DNA from: Clostridia bacterium
GTDB taxonomy: Bacteria; Bacillota; Clostridia; Christensenellales; QAND01
DNA: 64,000 nt
Direction of reading: 5' to 3'
NCBI GenBank assembly: GCA_017439715.1
Contig: JAFSIR010000002.1
Span: forward strand, 1 to 64,000
The position numbers and the translations under genes are program-made. Below, piece after piece: positions 1 to 64,000 of the stretch. The notes beneath the pieces were generated by a model. The model was not told the DNA's origin and did no database searches. It saw only the letters and a list, made by a program, of their open reading frames with translations. Within the stretch, counting starts at the first letter, position 1. Every line of letters begins with the position of its first letter.

Positions 1-311
<311 letters not shown>

Positions 312-416
312 AAAAGATCAGCTACAAGACGAAATATGCCAGAGCGTTGATACGAACTCATCTTTCTCTATGCGGTTGTCAGGGTATATGCCCTGTACTT
401 ACACAAGTTTATACAT

Positions 417-534
<118 letters not shown>

Positions 535-542
535 TCCATTTT

Positions 543-577
543 AGAAAGCTCTTTCATTCGAAAGGGCTTTCTTTTTA
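543..577 (+). terminator. Intrinsic terminator of the rRNA operon
   Basis: An imperfect inverted repeat (AGAAAGCTCTTT and AAAGGGCTTTCT) with a short CATTCG loop is followed by a run of T. It ends the rRNA transcript before the HAD-tmk operon. Confidence 0.8.
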
Positions 578-640
578 CTTATCTTTGCGGCGTTTATGCC
601 TGTTCTGCCTCGTTTTGCCTGTATTTTCAATGCGTGTTTA

Positions 641-649
641 TGCTATAAT
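641..649 (+). promoter_or_regulatory. Extended -10 promoter for the HAD-tmk-holB-ricT operon
   Basis: TGCTATAAT is a perfect extended -10 element (TGn plus TATAAT) about 35 bases before the GTG start at 685. No good -35 hexamer lies at the usual distance, which fits an extended -10 promoter. Confidence 0.5.
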
Positions 650-684
650 AGCCACAGCTTATGCATATAACGGAGGAAGCACAC

Positions 685-1332
685 GTGGAAAAATATATTG
701 TTTGGGATGTTGACGGTACAGTGGTGGATACGCGCCAGGCGGTGGCAGACAGCTATTTATACGCCTGTGAGCAGGTTGGCATTGAGGAAACGGACGGTAC
801 GCGGATCTTTACCTATGTGGGCCGCCGCTCCACGCTGATCTTCAGTGAATACCACAAGCTCGAAGGCGAACGGCTGCAAAAAGCGTATGACGCATATGCC
901 GAATATTTCAACACAACGGGCATTGAAAAAGCGGCGCTGTATCCCGGCATGGCGGAGCTGTTCCGCGAGCTGAAAGCCAACGGCGCGAAAATGACGGTGG
1001 CCTCCGCGCGGTCGCTCTCGCAGCTGACCATGCTGTTCGAACGGCTGAACTTCAGCGATGCGTTTGATCTGATCCGTGCCACGGAAACCAACCACAAAGC
1101 GGCCGACAAGCCCCAGCTTGTGCGGGAATGCATTGCGTTTATGGGCGTAAAACCGGAAGAATGCGTGATGATCGGCGACAGGATCTATGATATTGCCGGC
1201 GGGCAAACAGCTGGCACGCGCAGCATCGGCGTAACGTTTGGTTTCGGCACGCGGGAAGAGCTGGTTGAATGCGCGCCGGACGCGATCGTGGACGATGTGG
1301 CGGCGCTGCGCGCGCTGCTTCTGGGGGCGTAA
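685..1332 (+). CDS. HAD-superfamily hydrolase, phosphoglycolate phosphatase-like
   Basis: The protein has 215 residues. It shows HAD motif I as DVDGT (residues 8-12), a motif II region around ASARS, a lysine in DKP and motif IV as GDRIYD near residue 165. These are the aspartyl-phosphate chemistry residues of small-metabolite phosphatases. I chose GTG at 685 because GGAGG at 672-676 sits eight bases before it; an in-frame ATG at 661 has no ribosome binding site. The gene ends four bases before tmk and is probably first in that operon. The substrate cannot be read from the sequence; phosphoglycolate or pyrophosphate are typical of the PpaX/Gph branch. Confidence 0.85.
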   Translation: MEKYIVWDVDGTVVDTRQAVADSYLYACEQVGIEETDGTRIFTYVGRRSTLIFSEYHKLEGERLQKAYDAYAEYFNTTGIEKAALYPGMAELFRELKANGAKMTVASARSLSQLTMLFERLNFSDAFDLIRATETNHKAADKPQLVRECIAFMGVKPEECVMIGDRIYDIAGGQTAGTRSIGVTFGFGTREELVECAPDAIVDDVAALRALLLGA

Positions 1333-1336
1333 CACA

Positions 1337-1951
1337 ATGCGCGGCTGGTTTATTTCGTTTGAAGGGCCTGATAAAGCGGGCAAAAGCACGCAGTTAGCGC
1401 TGTTCTGCGAATATTTAACGCGCAAAGGCATCCAGTTTCACCTTACGCGCGAGCCGGGCGGTACGCCTGTGGGCGAGAGGATCCGCGATATCATCCTTGA
1501 TCCAAACAGCGAAATGAACGATATGTGCGAAGCCATGCTGTACGCAGCGGCACGGAGCGAATCTGTGCAGCGCGTGCTGCTGCCCAGGCTCAACGCCGGG
1601 CAGAACGTGCTGAGCGACCGATATGTTGACAGCTCTATTGTGTATCAGGGCGCCGGCCGCGGGCTGGGCGTGGAGCGCGTGGCGGCGCTGAACCGCTTTG
1701 CCACGGACGATCTTTTGCCCGACATGACGGTGTATTTATCCCTTTCGCCGCAAAAGGCTTTTTCGCGCATGACCGGCGAGAAAGACCGGTTGGAACAGGC
1801 GGGCCCGGCGTTTCATGAAAAAGTGTTTGCTGCGTATGAAGCGCTGGCCGCGGCGGATACAGGCCGGTTCTGTGTGATCGATGCCGCCCAGAGCGTGGAA
1901 GCGGTGCATGCGGCGATCGTGAGCGCGTTTGAAGCGCGGTTTGGCGCATGA
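1337..1951 (+). CDS. tmk: Thymidylate kinase
   Basis: This kinase phosphorylates dTMP to dTDP with ATP in the cytoplasm, for dTTP synthesis. It has 204 residues, the usual length. The P-loop is seen near the N-terminus as EGPDKAGKST (the family norm is EGxDGAGKST), followed by TREPGGTPVGE and the LSDRYVDSS motif that binds the nucleotide. The start at 1337 is placed at the beginning of the conserved domain. Its stop overlaps the holB start by four bases (ATGA). The neighbours holB and ricT match the conserved Bacillota cluster. Confidence 0.95.
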   Translation: MRGWFISFEGPDKAGKSTQLALFCEYLTRKGIQFHLTREPGGTPVGERIRDIILDPNSEMNDMCEAMLYAAARSESVQRVLLPRLNAGQNVLSDRYVDSSIVYQGAGRGLGVERVAALNRFATDDLLPDMTVYLSLSPQKAFSRMTGEKDRLEQAGPAFHEKVFAAYEALAAADTGRFCVIDAAQSVEAVHAAIVSAFEARFGA

Positions 1952-2676
1952 GCGGGCAGTTGTATAAGCTGCACGCATATATCGAGCAAGCGGAGGCGGC
2001 CACGTTCAGTGCCCGCAGCAAAGCGTTTGCCGAATCCCTGCTGGGCACCGATGCAGGAGCGATCATGCGGGTGAGAAGCGGAAATCATCCGGATCATCAT
2101 GTGGTCACGCCCGGCGAAAAGCGGGTGTATATCGGGGTGGACCGCATTCGCGCGCTAACGGAATCGCTCTCGCTGCGGCCGTATGAAGGGGGCAGGCGCG
2201 CCGTTGTGATCTATCCGGCAGATATGATGCGCCCGGAAGCGCAGAACAGCCTGCTCAAAACCCTGGAAGAGCCGCCGGAAAACACGGTGTTTTTATTGTT
2301 AACGGAGTATCCGGCCCGGTTGCTGCCCACCATCCGCTCGCGGTGCGTGCTGATAAAACACGAAACAGTCTTAAACGCGGAAACCGGCTTGGCGGCAGGC
2401 GTACTGCACCGCCTGCAAAAAGGGGAAGATGGGATGGCCGTGGCCGCCAGTTTCCCCAAAGACAGAACGGAGCTGACGGATTTTTTTGCGCAGGTATCCG
2501 ATGCGGCGCATGCACAGCTGCGCGGAGCGGACGGCGGGATATACGCCCGCATCATTCCGCTGGCCGATAAGGCGCTGATGATGACGCGCAGCAACCTGAA
2601 CACAGAACTTTGCGCCCAATGGTTCTGCTTAAAAACTAAGGAGGAATGGGCCCATGGCAACAGTCGTAGGCGTTAA
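1948..2676 (+). CDS. holB: DNA polymerase III delta' subunit, short form
   Basis: The delta' subunit is part of the clamp loader that places the DnaN ring on DNA. The AAA+ core is recognised by the LLKTLEEPPENTVFLLLTE stretch and the arginine-finger motif SRC about 130 residues in. At 242 residues it is shorter than the roughly 320 usual in Bacillota, and I see no Walker A glycine-lysine loop at the N-terminus; delta' subunits are often nucleotide-free, so this need not be a defect. It overlaps tmk by four bases and ricT by 23 bases, which implies translational coupling. Confidence 0.85.
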   Translation: MSGQLYKLHAYIEQAEAATFSARSKAFAESLLGTDAGAIMRVRSGNHPDHHVVTPGEKRVYIGVDRIRALTESLSLRPYEGGRRAVVIYPADMMRPEAQNSLLKTLEEPPENTVFLLLTEYPARLLPTIRSRCVLIKHETVLNAETGLAAGVLHRLQKGEDGMAVAASFPKDRTELTDFFAQVSDAAHAQLRGADGGIYARIIPLADKALMMTRSNLNTELCAQWFCLKTKEEWAHGNSRRR

Positions 2677-3739
2677 ATTCAAAAACACAAATAAAATTTA
2701 TTATTTCAACCCCGGGTTCATCGCCTGTGCGGTGGGGGATCAGGTGGTTGTTGAAACTGCGCGGGGCACAGAGATCGGCGATGTTGTGATGCAGCCGATC
2801 GACCTTGACGATGATAAGATCGTGGCGCCGCTGAAAAACGTGGTGCGCAAGGTAACAGCGGAAGATCTGGCGCAGGCCAGCAAGTACCACGGGCAGGAAG
2901 AAAGCGCGCTGCGCGTGTTTGAAGAAATGATCGGCGAATATAAGTTGGAGATGAAGCCCGTTTCCGTGGAATACGCGTTTGACGGCAGCAAGATCACCTT
3001 CTTTTTCACGGCTGACGGGCGCATTGATTTCCGCGACCTGGTAAAAGGCCTGGCCCATCATTTCCGCGCGCGCATAGAGCTTCGGCAGATTGGCGTGCGT
3101 GACGAGGCAAAGCTGCTCGGCGGGCTGGGCAAATGCGGTAACCCTATCTGCTGCAAACGGTTTTTAACCGAGTTTTCCCCTGTTACGATCAAGATGGCCA
3201 AGGAACAGAACATTTCGCTCAACCCCAGCAAGATCAGCGGTCTGTGCGGTCGGTTGATGTGCTGCCTGAACTATGAGCAGGCCTATTATGAAGAAACGCT
3301 CAAAACCATGCCCCGGCTGGGCGCCCGCGTGAGCACGCCGAACGGGCCGGGCGTTGTAACGGAGAATAATCCTATTTCCATGCGCGTAAAAGTGAAAGTG
3401 GAAAAAGGGGAAGATATGACGGCGCTGATGGAGTTCCCGCTGGATGAATTGAATCTTGCCGGGGCACCCGCGCCACGGCCGGCCGCTGAACCCGAAAAAG
3501 CGCCGGAAGAGGCTGAGCCTGCGCCGCGCCGGGAAAACCCGCGCCACGGCCGGCCGCGCAACAACAAATCGGGCAATAAACCCGCCGGCCAGAAACCGCA
3601 GGAAGAAAAAGCGCCCGTAAAAAAACAGGAAGCCGTAGGCGAAAAGAAACAGGGCGGCAAACCGCGCCCGCGCCGGCGGCACCGCGGCGGACAGCATAAA
3701 TCGGGCAATAAACCGCAGGAAAATCCGTCCAACGCATAA
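2654..3739 (+). CDS. ricT: PSP1-domain protein RicT (YaaT family)
   Basis: In Bacillus, RicT works with RicA and RicF in a complex that binds 4Fe-4S clusters and modulates RNase Y-dependent mRNA maturation, sporulation and biofilm genes. The PSP1 core covers about residues 1-240 and has paired cysteine motifs GKCGNPICCKRFL and GLCGRLMCCLNYE. The remaining roughly 110 residues are low-complexity, rich in Pro, Lys, Arg and Glu, and contain KSGNKP twice; this basic tail is longer than in Bacillus. AAGGAGG at 2638-2644 fixes the ATG at 2654, inside the end of holB. A ferredoxin gene follows. Confidence 0.9.
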   Translation: MATVVGVKFKNTNKIYYFNPGFIACAVGDQVVVETARGTEIGDVVMQPIDLDDDKIVAPLKNVVRKVTAEDLAQASKYHGQEESALRVFEEMIGEYKLEMKPVSVEYAFDGSKITFFFTADGRIDFRDLVKGLAHHFRARIELRQIGVRDEAKLLGGLGKCGNPICCKRFLTEFSPVTIKMAKEQNISLNPSKISGLCGRLMCCLNYEQAYYEETLKTMPRLGARVSTPNGPGVVTENNPISMRVKVKVEKGEDMTALMEFPLDELNLAGAPAPRPAAEPEKAPEEAEPAPRRENPRHGRPRNNKSGNKPAGQKPQEEKAPVKKQEAVGEKKQGGKPRPRRRHRGGQHKSGNKPQENPSNA

Positions 3740-3745
3740 TTATGC

Positions 3746-3773
3746 TTGCAAAACCTGTGACAAGTGATACAAT
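3746..3773 (+). promoter_or_regulatory. Candidate promoter for the ferredoxin gene
   Basis: TTGCAA (3746-3751) and TACAAT (3768-3773) are separated by 16 bases and lie in the 65-base gap after ricT. They would give the ferredoxin its own transcript. Confidence 0.4.
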
Positions 3774-3804
3774 ATAAATTAACCACTAAGGAGGTGTTTC
3801 AACG

Positions 3805-3972
3805 ATGGCCTTTAAAATCAGTGATGAATGTGTGAGCTGCGGCGCTTGCGCTGCCGAATGCCCCATTGGCGCCATTTCCGAAGGGACCCCGTATTCGATC
3901 AACGCGGACGAATGCGTTTCCTGCGGTGCTTGCGCCGGCGTCTGCCCGATGGGTGCCATTTCCGAAGAGTAA
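3805..3972 (+). CDS. 2[4Fe-4S] ferredoxin
   Basis: This small electron carrier has 55 residues, typical of clostridial ferredoxins. Two motifs of the form CxxCxxCxxxCP occur: CVSCGACAAECP and CVSCGACAGVCP, each followed by the same GAISE stretch, showing the internal duplication of this family. The binding site AAGGAGG lies just before ATG 3805. A terminator directly follows, so it is probably a monocistronic, highly expressed gene. It would serve pyruvate:ferredoxin oxidoreductase, hydrogenase or similar enzymes located elsewhere. Confidence 0.95.
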   Translation: MAFKISDECVSCGACAAECPIGAISEGTPYSINADECVSCGACAGVCPMGAISEE

Positions 3973-3983
3973 GTCTCTTCTCT

Positions 3984-4013
3984 AAAAATGTCCGCAATGC
4001 GGGCATTTTTTTT
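3984..4013 (+). terminator. Intrinsic terminator after the ferredoxin gene
   Basis: AATGTCCGC and GCGGGCATT pair around a short AAT loop and are followed by a long T run. Confidence 0.75.
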
Positions 4014-4044
4014 ACCTGTATTTACGGAGCAAGGAGTGCTTTTT

Positions 4045-4449
4045 ATGATATATGAGGCTGATATGGCTTATTTTGTTCTGGCAAACAAAGCGCGCAGCCA
4101 CGCATATGCCCCCTATTCTCAATTTCATGTGGGCGCCTGTGCGGTGGATGCCGATGGGCAAACCGCGCTTGGCTGCAACGTGGAAAACGCAAGCTACGGT
4201 GCCACCATGTGCGCCGAACGCACGGCCATTTTTGCCGCCGTGGCCGCCGGGCTTAAAAAAATAACGCATTTATATTTGGTGGCCGATGCGCAAACACCCA
4301 CCTTCCCGTGCGGCCTGTGCCGCCAGGTTCTGTATGAAAACAACCCGGACATGATCATCTCCATGGCAGGGTGCGATTTGAACGAAGCCGTTACCTGCAC
4401 GATCAAAGACTTGCTTCCGCACGCGTTCGGGCCGGATAACCTGATCTGA
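4045..4449 (+). CDS. cdd: Cytidine deaminase
   Basis: It hydrolyses cytidine and deoxycytidine to uridine and deoxyuridine in pyrimidine salvage. The protein has 134 residues, typical of the small tetrameric type. The zinc site is complete: CAE at residues 56-58 (Cys ligand and catalytic Glu) and PCGLC at 88-92 (two Cys ligands). I start it at ATG 4045, eight bases after AAGGAG (4031-4036), rather than at an upstream in-frame ATG that lies inside the preceding terminator. Its stop shares one base with the start of the methyltransferase. Confidence 0.95.
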   Translation: MIYEADMAYFVLANKARSHAYAPYSQFHVGACAVDADGQTALGCNVENASYGATMCAERTAIFAAVAAGLKKITHLYLVADAQTPTFPCGLCRQVLYENNPDMIISMAGCDLNEAVTCTIKDLLPHAFGPDNLI

Positions 4450-5162
4450 TGGCGCTGAGAAAAGACGAACTGAATTTAAACGGCCTGTTTTTGTTTCAGG
4501 ACCCGGATACCTACTGCTTTGGGATGGACACCGTGCTGCTTGCCCATTTTGCCCGCGCCGATCGGGAAACGGTGCTTGACCTTGGCACGGGAAACGGCGC
4601 TCTGCCCGTTTTGCTTTCGGGGCTTTATACCCCAAAGCACATCACCGGAATCGAACTGCAGCCCGTTTTATATGAAAACGCGTGCCTGAACGTGGTGGCA
4701 AACGGCCTGCAGGACAGGGTAACCCTGCTGCAAGGGGATTATAAAACGCCGCTCGTTGCCGAAAAGGCGTATACCCTTGTGATCGCCAACCCACCGTATT
4801 ACCCTGTGGGTTCCGGCACACTGGGCAAAAACGAAATTGCCAACCGGGCACGGTTTGAGCTTACCGCCACAATCCGCGATGTGATCGCCGTTGCCAAACG
4901 CGCTCTAACGGCCGACGGGCGCCTGTGCTTAGTTTATCGCACGCGGTGGGAAACGGCGCTCAGGCAGGCTTTGGCTGCGCAGGAGCTACATTCGGTGCGC
5001 ACATGCTATGTGCACCCGCGCGCGGATAAAAAGGCAACCCTTTTGCTGCTGGAAGCGCGGCTGCAGGCAGGTGAAGAAACGGTGCTGCCACCGCTGTATG
5101 TGCATGAAAAAGAAGGGTATACGCCGCAAATGGCGGCAATTTATCAGGGAGAATTGATATGA
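4449..5162 (+). CDS. TrmN6/YabB-type tRNA (adenine-N6)-methyltransferase
   Basis: This 237-residue class I SAM-dependent methyltransferase has the SAM-binding DLGTGNG (44-50) and the N6-adenine catalytic motif NPPY (114-117). The N-terminal GLFLFQDPDTYCFGMDTVLLAHF is typical of the YabB/TrmN6 family, which modifies adenine 37 of tRNA-Val in enterobacteria. In Bacillus the homologue yabB also lies just before rsmI, as here, where the two overlap by four bases. The target RNA in this organism is inferred from the family. Confidence 0.85.
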   Translation: MALRKDELNLNGLFLFQDPDTYCFGMDTVLLAHFARADRETVLDLGTGNGALPVLLSGLYTPKHITGIELQPVLYENACLNVVANGLQDRVTLLQGDYKTPLVAEKAYTLVIANPPYYPVGSGTLGKNEIANRARFELTATIRDVIAVAKRALTADGRLCLVYRTRWETALRQALAAQELHSVRTCYVHPRADKKATLLLLEARLQAGEETVLPPLYVHEKEGYTPQMAAIYQGELI

Positions 5163-5989
5163 AAGGAACGCTGTATATCGTGGCAACGCCCATCGGCAAC
5201 CTGGAGGATATAACGGTGCGCGCCATGCGCATTTTAAAGGAAGTTGACGGCATTGCCGCTGAGGACACGCGCCACACCAAGCGATTAACCAACCATTTGG
5301 ATGTCCATAAACCCATGATCAGCCTGCACATGCACAACGAGCGGGAAAAGATCGAGTTTTTACGGGATAAGCTGCAGCAGGGCGAAAATTGGGCCCTTGT
5401 GAGCGACGCGGGCACGCCTGGCATTTGTGACCCGGGGGCGCCGGTGATCGCCGCGCTCAGAGACCAGGGCTTTTCCATTGTTCCCATCCCTGGGCCAAGC
5501 GCGCTGATCACCGCCATGAGCGCCTCAGGCTTAACGGACAGCCGATTTCTGTTTGAAGGATTTTTGCCCCCGCGCGGCACCGATAGGAAAAAAAGGCTGG
5601 ATGCGCTGAACGAAACAAGCTGTGCCCTGGCTTTTTATGAGGCACCGCACCGCATTGCAAAAACACTTTTGGAGCTTAGCGAACGCTGGCCGGAACGTAA
5701 GATCACCGTATGCCGGGAACTGACAAAGCTGCATGAAGAAATCGTGACCCTGCCGCTTAAGGAGGCCGCCGAAAAGTTCAGCGAGCCGCGGGGTGAATTT
5801 GTGTTGATCGTGCATCCCGCGCCGCCAAAAGAGGAAAAAACGGCTTCTCCCGAAGATATCCTGGCACTGATGGAAGAAAAAATGAGCGCGGGCCTGAGCC
5901 GCAAACAGGCGGCAGCAGAGATCGCCGCCCTTTTTAACAGGCGCACCAATGAGATATACACCTTATCGTTAAAAAATAATCCTTTCTAA
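5159..5989 (+). CDS. rsmI: 16S rRNA (cytidine1402-2'-O)-methyltransferase
   Basis: RsmI methylates the 2'-OH of C1402 in the decoding centre of 16S rRNA. The 276-residue protein begins with the family signature TLYIVATPIGNLEDITVRA, and continues with AAEDTRHTKRL, the SDAGTPGICDPG SAM-binding stretch and PIPGPSALITAMSASGL of the tetrapyrrole-methylase fold. It overlaps the upstream methyltransferase by four bases, so both are co-translated. The origin region begins immediately downstream. Confidence 0.95.
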   Translation: MKGTLYIVATPIGNLEDITVRAMRILKEVDGIAAEDTRHTKRLTNHLDVHKPMISLHMHNEREKIEFLRDKLQQGENWALVSDAGTPGICDPGAPVIAALRDQGFSIVPIPGPSALITAMSASGLTDSRFLFEGFLPPRGTDRKKRLDALNETSCALAFYEAPHRIAKTLLELSERWPERKITVCRELTKLHEEIVTLPLKEAAEKFSEPRGEFVLIVHPAPPKEEKTASPEDILALMEEKMSAGLSRKQAAAEIAALFNRRTNEIYTLSLKNNPF

Positions 5990-6250
5990 GTGTGAAATCC
6001 CCTTGAAACTCACCTTTTTATTTGATAATATGTGTGGACACAAAGTTATACACAGCGTTGTGTAAAAACAAATTGTGTATAACTTTCTTTTTATCCACAA
6101 AACATGCACATATATTGTTTTAATTGTGTGAATTTTATTAAGTATATCCACAATAATATGTTTTTTCTATTGAAAACAGTAGTGTTAATGTGGATAACTT
6201 TGTGGATATGTGAATGAATTTTACTTCTTTTTATATGGAGGTGGTTGTTA
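5990..6250. other. oriC: Left part of oriC: DnaA boxes upstream of dnaA
   Basis: This AT-rich intergenic stretch holds DnaA boxes in both directions: TTATACACA (6046-6054, +), TTATACACA (6074-6082, -), TTATCCACA (6091-6099, +) and TTATCCACA (6189-6197, -), plus one-mismatch copies at 6144-6152 and 6201-6209. It resembles the upstream box cluster (incA/incB) of the bipartite Bacillus origin and probably also lets DnaA repress its own promoter. Confidence 0.85.
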
Positions 6251-7570
6251 TTGGATCGCAGTGAATATATTTGGCAGCGTGTTTCCAAATATATGGAGCA
6301 GGAATTGAGCAGTTTAAGCTATGAAATGTGGATTAAGCCCCTGCGTCCTGTGCAGCTTGAAAACAATAAACTGATTGTGCTGGCTCCCAACACCCAGATT
6401 GTTGATACCGTAAAAACCCGATACGCTCATTTTTTGCAGCAGGCGATCGACCGCGTGTGTGACCAAAACAACGAGCTGCGGTGTGAAGCCCAGTTTGTGC
6501 TGCAGGCTGACTGGAAGGCTCCGCAGGCTGCTGCTATGCGCCGTTCTGGCGGCCTGAACTCGAACTATACATTTGATTCTTTCGTGGTGGGCAAAAGCAA
6601 CGAGTTTGCCTTTGCCGCTGCCAAGGGCGTGGCCGCAGCGCCGGGCGTAAAACATAACCCTTTGTTTATTTATGGGGGCACCGGGCTGGGCAAAACGCAT
6701 TTAATGCACGCCATCGGCAATGAAATTTTGCGCCAGGACCCTGAAAAAAACATTTTGTATGTGACCAGTGAGCAGTTTACAAACGAGCTGATCAGCTCGT
6801 TGCAAAACAAGCGCAATGAGCAGTTCCGCGATCGGTATCGCAATGTGGATGCCCTGCTGATTGACGATATTCAGTTTATCGCGAACAAGGAAAGCAGCGT
6901 GGAAGAGTTTTTCCATACATTTAATGTGCTGTATTCCGACAGCAAACAGATTGTGCTCACATCGGATAAACAGCCGCGCGATATTCCTTCTTTGGAAGAA
7001 AGGATGCGCACGCGGTTTGAATGGGGATTATTGGCTGATATTTCAAGGCCGGACTATGAAACCCGCGTGGCGATACTGCGCAATAAAGCCAATAAAGAAA
7101 AATTGTATATTGAGGAAGATGGCGTGTTGGAATACATTGCTTCCCATGTGGAAAACAATGTGCGCGAATTGGAAGGCAGCCTGAACCGAGTGATGACCTT
7201 TTCTTCGCTTACGGGGCAGCCGGTCACCATCACGCTGGCGGAAGAAGCGCTTAAAGGATTGGTGGAAACCAAAACAAGGCTGATCACTCCGCGCTCTATC
7301 ATGACGCAGGTATGCAATTATTTTGATCTTCAGATGGACGAGCTTTGTTCCCGCCGCCGCAACCGCGATGTGGCGCGCCCGCGGCAGATCGCCATGTATC
7401 TAATCAGGAACAAAACAGACCTGCCGTATAAAAAAATCGGTGATCTGTTTGGTGTGAAAGACCATACAACGGTGATCCACGCCTGCCAGAAGATCGAAGA
7501 AGAAATCATGATCTCCGAATCAATGGAAAACACACTCAGAGATCTGTCTGCGATGATCTCGGGTAACTGA
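6251..7570 (+). CDS. dnaA: Chromosomal replication initiator protein DnaA
   Basis: DnaA binds the boxes around it and opens oriC. The 439-residue protein has the four-domain plan with a rather short linker: domain I (about 1-80), an AAA+ domain with P-loop GGTGLGKT (142-149) and Walker B DDIQFI, and a C-terminal DNA-binding domain ending in the KDHTTVIHACQKIEE signature. I place the start at TTG 6251, ten bases after GGAGG (6237-6241); the TTG at 6245 directly abuts the binding site. Strong DnaA boxes flank the gene on both sides. Confidence 0.97.
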   Translation: MDRSEYIWQRVSKYMEQELSSLSYEMWIKPLRPVQLENNKLIVLAPNTQIVDTVKTRYAHFLQQAIDRVCDQNNELRCEAQFVLQADWKAPQAAAMRRSGGLNSNYTFDSFVVGKSNEFAFAAAKGVAAAPGVKHNPLFIYGGTGLGKTHLMHAIGNEILRQDPEKNILYVTSEQFTNELISSLQNKRNEQFRDRYRNVDALLIDDIQFIANKESSVEEFFHTFNVLYSDSKQIVLTSDKQPRDIPSLEERMRTRFEWGLLADISRPDYETRVAILRNKANKEKLYIEEDGVLEYIASHVENNVRELEGSLNRVMTFSSLTGQPVTITLAEEALKGLVETKTRLITPRSIMTQVCNYFDLQMDELCSRRRNRDVARPRQIAMYLIRNKTDLPYKKIGDLFGVKDHTTVIHACQKIEEEIMISESMENTLRDLSAMISGN

Positions 7571-7802
7571 TTTTATCCACAAACAATACAAATGCTTTCC
7601 ACATATTTTTTGTGGATAAAATAACCCGTGTGGATAAACAACAGTTTGTCCACATAATACACAAAGTGGTTTTCACACCCGGCGTGTATAAAAAACAGCG
7701 TAATAATCGGGGTTAAAAACGGTTTTCCACATATTCACAGCCCCTACTACTACGACTACTTTTTAACTAATATAAACTATCACTGAGAAAGAGTGTGAAA
7801 AA
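7571..7802. other. oriC: Right part of oriC: DnaA boxes, DnaA-trio and unwinding element
   Basis: Exact boxes TTATCCACA occur at 7573-7581 (+), 7611-7619 (-) and 7629-7637 (-), with near matches at 7646-7654, 7655-7663, 7723-7731 and 7731-7739. The last two adjoin a short C-rich stretch and then CTACTACTACGACTACTT (7744-7761), whose complement reads as successive 3'-GAT-5' triplets, the DnaA-trio. An AT-rich tract (7760-7780) follows. This order (box, GC-rich, trio, AT-rich) is that of the Bacillus unwinding region and places the strand-opening site just before dnaN. Confidence 0.85.
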
Positions 7803-8903
7803 ATGAAACTGACCTGTGAAAGAGAAGCCCTGTCCCAGTGCGTTCAAATTGTTCAGCATGCTTTGCCTTCCCGTGCACTGCAGCAGATATTGGAAGGTAT
7901 TTATTTACAGGCGAAAGATAACTGCCTCATTCTGCGGTGCAGCAACGGCGTTTTGAATATTACAAGCAAAATTCCGGCCTTTGTTTCCAAGGAAGGCGCC
8001 ATCGTTCTGCCCGGCCGCCTGTTTTGCGAGTTTGTACGCCGGCTGCCGCAAGGCATGGTTACCATTGAAAAGGATGAGCTGACCGCGCGCCTTGCCTGCG
8101 GATCTATGGATACCAGTTTGCAGGGCATGAATGCTAACGAGTATCCTCAGATCGCAGAAATGGAAGATGCGCGCTCGTTCTCCATCAACCAGGATATTCT
8201 GAAAAAAATGATCCAGCGCACCAGTTTTGCCGTTGCGCAGGATGAAAGTAAGCCTATTTTAACGGGTGAAATGGTCGAGATTGAGCGGGGCAACATCAAC
8301 TTCGTAGCGCTGGACGGATACCGCCTGGCGATCGCAACGGAAACAACGGATGAAAATATGCTTTCCATGCGTTATGTGGTGCCCGGCCGTTCGCTTTCCG
8401 AAATAGCAAAACTGATCGGCGATTCGCAGGATCCGGTATCCCTTTCTTTTACAAAGCAAAGCGCTTCCGTGCAGATCGGAGACACGAACATCACAACAAG
8501 ATTACTGGAAGGCGAATATATCAATTACAAGCAGATTTTGCCCGCTCAATGGCAAACCCGGATACAGATCAATGTAAACGAGCTGCTGGACGCTGTTGAT
8601 CGCGCTTCGCTAATCGCCCGCGAAGGAAAAAACAACCTGATTAAAATGGATATCCGCGAAAAAGAATTGGTGATCATGGCCAACAGCGAAAGCGGCTGTA
8701 TTGTGGAAAATATTCCGGTGGAAGTGGAAGGAAAGCCCCTTTCCATCGCGTTCAACGCCCAATATATCAGCGAGATGTTGCGCGCTACACGGCAGGATGA
8801 AGTATATATGGATTTTATTTCCAATCTCTCGCCCTGCATAATCCGCCCGCTGGAATCGGAAGAATTTTTGTATTTGGTGCTGCCGGTCAGAATCTTATCG
8901 TAA
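7803..8903 (+). CDS. dnaN: DNA polymerase III beta sliding clamp
   Basis: The clamp encircles DNA and tethers the replicative polymerase. The 366-residue protein has the length and three-fold repeat organisation of the family. Recognisable segments are the N-terminal MKLTCEREALSQCVQIVQHA, GYRLAIATE in the middle domain, and the C-terminal IRPLESEEFLYLVLPVRI that ends in the conserved VLPVR motif near the partner-binding pocket. The ATG at 7803 has only a weak purine-rich site (GAGAAAGAG). A strong terminator follows, so dnaN is not co-transcribed with recF as it often is elsewhere. Confidence 0.97.
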   Translation: MKLTCEREALSQCVQIVQHALPSRALQQILEGIYLQAKDNCLILRCSNGVLNITSKIPAFVSKEGAIVLPGRLFCEFVRRLPQGMVTIEKDELTARLACGSMDTSLQGMNANEYPQIAEMEDARSFSINQDILKKMIQRTSFAVAQDESKPILTGEMVEIERGNINFVALDGYRLAIATETTDENMLSMRYVVPGRSLSEIAKLIGDSQDPVSLSFTKQSASVQIGDTNITTRLLEGEYINYKQILPAQWQTRIQINVNELLDAVDRASLIAREGKNNLIKMDIREKELVIMANSESGCIVENIPVEVEGKPLSIAFNAQYISEMLRATRQDEVYMDFISNLSPCIIRPLESEEFLYLVLPVRILS

Positions 8904-8911
8904 AAAGAAAG

Positions 8912-8945
8912 AAAACAGCGAAAGGAAACTTTCGCTGTTTTTTTT
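8912..8945 (+). terminator. Intrinsic terminator after dnaN
   Basis: AAAACAGCGAAAG pairs with CTTTCGCTGTTTT around a GAAA loop, followed by T residues. Confidence 0.9.
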
Positions 8946-8997
8946 CACCCTTTTGTTTGCGCTCCATATTGTTTAAACAGGGGAAAGGAGCAAAATA

Positions 8998-9447
8998 ATG
9001 AAACGGAAGATCAGGTTTTTACGCGGCACGCCTGGCTTATCAGCCTACGGCGTATGGCTTTCAATGGGCAACCAGGGCAGCGAACAGGCATTTTTTAAAA
9101 GCATGGTGAAAGAGCATTGCTTTGTTGCCGCGCACACGGGCGGACAAACGGTGGAAAAGAACAGCCCTGTGTTGTTATATAAACAAACAGGGACGTGCCC
9201 GGTGGGCCGGTGTTTGGCGGAATACATCATAAACACACAGGAAACAGGCACATTTGCTTTGTTTTTAAAAGATACGGAAATTTTAAACTCCCGTTTTAGC
9301 GGCACGGGCGCGGTGCGCGGCCTGTGCGCGTTTGACAATTTAAACAAACAGAACGAGATTATGTTAAAAAATGTTGGAAACACGTGCAAAACGAGCGGTG
9401 AAAACAATGCTGTTGATGCGCTTTTGCTGCTGCGGTTGATTGATTGA
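8998..9447 (+). CDS. Hypothetical protein with a SAYxxWLxxGNxGSExxF motif
   Basis: I do not recognise the 149-residue protein as a whole. Residues 14-33 (LSAYGVWLSMGNQGSEQAFF) resemble a short motif that recurs in phage tail-fibre and other surface proteins of gut Bacillota. The rest has no domain I can name, no signal peptide and no membrane segment. AAAGGAG lies eight bases before ATG 8998, and the gene sits on the same strand as its neighbours, which supports it being real. It could alternatively be a decayed fragment of a larger surface protein. Confidence 0.5.
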   Translation: MKRKIRFLRGTPGLSAYGVWLSMGNQGSEQAFFKSMVKEHCFVAAHTGGQTVEKNSPVLLYKQTGTCPVGRCLAEYIINTQETGTFALFLKDTEILNSRFSGTGAVRGLCAFDNLNKQNEIMLKNVGNTCKTSGENNAVDALLLLRLID

Positions 9448-9507
9448 CGGGCGAAATAGACAGTGGTATCCTGAGCGTATGATATTATTTTCACAGGAGG
9501 GTTTTGC

Positions 9508-10947
9508 GTGTACGACGTTATTGTGATCGGCGCGGGCGTTATTGGCTGTGCGGTGGCGCAGGCGCTGAGCTTGTATACGGACCATGTATGTGTTGTGGAT
9601 AAAGAAAGTGATTTATCGGAAGGCACAACAAAGGCAAACAGCGCCATTGTGCACGGTGGGTTTGATGCGCTGACGGGCACGAACAAAGCAAAATATAATA
9701 TATTGGGAACAGCAATGTATCCTGCGCTTTCCAAAGCATTGGGGTTTGATTTTAAACAGATTGGTTCTCTGGTACTGTGTTTTTCACAAGAAGAGCGGCC
9801 GAAACTGAACGAGCTTTTACAACGCGGCCTTGAAAACGGGGTGCCCGGCCTTCGCATCGTTGAAAAAGATGAACTAAAAATGATGGAGCCGAACATCAGC
9901 GAAAACGCGGTGGCGGCCCTGTTTGCCCCTTCGGCGGGCATTGTCTGCCCGTATGGATTTTGCCAGGCACTGGCGGAAAACGCGTGTATGAACGGGGCGG
10001 AATTTATATTCAACGCCGCTGTTACAAAAATTGAGAAAAAAGAAAATGGGTTTTTAGTGTGCGCCGGCGAACATGAAATATACGCAAAAGCCGTTGTTAA
10101 CGCGGCGGGCGTGTTTACCGATGAAATTTCAAACATGGCGGGTGGGGAAAACTGCCAAATTTTGCCTCGCCGTGGCGAATATTGTGTGTTTGACAAGGCG
10201 ATGGGCAGCCTTGTGAACCACACAATTTTTCAACTGCCCGGCCCGAAAGGCAAAGGCGTGCTGATTACTCCCACGGTGGACGGCAATCTGCTGGTAGGTC
10301 CCAGCGCGGAAGACACGAACGAAAAAGAAAATTTTGCCACCACCGCTGAGGGGCTGAATATGGTGTTGAACACGGCGGAGCGCAGCATTTGCATGCCTTT
10401 GCCGCGAAGGAAAATAATCACCTCGTTTTGCGGGCTGCGCGCCCACCCACAGGATGATGATTTTCATATCGGGCGGGATAAAAACGTTCCGGGCCTGTAC
10501 CAGGCAATGGGCATTGAAAGCCCGGGCCTGAGCGCAGCTCCGGCGATCGGACAGGCCCTGGCGCAGCAAATCGCAGTGGATCTGGGATTAGCCGAAAAAG
10601 AAAACGCAATAAAAACAAGGAAACCCATCCGCCGCTTCCGCAACATGGATGAAGCGGAACGCCGCGCGGCGATAGAAGAACATAGCGCGTATGGGCAAAT
10701 CGTGTGCCGGTGTGAAACGGTAACGGAGGCGGAAGTGGTCGAAGCGATCCACCGAAAACCGGGCGCTACCACTGTTGACGGGGTGAAACGGCGCACGCGC
10801 AGCGGTATGGGGCGCTGCCAGGGCGGTTTTTGTTTGCCGCGTGTAAGCGAAATTTTGCAACGGGAATTAAACCTTAGCCCGCAGCAGATCACAAAAAAGG
10901 GGCCGGGCAGTGAGATTATCGTTTCCGGAGGCATTGCATGCAAATAA
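9508..10947 (+). CDS. FAD-dependent dehydrogenase, GlpA-like, with BFD-like [2Fe-2S] domain
   Basis: The protein has 479 residues. An N-terminal FAD-binding Rossmann motif (VIGAGVIG, 6-13) and a DAO-type oxidoreductase fold cover about 1-370. A C-terminal BFD-like iron-sulfur domain has cysteines 400, 402, 437 and 442 (CRC and RCQGGFC). This layout matches glycerol-3-phosphate dehydrogenase GlpA-like proteins of Clostridia. The start is GTG 9508 with GGAGGG ahead. It overlaps the next gene by ten bases. With the two following genes it forms the frequent GlpA-like/FAD protein/DUF1667 trio; glycerol 3-phosphate is the likely but unproven substrate. Confidence 0.85.
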   Translation: MYDVIVIGAGVIGCAVAQALSLYTDHVCVVDKESDLSEGTTKANSAIVHGGFDALTGTNKAKYNILGTAMYPALSKALGFDFKQIGSLVLCFSQEERPKLNELLQRGLENGVPGLRIVEKDELKMMEPNISENAVAALFAPSAGIVCPYGFCQALAENACMNGAEFIFNAAVTKIEKKENGFLVCAGEHEIYAKAVVNAAGVFTDEISNMAGGENCQILPRRGEYCVFDKAMGSLVNHTIFQLPGPKGKGVLITPTVDGNLLVGPSAEDTNEKENFATTAEGLNMVLNTAERSICMPLPRRKIITSFCGLRAHPQDDDFHIGRDKNVPGLYQAMGIESPGLSAAPAIGQALAQQIAVDLGLAEKENAIKTRKPIRRFRNMDEAERRAAIEEHSAYGQIVCRCETVTEAEVVEAIHRKPGATTVDGVKRRTRSGMGRCQGGFCLPRVSEILQRELNLSPQQITKKGPGSEIIVSGGIACK

Positions 10948-12185
10948 AGAATTATGACATAGCGGTGATCGGCGGCGGGCCGGCCGGGCTGGCTGCGGCA
11001 GCTGAAGCGTATCGTTCAGGCGCAAAACGGGTGTGTATTTTGGAAAGAGACGACCATTTGGGCGGCATTTTAAACCAATGCATTCATCCCGGTTTTGGGC
11101 TGCACACGTTTAACGAAGAATTAACGGGGCCGGAATATGCCGCCCGATACATACAGGCGTTGGCGGAAACAGGGGTAGACGTATTTTTAAATACGATGGT
11201 GATAGAGCTGAGCGAAAACAGGGAAATACGCGCCATCTCCCGCACAGCGGGGTATATGGAAGTGCGGGCCGGGGCTGTGATCCTCGCCATGGGCTGCCGG
11301 GAGCGGCCGCGCGGCGCGCTGAACATTCCGGGTACGCGGCCGGCTGGCGTTTATTCTGCCGGCACGGCGCAACGACTGATCAACATCGAAGGGCAAATGG
11401 TGGGCCGCGAAGCGGTGATTTTAGGCTCGGGTGATATTGGGCTGATCATGGCGCGGCGGCTGACCTGGCAGGGCGCCAAGGTGCACGCGGTGTGTGAAGT
11501 GATGCCGTATTCCTCCGGGCTTTCGCGCAATGTGGTGCAGTGTTTGAATGATCTTGATATTCCGCTGCTTTTAAGCCACACGGCGATCGAGCTGCACGGC
11601 GAAAAACGGCTGACGGGGGTCACCGTTGCCAAAGTGGATGAAAACATGGCGCCTATCCCCGGCACGGAGCAATATTTTGCCTGCGATACGCTGCTGTGTT
11701 CCGTGGGCCTGATCCCGGAAAACGAGCTGAGCGAGCAAACGGGCCTGATTATGGATAAAGTGACCAACGGCCCGAAGGTGAATGATAAATTAATGACGGG
11801 GATAAACGGCATTTTTGCCTGCGGCAATGTGCTGCACGTGCATGATCTTGTGGATCATGTGAGCGAAGAAGCGGCGCGGGCGGGCCGGGAAGCGGCCGCC
11901 TATATAAAAAATCAGCCGCAAATGGAAGCGGGCGTGCCCCTTGTTCCGGGCGCGGGCGTGAGATATACCGTGCCGCAAACAAGCCTTGGCGGGGAAAACA
12001 CGGTGCGTTTCCGCGTTCAGGCGCCGATGCAGCGCGTGCGCGTGCAGGCCGTTCAGCAGAACGAGCTGATTTATGACAAGCCGCGCCTGATCGTTACCCC
12101 CGGCGAAATGGAAACCGTGCAATGCTGTATCGACCCGGCCAAAGGACCGGTGGAAATCCGCATCGTGGAGGGGAAACGGGCATGA
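10938..12185 (+). CDS. NAD(P)/FAD-dependent oxidoreductase of the GlpA-like trio
   Basis: This 415-residue flavoprotein has an N-terminal dinucleotide-binding motif (VIGGGPAGLAAAAEA), a second Rossmann motif (LGSGDIGLIMARRL, near residue 160) for a nicotinamide cofactor and a C-terminal FAD motif (GINGIFACGNVLHVHDLVD). It belongs to the pyridine nucleotide-disulfide reductase-like group but lacks the redox CxxxxC pair. It probably passes electrons between the upstream dehydrogenase and NAD(P). It overlaps both neighbours (ten and four bases), so the three proteins are likely a complex. Confidence 0.85.
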   Translation: MQIKNYDIAVIGGGPAGLAAAAEAYRSGAKRVCILERDDHLGGILNQCIHPGFGLHTFNEELTGPEYAARYIQALAETGVDVFLNTMVIELSENREIRAISRTAGYMEVRAGAVILAMGCRERPRGALNIPGTRPAGVYSAGTAQRLINIEGQMVGREAVILGSGDIGLIMARRLTWQGAKVHAVCEVMPYSSGLSRNVVQCLNDLDIPLLLSHTAIELHGEKRLTGVTVAKVDENMAPIPGTEQYFACDTLLCSVGLIPENELSEQTGLIMDKVTNGPKVNDKLMTGINGIFACGNVLHVHDLVDHVSEEAARAGREAAAYIKNQPQMEAGVPLVPGAGVRYTVPQTSLGGENTVRFRVQAPMQRVRVQAVQQNELIYDKPRLIVTPGEMETVQCCIDPAKGPVEIRIVEGKRA

Positions 12186-12538
12186 AACAGAAAATTTTGT
12201 GTGTGCGCTGCCCGGTAGGCTGCCGGTTGACTGTGGAGTTAAAAGATAAAACCGTTGTGTCCGTAACGGGCAACCAATGCAGAAACGGGGCGGAATATGC
12301 CAAAAGCGAATGCACGGCCCCGGTGCGCACGCTGACAACGCTGGTTAAAAGCCAAAGCGGGCCCATCCCCGTGCCGGTGCGCACGGATATTGCCATCCCG
12401 AAAAACCTGATTGCCCCCTGCCTTGCGCTGATCGGAAACATCGTTGCGCCGGCCGGCACAAAGCAGGGAGACGTTTTGGTAGCGAACGCGCTGGACACGG
12501 GGGCAAACATCGTGGCCACGCGGGATGATTGGAACTGA
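12182..12538 (+). CDS. DUF1667 cysteine-rich protein
   Basis: The 118-residue protein has cysteines 7, 10 and 14 in CVRCPVGC, with further cysteines at 33 and 44; such spacing suggests a metal or iron-sulfur centre. DUF1667 proteins are almost always encoded directly after the GlpA-like and FAD-oxidoreductase pair, as here, where the start ATG overlaps the previous stop (ATGA). It may act as the small electron-transfer subunit. The biochemical role is not established to my knowledge. Confidence 0.85.
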   Translation: MKQKILCVRCPVGCRLTVELKDKTVVSVTGNQCRNGAEYAKSECTAPVRTLTTLVKSQSGPIPVPVRTDIAIPKNLIAPCLALIGNIVAPAGTKQGDVLVANALDTGANIVATRDDWN

Positions 12539-12548
12539 CGGGAGAAAG

Positions 12549-13439
12549 ATGAAAAAAGGGATATGCATAGCGGCGCTTTTGCTGGTCGCGCTGGCGGCGA
12601 TCGCCGGCTGCAAACGGCAAACCACGGCGCCTGCGCCAACACCAACCTTTGTTTTTACGGAAAACAGGCAAACGATGATGGCCGCTTTCAGCGCTCCTGT
12701 GTGGGCAGAGCCGGAGTATGGCGCTGAGCGGCTGGGTGCCCTTACAAAAGGAGAAACAGTGCAGGTGCTGGGGCAGTGCGAACAAACAGGCTGGTATAAA
12801 ATTCAGCTGTTAACGGGCCCTGCCTATGTAAGCCAGGACGCACTTGTGCCGGAACAAAGCCGCGTGTTTGCCCTGCAGGCCGCAAACAATACAGAACAGA
12901 TCATCACCGTGCTGGTCAATGACACGGGCGCGGAGCTTTCGATGCATGTTAGGGAAAACGGGCTGTGGCGGTTGGCGTTAGCAACGCCCGCTAAGATTGG
13001 CCAAAACGGGCTGGGCAAAACCAAAGAGGGCGACAGAAAAACGCCCGCTGGGCAATACGGGTTTACGCATGCTTTTGGCTGCGCGCCGGATCCGGGCACG
13101 GTGCTGCCCTATCTTCAGGTTGACAGCACCTATTATTGGGTGGACGACAGCAAATCGAAATACTATAACCAACTGGTGACCACGCAGACCGTGAAAAAGG
13201 ATTGGCGCTCGGCCGAGCGCATCGCAAACAGCACGGAAGCGTATACATATGTGCTGGCGATCGATTATAACAGCGCGTGTGAGCCGGGGGTCGGCTCGGC
13301 AATTTTCCTGCACTGCCTGCCCACAAGCGGGGCCGGGTGCATCGCGATCGACAAAACGATGATGGAAACCGTGATAAAAACCGTTCAGCCGGGTTGCGTG
13401 CTGATCATAGACTATGAAGAAAACCTGATGAATTATTAA
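12549..13439 (+). CDS. Lipoprotein with SH3-like and L,D-transpeptidase (YkuD-like) domains
   Basis: The 296-residue protein starts with a lipoprotein signal (MKKGICIAALLLVALAAIAGC; Cys is the lipidation site), so it should sit on the outer face of the membrane. Residues of about 45-110 look like an SH3-type domain. The C-terminal half has the YkuD-like active-site pattern with IFLHCLP followed by SGAGCIAI, containing the catalytic His and Cys. Such enzymes cross-link or trim peptidoglycan. I start it at ATG 12549, seven bases after GGAG; an earlier in-frame ATG lies inside the DUF1667 gene. A terminator follows. Confidence 0.8.
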   Translation: MKKGICIAALLLVALAAIAGCKRQTTAPAPTPTFVFTENRQTMMAAFSAPVWAEPEYGAERLGALTKGETVQVLGQCEQTGWYKIQLLTGPAYVSQDALVPEQSRVFALQAANNTEQIITVLVNDTGAELSMHVRENGLWRLALATPAKIGQNGLGKTKEGDRKTPAGQYGFTHAFGCAPDPGTVLPYLQVDSTYYWVDDSKSKYYNQLVTTQTVKKDWRSAERIANSTEAYTYVLAIDYNSACEPGVGSAIFLHCLPTSGAGCIAIDKTMMETVIKTVQPGCVLIIDYEENLMNY

Positions 13440-13441
13440 AC

Positions 13442-13471
13442 AAAAAAGCGAGGAGGTTTCCTCGCTTTTTG
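13442..13471. terminator. Bidirectional terminator between convergent genes
   Basis: AAAAAGCGAGGA and TTCCTCGCTTTTT form a hairpin with A and T tracts on either side, so it can end both the lipoprotein gene (+) and the binding-protein gene (-). Confidence 0.85.
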
Positions 13472-13477
13472 GGCCTT

Positions 13478-14311
13478 TTATCGAATCGAATCATCCGGCT
13501 GCACAGGGGGAGCGGTGGGCGCGAGCGTGAAGAACCGCTGTTCATCGCCTTCTTTATACTGGCTGATCAGGCTGATCGCGTCCTGCCCCATCAACCATGA
13601 GCAGAGCTGCTGGCCCTGTTTGTTTTTCTTGGGATCAAAGGGCGACAAAACGGAAAACGTGTCTGTCATGCCGTCCTGCGAATCGAGGAGAGACGTAATG
13701 TTTGTCATCTGCGGGCCGTATTCTTTCCAGGCGGCGCGAGAAATGAGCGCGTACGCCTGCTGCTGGTTGGCCATGGTCAAAAGCGCCTGGCCCTGATCGG
13801 ACGCGTAAAGGCACAGGTCCGCATCAAACTCATAAGCCGAGCGGGCTTTGAGGATACCGGCGCGGATGCCGAGCGACGAGGTGGGCGGCGCGGAAACGAA
13901 GGCGAACCCCGTCATATTAATGTGCTTGATGATGTCGCTGGCAGAATAGTCTTTGAGGTATTTTACACTGGCCGGGTCGCGCTTGGGGCCAACGAACACC
14001 AGCGTGTCATAAAACACATCCGCGCCCATAAACTCGGCGGAAGCAAGGCGGTCGCTCAAGTCGAGGTTGGCGCCGAGCAGCACTTCAAAATCGCCTTTCG
14101 CCAGCGCTTTTTCAAAATCGGCGTATTCCAGCGCCTCGATCTCCACTTCAACGCCGGTGGCCTGTGTATACGCGCTTATCAGCTGCGGCAGCAGCGGCGA
14201 ATGGGCAAACCCTTCGCTTACCGTGAGCGTAACACTTTTATTTCCGCAGCCTGCCACGAGGGTGACCAGACACAAAAGGGCCAACAGCAGGCACAGACAC
14301 CGTTTTTTCAT
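13478..14311 (-). CDS. Extracellular substrate-binding lipoprotein, tungstate/molybdate-binding-like
   Basis: The 277-residue protein has a lipoprotein signal (MKKRCLCLLLALLCLVTLVAGC). The mature part looks like the anion-binding class of periplasmic binding proteins (TupA/WtpA/ModA): it contains SPLLPQLISAYTQATGVEVEIEALEY, a DFEVLLGA stretch and DTLVFVGPKRDPASVK. The start at 14311 follows GGGAGG; an upstream in-frame ATG has no binding site. No ABC permease or ATPase gene is next to it, so it would need partners elsewhere or act as an orphan receptor. The ligand is inferred only from fold resemblance. Confidence 0.7.
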   Translation of the reverse strand: MKKRCLCLLLALLCLVTLVAGCGNKSVTLTVSEGFAHSPLLPQLISAYTQATGVEVEIEALEYADFEKALAKGDFEVLLGANLDLSDRLASAEFMGADVFYDTLVFVGPKRDPASVKYLKDYSASDIIKHINMTGFAFVSAPPTSSLGIRAGILKARSAYEFDADLCLYASDQGQALLTMANQQQAYALISRAAWKEYGPQMTNITSLLDSQDGMTDTFSVLSPFDPKKNKQGQQLCSWLMGQDAISLISQYKEGDEQRFFTLAPTAPPVQPDDSIR

Positions 14312-14428
14312 AAAAACCTCCCGTTTGATAAACAAGATATGTTCAGTATACCATATTTCCGTAAAAAATCACGCAGTGAGCAGAAATGTGATATACTGAA
14401 TAGCAAGATGTATCCGGGAGGCGTAAAA

Positions 14429-15601
14429 ATGGAAAAAGAAACAAAGGCTTTGGCCGCACACCGCGCATGGCAGGGCAAGATTGAGATCATCAGCCGTGCG
14501 CCGATCAACACAAAAGAGGATTTGACTGTGGCATACACGCCCGGTGTGGCGGAACCATGCCTGAAAATAAAAGAGGATATCACACAAAGCTATACCTATA
14601 CGCGGCGGGGCAATCTTGTGGCCGTTGTAACAGACGGAACGGCGGTGCTGGGCCTGGGCGACATCGGCCCCGAAGCGGGCATGCCCGTGATGGAAGGCAA
14701 ATGCGCGCTGTTTAAGGCGCTGGGCGATGTTGATGCGTTCCCGCTGTGCATTCGCAGCAAGGAAGTGGACGAGATTGTGAACACCGTTGCGATGATCGCC
14801 GGCAGCTTTGGCGGCATCAACCTGGAAGATATCGGTGCACCGCGCTGCTTTGAGGTGGAGCGCAGGCTGCAGGAAAAACTGGATATCCCCGTGTTTCATG
14901 ATGATCAGCACGGCACGGCCGTTGTGGTGCTGGCCGCGGCGCTCAACGCCCTTAAGATTGTGAACAAAAAACTGGAAGACATCAACGTTGTGTTCTCCGG
15001 CGCCGGTGCGGCGGGCATTGCCATTGCAAGGCTGCTTCACAGCGCGGGCATGAAACACTTTATCATGACGGATATTGAAGGCACGGTATACCGCGGCCGC
15101 CCCGGCATGAGCGCTGATCTGGCCGCCATGGCGGAAATTTCCAACGAAGAGATGCTCAAGAGCACCCTTAAAGATGCGATCGTGGGGGCCGACCTGTTTA
15201 TCGGCGTGTCCGCGCCCGGCCTTGTAACGGAAGAAATGATCCAATCGATGGCCAAAGACCCCATTGTGTTTGCAATGGCGAACCCCACGCCGGAAATCAT
15301 GCCCGACAAAGCCCGCGAAGCGGGCGCGGCTGTGGCCGGCTCCGGGCGCAGCGATTTCCCGAACCAGATTAACAACCTGCTGGTGTTCCCCGGCATTTTC
15401 CGCGGGGCGCTGGATGTGCGCGCCAGCCGCATCAACGAGGAAATGAAAGTGGCCGCTGCCAAAGCCATTGCCGGCATGGTGAGCGAAGAAGAACTGTGTG
15501 CTGACTATATCATCCCCGACGCGCTGAACAAAGCTGTTGTGCCCGCGGTGGCCAAAGCAGTGGCCGAGGCGGCCCGGCAGACCGGCGTTGCGCGCCTGTA
15601 A
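14429..15601 (+). CDS. Malic enzyme, NAD(P)-dependent (oxaloacetate-decarboxylating)
   Basis: It converts L-malate to pyruvate and CO2 with reduction of NAD(P). The protein has 390 residues, the short bacterial form without a phosphotransacetylase domain. Family stretches include AYTPGVAEPCLKI, VTDGTAVLGLGDIGPEAGMPVMEGK, the metal-binding DDQHGTAVVVLAA and the Rossmann loop VFSGAGAAGIAIA. The ATG at 14429 follows GGGAGG (14416-14421); upstream in-frame starts lack such a site. The LarA-family gene starts 20 bases downstream and is probably co-transcribed, suggesting a shared role in malate use. Confidence 0.93.
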   Translation: MEKETKALAAHRAWQGKIEIISRAPINTKEDLTVAYTPGVAEPCLKIKEDITQSYTYTRRGNLVAVVTDGTAVLGLGDIGPEAGMPVMEGKCALFKALGDVDAFPLCIRSKEVDEIVNTVAMIAGSFGGINLEDIGAPRCFEVERRLQEKLDIPVFHDDQHGTAVVVLAAALNALKIVNKKLEDINVVFSGAGAAGIAIARLLHSAGMKHFIMTDIEGTVYRGRPGMSADLAAMAEISNEEMLKSTLKDAIVGADLFIGVSAPGLVTEEMIQSMAKDPIVFAMANPTPEIMPDKAREAGAAVAGSGRSDFPNQINNLLVFPGIFRGALDVRASRINEEMKVAAAKAIAGMVSEEELCADYIIPDALNKAVVPAVAKAVAEAARQTGVARL

Positions 15602-15621
15602 AACAAACTGGAGGACAGAAA

Positions 15622-16872
15622 ATGAAATACGAGCTTGGATTTGGTAAACAAGTGGTTGAAGTGCAGATCCCCGAAAAGAATGCGCAGCGCGAGCTGCTGC
15701 CCAACCCCGTGCCCCACGGCGTGGGCGGCATGGAAGAAGTGCGCCGCGCCCTGCAGGAGCCGATCGGCGCCCCGCTGCTGAAAGACACCGTAAAACCCGG
15801 CCAGAAGATCGTGATCGTGACGAGCGATATCACCCGCCCCATCCCGAGTTATCAGGTGCTCCCGCCCGTGCTGGATGAGTTGGCGGCCGCCGGCATCCCG
15901 GACAGCGACATCACCATTGTGCTGGCGCTGGGCAGCCATCGCGCACACACGGAAGAAGAAAAACGCCGCCTTGTGGGCGATGCGGTGTATGATCGAATCA
16001 CGTGCATCGACAGCGATATGGATAAATGTGTGCAGGTGGGCACCACGCCGGATGGCACGCCGGTGGATATGTTTGAGCCGGTGGTGAACGCGGACGTGCG
16101 CATCCTGCTGGGCAACATTGAGTTTCACTGGTTCGTGGGCTATTCGGGCGGCGCGAAAGCGTTGATGCCGGGCGTGTCCAGTAAGCGGGCCATTCAGTAT
16201 AACCATCGCCGCATGGTGTTGCCCGAATCGTGCGCAGGGGCGCTGGAAACCAACCCCGTTCGCATGGATATTGAAGCCATTTTGCCGTTTATCAAAGCGG
16301 ATTATATTGTGAACGTTGTGCTGGACGAGCATAAAAACATTGTGCATTGCGTGGCGGGCGATGTGATTGAGGCCCACCGCGTGGGCTGCAAGCTGCTTGA
16401 CGCCATGTATGCCGTGAAGATCGACAGCCTGTCTGACTGCGTTGTTGTGTCTCAGGGCGGCGCGCCCAAAGACATGAATGTGTATCAGGCGCAGAAAGCG
16501 CTGGACAATGCCCGCCACGCCGTTCGCCAGGGCGGCACGATCGTGTGGGTGTGCAGCTGCGCCGAAGGATATGGCTCTGCCAGCTTTGAAAGATGGCTCA
16601 AAACGTATGGCGATCCGGCGGACTGCATCAAAGCCATTCATGAAAACTTTGAGCTGGGCGGCCATAAAGCGGCCGGCATCGCCATCACCGCGCAGAAAGC
16701 CCGCATCCTGTTTGTGAACGAGCTGGATGATACCACCACCCGTACCGTGTACGCCACGCCCATGGCTTCGGCACAGGCGGCGGTGGATTTGGTGCTGAGT
16801 GAAACGCCCAACGCCTCCTTCCTCGTGATGCCGTACGGCGGCAGCACGCTGCCCAAGCTGGATATGGAATAA
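15622..16872 (+). CDS. LarA-family nickel-dependent 2-hydroxyacid racemase
   Basis: LarA uses a nickel pincer cofactor attached to a lysine to racemise 2-hydroxyacids. The 416-residue protein retains residues matching the Lactiplantibacillus enzyme: Asp69 and Arg72 (SDITR), His106 (GSHR), His169 and Lys179 (FHWFVGYSGGAKALMPG, the cofactor lysine) and SQGGAPKDMNVYQAQKA. No cofactor-making larB, larC or larE genes are in the window. The family includes lactate, malate and other racemases; the adjacent malic enzyme makes malate the most attractive substrate, which is inference. Confidence 0.85.
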   Translation: MKYELGFGKQVVEVQIPEKNAQRELLPNPVPHGVGGMEEVRRALQEPIGAPLLKDTVKPGQKIVIVTSDITRPIPSYQVLPPVLDELAAAGIPDSDITIVLALGSHRAHTEEEKRRLVGDAVYDRITCIDSDMDKCVQVGTTPDGTPVDMFEPVVNADVRILLGNIEFHWFVGYSGGAKALMPGVSSKRAIQYNHRRMVLPESCAGALETNPVRMDIEAILPFIKADYIVNVVLDEHKNIVHCVAGDVIEAHRVGCKLLDAMYAVKIDSLSDCVVVSQGGAPKDMNVYQAQKALDNARHAVRQGGTIVWVCSCAEGYGSASFERWLKTYGDPADCIKAIHENFELGGHKAAGIAITAQKARILFVNELDDTTTRTVYATPMASAQAAVDLVLSETPNASFLVMPYGGSTLPKLDME

Positions 16873-16883
16873 AAAACAGCATC

Positions 16884-16914
16884 AAAAAAGCAGCCCATCG
16901 GGCTGCTTTTTATT
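16884..16914. terminator. Bidirectional terminator between the racemase and HAD genes
   Basis: AAAAAAGCAGCCC and GGGCTGCTTTTT pair around a short loop. It can serve both the + strand racemase gene and the minus-strand HAD gene, whose stop codon it overlaps slightly. Confidence 0.8.
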
Positions 16915-17602
16915 TGACAAGATCAACAACGGGCAAAAGCGTTTCGAAGCGGTAGTCGGCCCGGGAGGGGGCCGTGTTATGCACCTGCACGGCCGTCATC
17001 CCCGCGCGCAGGGCGCCTTCGATATCGGCCGATGGGTTATCGCCCACCATAAGGCAGCGCTCCGGGCTGCCGGCAAGCTGCCGGGCAAACCGAAAGATCT
17101 CGGGGCGGGGTTTGTCCAGCCCCACCGCGCCCGACACCACTACGCCGCGAAAATACTTGAGCAGGCCCAGCGCCTGCAGCACGAAGGGAAGCTCCGGGTA
17201 ATTGTTGCTAAGGATATAGTTTTTGGCGCCCCGGTCGAGGCAGGCCTGCAGGGCCTCCTCCGCATCGGGAAACACGGCGTACAGGCCGGGGTCAAGCAGC
17301 AGCGGGCGCACCAGAACCGCGGCTTCCTGTGCCGTTTTTTCAGGCACGAGAGAAGAAAACACGTTTATAAAATGCCGGTTCATATACTGCCAGAAAGCGG
17401 CGCCCGTAAACGCACGGTTGTCCTGATCCGGCACGCTCCAGGGGAAGGCAGGGCCATTGTGCCGGCGCAGGCGCGACAATTCCTCCTGCGCAATTGAAAC
17501 GGTAGGATCAACAGATAACAGCGCCTGATGCATTACACGCGTCCACAGCTGGGGTGAATAGGTCAGCGTGCCGTCAAAATCCCAAAAAACAGCCGTTCTC
17601 AA
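16910..17602 (-). CDS. HAD-superfamily hydrolase
   Basis: The 230-residue protein has motif I FWDFDGTL near the N-terminus, a serine in the motif II segment YILSNNYPEL, the motif III lysine in DKPRPEIF, and motif IV GDNPSADIEGA. It is a probable phosphatase of the Gph/YjjG-like branch with an alpha-helical cap. Its ATG overlaps the recF stop by four bases (ATGA), so it is translated together with recF. The substrate cannot be told; an overflow nucleotide or sugar phosphate is typical for the family. Confidence 0.85.
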   Translation of the reverse strand: MRTAVFWDFDGTLTYSPQLWTRVMHQALLSVDPTVSIAQEELSRLRRHNGPAFPWSVPDQDNRAFTGAAFWQYMNRHFINVFSSLVPEKTAQEAAVLVRPLLLDPGLYAVFPDAEEALQACLDRGAKNYILSNNYPELPFVLQALGLLKYFRGVVVSGAVGLDKPRPEIFRFARQLAGSPERCLMVGDNPSADIEGALRAGMTAVQVHNTAPSRADYRFETLLPVVDLVK

Positions 17603-18675
17603 ACCCGTTCAATGGCCCCTTTCTCTACGCGGTAAGTGGCACAGCCGTTCAAATAGCCGGGCACTTCGCCGGCCGTTGTGATCAGCGCCTGGCCGCCGAT
17701 GCGGTCTATCAGGCCGCGGCGGCGCGCCTGGTCGAGCTCGCTGAACACATCGTCCAGCAGCAGCACGGGCCACAGGCCGCTTTCGGCCTTCATGGCTTCC
17801 GCGGCCGCCAGTTTTAAGGAGAGCGCCGCCGTGCGCTGCTGCCCCTGAGAGGCAAACAGGCGCGCGTCCAGCCCGGCAACGGACAGAACAAGATCGTCTC
17901 TGTGCGGGCCCACAAGGGTGGTGCAGCGGCGGTAATCGTCTGTTCTGCTGCGCTGGAGCGCATCCAGCAGCGCGCGGGTAATATCGCCCTGCGCCTGCAG
18001 ACCGCGGTAATGCAAACTCAGCGGCTCACCGTTTGCAATATCGGCATGGATCACACAGGCAAGGTCGTTCAAAGCCGATAAAAAGCTGCGGCGGTGCTCC
18101 ACCACACGGGCGCCGGAAACGGCCAGCGTTTGATCAAACGCGTCCAGCAGCTGATCGCTATGGGCCGTGCGCTCGCGCCTGAGCAGGGCGTTGCGCTGCA
18201 TCAGGGCGGCGTTATACTGCGAAAGGGCCAGATAATAGCCCGGGCGAAGCTGGCAAAGGGAAGAATCCAAAAACCGGCGGCGCAGGCCGGGCCCGCCTTT
18301 AACCATCATCAGATCGTCCGGCGAGAAAAACACGCACTGCACGTGCCCCATCAGCTCGCTCATGCGGCGGATGGGCAGCCCGGAAACGAGGATGCGTTTG
18401 CGCTCGTTGCTTTTTAAAAGCACTTCGATCTGCCGCGGCCCGTCATTGCGCATCACATCCACCCGGGCAAACGCGGCGGCTGTGCCGCGGCGCACCAGCT
18501 CAGCATCGGAGCGGGTTTTATGGCTGCGGCCGAGGCAGCAAAGATAGATGGATTCGAGAACGTTGGTTTTGCCCTGCGCATTGGCGCCGCAGAGCACATT
18601 GATGCCGCGTTCAAGCGGCAGCGAAAGCTGCACATAATTGCGATAATCCTTAAGCTCGATGCGCTCGATCCGCAC
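17599..18675 (-). CDS. recF: DNA replication and repair protein RecF
   Basis: RecF binds single-strand gaps in duplex DNA and, with RecO and RecR, helps load RecA. The 358-residue protein has the SMC-like ABC ATPase order: Walker A GANAQGKTN, the signature segment SQGQQRTAALSLKLA and Walker B VLLLDDVFSELD. I start it at GTG 18675, nine bases after GGAGGG. It is normally between dnaN and gyrB on the same strand; here it lies between them but on the opposite strand, with its own divergent promoter, and carries a HAD gene downstream. Confidence 0.95.
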   Translation of the reverse strand: MRIERIELKDYRNYVQLSLPLERGINVLCGANAQGKTNVLESIYLCCLGRSHKTRSDAELVRRGTAAAFARVDVMRNDGPRQIEVLLKSNERKRILVSGLPIRRMSELMGHVQCVFFSPDDLMMVKGGPGLRRRFLDSSLCQLRPGYYLALSQYNAALMQRNALLRRERTAHSDQLLDAFDQTLAVSGARVVEHRRSFLSALNDLACVIHADIANGEPLSLHYRGLQAQGDITRALLDALQRSRTDDYRRCTTLVGPHRDDLVLSVAGLDARLFASQGQQRTAALSLKLAAAEAMKAESGLWPVLLLDDVFSELDQARRRGLIDRIGGQALITTAGEVPGYLNGCATYRVEKGAIERV

Positions 18676-18787
18676 GGGACAACGCCCTCCTTTCCCGAAC
18701 AAAAATCCAAGTAAAGTATACCATGTTACGCGCATTCCTGCACCCCGAAATAACACAGAAAAACAGGCGTTTGAACCTGCCTCAGCC

Positions 18788-18816
18788 TTGTGAAAAACGG
18801 GGTTTTGGTGTATAAT
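18788..18816 (+). promoter_or_regulatory. Promoter of the remB-gyrB operon
   Basis: TTGTGA (18788-18793) and a perfect TATAAT (18811-18816) are 17 bases apart. A divergent -10-like TATACT for recF lies on the other strand at 18715-18720. Confidence 0.6.
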
Positions 18817-18852
18817 ATATTCAGCAAAAAAGGCCCGAAAGGAGGCATGCCG

Positions 18853-21101
<2,249 letters not shown>

Positions 21102-21120
21102 TGGCAGGAGGATAACCAAA

Positions 21121-21447
21121 ATGAAACGCAAATTTGATTTTAAAGAGTTTTCTATCAGGATGTCGACCGCAATGGGCGGCTTTTTCGGCACAAACAGCGC
21201 GCTTAAAGGCAACCCGCTGATGCTGGTTATTGCAGCGGTGATCCTGTTTTTCTCCATCCGTTCGCTGGGCAAGGATAATAAACCGGCTGAAAAGAGTAAA
21301 CAGCCGAAGAAAAACACCCGCGCCATTGAGCGGGAGTTTACCGAAGCGGTGGAAAAACGCAATCAGGCTATGAGCGATGATCCGATGGCCATGTCGGCTG
21401 ACGCGCTTGTACGCGAGCAGGAAGCCCGCAAACGCAAAAAGAAATGA
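21121..21447 (+). CDS. Small single-pass membrane protein of unknown function
   Basis: The 108-residue protein has one hydrophobic segment (about residues 33-46, PLMLVIAAVILFFS) between a short basic N-terminus and a long, highly charged, Lys/Glu-rich tail ending in KRKKK. I recognise no family. AGGAGG lies ten bases before ATG 21121. It sits between gyrB and gyrA on the same strand, so it is expressed with gyrase. The tail looks cytoplasmic and helical. Confidence 0.7.
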   Translation: MKRKFDFKEFSIRMSTAMGGFFGTNSALKGNPLMLVIAAVILFFSIRSLGKDNKPAEKSKQPKKNTRAIEREFTEAVEKRNQAMSDDPMAMSADALVREQEARKRKKK

Positions 21448-21496
21448 CAGCGCGTCCGCGCGTTTTATATGGGCGGCAATAGAAAGGTGAACAATT

Positions 21497-24004
21497 TTGG
21501 AAGATAAAACGACGATGAACGTTGGGCATGTTCGCCCCATCGTTCTCGAAGATGAAATGCGCACCAGCTTTATTTCGTATGCGATGGCGGTTATCATCAA
21601 CCGCGCGCTGCCCGATGTTCGGGACGGGCTGAAGCCGGTGCATCGGCGCATCCTGTACAGCATGCAGGAGCAGGGGCTGACCATGGACAAGCCCTTCCGT
21701 AAAAGTGCAACGGTGGTCGGCCATGTGATGGGCAACTATCACCCGCATGGCGACTCCGCCATTTATGATGCCATGGTGCGCCTGGCGCAGGATTTTTCCA
21801 CGCGGTATCCGCTGGTGCAGGGCCACGGCAACTTTGGCAATGTTGACGGTGACGGCGCGGCCGCCATGCGTTACACCGAAGCGCGTATGAGCCGCCTGTG
21901 TGCGGAAATGCTGCGCGATCTTGACAAAGAAACGGTGGACATGGTGCCCAACTATGACGAGCGGATGATGCAGCCTTCCGTGCTGCCCGCGCAGTTCCCC
22001 AACCTGCTGGTAAACGGCAGCGGCGGGATCGCCGTTGGCATGGCAACCAACATTCCGCCCCATAATATGACCGAGGTGTGCAACGCCTGCATTGCGCTGA
22101 TCGATGATCCGGATGCAACGGCGGAAAAACTGATGCAGCACATCAAAGGGCCCGATTTCCCCACCGGCGGCCAGGTGATGGGGTACAGCGGCATTCGCCA
22201 GGCGTATATGACCGGGCGCGGCCGCATCACGGTGCGCGCCAAAACCGAAATTGAAAGCACCAAGCGGAATGACCGCATCATCGTAACGGAAATCCCTTAT
22301 CAGGTGAACAAGGCAATGCTCGTTAAACGCATTGCAGATCTTGTGCATGATAAAGTGATCGAAGGCATTTCCGACCTGCGCGATGAGAGCGACCGCGAAG
22401 GCATGCGCATTGTGATTGAGCTTAGGCGCGATGCGAACGCAAACGTGGTGCTCAACCATTTGTTCAAGCATACCCAGATGCAGGATACCTTTGGCGCCAT
22501 TATGCTTGCGCTGGTGGATGGGCAGCCCCGCGTGCTCTCGCTCAAACAAATGCTGCATTATTATATTGAGCACCGCAAAGAAGTTGTGGTGCGGCGCACG
22601 AAATTCGAGCTGGAACGGGCGTTGGCCCGGGCCCATATTCTGGAAGGCTTGCTGCGCGCGCTGGACGTGATCGATGAAGTGATTCACACCATCCGCTCCT
22701 CCGAAGGCGATGCGGATGCCAAAGCGAACCTGATGGAACGCTTTGGTTTCAGCGACAAACAGGCGCAGGCTATTTTGGATATGCGGCTGCGCCGGCTGAC
22801 CAACTTGGAAGCAGCGCGATTGGAAGACGAGCTTGCCCAGCTGCGCGAGAAGATTGCGTATTACAACAAGGTGCTGGGCGACGAGGGCATGGTGATGGCC
22901 ATCATCAAAGATGAGCTGTCCGAGATCCGCGACAAGTTTGGCGATGAACGCCGCACGGAGATACTGCCTGTGGAAGGCGAGGTTGATGTGGAAGACCTGA
23001 TCGACCCCGAAGAGATGTGCGTAACGCTGACCCATGCCGGTTATGTTAAGCGCACGTCCGCCGCAGCATACAGAACGCAGAACCGCGGCGGCCGCGGCAT
23101 CACGGGCCTTAGCATGCGCGATGAAGACTTTGTTGAAAAAGTGTTCTTCACAAACACGCACACCCCGCTGATGTTCTTTACCGATCGGGGCCGCGTGTTC
23201 CGCCTCAAGTGCTATGAGCTGCCCCAGGGCGGCCGCACGGCCAGAGGCATGGCGGTGGTGAACCTGCTGCGCCTGCAGCCGAACGAGAAAGTGAACACAG
23301 TGTTCCCCTGCGAGGGCGAGATGGAAAACCGCTTCCTTGTGATGGCCACCAAGCACGGGCTGATCAAGAAAACGCCGATGAGCGAGTTTGAAAACATCCG
23401 CCAGAGCGGCCTGATCGCGCTGAACCTGCGCGAGGATGATGCGCTTTGCTCCGTTTTGGTAACGGATGGAAGTGATGATCTTGTGGTGGGCACGAGAAAC
23501 GGGCTGAGCATTCGCTTCAGCGAAAACGATATCCGCCCCATGGGCCGCACAGCGGCCGGCGTTCGCTCTATCCTGCTGGGCGCGGGCGATGAAGTGGTGG
23601 ATGTGCAGAAGATAGACGCGGCGTATGTGCTCACCATTAGCGAAAATGGGTTTGGCAAACGCACGCCGGTGGAAGATTATCCGCGCCAATCCCGCGGCGG
23701 CAAGGGCGTGAAAACCCTGCAGATCACCGAAAAAACGGGCCAGATCGCCGGGTTTAAGGTGATCACCGGTGAGGAAGACATTGTGATGATCGATCAAAAC
23801 GGCGTGATGATCCGCTTCAGAAGCGAGCAGGCCTCTGTGATCGGCCGTGCCACGCAGGGCGTGCGCCTGATGCGGCTGGATGAAGGCAGCCGTGTTGCGT
23901 CGGTCGAAGTGGTTGAACACGAAGAGATCGAGGAAGATGCAGTGTTTGACGGGCAAACAGAGCAGGCGCCGGAAGAAACAGCAGTGCAAACAGAAGAACA
24001 ATAA
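21497..24004 (+). CDS. gyrA: DNA gyrase subunit A
   Basis: GyrA carries the DNA-cleaving tyrosine. The 835-residue protein shows [30 protein letters not shown], the quinolone-region [20 protein letters not shown] and the catalytic Tyr in MRYTEARMS. The C-terminal beta-pinwheel contains the GyrA-box-like stretch [10 protein letters not shown] that wraps DNA, which separates it from ParC, and an acidic tail rich in Glu. It begins at TTG 21497 with GAAAGGTG upstream. A long perfect-stem terminator follows at 24011. Confidence 0.97.
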
Positions 24005-24010
24005 GGCCGA

Positions 24011-24046
24011 TGGAGACGCTTGACTAAGGCAGGCGTCTCCATTTTT
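24011..24046 (+). terminator. Intrinsic terminator after gyrA
   Basis: TGGAGACGC and GCGTCTCCA form a nine-base stem followed by ATTTTT. It closes the remB-gyrB-gyrA unit. Confidence 0.85.
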
Positions 24047-24153
24047 GCGCAAAGAAGCAAAAAAACACGCCGGTATTTGTCAAATATGTGTGAAATTGCG
24101 GTTGTTATTATGTTATAATAAAATGCGATATTTTGCAGAGGAGCAGAATGTAG

Positions 24154-25773
24154 ATGACGATCTATAACGTGTTTTCGCTACTGGGAGGTTTGGGTGTCCT
24201 GCTTTACGGTATGCGCATGATGAGCGAGGGGCTTGAAAAAGCGGCCGGCGAAAAACTGCGTAAATTGATGGGCATTTTAACGACAAACCGGTTTATGGGC
24301 ATGATCGTGGGCATGATCGTTGCGGCGATTGTGCAATCCTCCGGGGCCACAGTCATGATCGTGGGATTTGTAAACGCCGGTTTGATGACGCTTTCTCAGG
24401 CGGTGGGCGTGATCATGGGCACGAATATCGGCACAGCGCTGTTAACCCAGGTAATGGTGCTGGATATCGATGCCATCACACCGCTGTTTATCCTGGCCGG
24501 TGTGGTTCTGATGATGGTCTATAAAACCTCGTCCAAACAGATGATCGGCCAGATCCTGGCCGGGTTCGGTATTCTGTTCCTGGGCATGTCGCTGATGAGT
24601 GATGCGATGAACCCGCTGCGCTCCATGCCGGAGTTCCACGCGCTGATGACCAAGTTCTCCAACCCCGTGCTGGGCGTTCTGGTGGGCACGATTTTCACGG
24701 GCGTGATCCAGTCTTCCGCTGCCTCGGTCGCCATTCTGCAGACCCTGGCCGGCCAGGGGCTGATCTCGCTTTCCGGCGCGGTATATCTGGTGCTTGGCTT
24801 TAACATCGGCACCACGTCCAGTGCGGCGATCAGCTGCATCGGCTCTCCGCGGCCGGGCTGCCGCGCGGCGATCATGCATACGTCGATCAAAACGGTGGGC
24901 GCAATCCTTTTCGTGCTGATGCTGCAGGTGCTGCCGCTGGTGGAATGGCTGGAAGCCATCACGCCCAACAGCGTAAGCTGGCAAATATCGAACGCGCATC
25001 TGGCGTTCAACTTGATCAACACGGTGCTGCTGTTCCCGTTTGCGAACCTGTTTGTTAAACTGGCGTACAAGATCTTGCCGGAGCAGGCAAGCGAAAAGAA
25101 AAACGAGCTGCAGCTTCAGTATATCAACGACAATATTCTGACCCGCCCGTCTTTTGCGGTGGAAAGCGTGCGCCATGAAGTGATCCGCATGGGCAAGCTG
25201 GCGTATGATAATGTAGACAAGGCGGCCAGAATGGTCAAAGAACAGAAAGCAGAAATGATACAGGAGATAAACGCACAGGAAGAAACCATCAACTTCCTGA
25301 ACACGGGCATCACTGGCTTCCTCGTTAAGCTTTCGCAGAGCGAGCTGGCTGAGCATGAAGCGCTCAAAGCGGTGGATATGATCCATATCGTTTCTGATAT
25401 TGAACGCATGGGCGACCATGCCATTGATATTCTTGAACTGGGCAATGGGCTGGCAAGGCTGGAACAGAACCTGTCCGATCTGGGCCTGGAAGAGTTTGAT
25501 GATATCACGGCAGATGTGCTGGAAGTGATGCAGCTTTGCCTGGATGCCATGAACACGAATGAGCCGGCCACACCGGAAGCGGTTCGCAGCAAATCGGTTG
25601 AGATTGGTGAAAAGGCGGAACGCTACCGCGCCAACCATATCGATCGGATGCGCATGCAGATCTGCGACCCCGAGATCGGCACGATGTTCACCGACATTAT
25701 GATCAACTATGAGCAGATCTGTGACCATGCGGATAACATTGCCAGGCTGCTGCTGATCAACTCTTTATGCTAA
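24154..25773 (+). CDS. Na+/phosphate cotransporter family protein with PhoU-like domain
   Basis: The 539-residue protein has an N-terminal membrane domain with two inverted repeats carrying the family QSS motifs (AAIVQSSGATVMIVGF and GVIQSSAASVAILQT), eight or so membrane segments up to about residue 305, and a C-terminal helical PhoU-like domain. It belongs to the NptA/YjbB group that moves phosphate with sodium across the cytoplasmic membrane; the PhoU part may sense phosphate state. The next gene starts 11 bases downstream and is probably co-transcribed. Confidence 0.9.
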   Translation: MTIYNVFSLLGGLGVLLYGMRMMSEGLEKAAGEKLRKLMGILTTNRFMGMIVGMIVAAIVQSSGATVMIVGFVNAGLMTLSQAVGVIMGTNIGTALLTQVMVLDIDAITPLFILAGVVLMMVYKTSSKQMIGQILAGFGILFLGMSLMSDAMNPLRSMPEFHALMTKFSNPVLGVLVGTIFTGVIQSSAASVAILQTLAGQGLISLSGAVYLVLGFNIGTTSSAAISCIGSPRPGCRAAIMHTSIKTVGAILFVLMLQVLPLVEWLEAITPNSVSWQISNAHLAFNLINTVLLFPFANLFVKLAYKILPEQASEKKNELQLQYINDNILTRPSFAVESVRHEVIRMGKLAYDNVDKAARMVKEQKAEMIQEINAQEETINFLNTGITGFLVKLSQSELAEHEALKAVDMIHIVSDIERMGDHAIDILELGNGLARLEQNLSDLGLEEFDDITADVLEVMQLCLDAMNTNEPATPEAVRSKSVEIGEKAERYRANHIDRMRMQICDPEIGTMFTDIMINYEQICDHADNIARLLLINSLC

Positions 25774-25784
25774 GGAGGAAAACT

Positions 25785-26063
25785 ATGAAAGCAACTATTC
25801 AACTGATCGGATATGTGTCCCATTTTACAAATGGCGTAAAAAGCATTGATGTGGAACTGCCGGGCGAAACGGCCTGCATGGGCGATCTGCTTGTCGAAGC
25901 GGGCAAAACGCTGGGCGAGGAGTTTATGCGCGAAGCGCTGGATCTTCAGAACCGCGCGATCAAGCTGTGTGCCATGTACAAGGGCAACATCATCGGCTAT
26001 GAAACGCCCATCCCCGATGGGGCAACGGCGCAGCTCACCTTTATGATGGACGGCGGCTGCTGA
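25785..26063 (+). CDS. ThiS/MoaD-like beta-grasp protein ending in Gly-Gly-Cys
   Basis: The 92-residue protein looks like a ubiquitin-fold sulfur carrier: an N-terminal strand, DVELPGETACMGDLL, a helix, AMYKGNIIGYETPIPDGATAQLTFM, and a final DGGC. ThiS and MoaD end in a free Gly-Gly that is adenylated; here one cysteine follows. AAGGAGG before ATG 25785 supports the start. It lies right after the phosphate transporter and before a terminator, with no thi or moa genes nearby. Function is unknown; it may be a carrier, a carrier precursor needing trimming, or only a fold relative. Confidence 0.65.
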   Translation: MKATIQLIGYVSHFTNGVKSIDVELPGETACMGDLLVEAGKTLGEEFMREALDLQNRAIKLCAMYKGNIIGYETPIPDGATAQLTFMMDGGC

Positions 26064-26071
26064 GAAAAAAC

Positions 26072-26105
26072 AAAAAACGGCGTGGCATTTCCACGCCGTT
26101 TTTTA
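26072..26105. terminator. Bidirectional terminator between the beta-grasp gene and uppP
   Basis: AAAAAACGGCGTGG pairs perfectly with CCACGCCGTTTTTT around a four-base loop. Confidence 0.9.
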
Positions 26106-26113
26106 TATTGCGT

Positions 26114-26911
26114 TTAAAACATGGCAGGGAACAGGAACCCGGTAAACTGGCACACAAGCACCGCCGCGCCCAGCACCGCCACATAAATGGCAAACCCATA
26201 CAGCGGCTTGTTGGAGATCAGCTTCAGCATAAAGCGGATGGCCAAATAGCCGGACACCGCCGCGGCCAGCGCCCCGAACAGCAGCGGCCACAAATTGGCG
26301 CTTTGGCTGCCGATGGTGATCAGGTCTTTAAACTTGAACACCAGCGAGCCGAGGATGGCGGGGATGGACATCAAAAACGAAAACCGCGCACAAAGCGACC
26401 GGTCCAGCCCGCGGAACAGGCCGCCCACAATGGTGGACCCGCTGCGCGACACGCCCGGCAAAATGGCGATCGCCTGCATCATGCCCATCACGCCTGCGTC
26501 AGTCGCTGTCATTTTGGAAAATTTGCGCCCGGCGCGGCGGCTGCCGAGCTTTTCGGCCAGGGTGAGCAGCACGCCCGTGAAAATGAAGCCAAGCCCAAGG
26601 AAACGGCCGCCAAAGGTGGACTCAATAAAATCATCAAACAGCAGCGTTAGAACCACGGCCGGGATAGTGGCAACCACCAGATACCGCATCCCCCTGCCAA
26701 ACGGATGGTGCAGCAGCGATTTAATGTCTTTCCACAAAACGATGAATACGGCGATCAGCGTTGCAAGATGCACCACAATCTCAAACAAAAGCGGTTCGCT
26801 GGAAACGCCCAAAAGTGTGCGCGTGATCAGCAGATGGCCGGAACTGGAAACGGGCAAAAATTCGGTCACGCCCTGCACAAGGCCGAGCAGGATACTTTGC
26901 AAAATCGACAT
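26114..26911 (-). CDS. uppP: Undecaprenyl-diphosphatase (BacA/UppP type)
   Basis: This membrane enzyme dephosphorylates undecaprenyl pyrophosphate so that the lipid carrier of peptidoglycan and other polymers is recycled; it also gives bacitracin tolerance. The 265-residue protein has the two family motifs, EFLPVSSSGH (17-26) and PGVSRSGST, and about eight membrane segments. It is transcribed alone from the minus strand, divergent from ychF. Several surface-polymer genes in the window would depend on the same carrier. Confidence 0.95.
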   Translation of the reverse strand: MSILQSILLGLVQGVTEFLPVSSSGHLLITRTLLGVSSEPLLFEIVVHLATLIAVFIVLWKDIKSLLHHPFGRGMRYLVVATIPAVVLTLLFDDFIESTFGGRFLGLGFIFTGVLLTLAEKLGSRRAGRKFSKMTATDAGVMGMMQAIAILPGVSRSGSTIVGGLFRGLDRSLCARFSFLMSIPAILGSLVFKFKDLITIGSQSANLWPLLFGALAAAVSGYLAIRFMLKLISNKPLYGFAIYVAVLGAAVLVCQFTGFLFPAMF

Positions 26912-27049
26912 GGGTAAACGTCACCTCTTCGGTGCATTATACCAACAATCACCCAAAAAGTATACCAAAGGACAACAGCGGCGAGGCAGAGAAGCGTTTT
27001 TCGGGCCACCAAACCCGCACACAGAATGCTAAACAATGGCGTAGAGCAC

Positions 27050-27078
27050 TTGAGAGAAAGCGGATTGTGCGGTAATAT
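27050..27078 (+). promoter_or_regulatory. Promoter of ychF
   Basis: TTGAGA (27050-27055) and TAATAT (27073-27078) have the optimal 17-base spacing. A GC-rich hairpin (CCGGCCG and CGGCCGG, 27089-27107) falls at the predicted 5' end of the transcript. Confidence 0.6.
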
Positions 27079-27140
27079 ATAAGATGCGCCGGCCGAACTG
27101 CGGCCGGAGACGGAACTGCAATAAAGGAGAATGAAGATAT

Positions 27141-28238
27141 ATGAAACTTGGTATCGCCGGGCTTCCCAATGTAGGAAAATCCACGCTGTTCAATGCGCTG
27201 ACGCATGCCGGTGCGCAGGCAGCAAACTATCCGTTCTGCACCATTGACCCGAACGTGGGCATCGTGCCGGTGCCGGATGAGCGGTTGGCAGCGCTAGAAA
27301 AGATGTATGACCCCGCCAAAGTGACCCCGGCCACCATCGAGTTTGTGGATATTGCAGGCCTGGTGCGCGGGGCGAGCAAGGGCGAAGGCCTGGGCAACCG
27401 CTTTTTGGCGCATATCCGCGAGGTGGACGCCGTTGTGCAGGTGCTGCGTTGCTTTGAGGATGACAATGTAACGCATGTTGACGGCGGGGTGGACCCGCTG
27501 CGCGACAAGGAAACGGTGGAACTGGAGTTTGTGCTGGCTGACCTTGAAATGATGGAGCGGCGGATCGATCGGCTGCGCAAGTCTGCCAAGGGCGGCGACA
27601 AGCAGGTGATGACCGAGCTGGAGCTGTGCGAGCGGATCGCCGCACATCTGGGCGAAGGGAAAAGCGCGCGGGGCTGCGAAATGAGCGAGGATGAACGGGC
27701 GCTGGCGCAAACATTCACGCTGCTGACCATGAAGCCGATGATCTATGCCTGCAACGTGGCGGAAGAAGACCTGGCCGATGGCGGCGAAAGCAATGCCCTG
27801 GTGGCCGCTGTGCGTGAGATGGCAAAAGCGGAAGGCGCACAGGCGCTGGTTGTGTCTGCCAAGGTGGAAGAGGAACTGGCGGCGCTGGACGAAGAAGAGC
27901 GGGCCGATTTTCTGGAAGCGCTGGGGCTTAAAGAAGCGGGGTTGGAGCGGCTGGTATCGGCAAGTTATGACCTTTTGGGCCTGATCAGCTATCTTACCGC
28001 CGGGCCCAAGGAAGTGCGCGCCTGGACGATCGAAAAAGGAACGCGGGCCCCGCAGGCGGCGGGCAAGATCCATTCCGATTTTGAGCGCGGGTTTATCCGC
28101 GCTGAAGTGGTGGCGTATGACGATTTGATGGCCTGCGGCAGCTACAACGCTGCCCGCGAAAAAGGCCTGGTGCGCAGCGAAGGCAAGGAATATGTGATGA
28201 AAGACGGAGACGTGGTGCTCTTCCGTTTCAATGTGTGA
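27141..28238 (+). CDS. ychF: Redox-regulated ribosome-associated ATPase YchF (Obg family)
   Basis: YchF is a universally conserved P-loop protein of the Obg group that binds ATP better than GTP and associates with ribosomes; it is linked to oxidative stress responses. The 365-residue protein has G1 as GLPNVGKST, FVDIAGLVRGASKGEGLGN in the G3 region, and NVAEED in place of the usual guanine-specifying NKxD, consistent with ATP use. The TGS domain is at the C-terminus with the family ending. It stands alone between its own promoter and a terminator. Confidence 0.97.
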   Translation: MKLGIAGLPNVGKSTLFNALTHAGAQAANYPFCTIDPNVGIVPVPDERLAALEKMYDPAKVTPATIEFVDIAGLVRGASKGEGLGNRFLAHIREVDAVVQVLRCFEDDNVTHVDGGVDPLRDKETVELEFVLADLEMMERRIDRLRKSAKGGDKQVMTELELCERIAAHLGEGKSARGCEMSEDERALAQTFTLLTMKPMIYACNVAEEDLADGGESNALVAAVREMAKAEGAQALVVSAKVEEELAALDEEERADFLEALGLKEAGLERLVSASYDLLGLISYLTAGPKEVRAWTIEKGTRAPQAAGKIHSDFERGFIRAEVVAYDDLMACGSYNAAREKGLVRSEGKEYVMKDGDVVLFRFNV

Positions 28239-28246
28239 GAAAAAGA

Positions 28247-28284
28247 AAAAGCGTTGGAAACAAGTTGTTTCCAACGCTTTTTTG
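28247..28284. terminator. Bidirectional terminator between ychF and the metY-type gene
   Basis: AAAAAGCGTTGGAAAC and GTTTCCAACGCTTTTTT make a 16-base stem with T tracts on both strands. Confidence 0.9.
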
Positions 28285-28289
28285 TTTTG

Positions 28290-29555
28290 TTACGCTTGCG
28301 AAAGCGCCTGTTCAAGATCGGCAAGGATATCGCTGATATGCTCGAGGCCAACGGACAGGCGGATCATGCCGGGGTGGATGCCCGCTGCGGCCAGCTGCTC
28401 ATCAGTGAGCTGCCGATGCGTTGAGCTGGCAGGATGCAGCACACAGGTGCGGATGTCTGCCACATGTACCTGCAGGGTGGCCAGCTTCACGCTGTCAATA
28501 AACCGAACGGCCGCATCGCGCCCGCCGCGAATGGCGAACGAAACCACGCCGCTGCAGCCGCCGGGCAGGTATTTCTGCGCCAGCTCGTGTGATGGATCAC
28601 CCGGCAGGGTGGGGTAATTCACCTGCTCAACTTTGGGATGGCGGCTCAAATATTCCGCCGCGGCCTGGGCGTTGGCGCAATGGCGCTCCATGCGCAAGGG
28701 CAGTGTTTCCAGCCCAAGGTTTAAAAGGAAGGCCGTTGTTGCCTGCGGATACGCGCCGATATCGCGCATCATCTGCACGCGTGCTTTGGTGATAAACGCT
28801 TTTTCGCCAAAATCAGTTACATAACGAACACCGTGATAGCTTTTGTCAGGCTCCGTCATTTCGGGGAAAAGGCCTCCGGTCCAGTCAAATCGGCCGCTGT
28901 CCACGATCACGCCGCCAACCGTGGCAGCATGCCCATCCATATATTTTGTGGTGGAATGCGTCACAATATCTGCGCCATATTCAAACGGGCGGCACAGAAT
29001 GGGCGTGGCAAACGTGTTGTCAACCAACAGCGGCACGCCGAAGCTGTGGGCGATGGCCGCCATTTTTTCAATGTCAAACACGGTGATTGCCGGGTTGGCA
29101 ATCGTTTCGCCGATCACAAGGCGGGTGTTCGGCCTAAACGCGCGGCGGATCACGGCTTCTTCATCGGCAGAGTTGATAAACGTTGTTTCAATGCCAAGGC
29201 GCGCAAGGGTAACGGCCAAAAGGTTGGTGGTGCCGCCGTATACCGCGCCGCTGGACACGATATGGTCGCCCGCTTTTAAGATCGTTAGAATCGCGATCAG
29301 GTTGGCTGCCTGGCCGGACGTGGTGCACAGCGCGCCCACACCGCCGCACAGCGCGGCGATCTTATCCTCAACCGCGGCCACCGTTGGGTTAGAGATGCGG
29401 GAATACATGTGCCCGTCCACCGTAAGGTCAAACAAGCCCTGCACGTGCTCCGTTGAATCGTAGGCATAGGTCGTGCTTTGATAAATGGGCAGAACGCGGG
29501 GCTCTCCGTTACCGGGCGTATACCCGGCATGCAGACATTTGGTTTCAATGTTCAT
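28290..29555 (-). CDS. O-acetylhomoserine aminocarboxypropyltransferase (sulfhydrylase)
   Basis: The 421-residue enzyme belongs to the gamma family of PLP enzymes in methionine and cysteine metabolism. It has SRISNPT, TSGQAANLIAI and the cofactor lysine in HSTTKYMDGH near residue 210. Length and HAGY-start match the MetY group, which makes homocysteine from O-acetylhomoserine and sulfide, rather than cystathionine gamma-synthase. A metA predicted to make O-acetylhomoserine lies at 39871. The start ATG overlaps the acyltransferase stop by four bases. Confidence 0.85.
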   Translation of the reverse strand: MNIETKCLHAGYTPGNGEPRVLPIYQSTTYAYDSTEHVQGLFDLTVDGHMYSRISNPTVAAVEDKIAALCGGVGALCTTSGQAANLIAILTILKAGDHIVSSGAVYGGTTNLLAVTLARLGIETTFINSADEEAVIRRAFRPNTRLVIGETIANPAITVFDIEKMAAIAHSFGVPLLVDNTFATPILCRPFEYGADIVTHSTTKYMDGHAATVGGVIVDSGRFDWTGGLFPEMTEPDKSYHGVRYVTDFGEKAFITKARVQMMRDIGAYPQATTAFLLNLGLETLPLRMERHCANAQAAAEYLSRHPKVEQVNYPTLPGDPSHELAQKYLPGGCSGVVSFAIRGGRDAAVRFIDSVKLATLQVHVADIRTCVLHPASSTHRQLTDEQLAAAGIHPGMIRLSVGLEHISDILADLEQALSQA

Positions 29556-30790
29556 TCCGAACTCCTCCGGTTGAGATTATCGATCAGGCCTTCGACTGCC
29601 AGCACCCAGCGCATAGCATCTTGCCGATTGCTTTCAAAATAAAAACGGTAAAGCTCGCCCGCAAAAGGCAGCTCAACCTTTTGCCCCGGGGTAAACAGCA
29701 GGCCGGGAATGTTTTTCATGGGCGCGTACAAGCAAACGGGCGTGTTGCCCCGCGTGCCTTCAAAGCGGATACCGTTCTGGTCAAGCGTTAATGTGCCGTG
29801 CCCATAATGGCTGTACATATTTTGGCCGTCCGCCTGCAGCTCGGCCCGCACCGTTTGCGTGATGCATGCCTGCGGATCAGACAGATCTTCCAGCACACAG
29901 CGGCGCTCAAAATCCGTCCACGCAACGGGCGTATCGAACACAACATCTTGATCGGTTTTGGGATTGAGCATCCCATAAATATCGATCACCGCCGTGTTGC
30001 CGCATTCGCGGCAGATCAGCTCGTTATGATGCACATACATCCCGTGGGCCCGGCAGCGCGGGCATTGATACAGCACATTGGTAATGCCGCGGCCGCGGTT
30101 GCGCTTCGAGATGCGGAATTTCACTTTGCGTTGGCGCGCCAGTGTTTCATAATCGTTGAACCGCAGGCTTTCTTCAATAAAGGCATCCAGTGCATCGGAG
30201 CTCATGGACCGCAGCTGCTCCTGCGTCAGCAGGGGCTCCACTTTTACAAACACGCGCCCGCGGCGGGCCCGATCGGTCCACTTGGGTTTTGTTAAATGGC
30301 CACCCGTGGAAAGCACGCGGATCACCGGCACGTTGAGGTGTTTGAGCAGCTTGCCAATACCGGGCGGCAGGCTGCCTTCTTTGCCGTTATAAGTCAGCTG
30401 CCCGGCCGGGAACAGCAGCAGGCTGCCTTTTTCTTTTCTTACCACGGAAAGCATGTTGCGGATCGATTCGATATCCGGGATGAGCTGCACTTTGGATATA
30501 CAGCCCAGCTGCTTGAGCAGCCAGCCCTTAAACGGGCGCTCAAAGTGGATCTGAGCGGTGACAACATGCAGCCGATATTTGCGCATCGCTATACAAGACA
30601 CCAAAAAATCATAACCAAAACCGTGGTTGGCCACCACGATGAACGGCGGCTTGATGCCGCGAATGGCTTTTCGGTCAACCCGGGTGCCGAACCAAAGGCC
30701 CATCAGCAGCGTGCCCAGCCAGATCGTGAAGCGGTAAAGAAACCGGTTTGGCTTTTTTATCGTTTTTCGCCGATCAGCACCTCGCTGCAT
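29552..30790 (-). CDS. 1-acylglycerol-phosphate acyltransferase-like protein with zinc ribbon
   Basis: The 412-residue protein has a PlsC-type domain: NHGFGYD with the catalytic HxxxxD pair His56/Asp61, and FPAGQLTYNG at 127-136. In the family the latter motif is usually FPEG, so the glutamate is replaced by alanine. After the domain comes a cysteine pair set CPRC (243-246) and CREC (260-263), a probable zinc ribbon, and a further roughly 140 residues I do not recognise. AAGGAGG precedes ATG 30790. It is co-transcribed with the sulfhydrylase gene, though no metabolic link is evident. Confidence 0.75.
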   Translation of the reverse strand: MQRGADRRKTIKKPNRFLYRFTIWLGTLLMGLWFGTRVDRKAIRGIKPPFIVVANHGFGYDFLVSCIAMRKYRLHVVTAQIHFERPFKGWLLKQLGCISKVQLIPDIESIRNMLSVVRKEKGSLLLFPAGQLTYNGKEGSLPPGIGKLLKHLNVPVIRVLSTGGHLTKPKWTDRARRGRVFVKVEPLLTQEQLRSMSSDALDAFIEESLRFNDYETLARQRKVKFRISKRNRGRGITNVLYQCPRCRAHGMYVHHNELICRECGNTAVIDIYGMLNPKTDQDVVFDTPVAWTDFERRCVLEDLSDPQACITQTVRAELQADGQNMYSHYGHGTLTLDQNGIRFEGTRGNTPVCLYAPMKNIPGLLFTPGQKVELPFAGELYRFYFESNRQDAMRWVLAVEGLIDNLNRRSSE

Positions 30791-30874
30791 AACGCCCGCC
30801 TCCTTACCGAAAAGTATAATGGAAAGTATATCATTTCTTGCTGGGTCTAACAAGTGCCTGGCCAAAACCGGGAT

Positions 30875-30904
30875 GAAAAAAGGGCGGCTTTTGCCGCCCT
30901 TTTA
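30875..30904 (-). terminator. Intrinsic terminator after the aldo/keto reductase gene
   Basis: AAAAGGGCGGC and GCCGCCCTTTT pair around TTTT; on the minus strand the T run follows the stem. Confidence 0.85.
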
Positions 30905-30914
30905 AGTGTGATTG

Positions 30915-31781
30915 TTAGAACGCAGTGTTGTCCGGATCGTGCGCTGTATCGCAGCAGCCGGTCAGCGAGGAGATCACAGCCATATCTTCTGCGGAGATCT
31001 CAAAATCAAACACGCGGCCGTTTTCCTCAATGCGCGCCGCAGTTACGCTCTTGGGCAGCGGCAGATAGCCAAGCTGCAGGCTCCAGCGGATACAAAGCTG
31101 CGCAATGCTGCGGCCGTATTTGGCGGCCAGCGCCTGCATCTGCTCGTTTTTGAAAATCTCACCATGGCCCAACGGGCTGTAAGCCTGGATCAGGATGTTC
31201 TTATACTGGGTGTAACGGATCACGGGCTCCAGATGATCGCCCGGGCACAGATGGATCTGGTTCACCATGGGTGCAATCTCTACGCGGCTGAGCATGGGAT
31301 CAAGATGATGCGGCCAGAAGTTGGAAACACCGATGGAGCGGATGCGGCCGGCCTTATACAGGTCTTCCATGGCACGCCAGCTTTCGCACAGGGCATCCAG
31401 CCAGGTTTCCCGCGTCCATTTAGGCGCCGGCCAATGCACCAGATACAGATCCAGCACATCAAGGCCGAGTTTTTCCATCGATTCGTTGAACGCCTGGATC
31501 GTGTTGTCATAGCCGCGAACAGGGTTGTTCAGCTTGGTGGTGATAAACAGCTCTTCACGCGGCACGCCGCATTCTTTGATTGCGCGGCCAACACTTTCTT
31601 CGTTCTGATAAGCGGCAGCGGTGTCGATGTGCCGATACCCAGCCTGAATAGCTGCTTTAACAGCAGCAGCGGCTACATCGCCATCCGGCGCTTGCCAGGT
31701 GCCAAAACCAATGCAGGGGATCTTAACACCGTTGGACAGCACATAACAATCGGATAAACTTTTGAACAAATTTATCACCAT
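30915..31781 (-). CDS. Aldo/keto reductase
   Basis: The 288-residue NADPH-dependent reductase has the full catalytic tetrad: Asp and Tyr in DTAAAYQNE, Lys in ITTKLNN and His in LVHWPAP, plus the cofactor segment PLPKSV. It reduces aldehydes or ketones; the substrate is not visible. The start is uncertain: ATG 31781 almost touches AAGGA, and GTG 31778 or TTG 31769 would be better spaced. It is a single gene with its own terminator. Confidence 0.88.
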   Translation of the reverse strand: MVINLFKSLSDCYVLSNGVKIPCIGFGTWQAPDGDVAAAAVKAAIQAGYRHIDTAAAYQNEESVGRAIKECGVPREELFITTKLNNPVRGYDNTIQAFNESMEKLGLDVLDLYLVHWPAPKWTRETWLDALCESWRAMEDLYKAGRIRSIGVSNFWPHHLDPMLSRVEIAPMVNQIHLCPGDHLEPVIRYTQYKNILIQAYSPLGHGEIFKNEQMQALAAKYGRSIAQLCIRWSLQLGYLPLPKSVTAARIEENGRVFDFEISAEDMAVISSLTGCCDTAHDPDNTAF

Positions 31782-31833
31782 CCTTAGGTTTTATTAATTT
31801 TATTATAGCCCAAGAAATTCCGGCCAGTCAAGA

Positions 31834-31863
31834 AAAGAGGGCACAGGTTTCTGTGCCCTCTTT
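31834..31863 (-). terminator. Intrinsic terminator after the LCP gene
   Basis: AAAGAGGGCACAG and CTGTGCCCTCTTT form a 13-base stem between the LCP and aldo/keto reductase genes. Confidence 0.85.
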
Positions 31864-31874
31864 GGGATTGCGTG

Positions 31875-33719
31875 TTATCGGAAGTCAACTTTTATTTCGT
31901 TTTCATAAGTGACAGCCCATGCTTTTTCATTCTGCAGTGTGCTGTGGTTGACAAGCTTGGCAAGCTCGAGACACTCGACTTTGAGCGCATCCAGCACATT
32001 ACAATAATCTGCTCCGCTGGTGCTTTTGGCAGCGGGCACAGTAGACAGCAGCCGTTTTACCGCCAAATACTTGTTATAGATCGAGTAATCTGGCTCAATA
32101 CCGGGCTCCGTTGTGTTCATCACACGGATAGACAGTGCCTGAATGCCGCTATGCGAGGCAAAGCTGGCCTCAGGTTCGGGTTCGGCCGTATTGTCCGGCG
32201 TGGGCGTGCCGATCGGTTCCGGTGTTTCTTCCGGCGGCGTTATCTCCGGCGTGGGCGTTGTTTCCGGCGTGGGCGTTGTTTCCGGTGTGGGCGTTGTTTC
32301 CGGTGTGGGCGTTGTTTCCGGTGTGGGCGTTGTTTCCGGCGTCGGTGTTATTTCCGGCGTGGGGGTGGGCGTTGGCGTGGTGCCCGGAACAGGAACCGCG
32401 CCGCTGGCGATCATGTTTTCCACATGCGAGATCAGCGCTTTTGCGTTCGGCTCATAAACCTCGCGCATCATGTTGCCCCATTTATATTGCGCAGCGCCGG
32501 GCGTATAGTCTTTATACTGCGGCACTTTCACGCCGTAGACCTGCTCAATCAGCTCCACGCGCTTTGCCTGGTTTGTTAAAACAAAGTTCCAGTTAAAAAT
32601 GCTTGTGGTGGTGCCGCCCATGGAATGCATGCCGATCTGGTCCACATCAAGCTTATAGGCAAACGCGGCAAGGGCCGCAATCTGGCTCATAGAAAGGTTG
32701 GTCTGCATTTTTCCGGAAAAAGACTTGACCAGATCGGGTATATGCGAAATCATGCCTTCCGCTTTCATCTTGTTAAAAATGGCCACAAGAATCTTTTTCT
32801 GGCGGTTGATGCGGTTCTGGTCGCCGGACTGGGCCACGTGCTTGCGCACACGGCAGTAATCCAAAACGGCCTGGCCATCCATGTGCTGCATCCCCGTTTT
32901 ATACGAACGGCCGTTCATTGTAAACGCCACGTCAACGTCGTAATCCACACCGCCGATCGAGTCGACAACCTCTTTGAGAACCGGCATGGTCACCGCAACA
33001 TAATAGTTCACAGGAATGCCGCCGAGCATCCAGCTGGCCGCTTCACACACTTTGGGCAGGCCTTCGGGATATCCGCCGCCGCAGTCAAGCGAAGCGTTGA
33101 GTTTATAAATGCCGCGCACACCGGGGATCTTGGCATATGTGTCACGGGGCAGGGAAATCATGCTTGCCGTGCCCTTGTTGAAGTCCACAGCCAAAACGAT
33201 CATAACATCGGCATGATAGGCGTGTTTTCCGTTCCAGGTTTCGCGCTCTTCGGCATAGTCGCACCCGATCAGCATTACGTTCACGATGCCTTCCATCAGG
33301 CTCAGGTCGGCCTGCGAGATCAGCTGGTCATACTCATCCACAGGGGTGGCCGAAGGAACGTTGCCCGGATCAAACAGAGAGCCGGGATCGTTTATAATCT
33401 TATTAACGGTGGAGCCAAGGGCCGTGCCGATGATCAGCAGGACGCCAAGGATACAGCCGAGGATGATCCGTTTTTTCTTTTTCGGCATTTTTTTGCGTTT
33501 TTGGCCCGCTGCATCAGACAAAAGATATTCCGATTCATCAAAAGAAACCGCTGCTTCTTCGGCGGGTGTTTCAACAACTACTTCTTCGGCAGGCGTTTGG
33601 GCAGCTTCTTCTATATTTGCATCGGAAACAGGCTGCGCTTCTTCCACCGGCGCGGCCGTTTCCGTGGTTTCCGTTTCGGGCTCTTCTGCCTGCATAATAT
33701 TTTTCTTTTCGTTATCCAT
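31875..33719 (-). CDS. LytR-CpsA-Psr (LCP) family cell-envelope glycopolymer transferase
   Basis: LCP enzymes attach teichoic acid-like or capsular polymers from a lipid carrier to peptidoglycan outside the cell. The 614-residue protein has an acidic cytoplasmic N-terminus, a basic KKRKKMPKKKKR stretch, one membrane segment (RIILGCILGVLLIIGTAL), and the LCP domain with DVMIVLAVDF, SLPRDTYAKIPG, GGVDYDVD and the RVRKH/QNRINRQ arginines. Past the domain is a threonine-proline repeat (TPTPET units) of wall-spanning type and a small extra C-terminal region. The repeat is encoded by an 18-base tandem array. Confidence 0.92.
   Translation of the reverse strand: MDNEKKNIMQAEEPETETTETAAPVEEAQPVSDANIEEAAQTPAEEVVVETPAEEAAVSFDESEYLLSDAAGQKRKKMPKKKKRIILGCILGVLLIIGTALGSTVNKIINDPGSLFDPGNVPSATPVDEYDQLISQADLSLMEGIVNVMLIGCDYAEERETWNGKHAYHADVMIVLAVDFNKGTASMISLPRDTYAKIPGVRGIYKLNASLDCGGGYPEGLPKVCEAASWMLGGIPVNYYVAVTMPVLKEVVDSIGGVDYDVDVAFTMNGRSYKTGMQHMDGQAVLDYCRVRKHVAQSGDQNRINRQKKILVAIFNKMKAEGMISHIPDLVKSFSGKMQTNLSMSQIAALAAFAYKLDVDQIGMHSMGGTTTSIFNWNFVLTNQAKRVELIEQVYGVKVPQYKDYTPGAAQYKWGNMMREVYEPNAKALISHVENMIASGAVPVPGTTPTPTPTPEITPTPETTPTPETTPTPETTPTPETTPTPETTPTPEITPPEETPEPIGTPTPDNTAEPEPEASFASHSGIQALSIRVMNTTEPGIEPDYSIYNKYLAVKRLLSTVPAAKSTSGADYCNVLDALKVECLELAKLVNHSTLQNEKAWAVTYENEIKVDFR
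32248..32355. repeat. 18-base tandem repeat inside the LCP gene (six units)
   Basis: The unit GGCGTGGGCGTTGTTTCC occurs six times in a row, with single-base variants (T for C at position 3 in the middle copies, three changes in the last). On the minus strand each copy codes for six residues, ETTPTP. Partial units continue on both sides. Such arrays change copy number by slippage without breaking the frame. Confidence 0.9.
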
Positions 33720-33871
33720 CAATTCATTACTCCCGTATATGGACTTAAGAGAATATATGCAATTTGTACCCTATATTGTACAATGAATTAAACGATACTT
33801 CAACCCTTACCCATTTGCCATATGGACAGCAGGTATGATACAATTTTAGTAAACGAAAGGAGGGCTGGCTG

Positions 33872-34234
33872 ATGTATGAATCCGGTGAGAATTATCTGGA
33901 AACGATCCTGATCCTGCAAAACAGACAGGCTTCCGTTCGGTCTGTTGATGTGGCCAACGAGCTGGGCTATTCCAAGCCGAGCATCAGCCGCGCCATGGGC
34001 ATTTTGCGCCGAAATGGATATGTTACCATTGGGTCAGACGGCGCGCTTCTGTTAACGGAATTGGGCCGCGCCATGGCGGAATCGATCTATGAGCGGCATC
34101 AGTGCATCGCAGCGTTTTTGCAAAAATCGCTGGGCATCAGCCGTGAAACAGCGGATGCAGATGCCTGCCGCATTGAGCATGTGATCAGCGAAGAAACATT
34201 TGAAGCCATAAAGCGCCGGAGCGCACAACTGTAA
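33872..34234 (+). CDS. DtxR/MntR-family metal-dependent regulator, paralogue 1
   Basis: The 120-residue protein consists of a winged-helix DNA-binding domain (ELGYSKPSISRAMGILRRNGYV) and a dimerisation/metal domain, without the SH3 domain of DtxR. Residues at the metal positions are Asn7, Glu10, His76, Cys99, Glu102 and His103 (DACRIEHVIS). Cys at 99 is DtxR-like, while Asn7 replaces the Asp of MntR or Met of DtxR. It is a clear paralogue of the protein at 60800. AAAGGAGGG precedes the ATG. It probably represses metal uptake genes located elsewhere. Confidence 0.88.
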   Translation: MYESGENYLETILILQNRQASVRSVDVANELGYSKPSISRAMGILRRNGYVTIGSDGALLLTELGRAMAESIYERHQCIAAFLQKSLGISRETADADACRIEHVISEETFEAIKRRSAQL

Positions 34235-34256
34235 GCCGCAGCACAGCGGCTTTTTG
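34235..34256 (+). terminator. Intrinsic terminator after DtxR paralogue 1
   Basis: AAGCCGC and GCGGCTT pair around AGCACA, followed by TTTTG. Confidence 0.7.
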
Positions 34257-34257
34257 T

Positions 34258-34971
34258 TTACGCTTGTTTCAAAATATCGCCGATCGATCCATATATGCAC
34301 ACATCGGCCAGGTGATCATACGGCGTGGGGGTTCGGTTAATCAGCACCATATGGTCGCCCTGAAAATAGCGGATCAGGCCGGCCGCCGGATACACCGACA
34401 GCGATGTGCCGCCCACGATCAATACATCGGCCGTGCGGAGCGCCGCGATGGCCGCCTGTATATCCTGCTCGTTCAACGCTTCTTCGTATAATACAACATC
34501 CGGCTTTATCAGCCCGCCGCATTCGCAGCGCGGGCTGCCGCTTGCCTGCGCAACGGCCTGAACCGGAAACGCTTTATGGCAGGCCATGCAATGGTTGCGC
34601 AGCACGCTTCCGTGCAGCTCGATCACTCGGCGGCTGCCGGCTGCCTGGTGCAACCCGTCAATATTCTGCGTGATCACCGCCTGCAGCCTGCCTTCCCGCT
34701 CCCATTGCGCCAGCTTTTGATGCGCCGCGTTCGGCCGCGCGTGTAAAAACAGCATGTGCCTGCGGTAAAAATTAAAAAAAGCGTCCGGCTGCGAAACAAA
34801 ATATCCGTGGCTGAGGATGGTTTCGGGCGAAACAGCCGCCTTCTGGGCGTACAGCCCGGCGGCACTGCGAAAATCCGGGATGCCGCTTTCGGTGGACACG
34901 CCCGCACCGCCGAAAAATACCATCCGCTTACCGTTACGAGTCAAAGTTTTTAAAGTGTCAAGCGATTGCAT
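34258..34971 (-). CDS. cobB: NAD-dependent protein deacylase, Sir2 family
   Basis: Sirtuins remove acyl groups from lysines using NAD. The 237-residue protein has the NAD-binding GGAGVSTESGIPDFRS, the TQNIDGLHQAAGS loop, the catalytic His in IELHGS, and a four-cysteine zinc site (CMAC and CECG). The start follows AAGGAGG. It lies alone between a DtxR regulator and the ABC exporter genes. The acyl specificity is not readable with confidence. Confidence 0.93.
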   Translation of the reverse strand: MQSLDTLKTLTRNGKRMVFFGGAGVSTESGIPDFRSAAGLYAQKAAVSPETILSHGYFVSQPDAFFNFYRRHMLFLHARPNAAHQKLAQWEREGRLQAVITQNIDGLHQAAGSRRVIELHGSVLRNHCMACHKAFPVQAVAQASGSPRCECGGLIKPDVVLYEEALNEQDIQAAIAALRTADVLIVGGTSLSVYPAAGLIRYFQGDHMVLINRTPTPYDHLADVCIYGSIGDILKQA

Positions 34972-35035
34972 CTGCCGCCTCCTTAAAAAGCTTACCCACT
35001 TATTATAATACTATTTGCCCGCACCGGCGCATATT

Positions 35036-35055
35036 AAAAAGGCCAAAAGGGCCTG
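35036..35055 (-). terminator. Intrinsic terminator after the ABC exporter genes
   Basis: On the minus strand AGGCCC, a TTTT loop and GGCCTTTTT follow the ATPase stop codon directly. Confidence 0.65.
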
Positions 35056-35658
35056 TTAGTGAGAGTCTGCCCGCCGAAACAGCTTTTCTGTTTTAACACA
35101 CAGCATATAATCGGCCAACGCCAGCGATTTTCGGCTCGGTGGCACGAAGATAAGGGCGGCGCCCTGCTGTTTGCGCGCCTGCCATTGCGCCGTCCAAAGG
35201 TGGGGCATATGATCCAGCAGCACAATATCTGCCGGCACGCACAGCGCAAGCGCCTGTGTCAGCTGCGCCCGTTCCTGCAGGGAAAAGGTTTTTACCGGGC
35301 GGTCAATGGCAGCGCCAAGGCCGGCCAAGCGCAGAACATCGTCAGTCAGCGCTTTGGTTTGCCGCTTTGCCAGCCCCATAGCCGCACAAACAAGGCGGAT
35401 GTTTTGCCGCCCGGTATACGCCGGCAGCAGCGTGCCTTCCGGCGAATATATGCCGCCCAGCCGCCCGCGCCTGTCAATCGCGCCGCTGTCGGGCTGCAGC
35501 ACACCGGCCAACAAGCGCAGCAGTGTGGTTTTGCCGCTGCCCGGCGGGCCTGTAAGGGCCAGCGCGTGCCCGCACTGCAAGCTGAAAGAAACGCTTTTGA
35601 AAACGGATTCTGCGGCATAGGCTTTACTGAGCCGATCAACGGCGATCCGCTCTATCAT
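35056..35658 (-). CDS. ABC transporter ATPase, polysaccharide-export (Wzt/TagH) like
   Basis: The 200-residue ATPase has Walker A GPPGSGKTT, a segment GTLLPAYTGRQNIRL typical of the O-antigen/teichoic acid exporters, and a Walker B-like IVLLDHM. Two elements are degenerate: the signature LSGGQ reads FSLQE, and the residue after the Walker B Asp is His instead of the catalytic Glu. It overlaps the permease stop region by four bases. It could be a weak or regulatory ATPase, or pair with another subunit. Start chosen at ATG 35658, where homology begins. Confidence 0.75.
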   Translation of the reverse strand: MIERIAVDRLSKAYAAESVFKSVSFSLQCGHALALTGPPGSGKTTLLRLLAGVLQPDSGAIDRRGRLGGIYSPEGTLLPAYTGRQNIRLVCAAMGLAKRQTKALTDDVLRLAGLGAAIDRPVKTFSLQERAQLTQALALCVPADIVLLDHMPHLWTAQWQARKQQGAALIFVPPSRKSLALADYMLCVKTEKLFRRADSH

Positions 35659-36389
35659 GCGCGGAAAAACCGACGCCGCCCGGCAGCAAAGATCAGCCAA
35701 CCCAGCATAAACACGGCCAGCCCCGGCCACGCTGCTTTGAAAAGAACGGCGAATGAAGGCGTTTGCCCGAAGCAAAAGATCAACCGATAGGCCCGGATCA
35801 GCGGGGTCAACGGCGTAAGGCAGGGGAAAGCGGCGGCGGGGGCAAGCACCGGCGCGCCTAAAAACAGCAGCAGCCCCAAGCCGGGCAGCAAGCGAAGCGC
35901 CTCGGGAAAAAGCAAACTCAGCCCCGAAGCGGCCAATGTAAGGCCGAAAGAAAACACAAAATGAGAAATCATTATCGGCGAAAGCATCACGATTGCCCAA
36001 AAGGTGGGAAACGCGGCCCAGCCGAACAGGGGAAACAGGTTGAGCGGCAGCATGCACAGCTGCATTTTTAAGTATAACACCGCCGTGCGCGCAGCGGGCA
36101 AGGCCTGCAGCGGCAGGCATACTGTGCGCGCCCACGCTTCATAATCGATCACAGCGCGAGCGCCGTCGATCAGTGCACCGGCAGAAAACAGAAAAGCAAA
36201 CAGCGAAACGGCGAGGTCGGCCAACGCGAGTGCGCCCGCCCAAACAGGCTGCAGGACATACAGCAGCCCTGCAAGCGCCCAAGGGAACAGTATCGTCCGC
36301 ACTAGGCCGGATGCGGAGCGCAGCGTATAATGGCTCAGCTCAGCCCCGGAAAGGGCCAGCACAAGCGCGCGATGCAAAAACAGATTCAT
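35655..36389 (-). CDS. ABC-2 type permease, polysaccharide-export like
   Basis: The 244-residue protein has about six hydrophobic segments and a cytoplasmic N-terminus, the size and layout of TagG/Wzm permeases. Family assignment rests mainly on topology and on the ATPase gene that overlaps its end (ATGA). The start may be ATG 36389 or the TTG just before it; AAAGGAGG lies upstream at 36401-36408. With the ATPase it would form a homodimer-type exporter for a lipid-linked glycan, in line with the nearby LCP, mutase and ligase genes. Confidence 0.7.
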   Translation of the reverse strand: MNLFLHRALVLALSGAELSHYTLRSASGLVRTILFPWALAGLLYVLQPVWAGALALADLAVSLFAFLFSAGALIDGARAVIDYEAWARTVCLPLQALPAARTAVLYLKMQLCMLPLNLFPLFGWAAFPTFWAIVMLSPIMISHFVFSFGLTLAASGLSLLFPEALRLLPGLGLLLFLGAPVLAPAAAFPCLTPLTPLIRAYRLIFCFGQTPSFAVLFKAAWPGLAVFMLGWLIFAAGRRRFFRA

Positions 36390-36461
36390 CAAAACAGACG
36401 CCTCCTTTGATGCTGTTTTCTCCCTTCCGCTTTCTTTTTATACGGAGCAACAACGCACGAG

Positions 36462-36491
36462 TTGAAAAATCGGGCCATGAAATTATATAAT
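36462..36491 (+). promoter_or_regulatory. Promoter of the phosphohexomutase gene
   Basis: TTGAAA (36462-36467) and TATAAT (36486-36491) are 18 bases apart, with the start codon about 50 bases downstream. Confidence 0.6.
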
Positions 36492-36543
36492 AGAATTGCT
36501 GACAGGGGCGGGCCGGACAGCCCGAAACGAAAGGAGCAGCAAC

Positions 36544-38265
36544 ATGAACGAGCATGAAATGGCTGCGTACCGCCGATGGCTGCGCCATGCGGGGGAAGAC
36601 GAGGCGGTCATGGAAGAGCTGAAATCGCTGGCCAATAACGAAACCGCACTTTCCGGCCGCTTTTCGGCTGATTTGTCGTTTGGCACCAGTGGCATGCGCG
36701 CGCTGATGGGTGCGGGTAGCAGCCGGATGAATATTTTCACTGTTCGAAAAGCAACGCAGGGGTTGGCCAGCGCGCTGAACGCGCGTTGGGAAGCGCCGTC
36801 GGTCGCCATTGCGTATGATAGCCGGCATAACAGCCGCCGCTTTGCCGAGGAAACAGCCTGTGTGCTGGCCGGCAACGGGGTGCGCGCCTGGCTGTATCCA
36901 ACGCTGATGCCCACACCGGCCCTTTCGTTTGCCGTAAGGGCACTAAAATGCAAGGCGGGTGTGATGATCACAGCCAGCCATAACCCGCGCCGCTACAACG
37001 GATATAAGGTTTATGGCGCATCGGGCGGGCAGCCCACCGATAAAACAGCCAAAAGCATAGAGCAGTTTATTCGGAAAACGGATATTTTTGCCGATATTCG
37101 GCGTGTTGCGCTTGAAGCAGGGCTTGCAAGCGGGCTGATCCGATACATTGGCCCGGAAGTGGAACAGGCGTATCTGGACGCAGTCAGCGCCCTTGGCCGC
37201 AAAACAGACAGGCCGCCCCGTTCGGCAATTGTATATACGCCGCTTAACGGCACGGGGCTTTCCTGTGTAACGCGCATTTTGGCGCAAAACGGGTTTTCCA
37301 ATGTAACGGTTGTGCCCGAACAGCGCGATCCAAACGGAGATTTTCCTTCCTGCCCAACGCCCAATCCGGAGCTGCCGGCCACCATGGCTGCGGGGATGGC
37401 CTTGGGCCGCGAAATGGGGGCCGATCTTTTGATCGCCACCGATCCCGATTGCGACCGCATTGGCCTGGCCGTAAAAGCCGGGGCGGATATGCGCCTGCTT
37501 TCCGGGCATGAGATCGGCGCACTGATGCTGGAATATATTTGCCGCCGCCATACGGAGGAAGGCACCATGCCGGACCGGCCGGTGGTGGTCACCAGCATTG
37601 TTTCCACCCTGATGGTGGAACAGATCGCAAAACGGTACGGCGTGTTGGTGCGCCGTGTGCCGGTTGGCTTCAAGTATATCGGAGAGATCGTGACGGCCCT
37701 GGAAGAAAAGGAGGAAACCGAGCGGTTCCTGTTTGGCTTTGAGGAGAGCAACGGCGTGCTCACCGGCGCGCATGTGCGCGATAAAGATGGGGTGAACGGC
37801 GCGCTTACCGCGGCCCAAATGGCAGAATATTACCGCGAAAGAGGGATGACCCTCGGCTGCGCGATGGATGAGCTTTACCGTGCATACGGGTATTATCAAA
37901 ATGATACAGACGGATTTGCGTTTCCCGGCGCAAGCGGAGCAGCGCAAATGAAGGCCTGTATGGAACGGCTGCGTGCCGCCCGCCTGCAAACGCTGGGGGA
38001 TCAAGCCGTTGAGTGTTTTATCGATTATCGGGATGGGGTAGCCATGCATGCCGATGGCCGCATGGAGTATCTCAACTTGCCTGCTTCCAACGGGCTGCGC
38101 ATCGAGCTTGGCGGCCACACGGCGGTAACCATTCGCCTGTCGGGCACGGAACCGAAACTGAAGTTGTATTATGCTGTTTACGGCCAAACACAGGCCGAAG
38201 CACAGGCAGCCATGGAGCGGCTCAAAGCGGCCGTTAAGGAACTGCTGAACGAAAAAACGGAATAA
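36544..38265 (+). CDS. Phosphoglucomutase/phosphomannomutase
   Basis: The 573-residue enzyme moves a phosphate between C1 and C6 of hexoses, supplying sugar-1-phosphates for nucleotide sugars. All four family motifs are present: the phosphoserine loop TASHNP, the metal loop DPDCDR, the sugar-specificity loop GFEESNG and the phosphate-binding SGTEPK. Length fits the long PgcA-type group of Bacillota. GAAAGGAG precedes ATG 36544. It fits with the envelope polymer genes on both sides. Confidence 0.95.
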   Translation: MNEHEMAAYRRWLRHAGEDEAVMEELKSLANNETALSGRFSADLSFGTSGMRALMGAGSSRMNIFTVRKATQGLASALNARWEAPSVAIAYDSRHNSRRFAEETACVLAGNGVRAWLYPTLMPTPALSFAVRALKCKAGVMITASHNPRRYNGYKVYGASGGQPTDKTAKSIEQFIRKTDIFADIRRVALEAGLASGLIRYIGPEVEQAYLDAVSALGRKTDRPPRSAIVYTPLNGTGLSCVTRILAQNGFSNVTVVPEQRDPNGDFPSCPTPNPELPATMAAGMALGREMGADLLIATDPDCDRIGLAVKAGADMRLLSGHEIGALMLEYICRRHTEEGTMPDRPVVVTSIVSTLMVEQIAKRYGVLVRRVPVGFKYIGEIVTALEEKEETERFLFGFEESNGVLTGAHVRDKDGVNGALTAAQMAEYYRERGMTLGCAMDELYRAYGYYQNDTDGFAFPGASGAAQMKACMERLRAARLQTLGDQAVECFIDYRDGVAMHADGRMEYLNLPASNGLRIELGGHTAVTIRLSGTEPKLKLYYAVYGQTQAEAQAAMERLKAAVKELLNEKTE

Positions 38266-38293
38266 AAAAGGCCTCCGCAAGGAGGCTTTTTTC
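38264..38293. terminator. Bidirectional terminator after the phosphohexomutase gene
   Basis: AAAAAAGGCCTCC and GGAGGCTTTTTT surround a GCAA loop and separate the mutase gene from the convergent ligase gene. Confidence 0.85.
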
Positions 38294-39389
38294 ATGCATC
38301 GGTTTTTGTTTCGGGCGGGCCTGCAAAGGCAGCAGCGGGCGCAAGCAGCACGGCAAGCTGCACAATGGTTTGCGGGGTAGCAATAGTAACATCCACAAGC
38401 CCGTGGATCACGATATACACCGCAAGCCCCAGCATCAACGGGCGGGCATATTGCGCCGTGCCGCCGAAAAAGCGAAAGGCAAACAGCGAAACGAGAACAA
38501 GGCCCACAACGCCGCCGATCAGCAGCACTTCAAGATACAGGCTGTGGCTGTGCAGGTCGCCGCGCAGCACGGCAACGCCCGCAAGCCGCGGAAAAGCAAC
38601 GGCTCCCTGCCCCAAAATGGGCGTTTCTTTGATGCCGGAAATGGCGGCTGTCCAATCATCCACACGGATGGAGAACGAATCGAGCAGCGAATTCATCCGG
38701 AACAGGCTGGGGTTGAGCGCAATCACAAGCCCGCCTGCCGCAAGCGCGCCAAACACAAGGCCTACGGCGCGTTTGTGCCCGCAGAAGAAGGCAACCACAA
38801 GCGCCGCCATCGCCGCGCCGGCCAAGGCCCCGCGTGATCCGGCCAGCACAATGTTTACCACCGCCAACAAAAGGCCGAACAGGGAAAGCAGGCGCTGATT
38901 TGGCGTTTTCAACAGCCGATACAGGGCGGCAAGCATGGTAAAAGCGCTGCCCATGGCATAATAGTTCGGGTTAAGATAGAATGATTTGGGGCGGAAACCC
39001 GGCTTAAAATCATATTTGATGTATTGGGCGATCGCGCCGAACAGAGAAACCAGGCCGCCCAGCAGCAGGATCACAAGGGCGTTTTCAAACACCCGCTCCG
39101 TTATCACCGCGCGCAGATAAAACATCACAAGGAACAGGCCCGCAATGGCCAATGCGACCAGCACATTGAGCGTTGAGCCAAAGATAAACCCGTTGGCTAC
39201 GGCCAGCGCGCAAAACGCGGTGATCGGCCAAAACCCGCGGGTGGACACGATCCGCCGCCGCACCGCGGCGGAACAGGCGGTGTGCACAACAAGATAGAAA
39301 AAAGCGGGCACCACTGCTTGCCAGGGCAGAAAAGAAGCGGCGGCAAACAGATACACACCGATAGCGTTATAATCAAAACGCTGCTGCAT
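38292..39389 (-). CDS. O-antigen ligase-like polytopic membrane protein
   Basis: The 365-residue protein has about ten to eleven hydrophobic segments. A conserved-looking extracytoplasmic loop (SIRVDDWTAAISGIKETPILGQGAVAFP, then LHSHSLYLEVLLIGG) contains the Arg, Gly-x-Gly and His features of the Wzy_C/O-antigen ligase domain. Such enzymes transfer or polymerise lipid-linked glycans outside the membrane. In a Gram-positive cell the acceptor would be another surface glycan. It is a single minus-strand gene convergent with the mutase. Confidence 0.8.
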   Translation of the reverse strand: MQQRFDYNAIGVYLFAAASFLPWQAVVPAFFYLVVHTACSAAVRRRIVSTRGFWPITAFCALAVANGFIFGSTLNVLVALAIAGLFLVMFYLRAVITERVFENALVILLLGGLVSLFGAIAQYIKYDFKPGFRPKSFYLNPNYYAMGSAFTMLAALYRLLKTPNQRLLSLFGLLLAVVNIVLAGSRGALAGAAMAALVVAFFCGHKRAVGLVFGALAAGGLVIALNPSLFRMNSLLDSFSIRVDDWTAAISGIKETPILGQGAVAFPRLAGVAVLRGDLHSHSLYLEVLLIGGVVGLVLVSLFAFRFFGGTAQYARPLMLGLAVYIVIHGLVDVTIATPQTIVQLAVLLAPAAAFAGPPETKTDA

Positions 39390-39483
39390 GACGGAGCCCC
39401 TCCTTTTGCAAGTTGATTTTTTGGCACTGCTGTCCTATAATAATGAAAAAAGTTTTAAAATACAAGTGGAAAGAGGTTTCAAC

Positions 39484-39834
39484 ATGGCTGTTTATACTGT
39501 TTCCTGCACAGAGACCAAACTGATCCTTGACACGGACGCCGGCGTTTTGAAAATCACGCGCAACGCGCGCATCGGGCTGCAGCTGCCGCCCGAAACGGTG
39601 ATCCCGCTTGATCAGGTGATGGCGATCGAGAACGAGTATGTGGATTTTGGCCTTGCCATCCGCGGCTCGGGCTCGCTCAAAGTGATCTACCCCGGCTGCC
39701 CCGAAGGCGGCGACATGCTTTTTGGCTACACCACGCATGAAAACATGGTGCAGTATAAAGCCAAAGCGCTCGATTCGCTCAACGAGCTGTTGGCGGCGCT
39801 GCAGCCGTACATCGATGCAAACAATGCAAAATAA
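39484..39834 (+). CDS. Hypothetical protein
   Basis: The 116-residue protein is soluble, rich in alternating hydrophobic strands up to about residue 85, then one amphipathic helix (AKALDSLNELLAALQPYI). This strand-strand-helix plan is reminiscent of PH-like domains, but I recognise no family. A purine-rich site (GAAAGAGG, 39468-39475) precedes ATG 39484. It is flanked by its own upstream gap and a terminator, so it is a separate transcription unit. Confidence 0.65.
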   Translation: MAVYTVSCTETKLILDTDAGVLKITRNARIGLQLPPETVIPLDQVMAIENEYVDFGLAIRGSGSLKVIYPGCPEGGDMLFGYTTHENMVQYKAKALDSLNELLAALQPYIDANNAK

Positions 39835-39839
39835 GCCAA

Positions 39840-39867
39840 AAAAACCGGGCAATACGCCCGGTTTTTT
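39840..39867. terminator. Bidirectional terminator between the hypothetical gene and metA
   Basis: AAAAACCGGGC and GCCCGGTTTTTT pair around AATAC. Confidence 0.85.
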
Positions 39868-39870
39868 TAT

Positions 39871-40797
39871 TTACCAGCATTCGATCAGGTTCAGATCAAA
39901 CGGCGTTTCCTGATACACATAATAGTTGAGCCAGTTGCTGAAAAGAAGGCTGCTGTGCGCGCGCCACCGCACGATCGGCGGGCGGGACGGATCATCATCA
40001 GGGAAATAATGCGCGGGGAAGGGCACGTTATCCATCCCCTTTTCCATATCGCGCAGGTATTCCTGCTTGAGCGTGTCAGGGTCATACTCGCCATGGCCGG
40101 TAACGAAGATCTGGCGGCCGTTGCGCGTCATCACAACGGCAACGCCCGCTTCCTGCGATTCGCTGACAACATCCAGCGCCGAAATGCCGTCAATATCGGC
40201 GCGGCGGATCTCGGTGTGCCGGGAATGGGGCATATAAAACGTGTCGTCAAACCCGCGGAACAGGGGAATGTTGCGCCCCGTGATCTCGTGCTTAAACACG
40301 CCGAATTTCTTTTCAGGCAGCGGGTATTTGGGCACCTGATAATGATAATACAGCGCGGCCTGTGCGCCCCAGCACAGATGCAGCGTGGAATACACATGCG
40401 TTTTGGTCCATTCCATCAGGCGGCAAAGCTCATCCCAATAGGTAACCTCGTCAAACATCAGCATCTCTACCGGCGCACCGGTGAGGATCATGCCGTCAAA
40501 CTTTTTGTTTTTCACATCGTCAAACGTTTTGTAGAACGAGGCGAGGTGATCCGCCGCCGTGTTCCGACTGGTATGAGAGGCCGGGTGCAGCAGTGTGATC
40601 TCCACTTGCAGCGGCGTGTTGCTCAGCATGCGGAGAAGCTGGGTTTCCGTTGCGATTTTGGTGGGCATGATATTGAAGATCGCGATATGCAGGGGGCGGA
40701 TATCCTGCCTGCTGGCGCGGTGTTCATCCATGACAAAGATGTTTTCCTGCTGCAGCACAGAGCGTGAGGGCAGTGTGTTGGGGATGCAGATGGGCAT
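39871..40797 (-). CDS. metA: Homoserine O-acyltransferase MetA, predicted acetyl-CoA specific
   Basis: This enzyme activates homoserine for methionine synthesis. The 308-residue protein has the conserved start [19 protein letters not shown], the nucleophile cysteine in HLCWGAQAA, and the catalytic His/Glu pair in GHGEYDP. Residue 111 is Glu ([10 protein letters not shown]); in studied MetA proteins Glu here favours acetyl-CoA and Gly favours succinyl-CoA. This agrees with the O-acetylhomoserine sulfhydrylase gene at 28290. I see no SAM riboswitch upstream; the gap to the next gene is only about 100 bases and holds a terminator. Confidence 0.94.
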
Positions 40798-40865
40798 ATA
40801 GTGCCTCCGATCAGAATGGAATTTGCGTTATTATAACAAAGCCGGGCACGCCCGGTCAATCAATT

Positions 40866-40897
40866 AAAAAAGAGCTTCTTAAAGAAGCTCTTTTTTT
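40866..40897 (-). terminator. Intrinsic terminator ending the mrp-to-rubredoxin operon
   Basis: AAAAAAGAGCTTCTT and AAGAAGCTCTTTTTTT form a long stem immediately after the rubredoxin stop on the minus strand. Confidence 0.85.
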
Positions 40898-40900
40898 GGA

Positions 40901-41056
40901 TTACATTTCGCTGAAATGTTCAGTGCCAAGGCTGCAGATGGGGCAAACCCAATCAGCGGGAAGATCTTCAAACGCGGTGCCGGGGGCCACGCCGTTTTCG
41001 GGATCGCCCAGTTCGGGATCGTACACATAACCGCAAACGCATTCAAATTTTTTCAT
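40901..41056 (-). CDS. Rubredoxin
   Basis: Rubredoxin is a one-iron electron carrier that in anaerobes often feeds oxygen and peroxide detoxifying enzymes. The 51-residue protein has the two CxxCG-type iron knuckles as CVCGY (Cys6 and Cys9 region) and CPIC near residue 40, and the family stretch [28 protein letters not shown] is recognisable. GGAGG precedes the ATG. It is the last gene of a five-gene minus-strand operon and lies 15 bases after nadE. Confidence 0.95.
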
Positions 41057-41071
41057 AGCAGGTTCCTCCGT

Positions 41072-41812
41072 TTATTGGTTGGTATTATTCGAATAAACAA
41101 GGGCGGGGCGGCGCTTATGCGCGCTGCGGCCGATGGCCGCATCGATAATCGCCTTATCGGCCTCGTTTGCTTCGCCGGTTGAAAGATATTTGTCAATTGC
41201 AGCATAGCTCACACCCATATCTTTTTCATCCGTTTGGCCTTCATACAGCCCGGCTGAGGGTGCTTTATCAATGATTTCGGCAGGCGCGCCCAAAAAGCGC
41301 AGGAATTCAAACACTTCCGTTGCAAGAAGATCGCCGATCGGGTTCACATCATACGCGCCATCGCCCCATTTGGTAAAATAGCCCATCATCACTTCGGAGC
41401 GGTTGCCCGTGCCGGCCACAAGATACCCGAGCGACTGGCCCATGGCGTACACCGTTGTCATGCGAAGGCGGGGGTTGATGTTGATCTGCGCGCTGTGGGA
41501 AAGCTCCACCACGCCGTCCAGCGCTTTAAGATAGTTTTCTTTTACGGTGGTCAGATCCACCTGCGTAACGGGGATATCGAAAGCCTGAGAAACCAACAGC
41601 GCATGGTTGCGGTCGTCCCCATAATTGCGCGCGCTGGCGCACGGCATGATCACGCCGAGCACGTTCTCCGTTGCTTTGCGGCAAAGGATGCCCACAAGGG
41701 CACTGTCTTTCCCGCCGCTGTTGCCGAAAATAAAGCCCTTGGCGCCCGAGGACGCCAGCAGGTCGCGCAAAAACGCGACGCGATTATCCAGTTCAGCCTG
41801 CCAGTCTCTCAT
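41072..41812 (-). CDS. nadE: NAD+ synthetase, ammonia-dependent
   Basis: It amidates nicotinic acid adenine dinucleotide to NAD using ammonia and ATP. The 246-residue protein has the PP-loop GNSGGKDSA, and GTGNRSEVMMGYFTKWGDGAYDVNPIGDL, which are diagnostic. It lacks a glutaminase domain, so ammonia must be supplied freely. Glutamine synthetase lies directly upstream (14-base gap), which links nitrogen assimilation and NAD synthesis in one operon. Confidence 0.95.
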   Translation of the reverse strand: MRDWQAELDNRVAFLRDLLASSGAKGFIFGNSGGKDSALVGILCRKATENVLGVIMPCASARNYGDDRNHALLVSQAFDIPVTQVDLTTVKENYLKALDGVVELSHSAQININPRLRMTTVYAMGQSLGYLVAGTGNRSEVMMGYFTKWGDGAYDVNPIGDLLATEVFEFLRFLGAPAEIIDKAPSAGLYEGQTDEKDMGVSYAAIDKYLSTGEANEADKAIIDAAIGRSAHKRRPALVYSNNTNQ

Positions 41813-41826
41813 ATTGTCTCCTTATC

Positions 41827-43158
41827 TCAATACAGCGCCAAATAGTTTTCCAGTTCCCAGGCATGCACCTGTGTGCGGTACCGGTTCCACTCCAGCTGTT
41901 TTGCGGCCACGTATTCTTCAAACACATGCTCACCCAGCGCTTCCCGAATCACCGGGTCGGCTTTCAGGCATTCCAGCGCTTCTTCCAGCGTGCCGGGCAG
42001 CTCGCTGATGCCGTTGGCCTGGCGCTCTTCGGGCGTCATATGATAAATATTGGCGGATACGGCGGGCGGCGGCGTAAGGCCGCGCTTAATCCCGTCAAGC
42101 CCGGCGTGCAGCACAGCGGCCAGCACCAAATACGGGTTGCAGGACGGGTCGGGGTTGCGCAGCTCCACGCGCGTGCTCTTGCCGCGCGCCACAGGGATGC
42201 GCACCAAGGGGCTGCGGTTTTTGGCCGACCAGGCCACATATACCGGCGCTTCAAACCCGGGCACCAGGCGCTTATAGGAGTTGACCAGCGGATTGGTCAG
42301 CGCCGTCATGCCGGGCACATGCGCCAGCACGCCTGCGATAAAGGAGCGCGCCATGGCGGACAGGCCCAGCTCATCGGTGGGATCATCAAAAATATTCACG
42401 CCGTCTTTAAACAGAGACACGTTTACATGCATGCCGTTGCCAGCCACGCCGAAAACGGGCTTGGGCATGAACGTGGCGTGCAGGTCGTGCTCCATAGCGA
42501 TGGTTTTAACCACCAGTTTAAAGGTCATGATATTATCGGCAGCGCGCAAAGCATCGGCATATTTAAAGTCAATCTCGTGCTGGCCGGGCGCGTTCTCATG
42601 ATGGGAAGCTTCGATCTCAAAGCCCATTTTTTCCAGCTGCAGGCAGATGTGCCGCCGCGCGGCCTCACCGCGGTCTACCGGCGCCAGGTCAAAATACCCG
42701 GCATTGTCCTGCGTGATGGTAGTCGGTTTGCCATCTTTATCCGTTTGGAACAGGAAAAACTCGCACTCAGGGCCAACATTGAAGGAAAAGCCCATGCTTT
42801 TGGCTTCTTCCAGCGCGCGGATCAGCACGTTACGCGGGTCACCCTCAAAGGGCGTGCCGTCAGGCCGATGCACATTGCAGATCAGGCGGGCCACCCGGTT
42901 TTCGCCCTCGATCCACGGGAAGATCTCAAACGAATCAAGGTCGGGATATAAGCGCATATCCGATTCTTCAATGCGCACAAAGCCCTCAATGCTCGACCCG
43001 TCAAACGCGCATTCGTTGCTCAGTGCTTTGGACAGCTGCTTATCCGTGATCGCCACATTTTTAAGCATGCCCAGAATATCCGTGAACTGCAGCCGGATAA
43101 ACTTAACATTTTTTTCCCGCACAAGGCGCAGGATATCTTCGGCAGTGTTGACGGCCAT
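41827..43158 (-). CDS. glnA: Glutamine synthetase, type I
   Basis: It makes glutamine from glutamate, ammonia and ATP as a dodecamer. The 443-residue length fits the GSI-alpha group of Bacillota, and I do not see the adenylylation-tyrosine region of the longer beta form. Recognised segments are [47 protein letters not shown] and the glutamate-flap and Arg region [30 protein letters not shown] precedes ATG 43158. No glnR lies next to it; it is third in the mrp operon. Confidence 0.97.
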
Positions 43159-43182
43159 AACAATCCCTCCTATGGATTTGGA

Positions 43183-44370
43183 TTAAAAGTGGTGCGGCAA
43201 GCCGGTGGCTTTATGCACAAACACTCGGTTGAGCGTTTCTTCGTTGCCATGGATGGCCACATCATCCCGGCCGATCATATCGGCAGGGGTGAGGTAACCC
43301 AGCACAAGCTGCGTGAACGCGCCGATCTGGCAGCAGATGTCCGCAGCCCCTTCCGTTTTTTCAACGGAAACGGCGCCGTTATTAAAGCTAACCGCGTACA
43401 CGCCGCTGTTTTCGGGCAGGAAATCGTCTTCCACCGCAATGCGGTAAGCGCCGGCACCCGCCGGATGGCGCATTGCGCGCAGCACCGCGGCAGGATCAAG
43501 CGCGCGGGCCATGCCGTTGGGCGTGCGGGTCAAGGTGACCAGCTTGGGTTCAGGCACGATGGAAAGGAACGGCCAGTGCGTGGGCAGCGGCATCTCAACC
43601 TGATCATACCGCGCAGAAAACGAGGCGATGAAGCTCAAAAGGGAGATAAACGCTTTGCGGTCCACCCATTCGGCAGCATGCACTTTCATGGTACAGTGTT
43701 CGCTGGTTTCATGGTCGGTATAATACAGCCAGGCAATGGGCGCCTTGTCATCATTATACAGGATATAACGATAATCGCCATGGATCAGCGGATCGCCGCC
43801 CAGCGATTTTTTGAACTGACGATCGGTCAGGATCTGGGCGAGGTTCATGTTTTTCAGGCCCGCCCGCTGGATCGCGCGCATATCTTCAAACCCATCTTCC
43901 AACAAATGGCGGCGCACGGAATAGCTTGCCTGCTTAAGAAACGGAGCAACAGCGCTGATGGGGAAACGGGCTGTGTCCAGCTCAGACACGAGTGCATACC
44001 CAAACCGAGCATAGAACTGGTGAGAGAACGGGTACAGCGTGGAAAACAGGTTGCCGTCGGCCCGATCTTCGCGGTTCACAAAGCGGATAATATCGCGTAC
44101 ACGGCCTTTGCCGCGCGCTTCGGGCAGCGAGCCCACGCCGGAAACACCGGTTATCGGCGTTTCCCGGCCGTCAAACATCATGGTGTAATGGATGTTGCGC
44201 GCCCGCGCGGTGATCTTGTTTTCATCATCACAGGCCACCACAACATCCGGCCAGATGGCGGCCGGATCATCGGCATCGTTTTTCAGCGTGTCGGCCTTGC
44301 GGCCAAACGCGATATATTTGATATAATTGGCCTCGTCATATTCATGTTCTTTAATATGGCGAATGGTCAT
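43183..44370 (-). CDS. Eis-like GNAT N-acetyltransferase with SCP2-type C-terminal domain
   Basis: The 395-residue protein has an N-terminal GNAT domain whose acetyl-CoA loop reads SLPEARGKGRVRDII, a second GNAT-like domain, and a C-terminal sterol carrier-like region (about 290-395). This three-domain plan is that of the Eis family, whose studied members acetylate aminoglycosides or lysines. Its substrate here is unknown. It overlaps the Mrp gene by four bases and precedes glnA by 24 bases. Confidence 0.82.
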   Translation of the reverse strand: MTIRHIKEHEYDEANYIKYIAFGRKADTLKNDADDPAAIWPDVVVACDDENKITARARNIHYTMMFDGRETPITGVSGVGSLPEARGKGRVRDIIRFVNREDRADGNLFSTLYPFSHQFYARFGYALVSELDTARFPISAVAPFLKQASYSVRRHLLEDGFEDMRAIQRAGLKNMNLAQILTDRQFKKSLGGDPLIHGDYRYILYNDDKAPIAWLYYTDHETSEHCTMKVHAAEWVDRKAFISLLSFIASFSARYDQVEMPLPTHWPFLSIVPEPKLVTLTRTPNGMARALDPAAVLRAMRHPAGAGAYRIAVEDDFLPENSGVYAVSFNNGAVSVEKTEGAADICCQIGAFTQLVLGYLTPADMIGRDDVAIHGNEETLNRVFVHKATGLPHHF

Positions 44371-45314
44371 TCTTCTTTCCCTTCCTCATCTTCAAGCTCG
44401 TTATTCACCAGGTTTACGGCGATCAGCACATCGTCGATCTGCGGGCAAACAACGGATTCGATTTGCCCCGCGTCGGCCGCTGCGGCGATGGCAGGGTCGA
44501 TCGGCAGCATGCTCAGCATGCGCACGTTATGCCGGAACGCCAGCTGCGGCAGCTTGCTCTGCCCGAACGGATACAGACGCTTGCCGCAATCGGGGCAAAG
44601 CATATAGCTCATGTTTTCCACAAGCCCGAGGATCGGAACATCCAGCATACCCGCCATGTTGATGGCTTTTTCCACGATCATGCTGACAAGGTCCTGCGGA
44701 GAGGTGACGACGATGATGCCGTCAACCGGCAGAGACTGGAACACCGTGAGCGGCACATCGCCCGTGCCCGGCGGCATGTCCACCAGCAGCACATCAAGAT
44801 CGCCCCAGAGCACATCCGTCCAGAACTGCGTGACCACGCCCGCGATCACCGGGCCGCGCCACACAACGGGAGCGGAAGTGTCTTCCAGCAGCAGGTTCAC
44901 GCTCATCACGCGCACGCCGTTTTTGCTTTCGCACGGATAAATGCCTTCATCCGAGCCGCCGGCAAGCCCGCTGATGCCGAACATGCGGGGGATGGACGGG
45001 CCGGTGATATCAGCATCAAGCACGCCGACTTTCCACCCGGCGCGGCGCAGCGCGCTGGCCGTTAACGCCGTTACCATCGATTTGCCGACGCCGCCCTTGC
45101 CGGACACAACGCCGATCACTTTGCGAATATGATTGCCGGGATGGGTGGGCACTTTTTGAACGCCGCCCTGCCGGGAAGAACAATTTGCGCTGCAGGTGCT
45201 GCAGTCATGCGTGCATTCTTCCGACTCTGCCGACACACGGGAATCGCAGTCCATCTGACAGGTGCTGCAATCATGCGTGCATTCCATTTGTTCCCGTTGT
45301 TCTCTTGTTTCCAT
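44367..45314 (-). CDS. Mrp/NBP35-family iron-sulfur carrier ATPase with duplicated Cys motif
   Basis: Such P-loop ATPases (also called ApbC) hold and transfer 4Fe-4S clusters. The 315-residue protein has a deviant Walker A SGKGGVGKS (71-79), the PPGTGD segment, and the bridging CxxC in LCPDCGK. The N-terminus carries two copies of ECTHDCSTC followed by a fourth Cys: residues 12, 16, 19, 23 and 34, 38, 41, 45. Eukaryotic NBP35 has one four-cysteine N-terminal site; the tandem copy here is unusual. It is the first gene of the operon ending with rubredoxin. Confidence 0.9.
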   Translation of the reverse strand: METREQREQMECTHDCSTCQMDCDSRVSAESEECTHDCSTCSANCSSRQGGVQKVPTHPGNHIRKVIGVVSGKGGVGKSMVTALTASALRRAGWKVGVLDADITGPSIPRMFGISGLAGGSDEGIYPCESKNGVRVMSVNLLLEDTSAPVVWRGPVIAGVVTQFWTDVLWGDLDVLLVDMPPGTGDVPLTVFQSLPVDGIIVVTSPQDLVSMIVEKAINMAGMLDVPILGLVENMSYMLCPDCGKRLYPFGQSKLPQLAFRHNVRMLSMLPIDPAIAAAADAGQIESVVCPQIDDVLIAVNLVNNELEDEEGKEE

Positions 45315-45411
45315 AAAAGTTCTCCTTTACCAACACCAAAAGTCACTTTGCATCGTACTGTTCTGCGCCGTTTTTGTCAAGCTAACGACGCATAACGGCC
45401 CTTTTTTCCGC

Positions 45412-45438
45412 AAAAAGAAAGCGCGTTTTCACGCGCTT
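45412..45438 (-). terminator. Intrinsic terminator after the pdaA-type gene
   Basis: On the minus strand AAGCGCG, a short loop and CGCGCTT are followed by TTCTTTTT. Confidence 0.65.
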
Positions 45439-45452
45439 AACAAGTTTGATGC

Positions 45453-46262
45453 TCAGAACACCGCTTGGCACAGATCATCCAGCGAGCCAAAGGAATACCC
45501 CTGCCGTTTCCATTCGGTGATCAGCTGGTCAAGGATCTCGGCATTGGTTTTCGATGTGCTGTGCAGCAGCACCACCGCGCCGTTATGTGTGCGGGGCAGC
45601 AGTTTATCAAACGCGGCCTGCTGGGAAGGCTGGTTATCGTTATCCCAATCGGCATAGGCAAGGCTCCAGAGCACCGTTGTGTACCCGTGCGATTTGGCCG
45701 CCTGCAGGTTGCTCAGCGTGAACCGGCCCTGGGGCGGGCGGTAAAACTGCGCCATGGGCTGGCCGGTAACAGACTGATACAGAGCGGCCAGCTCATCCAG
45801 CTCAGCGCAAAACGCCGCGCTGTTCAGCCCGGTCATGTCCGGGTGGGTCGCCGTGTGATTGCCAACAATATGCCCCTGCTCCACCATGCGCTTTACAAGC
45901 TCGGGGTTTTGCTTGATATAATGCCCAACCAGGAAAAACGCAGCTTTCACCTCGTGTTTTTTCAGCGTGTCGAGGATGGACGCCGTGTACCCGTTTTCAT
46001 AGCCGGCGTCAAAGGTTAGATACAGCGTTTTATCACCCGTTTGTCCCATGAAAACGGCGTTGTGAGGAAAAAGCTCTTCTGCGCTCAGGTTGCCGCGCGG
46101 CGGGTCACCCGGCTGCCCAAAAGACAGGCCCCAATCGGTCACCGCTTTTGCTCCGGCCGCAATGGTGTTTCCCAACACAGTGAGCTGCCAAACCAATGCT
46201 GCGCCCATAAGAAAACATGCCGCGGCGCGCAGCGGCCGCACCCGAATAACGCGAACAAACAA
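45453..46262 (-). CDS. pdaA: PdaA-type polysaccharide deacetylase (muramic delta-lactam pathway)
   Basis: PdaA removes the acetyl group of muramic acid, a step in making the delta-lactam of spore cortex. The 269-residue protein has one N-terminal membrane anchor (about 10-32) and a NodB domain with TFDAGYENG (83-91, the PdaA-specific form with Asp85), the metal histidines in HTATHPD (136-142), RPPQGR (175-180) and LLHSTS. The start is TTG 46262, six bases after GGAGGGG. It suggests, but does not prove, that the organism sporulates. Confidence 0.85.
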   Translation of the reverse strand: MFVRVIRVRPLRAAACFLMGAALVWQLTVLGNTIAAGAKAVTDWGLSFGQPGDPPRGNLSAEELFPHNAVFMGQTGDKTLYLTFDAGYENGYTASILDTLKKHEVKAAFFLVGHYIKQNPELVKRMVEQGHIVGNHTATHPDMTGLNSAAFCAELDELAALYQSVTGQPMAQFYRPPQGRFTLSNLQAAKSHGYTTVLWSLAYADWDNDNQPSQQAAFDKLLPRTHNGAVVLLHSTSKTNAEILDQLITEWKRQGYSFGSLDDLCQAVF

Positions 46263-46396
46263 ACAGATCCCCTCCTCTATGCGTTATTATCATAAGCGCG
46301 CAAGTCGGGGAATATGCGGTTGAAACGGAGAAAATCCCATGATATGATAATTCATAAAGCTTTATCGTCGAAAAGGCAAAAGGAGTGGCAGCTTCG

Positions 46397-47542
46397 ATGT
46401 TTAAGGATAAGCGATATAACCTGATTGCCAAATATGTGCTGGGTGTTGGGTTTTTATTAATCCTAATGGTGGCATCGGTGATGAATTTTGGCGCCGTTTG
46501 TTCTGCGCTGGGCAAAGGCATCAAGATCCTGAGCCCGTTCATCATCGGTTTTGCAATGGCCTATCTCATGCGAGGCCCGGTGCGCTTTTTTGAGCGTTGT
46601 TTTGAAAAATGCACCCTGATCAAAAACTGGTCGTTTGGGGTGCGGCGCGGGCTTTCCATTTTGATCTCGTATCTGATTGTGGGCGCGGCCTGCATGCTGC
46701 TGATCGCCATTGTGCTGCCTGAAGTGATGCGCACATTGATCGCCCTGGTGTCTCGGGCGGGTGACGCGATGAACGGCCTTAGAGACACGGCCAACCAACT
46801 GATGGTTTCGCTGCAGATCCCTGAAATGCATATTGAAGAGATTTTTGCTTCGTTCAATTCCTTCTTTGGCAGCCTCATCCAATCGTTCGGCAGTGCAACA
46901 AAATATCTGTATTCGTTTATGCAGAATTTTGTTAACGGCGCGCTGAACACCATGCTGGGCTTGATGACATCGGTATACGTGCTGTTTGCCCGTGAACAAT
47001 TCGCTTCGCTGGGCCGAAAAATCATTTACGTGCTGTTCAAGCTGCAAACGGCAGACGGTATTATGGCCGTGTGCCGGCGCAGCGATCAGGTGTTCAGTAT
47101 ATACATTTATGTGCGTATCATGTCAAGCGTGATTGTGGGCCTGCTGACCTATGTGTTCATGGAGCTGATGGGCTATCCGATGAGCATGCTCATCGGCGTT
47201 GTGGCCGGCGTTACAAACTTTATCCCGGTGTTCGGCCCGCTGGTGGGCACCGGCATCGGCATGCTGCTGCTGTTAACCGAAAGCCCCATAAGCATGCTCT
47301 GGTTTATGGCGTTCAGCATTGCGCTGCAGCAGCTCGAAGGCAACTATATCACCCCCAAGATCACCGGCAACAAGATCGGCCTGCCCGCTTTCTGGGTGCT
47401 GGTGGGTGCCGTGGTAGGCGGCGGCGTGTTCGGCATGTGGGGCATGATCCTCGGCGTACCTGCGATCGCCATCATTTACGCGCTGGGCATTGCGCTGATC
47501 GAATCCAAGCTGATTGCGCGCGGCATAGAAGACCAAACCTGA
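46397..47542 (+). CDS. AI-2E family transporter (putative permease)
   Basis: The 381-residue membrane protein has the family layout: paired N-terminal segments, a long amphipathic insert (about 110-170) and four to five C-terminal segments with GVVAGVTNFIPVFGPLVG and LQQLEGNYITPKI, the latter motif being diagnostic. Members export autoinducer-2 in E. coli or act as Na+/H+ antiporters in other bacteria; the substrate here is open. ATG 46397 follows AAAAGGAG; an in-frame GTG overlaps that site. Confidence 0.88.
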   Translation: MFKDKRYNLIAKYVLGVGFLLILMVASVMNFGAVCSALGKGIKILSPFIIGFAMAYLMRGPVRFFERCFEKCTLIKNWSFGVRRGLSILISYLIVGAACMLLIAIVLPEVMRTLIALVSRAGDAMNGLRDTANQLMVSLQIPEMHIEEIFASFNSFFGSLIQSFGSATKYLYSFMQNFVNGALNTMLGLMTSVYVLFAREQFASLGRKIIYVLFKLQTADGIMAVCRRSDQVFSIYIYVRIMSSVIVGLLTYVFMELMGYPMSMLIGVVAGVTNFIPVFGPLVGTGIGMLLLLTESPISMLWFMAFSIALQQLEGNYITPKITGNKIGLPAFWVLVGAVVGGGVFGMWGMILGVPAIAIIYALGIALIESKLIARGIEDQT

Positions 47543-47550
47543 TCAAAAAA

Positions 47551-47581
47551 ACAGGGCGGTGGATCCTCCACCGCCTTTTTT
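47551..47581 (+). terminator. Intrinsic terminator after the AI-2E transporter gene
   Basis: GGCGGTGGA and TCCACCGCC surround TCC and are followed by six or more T. Confidence 0.85.
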
Positions 47582-47592
47582 GCTGCAAAAGA

Positions 47593-47625
47593 TAAAGGCA
47601 AGGTGTTTTCACACCTTGCCTTTTT
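47593..47625 (-). terminator. Intrinsic terminator after the zinc-binding dehydrogenase gene
   Basis: GGCAAGGTG and CACCTTGCC form a hairpin with A and T tracts. It lies beyond the terminator of the opposite gene and fits the minus-strand dehydrogenase, though it could work both ways. Confidence 0.75.
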
Positions 47626-47644
47626 GGCTGGAATTACTGGATCC

Positions 47645-48703
47645 TTAGATCTCCTGGAGGTTAACGGTGACACGGTAGGTGTCAGGCGTGGCAGCTTTCT
47701 TATAAGCTTCCTGGATGTCACGCAGCGGATAGTACGCACCCTCGAGGGAGTAGGAGCAGTTCACGATGCCGTTGGAGATCATGAACGCAGCATCTTTGAA
47801 GTCAGCAACGTCGGAGTTCATCGTGCCGATGATCTCGAGGCGGCGATAGTGGACTTCATTGGGATCGATGTGCATTTCGGGCTTCGGATAGCCGGCCGCG
47901 AACAGCAGGAAACGACCTTCATAATGTTTGAGCATTTTGTAGCCCTGCTCGTAAGCTTTGCTGTTACCGACCGCAGCGATAACCGCATCGGCACCCATGC
48001 CGTCCGTCAGCTCGAACACGCGGGCGATCGGATCTTCTTCACGGGAGTTGATAACATCGGCAAAGCCCATGGAACGGGCGCGCGCAAGTTTCTTATCGGT
48101 CAGCTCACACACGATGACGCGGGCGCCGAAGGCGTGCGCGACCTGCGCGTTGACAAGACCCATGGTGCCGGCGCCGATAACGACAACGTTTTCACCGGGT
48201 TTGACACGCAGTTTCTTCATGCCGGACACGGCGGTGGAGACGGGCTCAAGGAAGCCGCACTCAGCCGCGGGCAAATCTTTGTTCATTTTCAGCAGGGAAC
48301 GCCAATCCATGATCAGGTAGTTGGAGAAGCCGCGCTGGCCAAGATAGCCATTGACGAGCGTTCTGCCGGATTTACCGATGCAGCAGGAGGTGCGGCCCAT
48401 ACGGCAGTTCACGCAGCGGCCGCAGCCTTTGGCAGCGGGAGCAACGCGGTCGCCCACTTCGATACCCACAACGTTTTCGCCAACGGCCAAAACGGTGCCG
48501 GACCATTCGTGGCCACCCGCCATCGGGAAGCCCTGATGGTTGCGCAGGCCATCCCAGTGCTGGTAGTCCGTGGTGCAGATGTTGTTGGTTTCCATCTGAA
48601 TGAACACGCTATCGGCATCCATTTCCCCAACGGGTTCAGAGTGCATTTCGGCTTTGTGGGGCTCAACGATGACGCCCATGTGACGGATTTTGGGAAGTTC
48701 CAT
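47645..48703 (-). CDS. Zinc-dependent medium-chain dehydrogenase
   Basis: The 352-residue enzyme is of the alcohol/polyol dehydrogenase type. It has the zinc-binding GGHEWSGTV near residue 63, a structural-zinc cysteine cluster CGRCVNCRMGRTSCC, and the nicotinamide Rossmann motif VIGAGTMGLVNAQVA. Cofactor and substrate specificity (threonine, sorbitol, other polyols) cannot be settled. ATG 48703 has better spacing to AAGGAG than the in-frame ATG three codons earlier. It is divergent from a short-chain dehydrogenase gene 190 bases away. Confidence 0.88.
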   Translation of the reverse strand: MELPKIRHMGVIVEPHKAEMHSEPVGEMDADSVFIQMETNNICTTDYQHWDGLRNHQGFPMAGGHEWSGTVLAVGENVVGIEVGDRVAPAAKGCGRCVNCRMGRTSCCIGKSGRTLVNGYLGQRGFSNYLIMDWRSLLKMNKDLPAAECGFLEPVSTAVSGMKKLRVKPGENVVVIGAGTMGLVNAQVAHAFGARVIVCELTDKKLARARSMGFADVINSREEDPIARVFELTDGMGADAVIAAVGNSKAYEQGYKMLKHYEGRFLLFAAGYPKPEMHIDPNEVHYRRLEIIGTMNSDVADFKDAAFMISNGIVNCSYSLEGAYYPLRDIQEAYKKAATPDTYRVTVNLQEI

Positions 48704-48892
48704 TACATTCACTCCTTAATTAGAATATATGGCTTGCCTTGTCCGGCAAATCAACAAACTCGGGGAAGACAGCCACTTCCTAAAGCAATTATAACCATGC
48801 AATATATTTTTTGCAAGCATGCCCTTGCTGTTTTCCTCTTTTTCGGCTTATAGTAAAGGCAACAGAAACCAAAGAATAAAGGAGGGTATCAC

Positions 48893-49648
48893 ATGGATCT
48901 GGGTTTAAAAGGCAAGGTAGCAATTGTAACGGGCGGCAGCAAGGGGATCGGCTCCGGCTGCGCACAGGTGCTCGCCGAAGAAGGCTGCCATGTAGCGGTG
49001 GTGTATCGCTCTGATGTTGAGGGCAGCGAAGCGTTTGTGCAGTCCCTGCGTGATTTGGGAACGGAATCGATCGGCGTGTGCGCCGATATCACGCAGGAAG
49101 GCATGCCCGATTATGTGTTTGACACCGTGATCGAAAAGCTTGGCCCGGTGGATATCTTGATCAACAACGCAAACGGCGGCCAGCCGCGCGGCAAATCGTT
49201 TGACACCGTGAGCCTGGAAGAATGGCGCCGCGGCTTTGAAGGCACGCTGCATCATGCGTTTGCCATGTCCAACCGCTTTGTGCGCGAGTGCCGGCAGAAC
49301 AAGCGCGGCGGCCACATTGTGAATGTGCTGGCCAAAGCTGCGATCATGACCAACAGCCGCAACAACACAACCTATATCGCCGCCAAAGGCGCATTGACAA
49401 CCATGACCCGCGGCCTTGCCAATGAAGTGATCGACGACGGGATCTATGTAAACGGTATCGTGCCCGGCTATGTGCAAACGCGGGTGTATCCCCCGGGCGC
49501 ACCCAACACGGTGTATAAAGAACAGTTCCTGCGCGTGGGCTGGGCACAGCCGCGTGATATGGGCACCGTAGCCGCCTTTTTGTGTTCGCCCGTGGCGTGC
49601 CAGGTTGTTGGCGCGATTGTTGACTGCTCCGGCGGCACCATGCTGTAA
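48893..49648 (+). CDS. Short-chain dehydrogenase/reductase family protein, atypical active site
   Basis: The 251-residue protein has the cofactor motif TGGSKGIG (13-20), NNANGG after the fourth strand, and YIAAK with Tyr161 and Lys165. The serine usually 13 residues before the Tyr is Lys148, and the Asn of the helix-4 motif is not visible, so the canonical catalytic tetrad is incomplete. It may use other residues, act on an unusual substrate, or be non-catalytic. AAAGGAGG precedes the ATG. The DUF1858 gene follows after 67 bases. Confidence 0.8.
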   Translation: MDLGLKGKVAIVTGGSKGIGSGCAQVLAEEGCHVAVVYRSDVEGSEAFVQSLRDLGTESIGVCADITQEGMPDYVFDTVIEKLGPVDILINNANGGQPRGKSFDTVSLEEWRRGFEGTLHHAFAMSNRFVRECRQNKRGGHIVNVLAKAAIMTNSRNNTTYIAAKGALTTMTRGLANEVIDDGIYVNGIVPGYVQTRVYPPGAPNTVYKEQFLRVGWAQPRDMGTVAAFLCSPVACQVVGAIVDCSGGTML

Positions 49649-49715
49649 AATTTACACTTGCAAATCCCGACAAATATGATATGATTTCGGGGAAAACGCG
49701 TAGGAGGCAAATCAG

Positions 49716-49922
49716 ATGGTTGTTAATAGAGACACAAAAATCGGCGATGTTATTGAGTATGACAACAGCGCAGCCCAGTTCTTTTTTGCGATGGGCATGT
49801 TCTGCGTAGGCTGCCCGTCTGCGGCAATGGAAACGCTGGAAGAAGCCTGCGAAGTGCACGGAACGGACGTGGAAGTGCTGATCAAAGCGCTCAACGCCCA
49901 TTTTGAAAACGCTCAGGCATAA
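49716..49922 (+). CDS. DUF1858 domain protein
   Basis: The 68-residue protein is a stand-alone DUF1858 domain: DTKIGDVIEYDNSAAQFFFAMGMFCVGCPSAAMETLEEAC, with cysteines in CVGC. In other proteins this domain occurs with hybrid-cluster-like or DUF542/ScdA-type iron repair proteins, and the Cys pair suggests a metal or redox role. AGGAGG precedes ATG 49716. It is followed by a terminator and is probably its own unit or shares one with the short-chain dehydrogenase. Confidence 0.85.
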   Translation: MVVNRDTKIGDVIEYDNSAAQFFFAMGMFCVGCPSAAMETLEEACEVHGTDVEVLIKALNAHFENAQA

Positions 49923-49949
49923 CGGCGCCGAGAAAAACGCACGCATAAG

Positions 49950-49981
49950 CCGAAAAGGGCTCTCCCTTTTCGGTTTTTTTG
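49950..49981 (+). terminator. Intrinsic terminator after the DUF1858 gene
   Basis: CCGAAAAGGG and CCCTTTTCGG surround CTCT and are followed by seven T. Confidence 0.9.
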
Positions 49982-50002
49982 CGGCCGAAGGGAAGAAAGA
50001 AA

Positions 50003-50893
50003 ATGAAAAAGCATGCCAATGCCGCCGTGCTTATGGTGCTGCTGGCGGGCGCCCTGTGGGGCAGCATGGGTTTGTTTGTGCGCGGGTTTGGCAGCGCCGG
50101 GCTCGATTCCATGCAGATCGTGGCTGTGCGGCTGCTCACCGCTGCTGCGATGCTCACCGCCGGGCTGGCCGTGATAAAACCCGGCCTTTTAAAAATAAAG
50201 TTCAAACACCTGTGGTGTTTTCTGGGCACAGGGCTGCTGAGCCTGAGCACATTCACCTTTTGCTATTTTTCGGCGCTGCAGCATGTTTCTATGGCGGTGG
50301 CCGCTGTGCTGCTGTATACCGCGCCGGCCATGGTGGTGGTGATGGCGGCCTTTGTGTTCCACGAAAAGATCACAAAACGCAAGGTAGCGGCCTGCATCAC
50401 CGCGTTCACGGGCTGTTTGTTGGTGTCAGGCCTGCTCGGCGGCGGGCAGCAGGCGCCGCTGATCGGCGTGGCGCTGGGCGTTCTTTCCGCCGTTGGGTAT
50501 GCCCTTTACAGCATTTTTGCCCGCCTTGCCATCAATAAAGGCTATCACTCGCTCACCGTAACCACATATACCTTTATCACCGCGGCAATCGGCACCGCGT
50601 TTATAACGGACCTGCCGGTGCTCACAGCGGCGCTTTCCGGCCGGTGGGGCACCGCACTGCTGATGGGGCTTGTAACCGCAGCTGCCCCGTATGTGCTGTA
50701 CACGCTGGGGCTGGCGCGCCTGGAAGCGAGCAAGGCAGCGCTGCTGGCATCGGTAGAGCCGGTGACGGCCGCGATCCTGGGAGCCATCCTGTTTCACGAA
50801 ATACCGGACGCGTTCAGCCTGATCGGCATCGGGCTGGTGCTGGCCTCGGTGCTGATGCTCAGTCTGCCGGAACGAACAGAAGAAAACACATAA
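50003..50893 (+). CDS. DMT-superfamily exporter (EamA domains)
   Basis: The 296-residue protein has ten hydrophobic segments in two EamA repeats, with GALWGSMGLFVRGF at the start of the first repeat, and ASVEPVTAAILGAILFHEI, a typical second-repeat motif. Members export amino acids or other metabolites. ATG 50003 is chosen over an upstream in-frame TTG in the terminator. A hairpin terminator lies directly behind its stop. Confidence 0.88.
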   Translation: MKKHANAAVLMVLLAGALWGSMGLFVRGFGSAGLDSMQIVAVRLLTAAAMLTAGLAVIKPGLLKIKFKHLWCFLGTGLLSLSTFTFCYFSALQHVSMAVAAVLLYTAPAMVVVMAAFVFHEKITKRKVAACITAFTGCLLVSGLLGGGQQAPLIGVALGVLSAVGYALYSIFARLAINKGYHSLTVTTYTFITAAIGTAFITDLPVLTAALSGRWGTALLMGLVTAAAPYVLYTLGLARLEASKAALLASVEPVTAAILGAILFHEIPDAFSLIGIGLVLASVLMLSLPERTEENT

Positions 50894-50894
50894 A

Positions 50895-50922
50895 AAAGGC
50901 ACAGCCTCTGCTGTGCCTTTTG
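50895..50922. terminator. Bidirectional terminator between the EamA gene and the amino acid ABC operon
   Basis: AAAAGGCACAGC and GCTGTGCCTTTT pair around CTCT. Confidence 0.85.
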
Positions 50923-50931
50923 ATTTTGTTG

Positions 50932-51699
50932 TTATTCTTCTTCACGCTGCAGCCGGCGCAGAAACGCTTTGGTGCGCTCGTTCTGCGGGTTATCGATCAG
51001 CGCTTTCGCATCGCCCTGTTCCACGATTTGCCCGTCTGCAATGAACACCACGCGGTCTGCCACGTGCCGGGCAAAATCAATCTCATGGGTTACGATCACC
51101 ATTGTCATTTCCTCCGCCGCCAGATCGCGGATAACTTTGAGGATTTCGCCCGTCAGCTCCGGGTCAAGCGCAGAGGTGGGCTCATCAAAAAAGAGGATGG
51201 CAGGGTTCAGGCACAGCGCCCGCGCGATGGACACGCGCTGCTGCTGCCCGCCGGAAAGCTGATAAGGATACGCGTTTGCCTTGTCCTGCAGGCCCATGCG
51301 GGCCAGCAGATCCATGGCCTGCGCCGTTGCTTCTTCCTTTTTGCGTTTTTGCACGCTGATCGGCGCATCAATGATGTTTTTTAAAACCGAATAGTGCGGA
51401 AACAGGTTAAAGTTTTGGAACACAAGGCCAAACTGCGCCCGGCATTCCTTTAGCACTGCAGGCGAAGCATACACCGCCTGGCCGTTTTCAGAGGCGACCG
51501 CCTGCTTATCCAAATAAAACAGGTTCCCGTCGTCCATCGTTTCAAGCATTGTGGCGCAGCGCAGCAGCGTGGATTTGCCGGACCCGGACGGCCCGATGAT
51601 GGCCACCACTTCGCCCTGCGAAACGGACAGGGAAATATCCTGCAGAACGGCCAGCGGCCCAAAGCTTTTTTTCAAATGTTCAATGCGCAGCACTTCCAT
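50932..51699 (-). CDS. Polar amino acid ABC transporter, ATP-binding protein
   Basis: The 255-residue ATPase of the GlnQ/HisP type has Walker A GPSGSGKST, Q-loop VFQNFNLFPH, signature LSGGQQQR, Walker B ILFFDEPTSALDPE and the switch His in VTHE. It drives uptake by the permease and binding protein encoded just upstream. ATG 51699 follows GGGAGGGG. It is the third gene of the minus-strand operon. Confidence 0.95.
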   Translation of the reverse strand: MEVLRIEHLKKSFGPLAVLQDISLSVSQGEVVAIIGPSGSGKSTLLRCATMLETMDDGNLFYLDKQAVASENGQAVYASPAVLKECRAQFGLVFQNFNLFPHYSVLKNIIDAPISVQKRKKEEATAQAMDLLARMGLQDKANAYPYQLSGGQQQRVSIARALCLNPAILFFDEPTSALDPELTGEILKVIRDLAAEEMTMVIVTHEIDFARHVADRVVFIADGQIVEQGDAKALIDNPQNERTKAFLRRLQREEE

Positions 51700-51716
51700 G
51701 GTTTTCCCCTCCCAGC

Positions 51717-52367
51717 TCACCGATAATAGCTCATTTTTTTCTCGATCGCTTCCATCACCGTTGCCACGATAAAGTTGAACACATAATAGAATAGACCGGC
51801 CGCCACATACGCCAGCATACTTTTTTGCGAAGAGGCGATCGTTTTGGCGATGGTGAACATTTCCATAACAGCAATGGAGAAAGCAAGCGACGTGTCTTTT
51901 ACCAGCGTGATTACTTCGTTGGTAACAGGCGGCAGGATGTGTTTTACCATCTGCGGGAAAATGATCTTAAAAAAGGTTTGCGAGCGGGAATACCCCAGCA
52001 CCGCAGCCGCTTCATATTGCCCAACGGGGATGGACTCGATCCCGGCCCGGTAGATCTCGGCAAAATAGGCGGCATAGTTGATGGAGAAAGCGATGATCAC
52101 GGCCACAAACCGGTAACCGGCGCTGATCGAGATTCCGAAAATATAATACGGGCCGAAATACACCACCAAAAGCTGCAGCATCAGCGGCGTGCCGCGCATG
52201 ATGGAAATATAAATCCGCATGATATTGCGCAGCAGCCAAAAGCGGCTCATCCGCCCGAAAGCAACCAACAGCCCCAGCGGGAGAGAGAATATCAGCGTAA
52301 GCGCAAAGATCTCAAACGAGGTGAGCATGCCCTGCACCAGCTGGGCGAGCATAACCGAAAATGACAT
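51717..52367 (-). CDS. Polar amino acid ABC transporter, permease
   Basis: The 216-residue protein of the HisM/GlnP type has about five membrane segments and the coupling-helix motif AAAVLGYSRSQTFFKIIFPQ (EAA-type loop), preceded by YFAEIYRAGIESIP. It begins at ATG 52367. A strong hairpin lies between it and the binding-protein gene upstream. Confidence 0.93.
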   Translation of the reverse strand: MSFSVMLAQLVQGMLTSFEIFALTLIFSLPLGLLVAFGRMSRFWLLRNIMRIYISIMRGTPLMLQLLVVYFGPYYIFGISISAGYRFVAVIIAFSINYAAYFAEIYRAGIESIPVGQYEAAAVLGYSRSQTFFKIIFPQMVKHILPPVTNEVITLVKDTSLAFSIAVMEMFTIAKTIASSQKSMLAYVAAGLFYYVFNFIVATVMEAIEKKMSYYR

Positions 52368-52391
52368 GATACAACCGCTCCGTTTCGGCAA

Positions 52392-52424
52392 AGAAACGCC
52401 GTGTCAGAAAAACACGGCGTTTCC
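52392..52424 (-). promoter_or_regulatory. Intercistronic hairpin between binding-protein and permease genes
   Basis: GAAACGCCGTGT (52393-52404) and ACACGGCGTTTC (52412-52423) make a perfect 12-base stem. The T run after it on the minus strand is short, so it is more likely an mRNA-stabilising or attenuating element than a full terminator. It would let the binding protein be made in excess over the membrane parts. Confidence 0.6.
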
Positions 52425-52444
52425 CGTTCGTCTAAATGTTTGTT

Positions 52445-53227
52445 TTATTTGCCAAGGATACACACATCGTATCCGAACCATTTTTCAGAGATCTTGGCAA
52501 ACGTGCCGTCGTTCACCATTTCCATCAGCGTGGCCTGTACCGTGTCACGCAGCTCGGTGTTGCCCAGCTTGAAGCCGATGCCGTACTGTTCGGGCATAAG
52601 GGCTTCTGCTAAAATTTCGAACTCGGCTTCACGTCCGGCCATCTGGAACTTGGCAACGCCGATATCAATGGCAACCGCGTCCACCGCGCCGGCATCCAGG
52701 TCCATAAACGCGATTTCAAAGTTGGCGCAGGTGCGCAGCTCTTTGAACGAACCGGTCAGGTCTTTATAATCCTCGCCCTGCAGCGCGGACAGTGCCGCAG
52801 TGTCTACCTGCACTTCGACGATCTTGCCGGCCAGATCATCAAACGTGGTGATCCCGGAAGATTTTTTAACCATGAACACCTGCGAGTTGTCCATATACGC
52901 ATCGCTCCAGGTATACAGGTCTTCGCGGCCGTTGATGGTGAACCCGTTCCAGATGCAGTCGATGGTGCCGGAATCCAGCTCAGCGTCTTTGGCATCCCAG
53001 TCGATGGCCTGCAGCTTAAGTTCCCAGCCAAGGCGTTTGCAAACTTCCGCTGCCATTTCAAGGTCAAACCCTGTGTATTCGCCGTCATCGCCCACATAGC
53101 CGTAAGGCGGGAACGTGGCGTCAAAACCGACGGTCAAAGACGTTCTCTCTGCAGATTTGGAACCGCACCCGATCAGCATGGACAGCGCCATCACGGCGGC
53201 CAACATAATAACCAATGCTTTTTTCAT
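52445..53227 (-). CDS. Polar amino acid ABC transporter, substrate-binding lipoprotein
   Basis: The 260-residue protein has a lipoprotein signal ending in LIGCGSKS and an SBP_bac_3 domain: VGFDATFPPYGYVGDDGEYTGFDLEMA, then AIDWDAKDAELDSGTIDCIWNGFT and DLAGKIVEVQVDTAA. It captures an amino acid outside the membrane and hands it to the permease; the AIDWDAKDAEL segment resembles cystine- and glutamine-type proteins but I would not fix the ligand. The start at 53227 fits the signal peptide. Confidence 0.93.
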   Translation of the reverse strand: MKKALVIMLAAVMALSMLIGCGSKSAERTSLTVGFDATFPPYGYVGDDGEYTGFDLEMAAEVCKRLGWELKLQAIDWDAKDAELDSGTIDCIWNGFTINGREDLYTWSDAYMDNSQVFMVKKSSGITTFDDLAGKIVEVQVDTAALSALQGEDYKDLTGSFKELRTCANFEIAFMDLDAGAVDAVAIDIGVAKFQMAGREAEFEILAEALMPEQYGIGFKLGNTELRDTVQATLMEMVNDGTFAKISEKWFGYDVCILGK

Positions 53228-53403
53228 AACAAACTTCCTCCGCACAATTGTTGTTGCATGGTGTTACACTAACACACTATCACGCTAAAGTCAACACATA
53301 TTTTTCACTGTTGTGAAAATTCCTGTTTCCATGTAGAATTAACCAAGGATGAGCGAAAATCGCTTTACATCCGAATAAAAATGATTTCTCAGGAGGAAAT
53401 ACA

Positions 53404-53931
53404 ATGAAACAGGCAAAACGGGCCCTGTGCCTGGCGCTGGCTGTGCTGGCAGCCCTTGCGATGCTGGCCGGCTGCGGCAAAAAAGCGCCGGAGTATACCG
53501 CCCAACAGATTCTTGACGCGGTAAAAGCCGCATATGGCGAAAGTTACCTGCCCAACACGCCCATCGAACGGGAAATGCTGGAATTCGAATTTGGCCTTGA
53601 TATGGCGTTGGTGGAAGACATGGCGGCGGAAATGCCTATGATCGGCTTCCACCCTGACCGTGTGATCATCGTTAAAGCCAAATCCGGCGAGGGCGCCGCG
53701 GTGGAAAGTGCGTTTAAAACTGCGCGTGAGAACATGATTAACAACGGCATATTCTATCCGGCCAACCTGCCTAAGATCAACGCATCTCAAGTGGTGCGCA
53801 ATGGGGATTATGTGGCGTTCCTGCTGGTCGGCGCGGCTGACGATGTGAGCGCAACGGAAGAAGAAATGGCCCAGTTTGCACTGAACGAAGTGCAAAAAGC
53901 GGTAGAAGCGTTTAACGCTCTGTTCAAATAA
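53404..53931 (+). CDS. DUF4358 lipoprotein
   Basis: The 175-residue protein has a lipoprotein signal (MKQAKRALCLALAVLAALAMLAGC) and a DUF4358 domain: TAQQILDAVKAAYGESYLP near the start, and a segment with KTARENMINNGIFYPANLPKI. In many gut Clostridia such proteins are encoded next to MBOAT and DHHW genes, as here. It is presumably an extracytoplasmic accessory part of that acyl-transfer system. CAGGAGG precedes the ATG. A hairpin separates it from the MBOAT gene. Confidence 0.8.
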   Translation: MKQAKRALCLALAVLAALAMLAGCGKKAPEYTAQQILDAVKAAYGESYLPNTPIEREMLEFEFGLDMALVEDMAAEMPMIGFHPDRVIIVKAKSGEGAAVESAFKTARENMINNGIFYPANLPKINASQVVRNGDYVAFLLVGAADDVSATEEEMAQFALNEVQKAVEAFNALFK

Positions 53932-53952
53932 GTCACATTTGAATGCTGTAAA

Positions 53953-53981
53953 GGGGACGGTGCTATCCCGTCTCCTTTTTT
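53953..53981 (+). terminator. Hairpin terminator or attenuator after the DUF4358 gene
   Basis: GGGGACGG and CCGTCTCC pair (with one G-T) and are followed by TTTTTT. Read-through would reach the MBOAT gene ten bases on. Confidence 0.7.
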
Positions 53982-53990
53982 GAGGAGATC

Positions 53991-55391
53991 ATGGTTTTTA
54001 GCAGCTTGCTATTCTTATATTCGTTTCTCCCGGCGGTGCTGGCCGTTTATTTTTTGGCGCCCGGCCGCGCGAAAAACGCCGTGCTGTTTTTCTTCAGCCT
54101 GGTGTTTTATGCCTGGGGAGAACCGATCTATGTAACCCTGATGCTGTTTTCCACGGTGCTGGACTATACAACGGGTTATTGCGCCCAAAAATATCGGGGC
54201 ACTAAAAAAGCGAACATCGCGCTGTGGGTGTCGGTTGCAGTCAACCTCGCCCTGCTCAGCGTGTTTAAATATGCGGATTTTGTGATCAATTCTGTGAACG
54301 CGGTTACGGGCTGGCAGCTGGCGGCGGCCAACCTGCCGCTGCCCATCGGCATCTCGTTTTACACGTTCCAAAGCATGTCTTACACCATAGATGTGTATCG
54401 CGGCCAGGTGCCGGCGCAAAAAAACATCCTTGATTTTGGCGCGTATATTTCGCTGTTTCCGCAGCTGATCGCCGGCCCGATCATAACGTACAGCACCGTT
54501 GCCGATCAATTGAACCACCGCACCCACTCGGCAGACAAGTTTGCTTTGGGCATCCGGCGGTTCACCGTGGGGCTGGGCAAAAAAGTGCTGCTGGCCAACA
54601 ACATCGGCCTTGTTTGGAGCATGCTGACCGCGCAGGGCGTGCAGGAAAGCGTGCTGGGCGCATGGATCGCAATTGTTGCCTACGCGCTGCAGATCTATCT
54701 GGATTTTTCCGGATACTCCGATATGGCGATCGGCCTTGGGCACATGTTTGGGTTTACATTTGTGGAGAACTTTAACTACCCCTATATTTCCCGGAGCATC
54801 ACGGAGTTCTGGCGGCGATGGCATATCTCGCTGGGCAGCTGGTTTAGAACGTATGTGTATATCCCGCTGGGCGGCAACCGGCATGGCAAAGCAAAACAGC
54901 TGAGAAACATTGCCATCGTTTGGCTGCTTACCGGCCTGTGGCACGGCGCAAGCTGGAACTTTGTGGCCTGGGGCGCGTATTACTGCGCCCTGCTGCTGAT
55001 GGAAAAACTGTTTTTGCTTAAATGGATGGAGCGTTGGCCCAAAGCGCTTTGCTGGGCTTACACGGTTTTGTGTGTGCTGATCGGCTGGGTGCTGTTCGCG
55101 TTCGATTCTTCTGCGCAGGGGCTCGGCTTTCTGGGCACGCTGGCGGGCATCGGCGCCGTTCCGGCATCGGGCAGCGCCGTGTATATGCTGGTCAGCAACG
55201 GCCCGCTGCTGCTTTTCGGCGCGCTTGCCAGCACGCCGCTTGGCGCAAAGATTTGGCAAAAGGTGGAAGAAAAAGGCGGAAGCACGGCCGCCGGTGTGCT
55301 GGAAACTGTGTTGACGGCGCTGATATTGGTTGTCTGCACGGCGTATTTGGTAAGCGGGTCGTATAACCCCTTCCTGTACTTCCGGTTTTAA
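53991..55391 (+). CDS. MBOAT-family membrane O-acyltransferase (AlgI-like)
   Basis: The 466-residue protein has about ten to twelve membrane segments and the MBOAT hallmarks: YPYISRSITEFWRRWHISL and LLTGLWHGASWNF with the catalytic His. AlgI, DltB and PatA relatives carry an acyl group, usually acetyl, across the membrane for transfer to a polysaccharide. The next gene encodes a DHHW (AlgJ/AlgX-like) protein, the usual partner that finishes transfer outside. The acceptor polymer here is unknown. Confidence 0.92.
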   Translation: MVFSSLLFLYSFLPAVLAVYFLAPGRAKNAVLFFFSLVFYAWGEPIYVTLMLFSTVLDYTTGYCAQKYRGTKKANIALWVSVAVNLALLSVFKYADFVINSVNAVTGWQLAAANLPLPIGISFYTFQSMSYTIDVYRGQVPAQKNILDFGAYISLFPQLIAGPIITYSTVADQLNHRTHSADKFALGIRRFTVGLGKKVLLANNIGLVWSMLTAQGVQESVLGAWIAIVAYALQIYLDFSGYSDMAIGLGHMFGFTFVENFNYPYISRSITEFWRRWHISLGSWFRTYVYIPLGGNRHGKAKQLRNIAIVWLLTGLWHGASWNFVAWGAYYCALLLMEKLFLLKWMERWPKALCWAYTVLCVLIGWVLFAFDSSAQGLGFLGTLAGIGAVPASGSAVYMLVSNGPLLLFGALASTPLGAKIWQKVEEKGGSTAAGVLETVLTALILVVCTAYLVSGSYNPFLYFRF

Positions 55392-55405
55392 GGAGGGGCT
55401 TAAAG

Positions 55406-56503
55406 ATGCGAAGCAAATGGTTATGCATTGTGTTTGCAGGGCTGCTCTTTTCCTTGGCCATCCTGGGCCTTGCAACGCCGGACCGCCTGTTTTCCGAAAA
55501 CGAAAACAGATATTTAACCGCCCTGCCCGCCCTGTCTTTTGACGCGCTTATAGACGGCACGTTCATGGAAAACATGGAGCAGTATTTGACCGATCAGTTC
55601 CCCTTGCGCGATGGATGGGTGAAACTGAAAACCAAACTGGCCCTTTTCTCCGGGCAGCGGGATTCAGGCGGTATATACATTGGCAAAGACGGGTATCTGA
55701 TTGAAGTTTTCCGCGAAAACGAGCTGGGGAATTTTGAAAAGAATTTGGGCTATATAGCCGCTTTTGCCAAAAAGATGGAAGCGATGGGCCACCCTGTTTC
55801 GTTTATGCCGGTGCCCACCGCCTCGCAGATCCTGCGGGATAAGCTTTGGCAGTATGTGCCGGAGATCGACCAGGCGGCGCTGATCGAACGCGCCAAAGCC
55901 GCGGGATTGGCCGTGGTAGACGTGATGCCGGCGCTCAGCGCGCATAAGAACGAATATATCTATTACCGCACGGACCATCACTGGACGAGCCTGGGCGCAT
56001 ACTATGCCTATCAGGTGCTGCTGGGCGGGGAAGCAAAGCCGCTGGCCGCGTTTGAGGAACAAATACTCAGCCGCTCGTTTTTGGGCACCACGCATTCAAA
56101 AGTGGGATTGTATACTGAGATGGACACCATCACCGCCTATCTCGGGCCGGAGCAGGTGCAGGCAACGTATAACCAAACGGAAACGCGCAGCAGCCTGTAT
56201 GAACGCAGCTATCTTGAAACAAAGGATAAATACTCCGTGTTTCTGAACGCGAACCAGAGCCTGAGCGTGATAGATACCGGGATTAAAAACGGCAAAAAGC
56301 TGATGCTGATCAAGGATTCTTATGCCAATTGCTTTGTGCAGTTTTTGACCGGGCATTATGAGCAGATCCATGTGATCGATCTGAGATATTTTAAAACAGA
56401 CCCGGCTGAATACGCAAAGCAGCAGGGGCTTACGCAAACGCTGGTGCTGTATAACCTCAAAGGATTTGCACAGGCAGCGGAGCTGTACCGCCTGGGCCAA
56501 TAA
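55406..56503 (+). CDS. DHHW-motif protein (AlgX/AlgJ-like, SGNH fold)
   Basis: The 365-residue protein has an N-terminal membrane anchor or signal (about 5-25) followed by an extracytoplasmic SGNH-like domain. Conserved marks are NRYLTALPALSF, the QFPLRDGWV segment and the name-giving DHHW in YYRTDHHWTSLGAYYAY (catalytic Asp/His region), and a later SYANCF segment with a candidate nucleophile Ser. It probably moves acyl groups from the MBOAT protein to a surface glycan. AGGAGGGG precedes ATG 55406. Confidence 0.88.
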   Translation: MRSKWLCIVFAGLLFSLAILGLATPDRLFSENENRYLTALPALSFDALIDGTFMENMEQYLTDQFPLRDGWVKLKTKLALFSGQRDSGGIYIGKDGYLIEVFRENELGNFEKNLGYIAAFAKKMEAMGHPVSFMPVPTASQILRDKLWQYVPEIDQAALIERAKAAGLAVVDVMPALSAHKNEYIYYRTDHHWTSLGAYYAYQVLLGGEAKPLAAFEEQILSRSFLGTTHSKVGLYTEMDTITAYLGPEQVQATYNQTETRSSLYERSYLETKDKYSVFLNANQSLSVIDTGIKNGKKLMLIKDSYANCFVQFLTGHYEQIHVIDLRYFKTDPAEYAKQQGLTQTLVLYNLKGFAQAAELYRLGQ

Positions 56504-56544
56504 AGAGCGCATAGCCCAAACACGAAAGGAGGGAACACCGAAGG

Positions 56545-57612
56545 ATGAAAAGCAAAAAAAGCTTTATTTGGCAGATCGTATACATCGTTGTCACCATGGC
56601 CGCGCTGTATTTTTTGGCCCTGAATAACGAAGGGTTTAAAAGCATAGGCCAAAACCTGAAGGAGTTCAACCTGTATTGGTTATCGGCATGCGCCGGATGT
56701 ATGCTCATGTTCTGGCTGCTGCAAACGCTGGTGCTGCGCGCGTTTGAAGCGCTTTTAAAGGTGCGCATCCGCTTTCGTCAATCGCTGAAGATCACGGTGA
56801 TCGGCCAGTATTACTGCGCGGTTACCCCGTCTGCCACGGGCGGCCAGCCCATGCAGATGATGTATTATAAGCGCTATGGGGTGAACTTTGCCAAATCCAG
56901 CGCGATCATGCTGCTGCGGCTGATCGTGTTCAATCTGGCGCTGGTGGTGATCTTTATCGCCATGCTGTTCATTGCGCCGCAGCCGCTTTATGCGGTAAAC
57001 GCCGTGTATCGCGTGCTGGCCTATCTCGGCCTTCTGATCAACGGCGGCTCTATGCTGTTTATGGCGCTGCTGTTTATAAACGATACGCTGGTGCGCCGCA
57101 TCGGCTTTTTTGTGATTAACCTGATCACGCTGCCGCGCCGCCTGCGCAAGCGCCGTGAACATCTGTGCGAAAAGTATGTGTCCGGAATGGTGGATTTCAT
57201 GGCCGCCTGCAGCAACATTCGGGAGAATAAAGGGCTGGCGTTCATGGCCTTTTTCTGGTGCCTTGTTTCGCTGATCTTCCGGTTTTCCGTTTCCTTCTGC
57301 ATTTATAAAACGCTGGGGCTTAGCGGATACGGTTATTGGTATCTGTTCTCGCTGGAGCAGTTTTTGTATATGTCTGTGGCCTTTGTGCCCACGCCGGGCG
57401 CCATCGGCGCAAGCGAACCGGGCTTTGGCCTGTATTTTGCCGGGGTGATCCCGGGCAGCCTGATGTATCTGGCGCTGCTGCTCTGGCGCGGGTTCACATA
57501 TTTTTTCACGCTGATCCTCGGCGCGCTGATGATCATAACAGAAGAGGCCGTAAGCCTGATCAAAAAAAGGAAAGCGGGCCCGCGAAACCAAGCATCGCCA
57601 ACAGAAACATAA
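56545..57612 (+). CDS. Flippase-like membrane protein (lysylphosphatidylglycerol synthase TM region, YbhN family)
   Basis: The 355-residue protein has about eight membrane segments and the family patterns ITVIGQYYCAVTPSATGGQPMQMMYYKR and FVPTPGAIGASEPGF. The same fold is the flippase half of MprF; it lacks the aminoacyl-transferase half, so it probably moves a lipid or lipid-linked compound. AAAGGAGGG precedes ATG 56545. It closes the acyl-transfer cluster and is followed by a terminator. Confidence 0.85.
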   Translation: MKSKKSFIWQIVYIVVTMAALYFLALNNEGFKSIGQNLKEFNLYWLSACAGCMLMFWLLQTLVLRAFEALLKVRIRFRQSLKITVIGQYYCAVTPSATGGQPMQMMYYKRYGVNFAKSSAIMLLRLIVFNLALVVIFIAMLFIAPQPLYAVNAVYRVLAYLGLLINGGSMLFMALLFINDTLVRRIGFFVINLITLPRRLRKRREHLCEKYVSGMVDFMAACSNIRENKGLAFMAFFWCLVSLIFRFSVSFCIYKTLGLSGYGYWYLFSLEQFLYMSVAFVPTPGAIGASEPGFGLYFAGVIPGSLMYLALLLWRGFTYFFTLILGALMIITEEAVSLIKKRKAGPRNQASPTET

Positions 57613-57942
57613 CCCCCCGGGCGCTTCTTAACAGAGAAGCGCTTTTGTTTTCTGAAACAACCCGGACCGGCCCGGTCGCAAAATTCTTTATAAACTTTGT
57701 GAAAAAAAGAGTGTTATTTATTCAAAATAGCATTATAATTGTATCTGTTTACCGAAACAAGAATAGATGAGCATCCGATGTTATCCGCCGAGTTGGCAGG
57801 GTGGAACAGCAGGAAGTGTTTTTGCGGCAAGCGCCACAGAAAAAGAAAAACAGGCGAAAAACTCCTCGCCCTTCTTTTTGGTGCAGCGGTTTATTTTCCT
57901 GAACAAAAAACCATCGGAACACAGCATAAAGAGGCGAAAAAG
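57613..57942 (+). other. Intergenic region before the tetR-type gene
   Basis: This 330-base stretch holds a terminator (57621-57652), a perfect -10 hexamer TATAAT at 57734-57739 without a clear -35, a short palindrome TGTTTACCGAAACA (57746-57759) near the expected transcription start, a T-box-like motif AGGGTGGAACAGCA (57798-57811), and a weak hairpin GGCGA/TCGCC with T run (57853-57879). An open frame runs through it in phase with the tetR gene but has no ribosome site, so I treat it as leader. Confidence 0.5.
57621..57652 (+). terminator. Intrinsic terminator after the flippase-like gene
   Basis: GCGCTTCT and AGAAGCGC pair around a short loop, followed by TTTTG and TTTT. Confidence 0.75.
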
Positions 57943-58599
57943 ATGGATAGAGAAGGCATCCGAAAAGGATTTATTGAAGCAGCAATCAAGCTTGGGTCAG
58001 AGAGCGGCGTGAATGCGATCACCTCGCGCAATCTTGAAAAAACGGCCGGCATAAACCAATATTATTTATACCGCGTGTTTGACAGCGTAGACGATGTGAT
58101 GAAGCAGGCGGCAGACCTTGCACGGGACACGTTTTTGAAGCTGGGGATAAAAAGCATGAGCGCGTATGACGTGCCAATCCCGGAAAATGCGTTTGAGGGC
58201 GATTGCGCCCGGCTGGATTATCAGTTTTTTAAAGTGCTGTGGGAAGGCATGGATCGCGAAGCTGAGCTGTTCATGTTCTATTTAAGGTATTATTATAACT
58301 ATATATTCCCCAAAAAATATTCCACAGAGGAAGACCTGGCCGCGTTTGCGCCGCTGCTGGATAAAATGCGGCCGCATTTCAAGCCGGGAACCGACCTGAT
58401 AAACATCGTGCTGCACACAATGGAAACCATGCTGCCCGGCATTGCGCTGATCTATAACGATATTCCGCGGGATAGGCGGGAAATTGAGGCCGTGGTGTTC
58501 CGCTCTGTGTTTGCGGCGATGTATCCGTATTTGGCAAGCGCGCCGGACATTGCCGACAAGTTTTCCTATAAGGGCGAGAATGAGCAGGTTCAGGCATAA
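57943..58599 (+). CDS. TetR/AcrR-family transcriptional regulator
   Basis: The 218-residue protein has an N-terminal helix-turn-helix of TetR type (GIRKGFIEAAIKLGSESG, ITSRNLEKTAGINQYYLYRVFDSVDDV, about 4-50) and a helical ligand domain with aromatic-rich MFYLRYYYNYIF. ATG 57943 follows AAAGAGG and starts right before the DNA-binding domain. Its targets may include the upstream acyl-transfer cluster or its own promoter, where a short palindrome is seen. Confidence 0.85.
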   Translation: MDREGIRKGFIEAAIKLGSESGVNAITSRNLEKTAGINQYYLYRVFDSVDDVMKQAADLARDTFLKLGIKSMSAYDVPIPENAFEGDCARLDYQFFKVLWEGMDREAELFMFYLRYYYNYIFPKKYSTEEDLAAFAPLLDKMRPHFKPGTDLINIVLHTMETMLPGIALIYNDIPRDRREIEAVVFRSVFAAMYPYLASAPDIADKFSYKGENEQVQA

Positions 58600-58605
58600 A
58601 AAAGC

Positions 58606-58638
58606 CGTAAATTCCGCGGTAAAACCGCGGGCTTTTTA
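58606..58638 (+). terminator. Intrinsic terminator after the tetR-type gene
   Basis: CCGCGG, TAAAA and CCGCGG are flanked by AAAAGC and GCTTTTT. Confidence 0.75.
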
Positions 58639-58645
58639 TGCGGTG

Positions 58646-58675
58646 TAGACAAAACGAACAGCGTTGTGCTATACT
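58646..58675 (+). promoter_or_regulatory. Promoter of the CorC-type gene
   Basis: TAGACA (58646-58651) and TATACT (58670-58675) are 18 bases apart. The start codon is 185 bases downstream, leaving a long untranslated leader. Confidence 0.55.
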
Positions 58676-58682
58676 GTAAAAA

Positions 58683-58859
58683 ATAATTTTTGAAATGAGA
58701 CTGAAGCAAAAAATGGACGACGGAGACAGTAACCCCGGGAAGCCTCCTTTATACCGATATCTTGTATGGGCGAAGCGCGATCCTCACCTGCGGGTGTAGG
58801 AGCAGCGGGTTTGCCTTTTTGCATTTCTAAACGGTAGAGGGATTGAACGGGAGAATACA
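58683..58859 (+). ncRNA. Candidate structured leader RNA upstream of the CorC-type gene
   Basis: Long-range pairing closes the element: GCAAAAA (58706-58712) with TTTTTGC (58816-58822), extended by GAAAT (58692-58696) with ATTTC (58823-58827). Inside, AACCC (58731-58735) can pair with GGGTT (58807-58811), and local hairpins form at 58751-58767 and 58781-58801 (TCCT/AGGA). GTTT (58809-58812) could instead pair with AAAC (58829-58832) near the ribosome site. This looks like a cis-regulatory RNA. It does not match the M-box, yybP-ykoY or other classes I can recall. Confidence 0.45.
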
Positions 58860-60176
58860 ATGGACAACTCATTTTTCTTTATAATCGTTTTACAATTGGC
58901 GCTCATTGCGCTTAACGCGATCTTTGCCTGTGCGGAGATCGCCGTGATCTCCATGAACGACAATAAAATGGCCAAAATGGCAGAAGAGGGCGATAAACGC
59001 GCCATCCGCCTTGCACGGCTCACCAGCCAACCGGCCCGCTTTTTGGCAACAATCCAGGTAGCAATCACGCTGTCGGGCTTTTTAGGGTCCGCCTTTGCGG
59101 CGGAAAACTTTTCCGGCCCGCTGGTAAACGCCTTGTTGAGCATCGGCGTGCCCATTTCCGCCGAAGTGCTGGATACCATCGCCGTGGTGGTGATCACGGT
59201 GGTGCTGTCGTATCTTACGCTGGTGTTCGGCGAGCTGGTGCCCAAACAGATCGCCATGCGCAAAGCGGAAAAGCTGGCGCTGGGCATGTCCGGCCTGATC
59301 AGTTTTATTTCCAAGCTCTTTGCGCCCCTTGTCAGCCTGCTCACCGTTTCCACCAACGGCGTGCTGCGCCTGCTGGGCATTGACCCGAACGAGCAGGAAG
59401 AAGAGGTAAGCGAAGAAGAAATCCGCATGATGGTTGATGTGGGCACGGAAAACGGCACCATTGATAACGAGGAACGCGAGTTTATCCAGAACGTGTTCGA
59501 GTTTGACAACCTTTCCGTGGAAGAGATTATCACGCACCGCACGGATGTAACATTGCTGTTCTTGGAAGACAGCATGGATGTGTGGGAAAAAACGATCACG
59601 GAAACGCGGTATACCTATTATCCCATCTGCAGCGACACGCCGGATCACATTGTGGGCATGCTCAACACCAAGATCTATTTCCGCTTGGAGGATCGGTCCC
59701 GCGCATCGGTGATGGAGCAGGCGGTGACAGAGCCGTATGTTGTGCCCGAATCGCTCAAGGCAGATGTGCTGTTCCGAAACATGAAAAAAGACAGGGAACA
59801 GATCGCCGTGGTGCTGGATGAATATGGCGGCATGAGCGGCATTGTGACCATTAAAGACCTTATTGAGGAACTGGTGGGCGATCTGGAAGACGATGTGATC
59901 GAAGAAGATCCCGAGGAAGAGATCACGGAGCTGGAATCCGGGCTGTGGACAGTGGGCGGCGGCGCTCTGCTGGAAGATCTTTCGCCCATCGTGGGCGTTA
60001 CGCTCGAATCGGAAGAGTATGACACGCTCAACGGCCTTGTGTTCCACCATCTGGGCATCTCGCCCGAAGAGGGGGACGAGCTGGAACTGGACAAAGTGCA
60101 TATCCGCGTAACGGAGATCCGCAATTTCCAGGTGAAAACCGCGCTCGTTCGCAAAAAGGAAGGCAACGAGGCGTAA
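58860..60176 (+). CDS. CNNM/CorC-type transporter-like protein (hemolysin C family)
   Basis: The 438-residue protein has an N-terminal DUF21/CNNM membrane domain (about 1-190, four hydrophobic segments), a CBS-domain pair (about 205-335, with YTYYPICSDTPDHIVGML and AVVLDEYGGMSGIVTIKDLIEELVG) and a C-terminal CorC_HlyC domain. Family members are linked to Mg2+ or other divalent cation export. GGGAG precedes ATG 58860. The long structured leader upstream suggests control by a small ligand, possibly a metal ion. Confidence 0.92.
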   Translation: MDNSFFFIIVLQLALIALNAIFACAEIAVISMNDNKMAKMAEEGDKRAIRLARLTSQPARFLATIQVAITLSGFLGSAFAAENFSGPLVNALLSIGVPISAEVLDTIAVVVITVVLSYLTLVFGELVPKQIAMRKAEKLALGMSGLISFISKLFAPLVSLLTVSTNGVLRLLGIDPNEQEEEVSEEEIRMMVDVGTENGTIDNEEREFIQNVFEFDNLSVEEIITHRTDVTLLFLEDSMDVWEKTITETRYTYYPICSDTPDHIVGMLNTKIYFRLEDRSRASVMEQAVTEPYVVPESLKADVLFRNMKKDREQIAVVLDEYGGMSGIVTIKDLIEELVGDLEDDVIEEDPEEEITELESGLWTVGGGALLEDLSPIVGVTLESEEYDTLNGLVFHHLGISPEEGDELELDKVHIRVTEIRNFQVKTALVRKKEGNEA

Positions 60177-60220
60177 AAGCCAACAAACCAAGCCTTAAAT
60201 GGCGAGTTTATAAAACCGTT

Positions 60221-60253
60221 AACAGACACAGCCGGATAACAGCTGTGTCTGTT
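60221..60253 (+). terminator. Hairpin terminator after the CorC-type gene
   Basis: AACAGACACAGC and GCTGTGTCTGTT form a 12-base stem, but the T run after it is short. Confidence 0.6.
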
Positions 60254-60318
60254 CTTGTATAGCGTTGTTGTGTTTGATACGATAGCCATAACAAACCAAA
60301 CCTTGGGAGAAACATGCA

Positions 60319-60714
60319 ATGAGCGAACGCTTTCGGTCAGACATCCTGTTCTTTTTTGATAAACATATAGATGCTTTGCCGATCTATGAACAGCTTGAAA
60401 AACAGATAGTTTCGCTGATCCCCGAAACAAAAATCAAAGTTTCCAAAACACAAATCAGTTTTTCGCTTACCTATGGATATGTGTTTGTATCATTCGATCC
60501 TTGCAAAAAGGCGGCAGAACGCCCGCCGATATGGCTGACGGTTACCTTTGGGCTGGGATACCGCAAAACTTCTTCGCGGATCGCTGTGGCAACGGAACCG
60601 TATCCCAACCGCTGGACACACCATATCATGATATCAAGCGTGGAGGATATTGACGATGAGCTGCTGGGATGGATCCGGGAAGCGGCAAGCTTTGCAGCGC
60701 AAAAACGGAGATGA
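60319..60714 (+). CDS. DUF5655-like protein
   Basis: The 131-residue soluble protein matches my recollection of DUF5655 by FDKHIDALPIYEQLEKQI, KIKVSKTQISFS and the WTHHIMISSVEDIDDELLGWI segment near the end. Function is unknown. The domain is found alone or fused to metal-dependent or restriction-type proteins. ATG 60319 has only a weak purine-rich site (GGGAGAAA). It is followed by an 85-base gap and a DtxR-type gene. Confidence 0.7.
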   Translation: MSERFRSDILFFFDKHIDALPIYEQLEKQIVSLIPETKIKVSKTQISFSLTYGYVFVSFDPCKKAAERPPIWLTVTFGLGYRKTSSRIAVATEPYPNRWTHHIMISSVEDIDDELLGWIREAASFAAQKRR

Positions 60715-60799
60715 GCACCCTGCGCCCGTCGGGGCGGTCACTTGCATTTTTGCCCTAAATATGGCACAGTTACTTTAGTTCGGTTAAGGGAGTGAAGGA

Positions 60800-61174
60800 A
60801 TGGCGCTGTATCAATCCGGAGAGATGTATTTGGAAACGATCTATGTTTTGGCAAAAACCGAAAACAGGATTCGTTCTTTGGATGTTGCCGAGCATATGGG
60901 GTATTCCAAGCCCAGCGTCAGCCGCGCGGTAAAGCGCTTAAGGGAAGACGGATATATTCTGATGGATGAAGATGGGCTTTTAACCTTAACGGAAAGCGGC
61001 GCTCAGATCGCCGCTAAAATCTATGAGCGGCACACGGTGCTCACAGAGATTCTCATGCGCATTGGGGTGGACCGCAAAACAGCGGCAGACGATGCCTGCA
61101 GGATCGAGCATGTGATCAGCGATGCAGCGTTTAACGCGATGAAACAGCACCTGGCGCAGCACACAAAAGGATAA
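60800..61174 (+). CDS. DtxR/MntR-family metal-dependent regulator, paralogue 2
   Basis: The 124-residue protein is closely similar to the one at 33872 and has the same two-domain form without SH3. Metal-site residues are Met9, Glu12, His78, Cys100, Glu103 and His104. Met and Cys at these places are as in the iron sensor DtxR, whereas manganese-specific MntR has Asp and Glu. So this copy looks iron-type. A bidirectional terminator follows. Its regulated genes are not evident in the window. Confidence 0.88.
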   Translation: MALYQSGEMYLETIYVLAKTENRIRSLDVAEHMGYSKPSVSRAVKRLREDGYILMDEDGLLTLTESGAQIAAKIYERHTVLTEILMRIGVDRKTAADDACRIEHVISDAAFNAMKQHLAQHTKG

Positions 61175-61177
61175 GGT

Positions 61178-61207
61178 AAAGACCCGATCCAATGGATCGG
61201 GTCTTTT
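61178..61207. terminator. Bidirectional terminator between the DtxR paralogue 2 and GNAT genes
   Basis: AAAGACCCGATCC and GGATCGGGTCTTT pair around AAT. Confidence 0.85.
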
Positions 61208-61230
61208 GTTTTGCGGATAATGCAAATGGT

Positions 61231-61854
61231 TTACTGCGCCAGCTGTCCCGGAAGCTTCAGTTTTTCCTTTGGCGGGAACTGCTTGTCAAACTCCGCGGCG
61301 GCCTGTTCGTTTGCGTATTGCGCCATCGGCTGATAAAACACGCCTTCGATGCCATCGAGGTACCCCGGCTTTAATTCCTTGAGCAGGAAATACGGAACAA
61401 CGGCCTCTCTCGGTTCCCCATCATAGTGAATGTTTTTTTCACTGGCAACGATAAAACCGCTTTTGCCGTAAAATCCAATGTTTCCTTCAAAGCACACGGC
61501 CCCATAACCAAGCGCGGCGGCTTTTTCAAGTGAATAGTCAAGCAGCGCCTTGCCGTATCCCCGGCGCTTAAGATCGTTTGCAATGCAGATCGGCCCCATC
61601 GTCAGCACGGGCACCGCCGCTCCGTCATCAGCGATGATCTGCGCTTTTGTAAAAGCGTTCTGGCCGATGATCCTGCCGTCAAGCTCCATAACAAAAGCAA
61701 GCTCAGGCACAAAGGCAGGATCCTGCCGCAGATGATGGATCAGATAATGCTCCATGCAGCCGGGGCGATACACATTCCAAAAAGAATCACGCACGAGGAG
61801 TTCCACCTCTTTGTGGTCAGCCTCGGTTTCCAAACGGATGATATAATTTTCCAT
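61231..61854 (-). CDS. GNAT-family N-acetyltransferase
   Basis: The 207-residue protein has a GNAT core with the acetyl-CoA loop in GPICIANDLKRRGYGKALLDYSL and the GFYGKSGF motif of strand 7. The C-terminal 50 residues (ELKPGYLDGIEGVFYQPMAQY) are an extension seen in a subgroup of clostridial acetyltransferases. Substrate unknown. AAAGGAG precedes ATG 61854. Upstream lies a roughly 215-base leader with hairpins and its own promoter. Confidence 0.85.
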   Translation of the reverse strand: MENYIIRLETEADHKEVELLVRDSFWNVYRPGCMEHYLIHHLRQDPAFVPELAFVMELDGRIIGQNAFTKAQIIADDGAAVPVLTMGPICIANDLKRRGYGKALLDYSLEKAAALGYGAVCFEGNIGFYGKSGFIVASEKNIHYDGEPREAVVPYFLLKELKPGYLDGIEGVFYQPMAQYANEQAAAEFDKQFPPKEKLKLPGQLAQ

Positions 61855-61879
61855 TTTTTTACTCCTTTGAAAATCAATC

Positions 61880-62070
61880 AAAAAGGGCGGAGACTTTGCG
61901 GATAAAGCAAATTTGCATAAGCCCCCGCTTACGCTGCAGTATCCGGTGCATTATTGTTCTTCAAACAGCATTTACCTCTTTATTTTTTATTTAGCATGGA
62001 GCCGAAACTTGCGTTTCAGCCAATACCCCTTTTTGCGCAGCGGCAGCAAACCCCTTTTGTCCGCTGTTCA
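61880..62070 (-). ncRNA. Candidate structured RNA (independent small RNA or leader of the GNAT gene)
   Basis: A good minus-strand promoter (62076-62105) points into about 190 bases without a gene. The predicted transcript has a hairpin with eight paired bases and a GCAA loop (62001-62020), a second hairpin GCGTAAG/CTTATGC (61915-61934), and complementary outer parts (CGCTGC with GCAGCG; GCGG with CCGC). It ends at a GC-rich stretch followed by TTTTT (61880-61884), as for an intrinsic terminator. The size and rod-like pairing recall 6S RNA, but I cannot show the diagnostic bubble. Confidence 0.4.
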
Positions 62071-62075
62071 TAAAG

Positions 62076-62105
62076 AGTATAGCGTTCTAAAAAGCAAATG
62101 TGCAA
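62076..62105 (-). promoter_or_regulatory. Promoter reading into the candidate RNA and GNAT gene
   Basis: On the minus strand TTGCAC (62105-62100) and TATACT (62081-62076) are 18 bases apart. Confidence 0.55.
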
Positions 62106-62129
62106 GCCTGAAAAAGCAGACCTGCATGG

Positions 62130-62163
62130 ATAAAAACAAAAACCATCCGAACGGATGGTTTTT
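62130..62163 (-). terminator. Intrinsic terminator after tRNA-Ala
   Basis: AACCATCC and GGATGGTT pair around GAAC; on the minus strand the stem is followed by TTTTTGTTTTT. Confidence 0.85.
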
Positions 62164-62165
62164 CT

Positions 62166-62241
62166 TGGTGGAGCATAGCGGAGTCGAACCGCTGACCTCC
62201 TCGATGCGAACGAGGCGCACTACCAACTGTGCCAATGCCCC
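62166..62241 (-). tRNA. tRNA-Ala (anticodon CGC)
   Basis: The cloverleaf is complete. The acceptor GGGGCAT pairs with ATGCTCC and has the G3-U70 wobble that identifies alanine tRNAs. The D arm is GCAC/GTGC, the anticodon stem CCTCG/CGAGG with loop TTCGCAT (anticodon CGC, codon GCG), and the T arm AGCGG/CCGCT with TTCGACT. The discriminator is A73 and CCA is encoded (62168-62166). Confidence 0.95.
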
Positions 62242-62315
62242 AAGACGTTTGTGCTTGCCTATTATAGCCCTATCGGGCCAATAAATCAAGCCCTTTTTCG
62301 TATCTTTTTGCATGG

Positions 62316-62321
62316 TATAAT
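62316..62321 (+). promoter_or_regulatory. -10 element upstream of queT
   Basis: A perfect TATAAT lies 24 bases before the GTG start of queT; the -35 region (T-rich) is poor. The predicted leader is under 20 bases, so no preQ1 riboswitch can fit. Confidence 0.45.
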
Positions 62322-62344
62322 AAAGAAAAAGAGAGAGGGAAACA

Positions 62345-62842
62345 GTGAAAAGCCGAGTTTACAACGTTCGTTTTCTGGTTACGGGCGCTTTGATCGCCGC
62401 TATATATGTGATCATAACGGGCATTTTTGCCCCGATCTCGTTTGGTTTGGTGCAGCTGCGCATTTCGGAAGCGATGTATATTCTGGCGCTGTTTGAAGCG
62501 GCGGCCGTGCCGGGGCTTACGGTAGGCTGCCTGATTTGCAACCTGTTATGGACGCCGTTTGGATTGATCGATATCGTGCTGGGCACGCTGGCCACAGCGC
62601 TGGGCGTGCTGTTTGTGCGCAAAATGCGGGCGCACCGGACCTTGTCGCTGCTTGGCCCCGTGGTCACAAACGGCCTGCTTATCCCGGTGGTGCTGATCAT
62701 CGGCGGGGTGGAAAGCTCTTATTTATTGGGCGCGGTGTATATCGCCGCGGGCGAAGCGATTGCTTGTTATGGCCTGGGTCTGCCGCTGTGCGAAGCGGTG
62801 GAGCGGGTGTTAAAACAAATAAACAGGAAGAATGGGGATTGA
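62345..62842 (+). CDS. queT: QueT-family transporter (queuosine precursor uptake)
   Basis: The 165-residue protein has about five hydrophobic segments and the family opening FLVTGALIAAIYVIITGIFAPISFGLVQLRISEAMYIL. QueT proteins (COG4708) act as substrate-binding units of ECF transporters, probably for queuosine precursors such as preQ1. GTG 62345 follows GAGAGAGGG. fhs starts eight bases after its stop and may be co-transcribed. No ECF ATPase genes are nearby, as usual for the group that shares a common energising module. Confidence 0.85.
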   Translation: MKSRVYNVRFLVTGALIAAIYVIITGIFAPISFGLVQLRISEAMYILALFEAAAVPGLTVGCLICNLLWTPFGLIDIVLGTLATALGVLFVRKMRAHRTLSLLGPVVTNGLLIPVVLIIGGVESSYLLGAVYIAAGEAIACYGLGLPLCEAVERVLKQINRKNGD

Positions 62843-62849
62843 GTGAACA

Positions 62850-64000
62850 ATGACGGATATTGAAATTGCACGCAGTGTACAACCGCAGCCATTGGAAACT
62901 GTTGCAGAACGGGTCGGCCTTGAGCCCGGCGAATTATTATATTACGGGTATAACAAAGCCAAGATCGACCGCCGCGTGTTTGACCGCGTGCGTGACCGGG
63001 AGGACGGCAAGCTGATCCTTGTTTCAGCCATCACGCCCACCGCGGCCGGCGAAGGCAAAACCACGGTGTCCATTGGCCTGGCTGACGGGCTGCGCCGCAT
63101 TGGCAAACGCACCGTTGCCGCCCTGCGCGAACCCAGCATGGGCCCGGTGTTCGGCGTTAAAGGCGGGGCCACGGGCGGCGGTTACGCCCAGGTGATTCCC
63201 ATGGAAGAGATCAACCTTCATTTCACCGGTGACCTGCACGCCATCTCTGCGGCGAACAACCTGCTTGCTGCCATGGTGGACAATCATATTTATCATGGCA
63301 ACGAGCTTGATATTCAGCGCGTGGTGTGGCGCCGGTGCCTGGATATGAACGACAGGCAGCTGCGCAACGTGGAAAGCGGGCGCGGCGGCAAAACCAACGG
63401 CGTTCCGCGCGATGACGGGTTTGATATCACCGCGGCCAGCGAAGTGATGGCCACGCTCTGCCTGTGCGATGACCCGCAGGATCTGGAAGAGCGCCTGGGC
63501 CGATTGATTGTTGGCTACAACAGCGCGGGTGATCCTGTGCGTGCTGCGCAGCTGAACGCAACGGGCGCGATGAGCGTGCTGCTGCGTGAAGCGATCAACC
63601 CCAACCTTGTGCAGACGCTGGAAGGCACGCCGGTGCTGATCCACGGCGGCCCGTTTGCCAACATTGCCCACGGCTGTTCCACCGTGCAGGCCACGCGCCT
63701 GGCGCGCAAACTGGCGGACTACACCGTGACCGAAGCCGGCTTTGGCGCTGACCTTGGGGCAGAGAAATTCCTGGATATCAAATGCCGTCAGGCGGGTCTG
63801 TGGCCGAACGCCTGTGTGCTGGTTGCCACTGTGCGCGCGCTCAAGAGCCATGGCGGCGCGCCCAAAGAAGCGCTTGCCACGCCCGACCTTGCGGCGCTGG
63901 AAGCGGGCCTGTGCAATCTTACCGCGCATATCGAAACGCTGCACGGCGCGTTTGGCCTGCCGCTGATCGTGGCGCTCAACCGCTTTGTGACTGACAGCGA
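62850..64000 (+). CDS. fhs: Formate-tetrahydrofolate ligase (partial, runs off the window)
   Basis: It makes 10-formyltetrahydrofolate from formate, ATP and THF for purine and Met-tRNA formylation, and in acetogens for the Wood-Ljungdahl pathway. About 383 residues are visible from ATG 62850; the 3' part lies beyond the window. The P-loop [19 protein letters not shown] and [40 protein letters not shown] and [11 protein letters not shown] are diagnostic. The ribosome site is weak (GGGGATTGAG). The gene alone does not show acetogenesis, because many Clostridia use it in one-carbon metabolism. Confidence 0.96.

Follow-up and report, generated by a model that had tools for sequence, protein, structure and literature searches.

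The region analyzed here (positions 61855-62105, minus strand) is part of a 64,000 nucleotide stretch of DNA, referred to below as the window. It lies between a tRNA-Ala gene (62241-62166, minus strand), which is followed by a terminator identified in a terminator scan (62163-62138, minus strand), and the putative regulated gene, which encodes a GNAT acetyltransferase of 207 amino acids (61231-61854, minus strand; Pfam Acetyltransf_1). The AlphaFold model of the GNAT protein (pLDDT 91) gave E. coli YhbS (4rs2) as the best PDB match (TM 0.73/0.82), while Ard1, Eis and AAC(2') enzymes resembled it less closely. On the plus strand, a short DtxR/MntR-type metal regulator of 124 amino acids is encoded at 60800-61174 and a QueT-family transporter at 62345-62842. 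No Rfam riboswitch was found ahead of the QueT-family gene, and the gene after it is, judged from its translation, presumably formate-tetrahydrofolate ligase-like.

A promoter-like pair (TTGCAC at 62105-62100, an 18 nt spacer and TATACT at 62081-62076) is present on the minus strand, and a leader transcript would start near 62070. The sequence-only reading had called this promoter good. The promoter scan scored the pair as TGCACA/TATACT with 9/12 matches and returned 3 promoter-like sites where 1.5 +/- 1.2 are expected by chance; the pair is thus there, but such sites are little above chance and the promoter on its own is weak evidence, and we regard the leader as presumably transcribed. The same reading's description of a region rich in inverted repeats was borne out in the approximately 215 nt between the promoter-like pair and the GNAT start. 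Although the fold of 62082-61890 gave z = -2.56, this segment includes the -10 box; folding from the likely transcript start gave z values of only -1.68 to -1.70, with 13/200 and 8/200 shuffles equally stable, so that without the -10 box folding of the leader is near chance level. A helix between the -10 box and the SD of the upstream frame described below, seen in the first fold, was rejected because its 5' arm starts inside the promoter. The minimum-energy fold contained a 5' hairpin, GGCTGAAAC-GCAA-GTTTCGGCT (62000-62021, minus strand). No convincing terminator was found in the leader ahead of the GNAT Shine-Dalgarno sequence (SD), hence there is no mark of a free small RNA. The U-rich tail proposed earlier as a 3' end does not stop there, as the Us continue into the SD (AAAGGAG, 61868-61862) of the GNAT ATG at 61854.

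A DNA search with the whole leader in 60 relatives returned short chance-like matches only and would, by itself, have implied no conservation. Relatives of the GNAT gene were present in 16/61 genomes (own genome counted) and at 77 named loci from several phyla. Conservation became visible when up to 450 bases ahead of 89 GNAT relatives were compared with the leader, which gave weak but consistently placed matches. These matches mark a short frame that has its own SD and in most cases starts with TTG; it reads MKNNTLEIVG* or a variant of this, and by inspection occurs in 39/89 of the upstream stretches (one locus counted twice). The window has the corresponding upstream open reading frame (uORF), MKNNNAPDTAA*, at 61964-61929 (minus strand) with a TTG start, and its SD (AAGAGG, 61975-61980, minus strand) aligns to AGGAG of the relatives. 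The stretch had been described as being without an open frame; with its TTG start and only 11 codons the uORF was perhaps overlooked. Three other frames were dropped, MLFEEQ*, MHRILQ...* and one of 26 codons, MNSGQKGFAAAAQKGVLAETQVSAPC (62071-61991, minus strand), as the alignment backs the TTG frame only. The 26-codon frame begins at about the predicted transcript start and is probably due to chance, and no relative of it was seen.

The codons GAT ACT GCA (D-T-A; 61935-61943, minus strand) form the putative stall motif, placed there by column counts and by the position of the accessibility switch presented below, and most relatives have E-I-V/A at these codons. Counted from the acidic residue, which is E or D in 69/69 frames by construction, the next residue was I, L, S or T in 69/69 and the following one V or A in 68/69, and T-L mostly precedes the motif. 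The stop codon is outside the motif: in several leaders of the RsgA and RNHCP genes introduced below (e.g., L185, L203, L208 and L138) the frame continues with E-I-V or a variant in place, and in L053, L055 and L065 it likewise runs past the usual stop with the motif kept. From the uORF start to a GGAGATTG-like anchor the distance was 17, 20, 23 or 26 nt, steps of three, in all 58 anchored leaders of a set of 74, a result that is supportive and not unbiased since the leaders were picked with the frame already in hand. Third codon positions were the most variable (1299 changes vs. 602 and 875), and codons with a single difference comprised 600 synonymous and 784 non-synonymous cases, both being descriptive counts over many related pairs.

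In the GNAT relatives three elements come after the uORF, namely segment B, which is SD-like, segment B', which is anti-SD, and the GNAT SD. In the window (all on the minus strand) segment A (CGGATA, 61940-61945) is within the uORF, B (GCGGGGGCTT, 61919-61928) directly follows its stop codon, A' (TATCCG, 61899-61904) is the complement of A, and B' (AAGTCTCCGC, 61887-61896) is identified by covariation with B and by the accessibility model. All six A:A' pairs (61940-61945 with 61904-61899) formed in two folds and 5/6 in another, while B and B' form 10 pairs including two G-T. Being anti-SD-like, B' has two possible partners, B and the GNAT SD, and by eye the window B':SD complementarity extends to only about 4 pairs.

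Covariation analysis among relatives, a check that the sequence-only reading had suggested, was run and the B:B' hairpin covaries. Over 28 leaders 93.3% of its cells were paired, with both-side changes in 5/9 pairs. As many such pairs were seen in 1/500 shuffles, and 0/500 reached the paired percentage, the count of cells with both-side changes, the further pair types or the covariation score; a control slide by one column retains some signal. The window copy carries one of the covarying changes, a C-G in place of a G-C. Beyond shuffles, A was complementary to the B-B' loop in 37/44 GNAT and 8/10 RNHCP leaders, a test which left out six leaders without landmarks and others without a motif match. 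The RsgA leaders gave 0/8, and in 4/8 A pairs with a segment after B'; A being paired differently there, the off state is not uniform. For the window copy, 6% of shuffles gave an A:loop pairing as strong. The sole minus-strand terminator call within the leader (61934-61915) has a mixed AAATTTGCTT tail, which does not mark an intrinsic terminator for transcription attenuation, and a pure T run looked for directly 3' of the B:B' hairpin of the relatives was absent. Leaders L053, L055 and L065 are variants without B:B', in which the uORF extends as MKNNTLE(I/L/T)V...LF*. The closing codons of this longer frame seem able to pair with the GNAT SD (AGAAAGGA), as in a simpler one-hairpin attenuator.

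A covariance model, R2, was trained on 27 GNAT leaders with the window left out. In 84.7 kb this held-out search returned 61885-61978 (minus strand) as its sole window match (38.1 bits, E = 5.1e-9). Among the 77 named GNAT loci, R2 matched in 32, always just 5' of the GNAT gene and on the same strand, and 20 of these loci were training members; the same hairpins also gave six weaker echoes on the minus strand, and 45 loci had no match. Conservation beside the same gene, which had been proposed as a test of the region, was thereby found in the form of the uORF/switch leader kept ahead of the GNAT relatives.

To relate ribosome position to SD accessibility, the RNA downstream of a ribosome was folded, with the leading edge set 16 nt from where the P-site codon begins, and the openness of the SD read. 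The analysis covered 74 leaders (GNAT, n=51; RNHCP, n=14; RsgA, n=9); L140, L184 and L205, in which no frame or main gene was found, were left out. With the P-site at the acidic residue, mean SD openness was 0.70 for GNAT, 0.54 for RNHCP and 0.56 for RsgA leaders, and two codons further it was 0.23, 0.17 and 0.20, respectively. The mean drops of 0.473 (GNAT), 0.375 (RNHCP) and 0.359 (RsgA) compare with highest means of 0.037, 0.060 and 0.066 in 60 dinucleotide-shuffle sets, counts that are not independent because the leaders share descent. The conserved peptide motif thus lies at the point where pausing would set the gene on or off. The window copy showed a drop of 0.44, equalled by 3% of its own shuffles, and a previous analysis of 25 leaders with 100 shuffles agreed on the switch and gave 7-11% for the window copy. 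Members L060, L121, L053 and L065 showed no switch in the model. Without a ribosome the openness of the window SD was 0.37 or 0.95, depending on the length of GNAT coding sequence folded, so that default repression of the window copy is not firmly predicted.

The leader was then surveyed with model R1 over the order (E <= 0.01; 26/297 genomes) and with R2 over the phylum (15/398 genomes) and class (25/391), both at E <= 1e-4 and with the window genome counted in both. The gene after 62 matches was checked, comprising all 45 phylum and class matches minus the two from the window and 19 of the 28 from the order, from which the window match and eight weak ones were left out. GNAT genes followed in 28 cases, either of the window type or of a 40%-identical type, genes for RNHCP-domain proteins in 15, genes for RsgA-type GTPases in 11 and none of these in 8. 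The last group consisted of three contig ends, three good leader matches that are orphan or rearranged (L189, L153 and L196) and two which look like chance (L145, 24.6 bits; L217, 27.9 bits). RNHCP loci carried the leader in 3/17 and 5/19 cases; as most are leaderless, it is not universal for RNHCP. Named carriers include Selenomonas ruminantium TAM6421 pSRC1 and Pusillibacter faecalis pMM59_01. Outside Bacillota the leader precedes rsgA on the Cetobacterium somerae plasmid p2 (31.4 bits); a candidate before rsgA of Peptoclostridium acidaminophilum is weak (12.5 bits), and phages searched with the Selenomonas leader gave no match.

The three gene families are also found joined to each other. 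A plasmid of Roseburia sp. 831b (NZ_CP135163.1) encodes GNAT and RsgA as one protein of 526 amino acids in one open frame (L218:2986-4566), before which R2 found no leader at E <= 5. RsgA-RNHCP fusions occur in L157 and L225 (L225 by tblastn and open frame only), neither with a credible leader (best 7.4 bits in L157, no match in L225). The RNHCP and rsgA genes overlap on a Vibrio coralliilyticus plasmid, and in L226 a leader match of 20.1 bits is followed by RNHCP and then by RsgA. Other GNAT-like genes adjoin a leader-RsgA pair (L213) and RNHCP (L155), which we take as further hints of a shared module.

We consider it highly probable that this region forms the 5' leader of the GNAT mRNA and that its leader peptide controls translation of the gene by attenuation. 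Conservation, the coding frame, hairpin covariation, position-dependent SD accessibility, the leader shared between gene families and the gene fusions give this reading its computational support. The segments are arranged as uORF (with A as its 3' end), B, A', B' and SD. When the uORF is completed normally, A would pair with A', leaving B in the loop, and/or the terminating ribosome would cover B; B' would then be free to pair with the GNAT SD and the gene would be off. A ribosome stalled at about codon 8-9, its P-site on the conserved acidic residue or the one after it, would cover A and expose B, the SD mimic B would capture B', and the true SD would be freed to turn the gene on. By analogy with erm leaders, the conserved C-terminal motif on a chain of 8-9 residues suggests inhibitor arrest at the peptidyl-transferase centre or in the tunnel, a uORF pause at 8-9 residues being typical of macrolide-type arrest on erm peptides. 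RsgA is a 30S assembly GTPase, and RsgA and RNHCP as downstream genes suggest a link to the ribosome. With the same leader ahead of RNHCP and RsgA-type genes, the genes it controls probably answer stress directed at the ribosome; from the 30S role of RsgA together with the 8-9 residue pause, that stress may be a ribosome-targeting inhibitor, and what the leader senses would be stalled, probably drug-bound ribosomes. The stalling itself, its inducer and the substrate of the GNAT enzyme are inferred.

What the uORF senses could instead be slow decoding, as in an amino-acid-starvation or general translation-speed attenuator. This is unlikely, if still a serious alternative, as the model also predicts an open SD for ribosomes stopped at several of the preceding codons, and the E. 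coli toiL uORF senses many inhibitors through stalls at different codons (PMC12121999). The uORF lacks the run of a single amino acid found in his and trp leaders, its conserved positions form a motif at a fixed chain length of 8-9 residues, and RsgA points towards ribosome stress. It is improbable that the window copy is a decaying remnant, brought by a horizontally moved GNAT gene and no longer regulating. The copy is among the more divergent ones (P-D-T-A vs. L-E-I-V), its single-copy switch statistics (3%, 7-11% and 6%) are marginal and the distribution of the gene is patchy, but frame, SD, start codon and stop are all intact, B:B' retains its 10 pairs with the compensatory C-G, and no other place in the window was matched by the held-out model.

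The sequence-only reading had also offered a riboswitch leader of the GNAT gene; its regulatory leader stands, but the evidence favours leader-peptide attenuation over ligand binding. That a metabolite exposes the GNAT SD and the uORF is incidental would account for a long structured leader able to sequester the SD and for the B:B' covariation. We judge it very improbable, since the uORF and its SD are the most conserved stretch, the spacing of the uORF varies by threes only, leaders that differ in start codon and stop position retain the peptide motif, and no conserved unpaired pocket exists besides the uORF. The Rfam search proposed earlier was run and placed the leader in no family: at gathering score only rRNA and tRNA families were returned, both in the window and in 22 loci with relatives. 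Below that score, rnk_pseudo and Phe_leader lay on or overlapped the tRNA terminator and freshwater-2 covered mainly the SD region, and there was no match supporting a T-box. A trans-acting 6S-like small RNA with its own promoter, proposed from the promoter-like pair and about 190 structured bases, resembles 6S RNA in length and apparent rod and can be practically dismissed, since RF00013 had no match in 61800-62180 even at E <= 10, the genome has its own 6S RNA on another contig (G000:C23:4607-4791, plus strand, 57 bits), no convincing terminator lies between the leader and the GNAT SD, the end-to-end pairing of the rod relies on upstream bases beyond the conserved element, and the conserved core, a coding uORF and a switch beside the SD, lies in cis and goes with the downstream gene.

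The attenuator proposed here is closest in mechanism to the leader-peptide translation attenuators of erm genes. Leaders of erm genes stall the ribosome at about codon 8-10. In the general ermC mechanism, a stall in the uORF shifts the leader to another pairing that leaves the SD of the main gene accessible (PMC6685928). Similarly, a short uORF with its own SD lies upstream of the genes studied here, and in silico there are mutually exclusive pairings, one of which masks the SD, and a stall site at about the same codon is placed to expose it in all three gene classes. The leader differs from those of ermC, ermB and ermA in its LEIV-type peptide motif, in its SD-mimicking segment B, which is located within the first hairpin's loop, and in having GNAT, RNHCP or RsgA genes downstream, whereas erm genes encode rRNA methylases. 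In cat-86/cat, a short leader peptide controls an acetyltransferase through SD release, but Cat is not a GNAT and both leader peptide and fold differ. The toiL uORF of E. coli topAI-yjhQP frees an SD further downstream once antibiotics that act on the ribosome cause stalling within the uORF (PMC12121999), as proposed for the present leader. It belongs to another gene in another host group and acts with Rho termination, and the likeness drawn here is one of mechanism.

The leader was not found in Rfam or in the full-text literature searched, and these full-text searches, which mostly did not cover subscription papers, likewise returned no paper on RNHCP proteins. No full-text paper was found on RsgA with a leader peptide or attenuation, or on rsgA with upstream frames and antibiotics; the uORF peptide string gave no relevant paper, there was none on a GNAT acetyltransferase under leader-peptide translation attenuation, and further literature searches met only other systems.

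We tentatively propose, at slightly less than even confidence, that this one leader family, which occurs in Bacillota and on at least one plasmid from Fusobacteriota, controls an inducible module for ribosome protection that has so far gone unrecognised. Its members would be an RsgA-type GTPase, an RNHCP zinc protein and a YhbS-like acetyltransferase, and anaerobes of the gut and rumen would use them alone, as fusions or in tandem to counter an inhibitor of the ribosome. The leader would also add a class of stalling peptide, [E/D]-[I/L/S/T]-[V/A] at about codon 8, to the few known. Inducible leaders have pointed directly to the drugs that a gene answers to, and an uncatalogued leader common to accessory RsgA, RNHCP and YhbS-like GNAT proteins, which also fuse with one another, is a testable handle on their roles.
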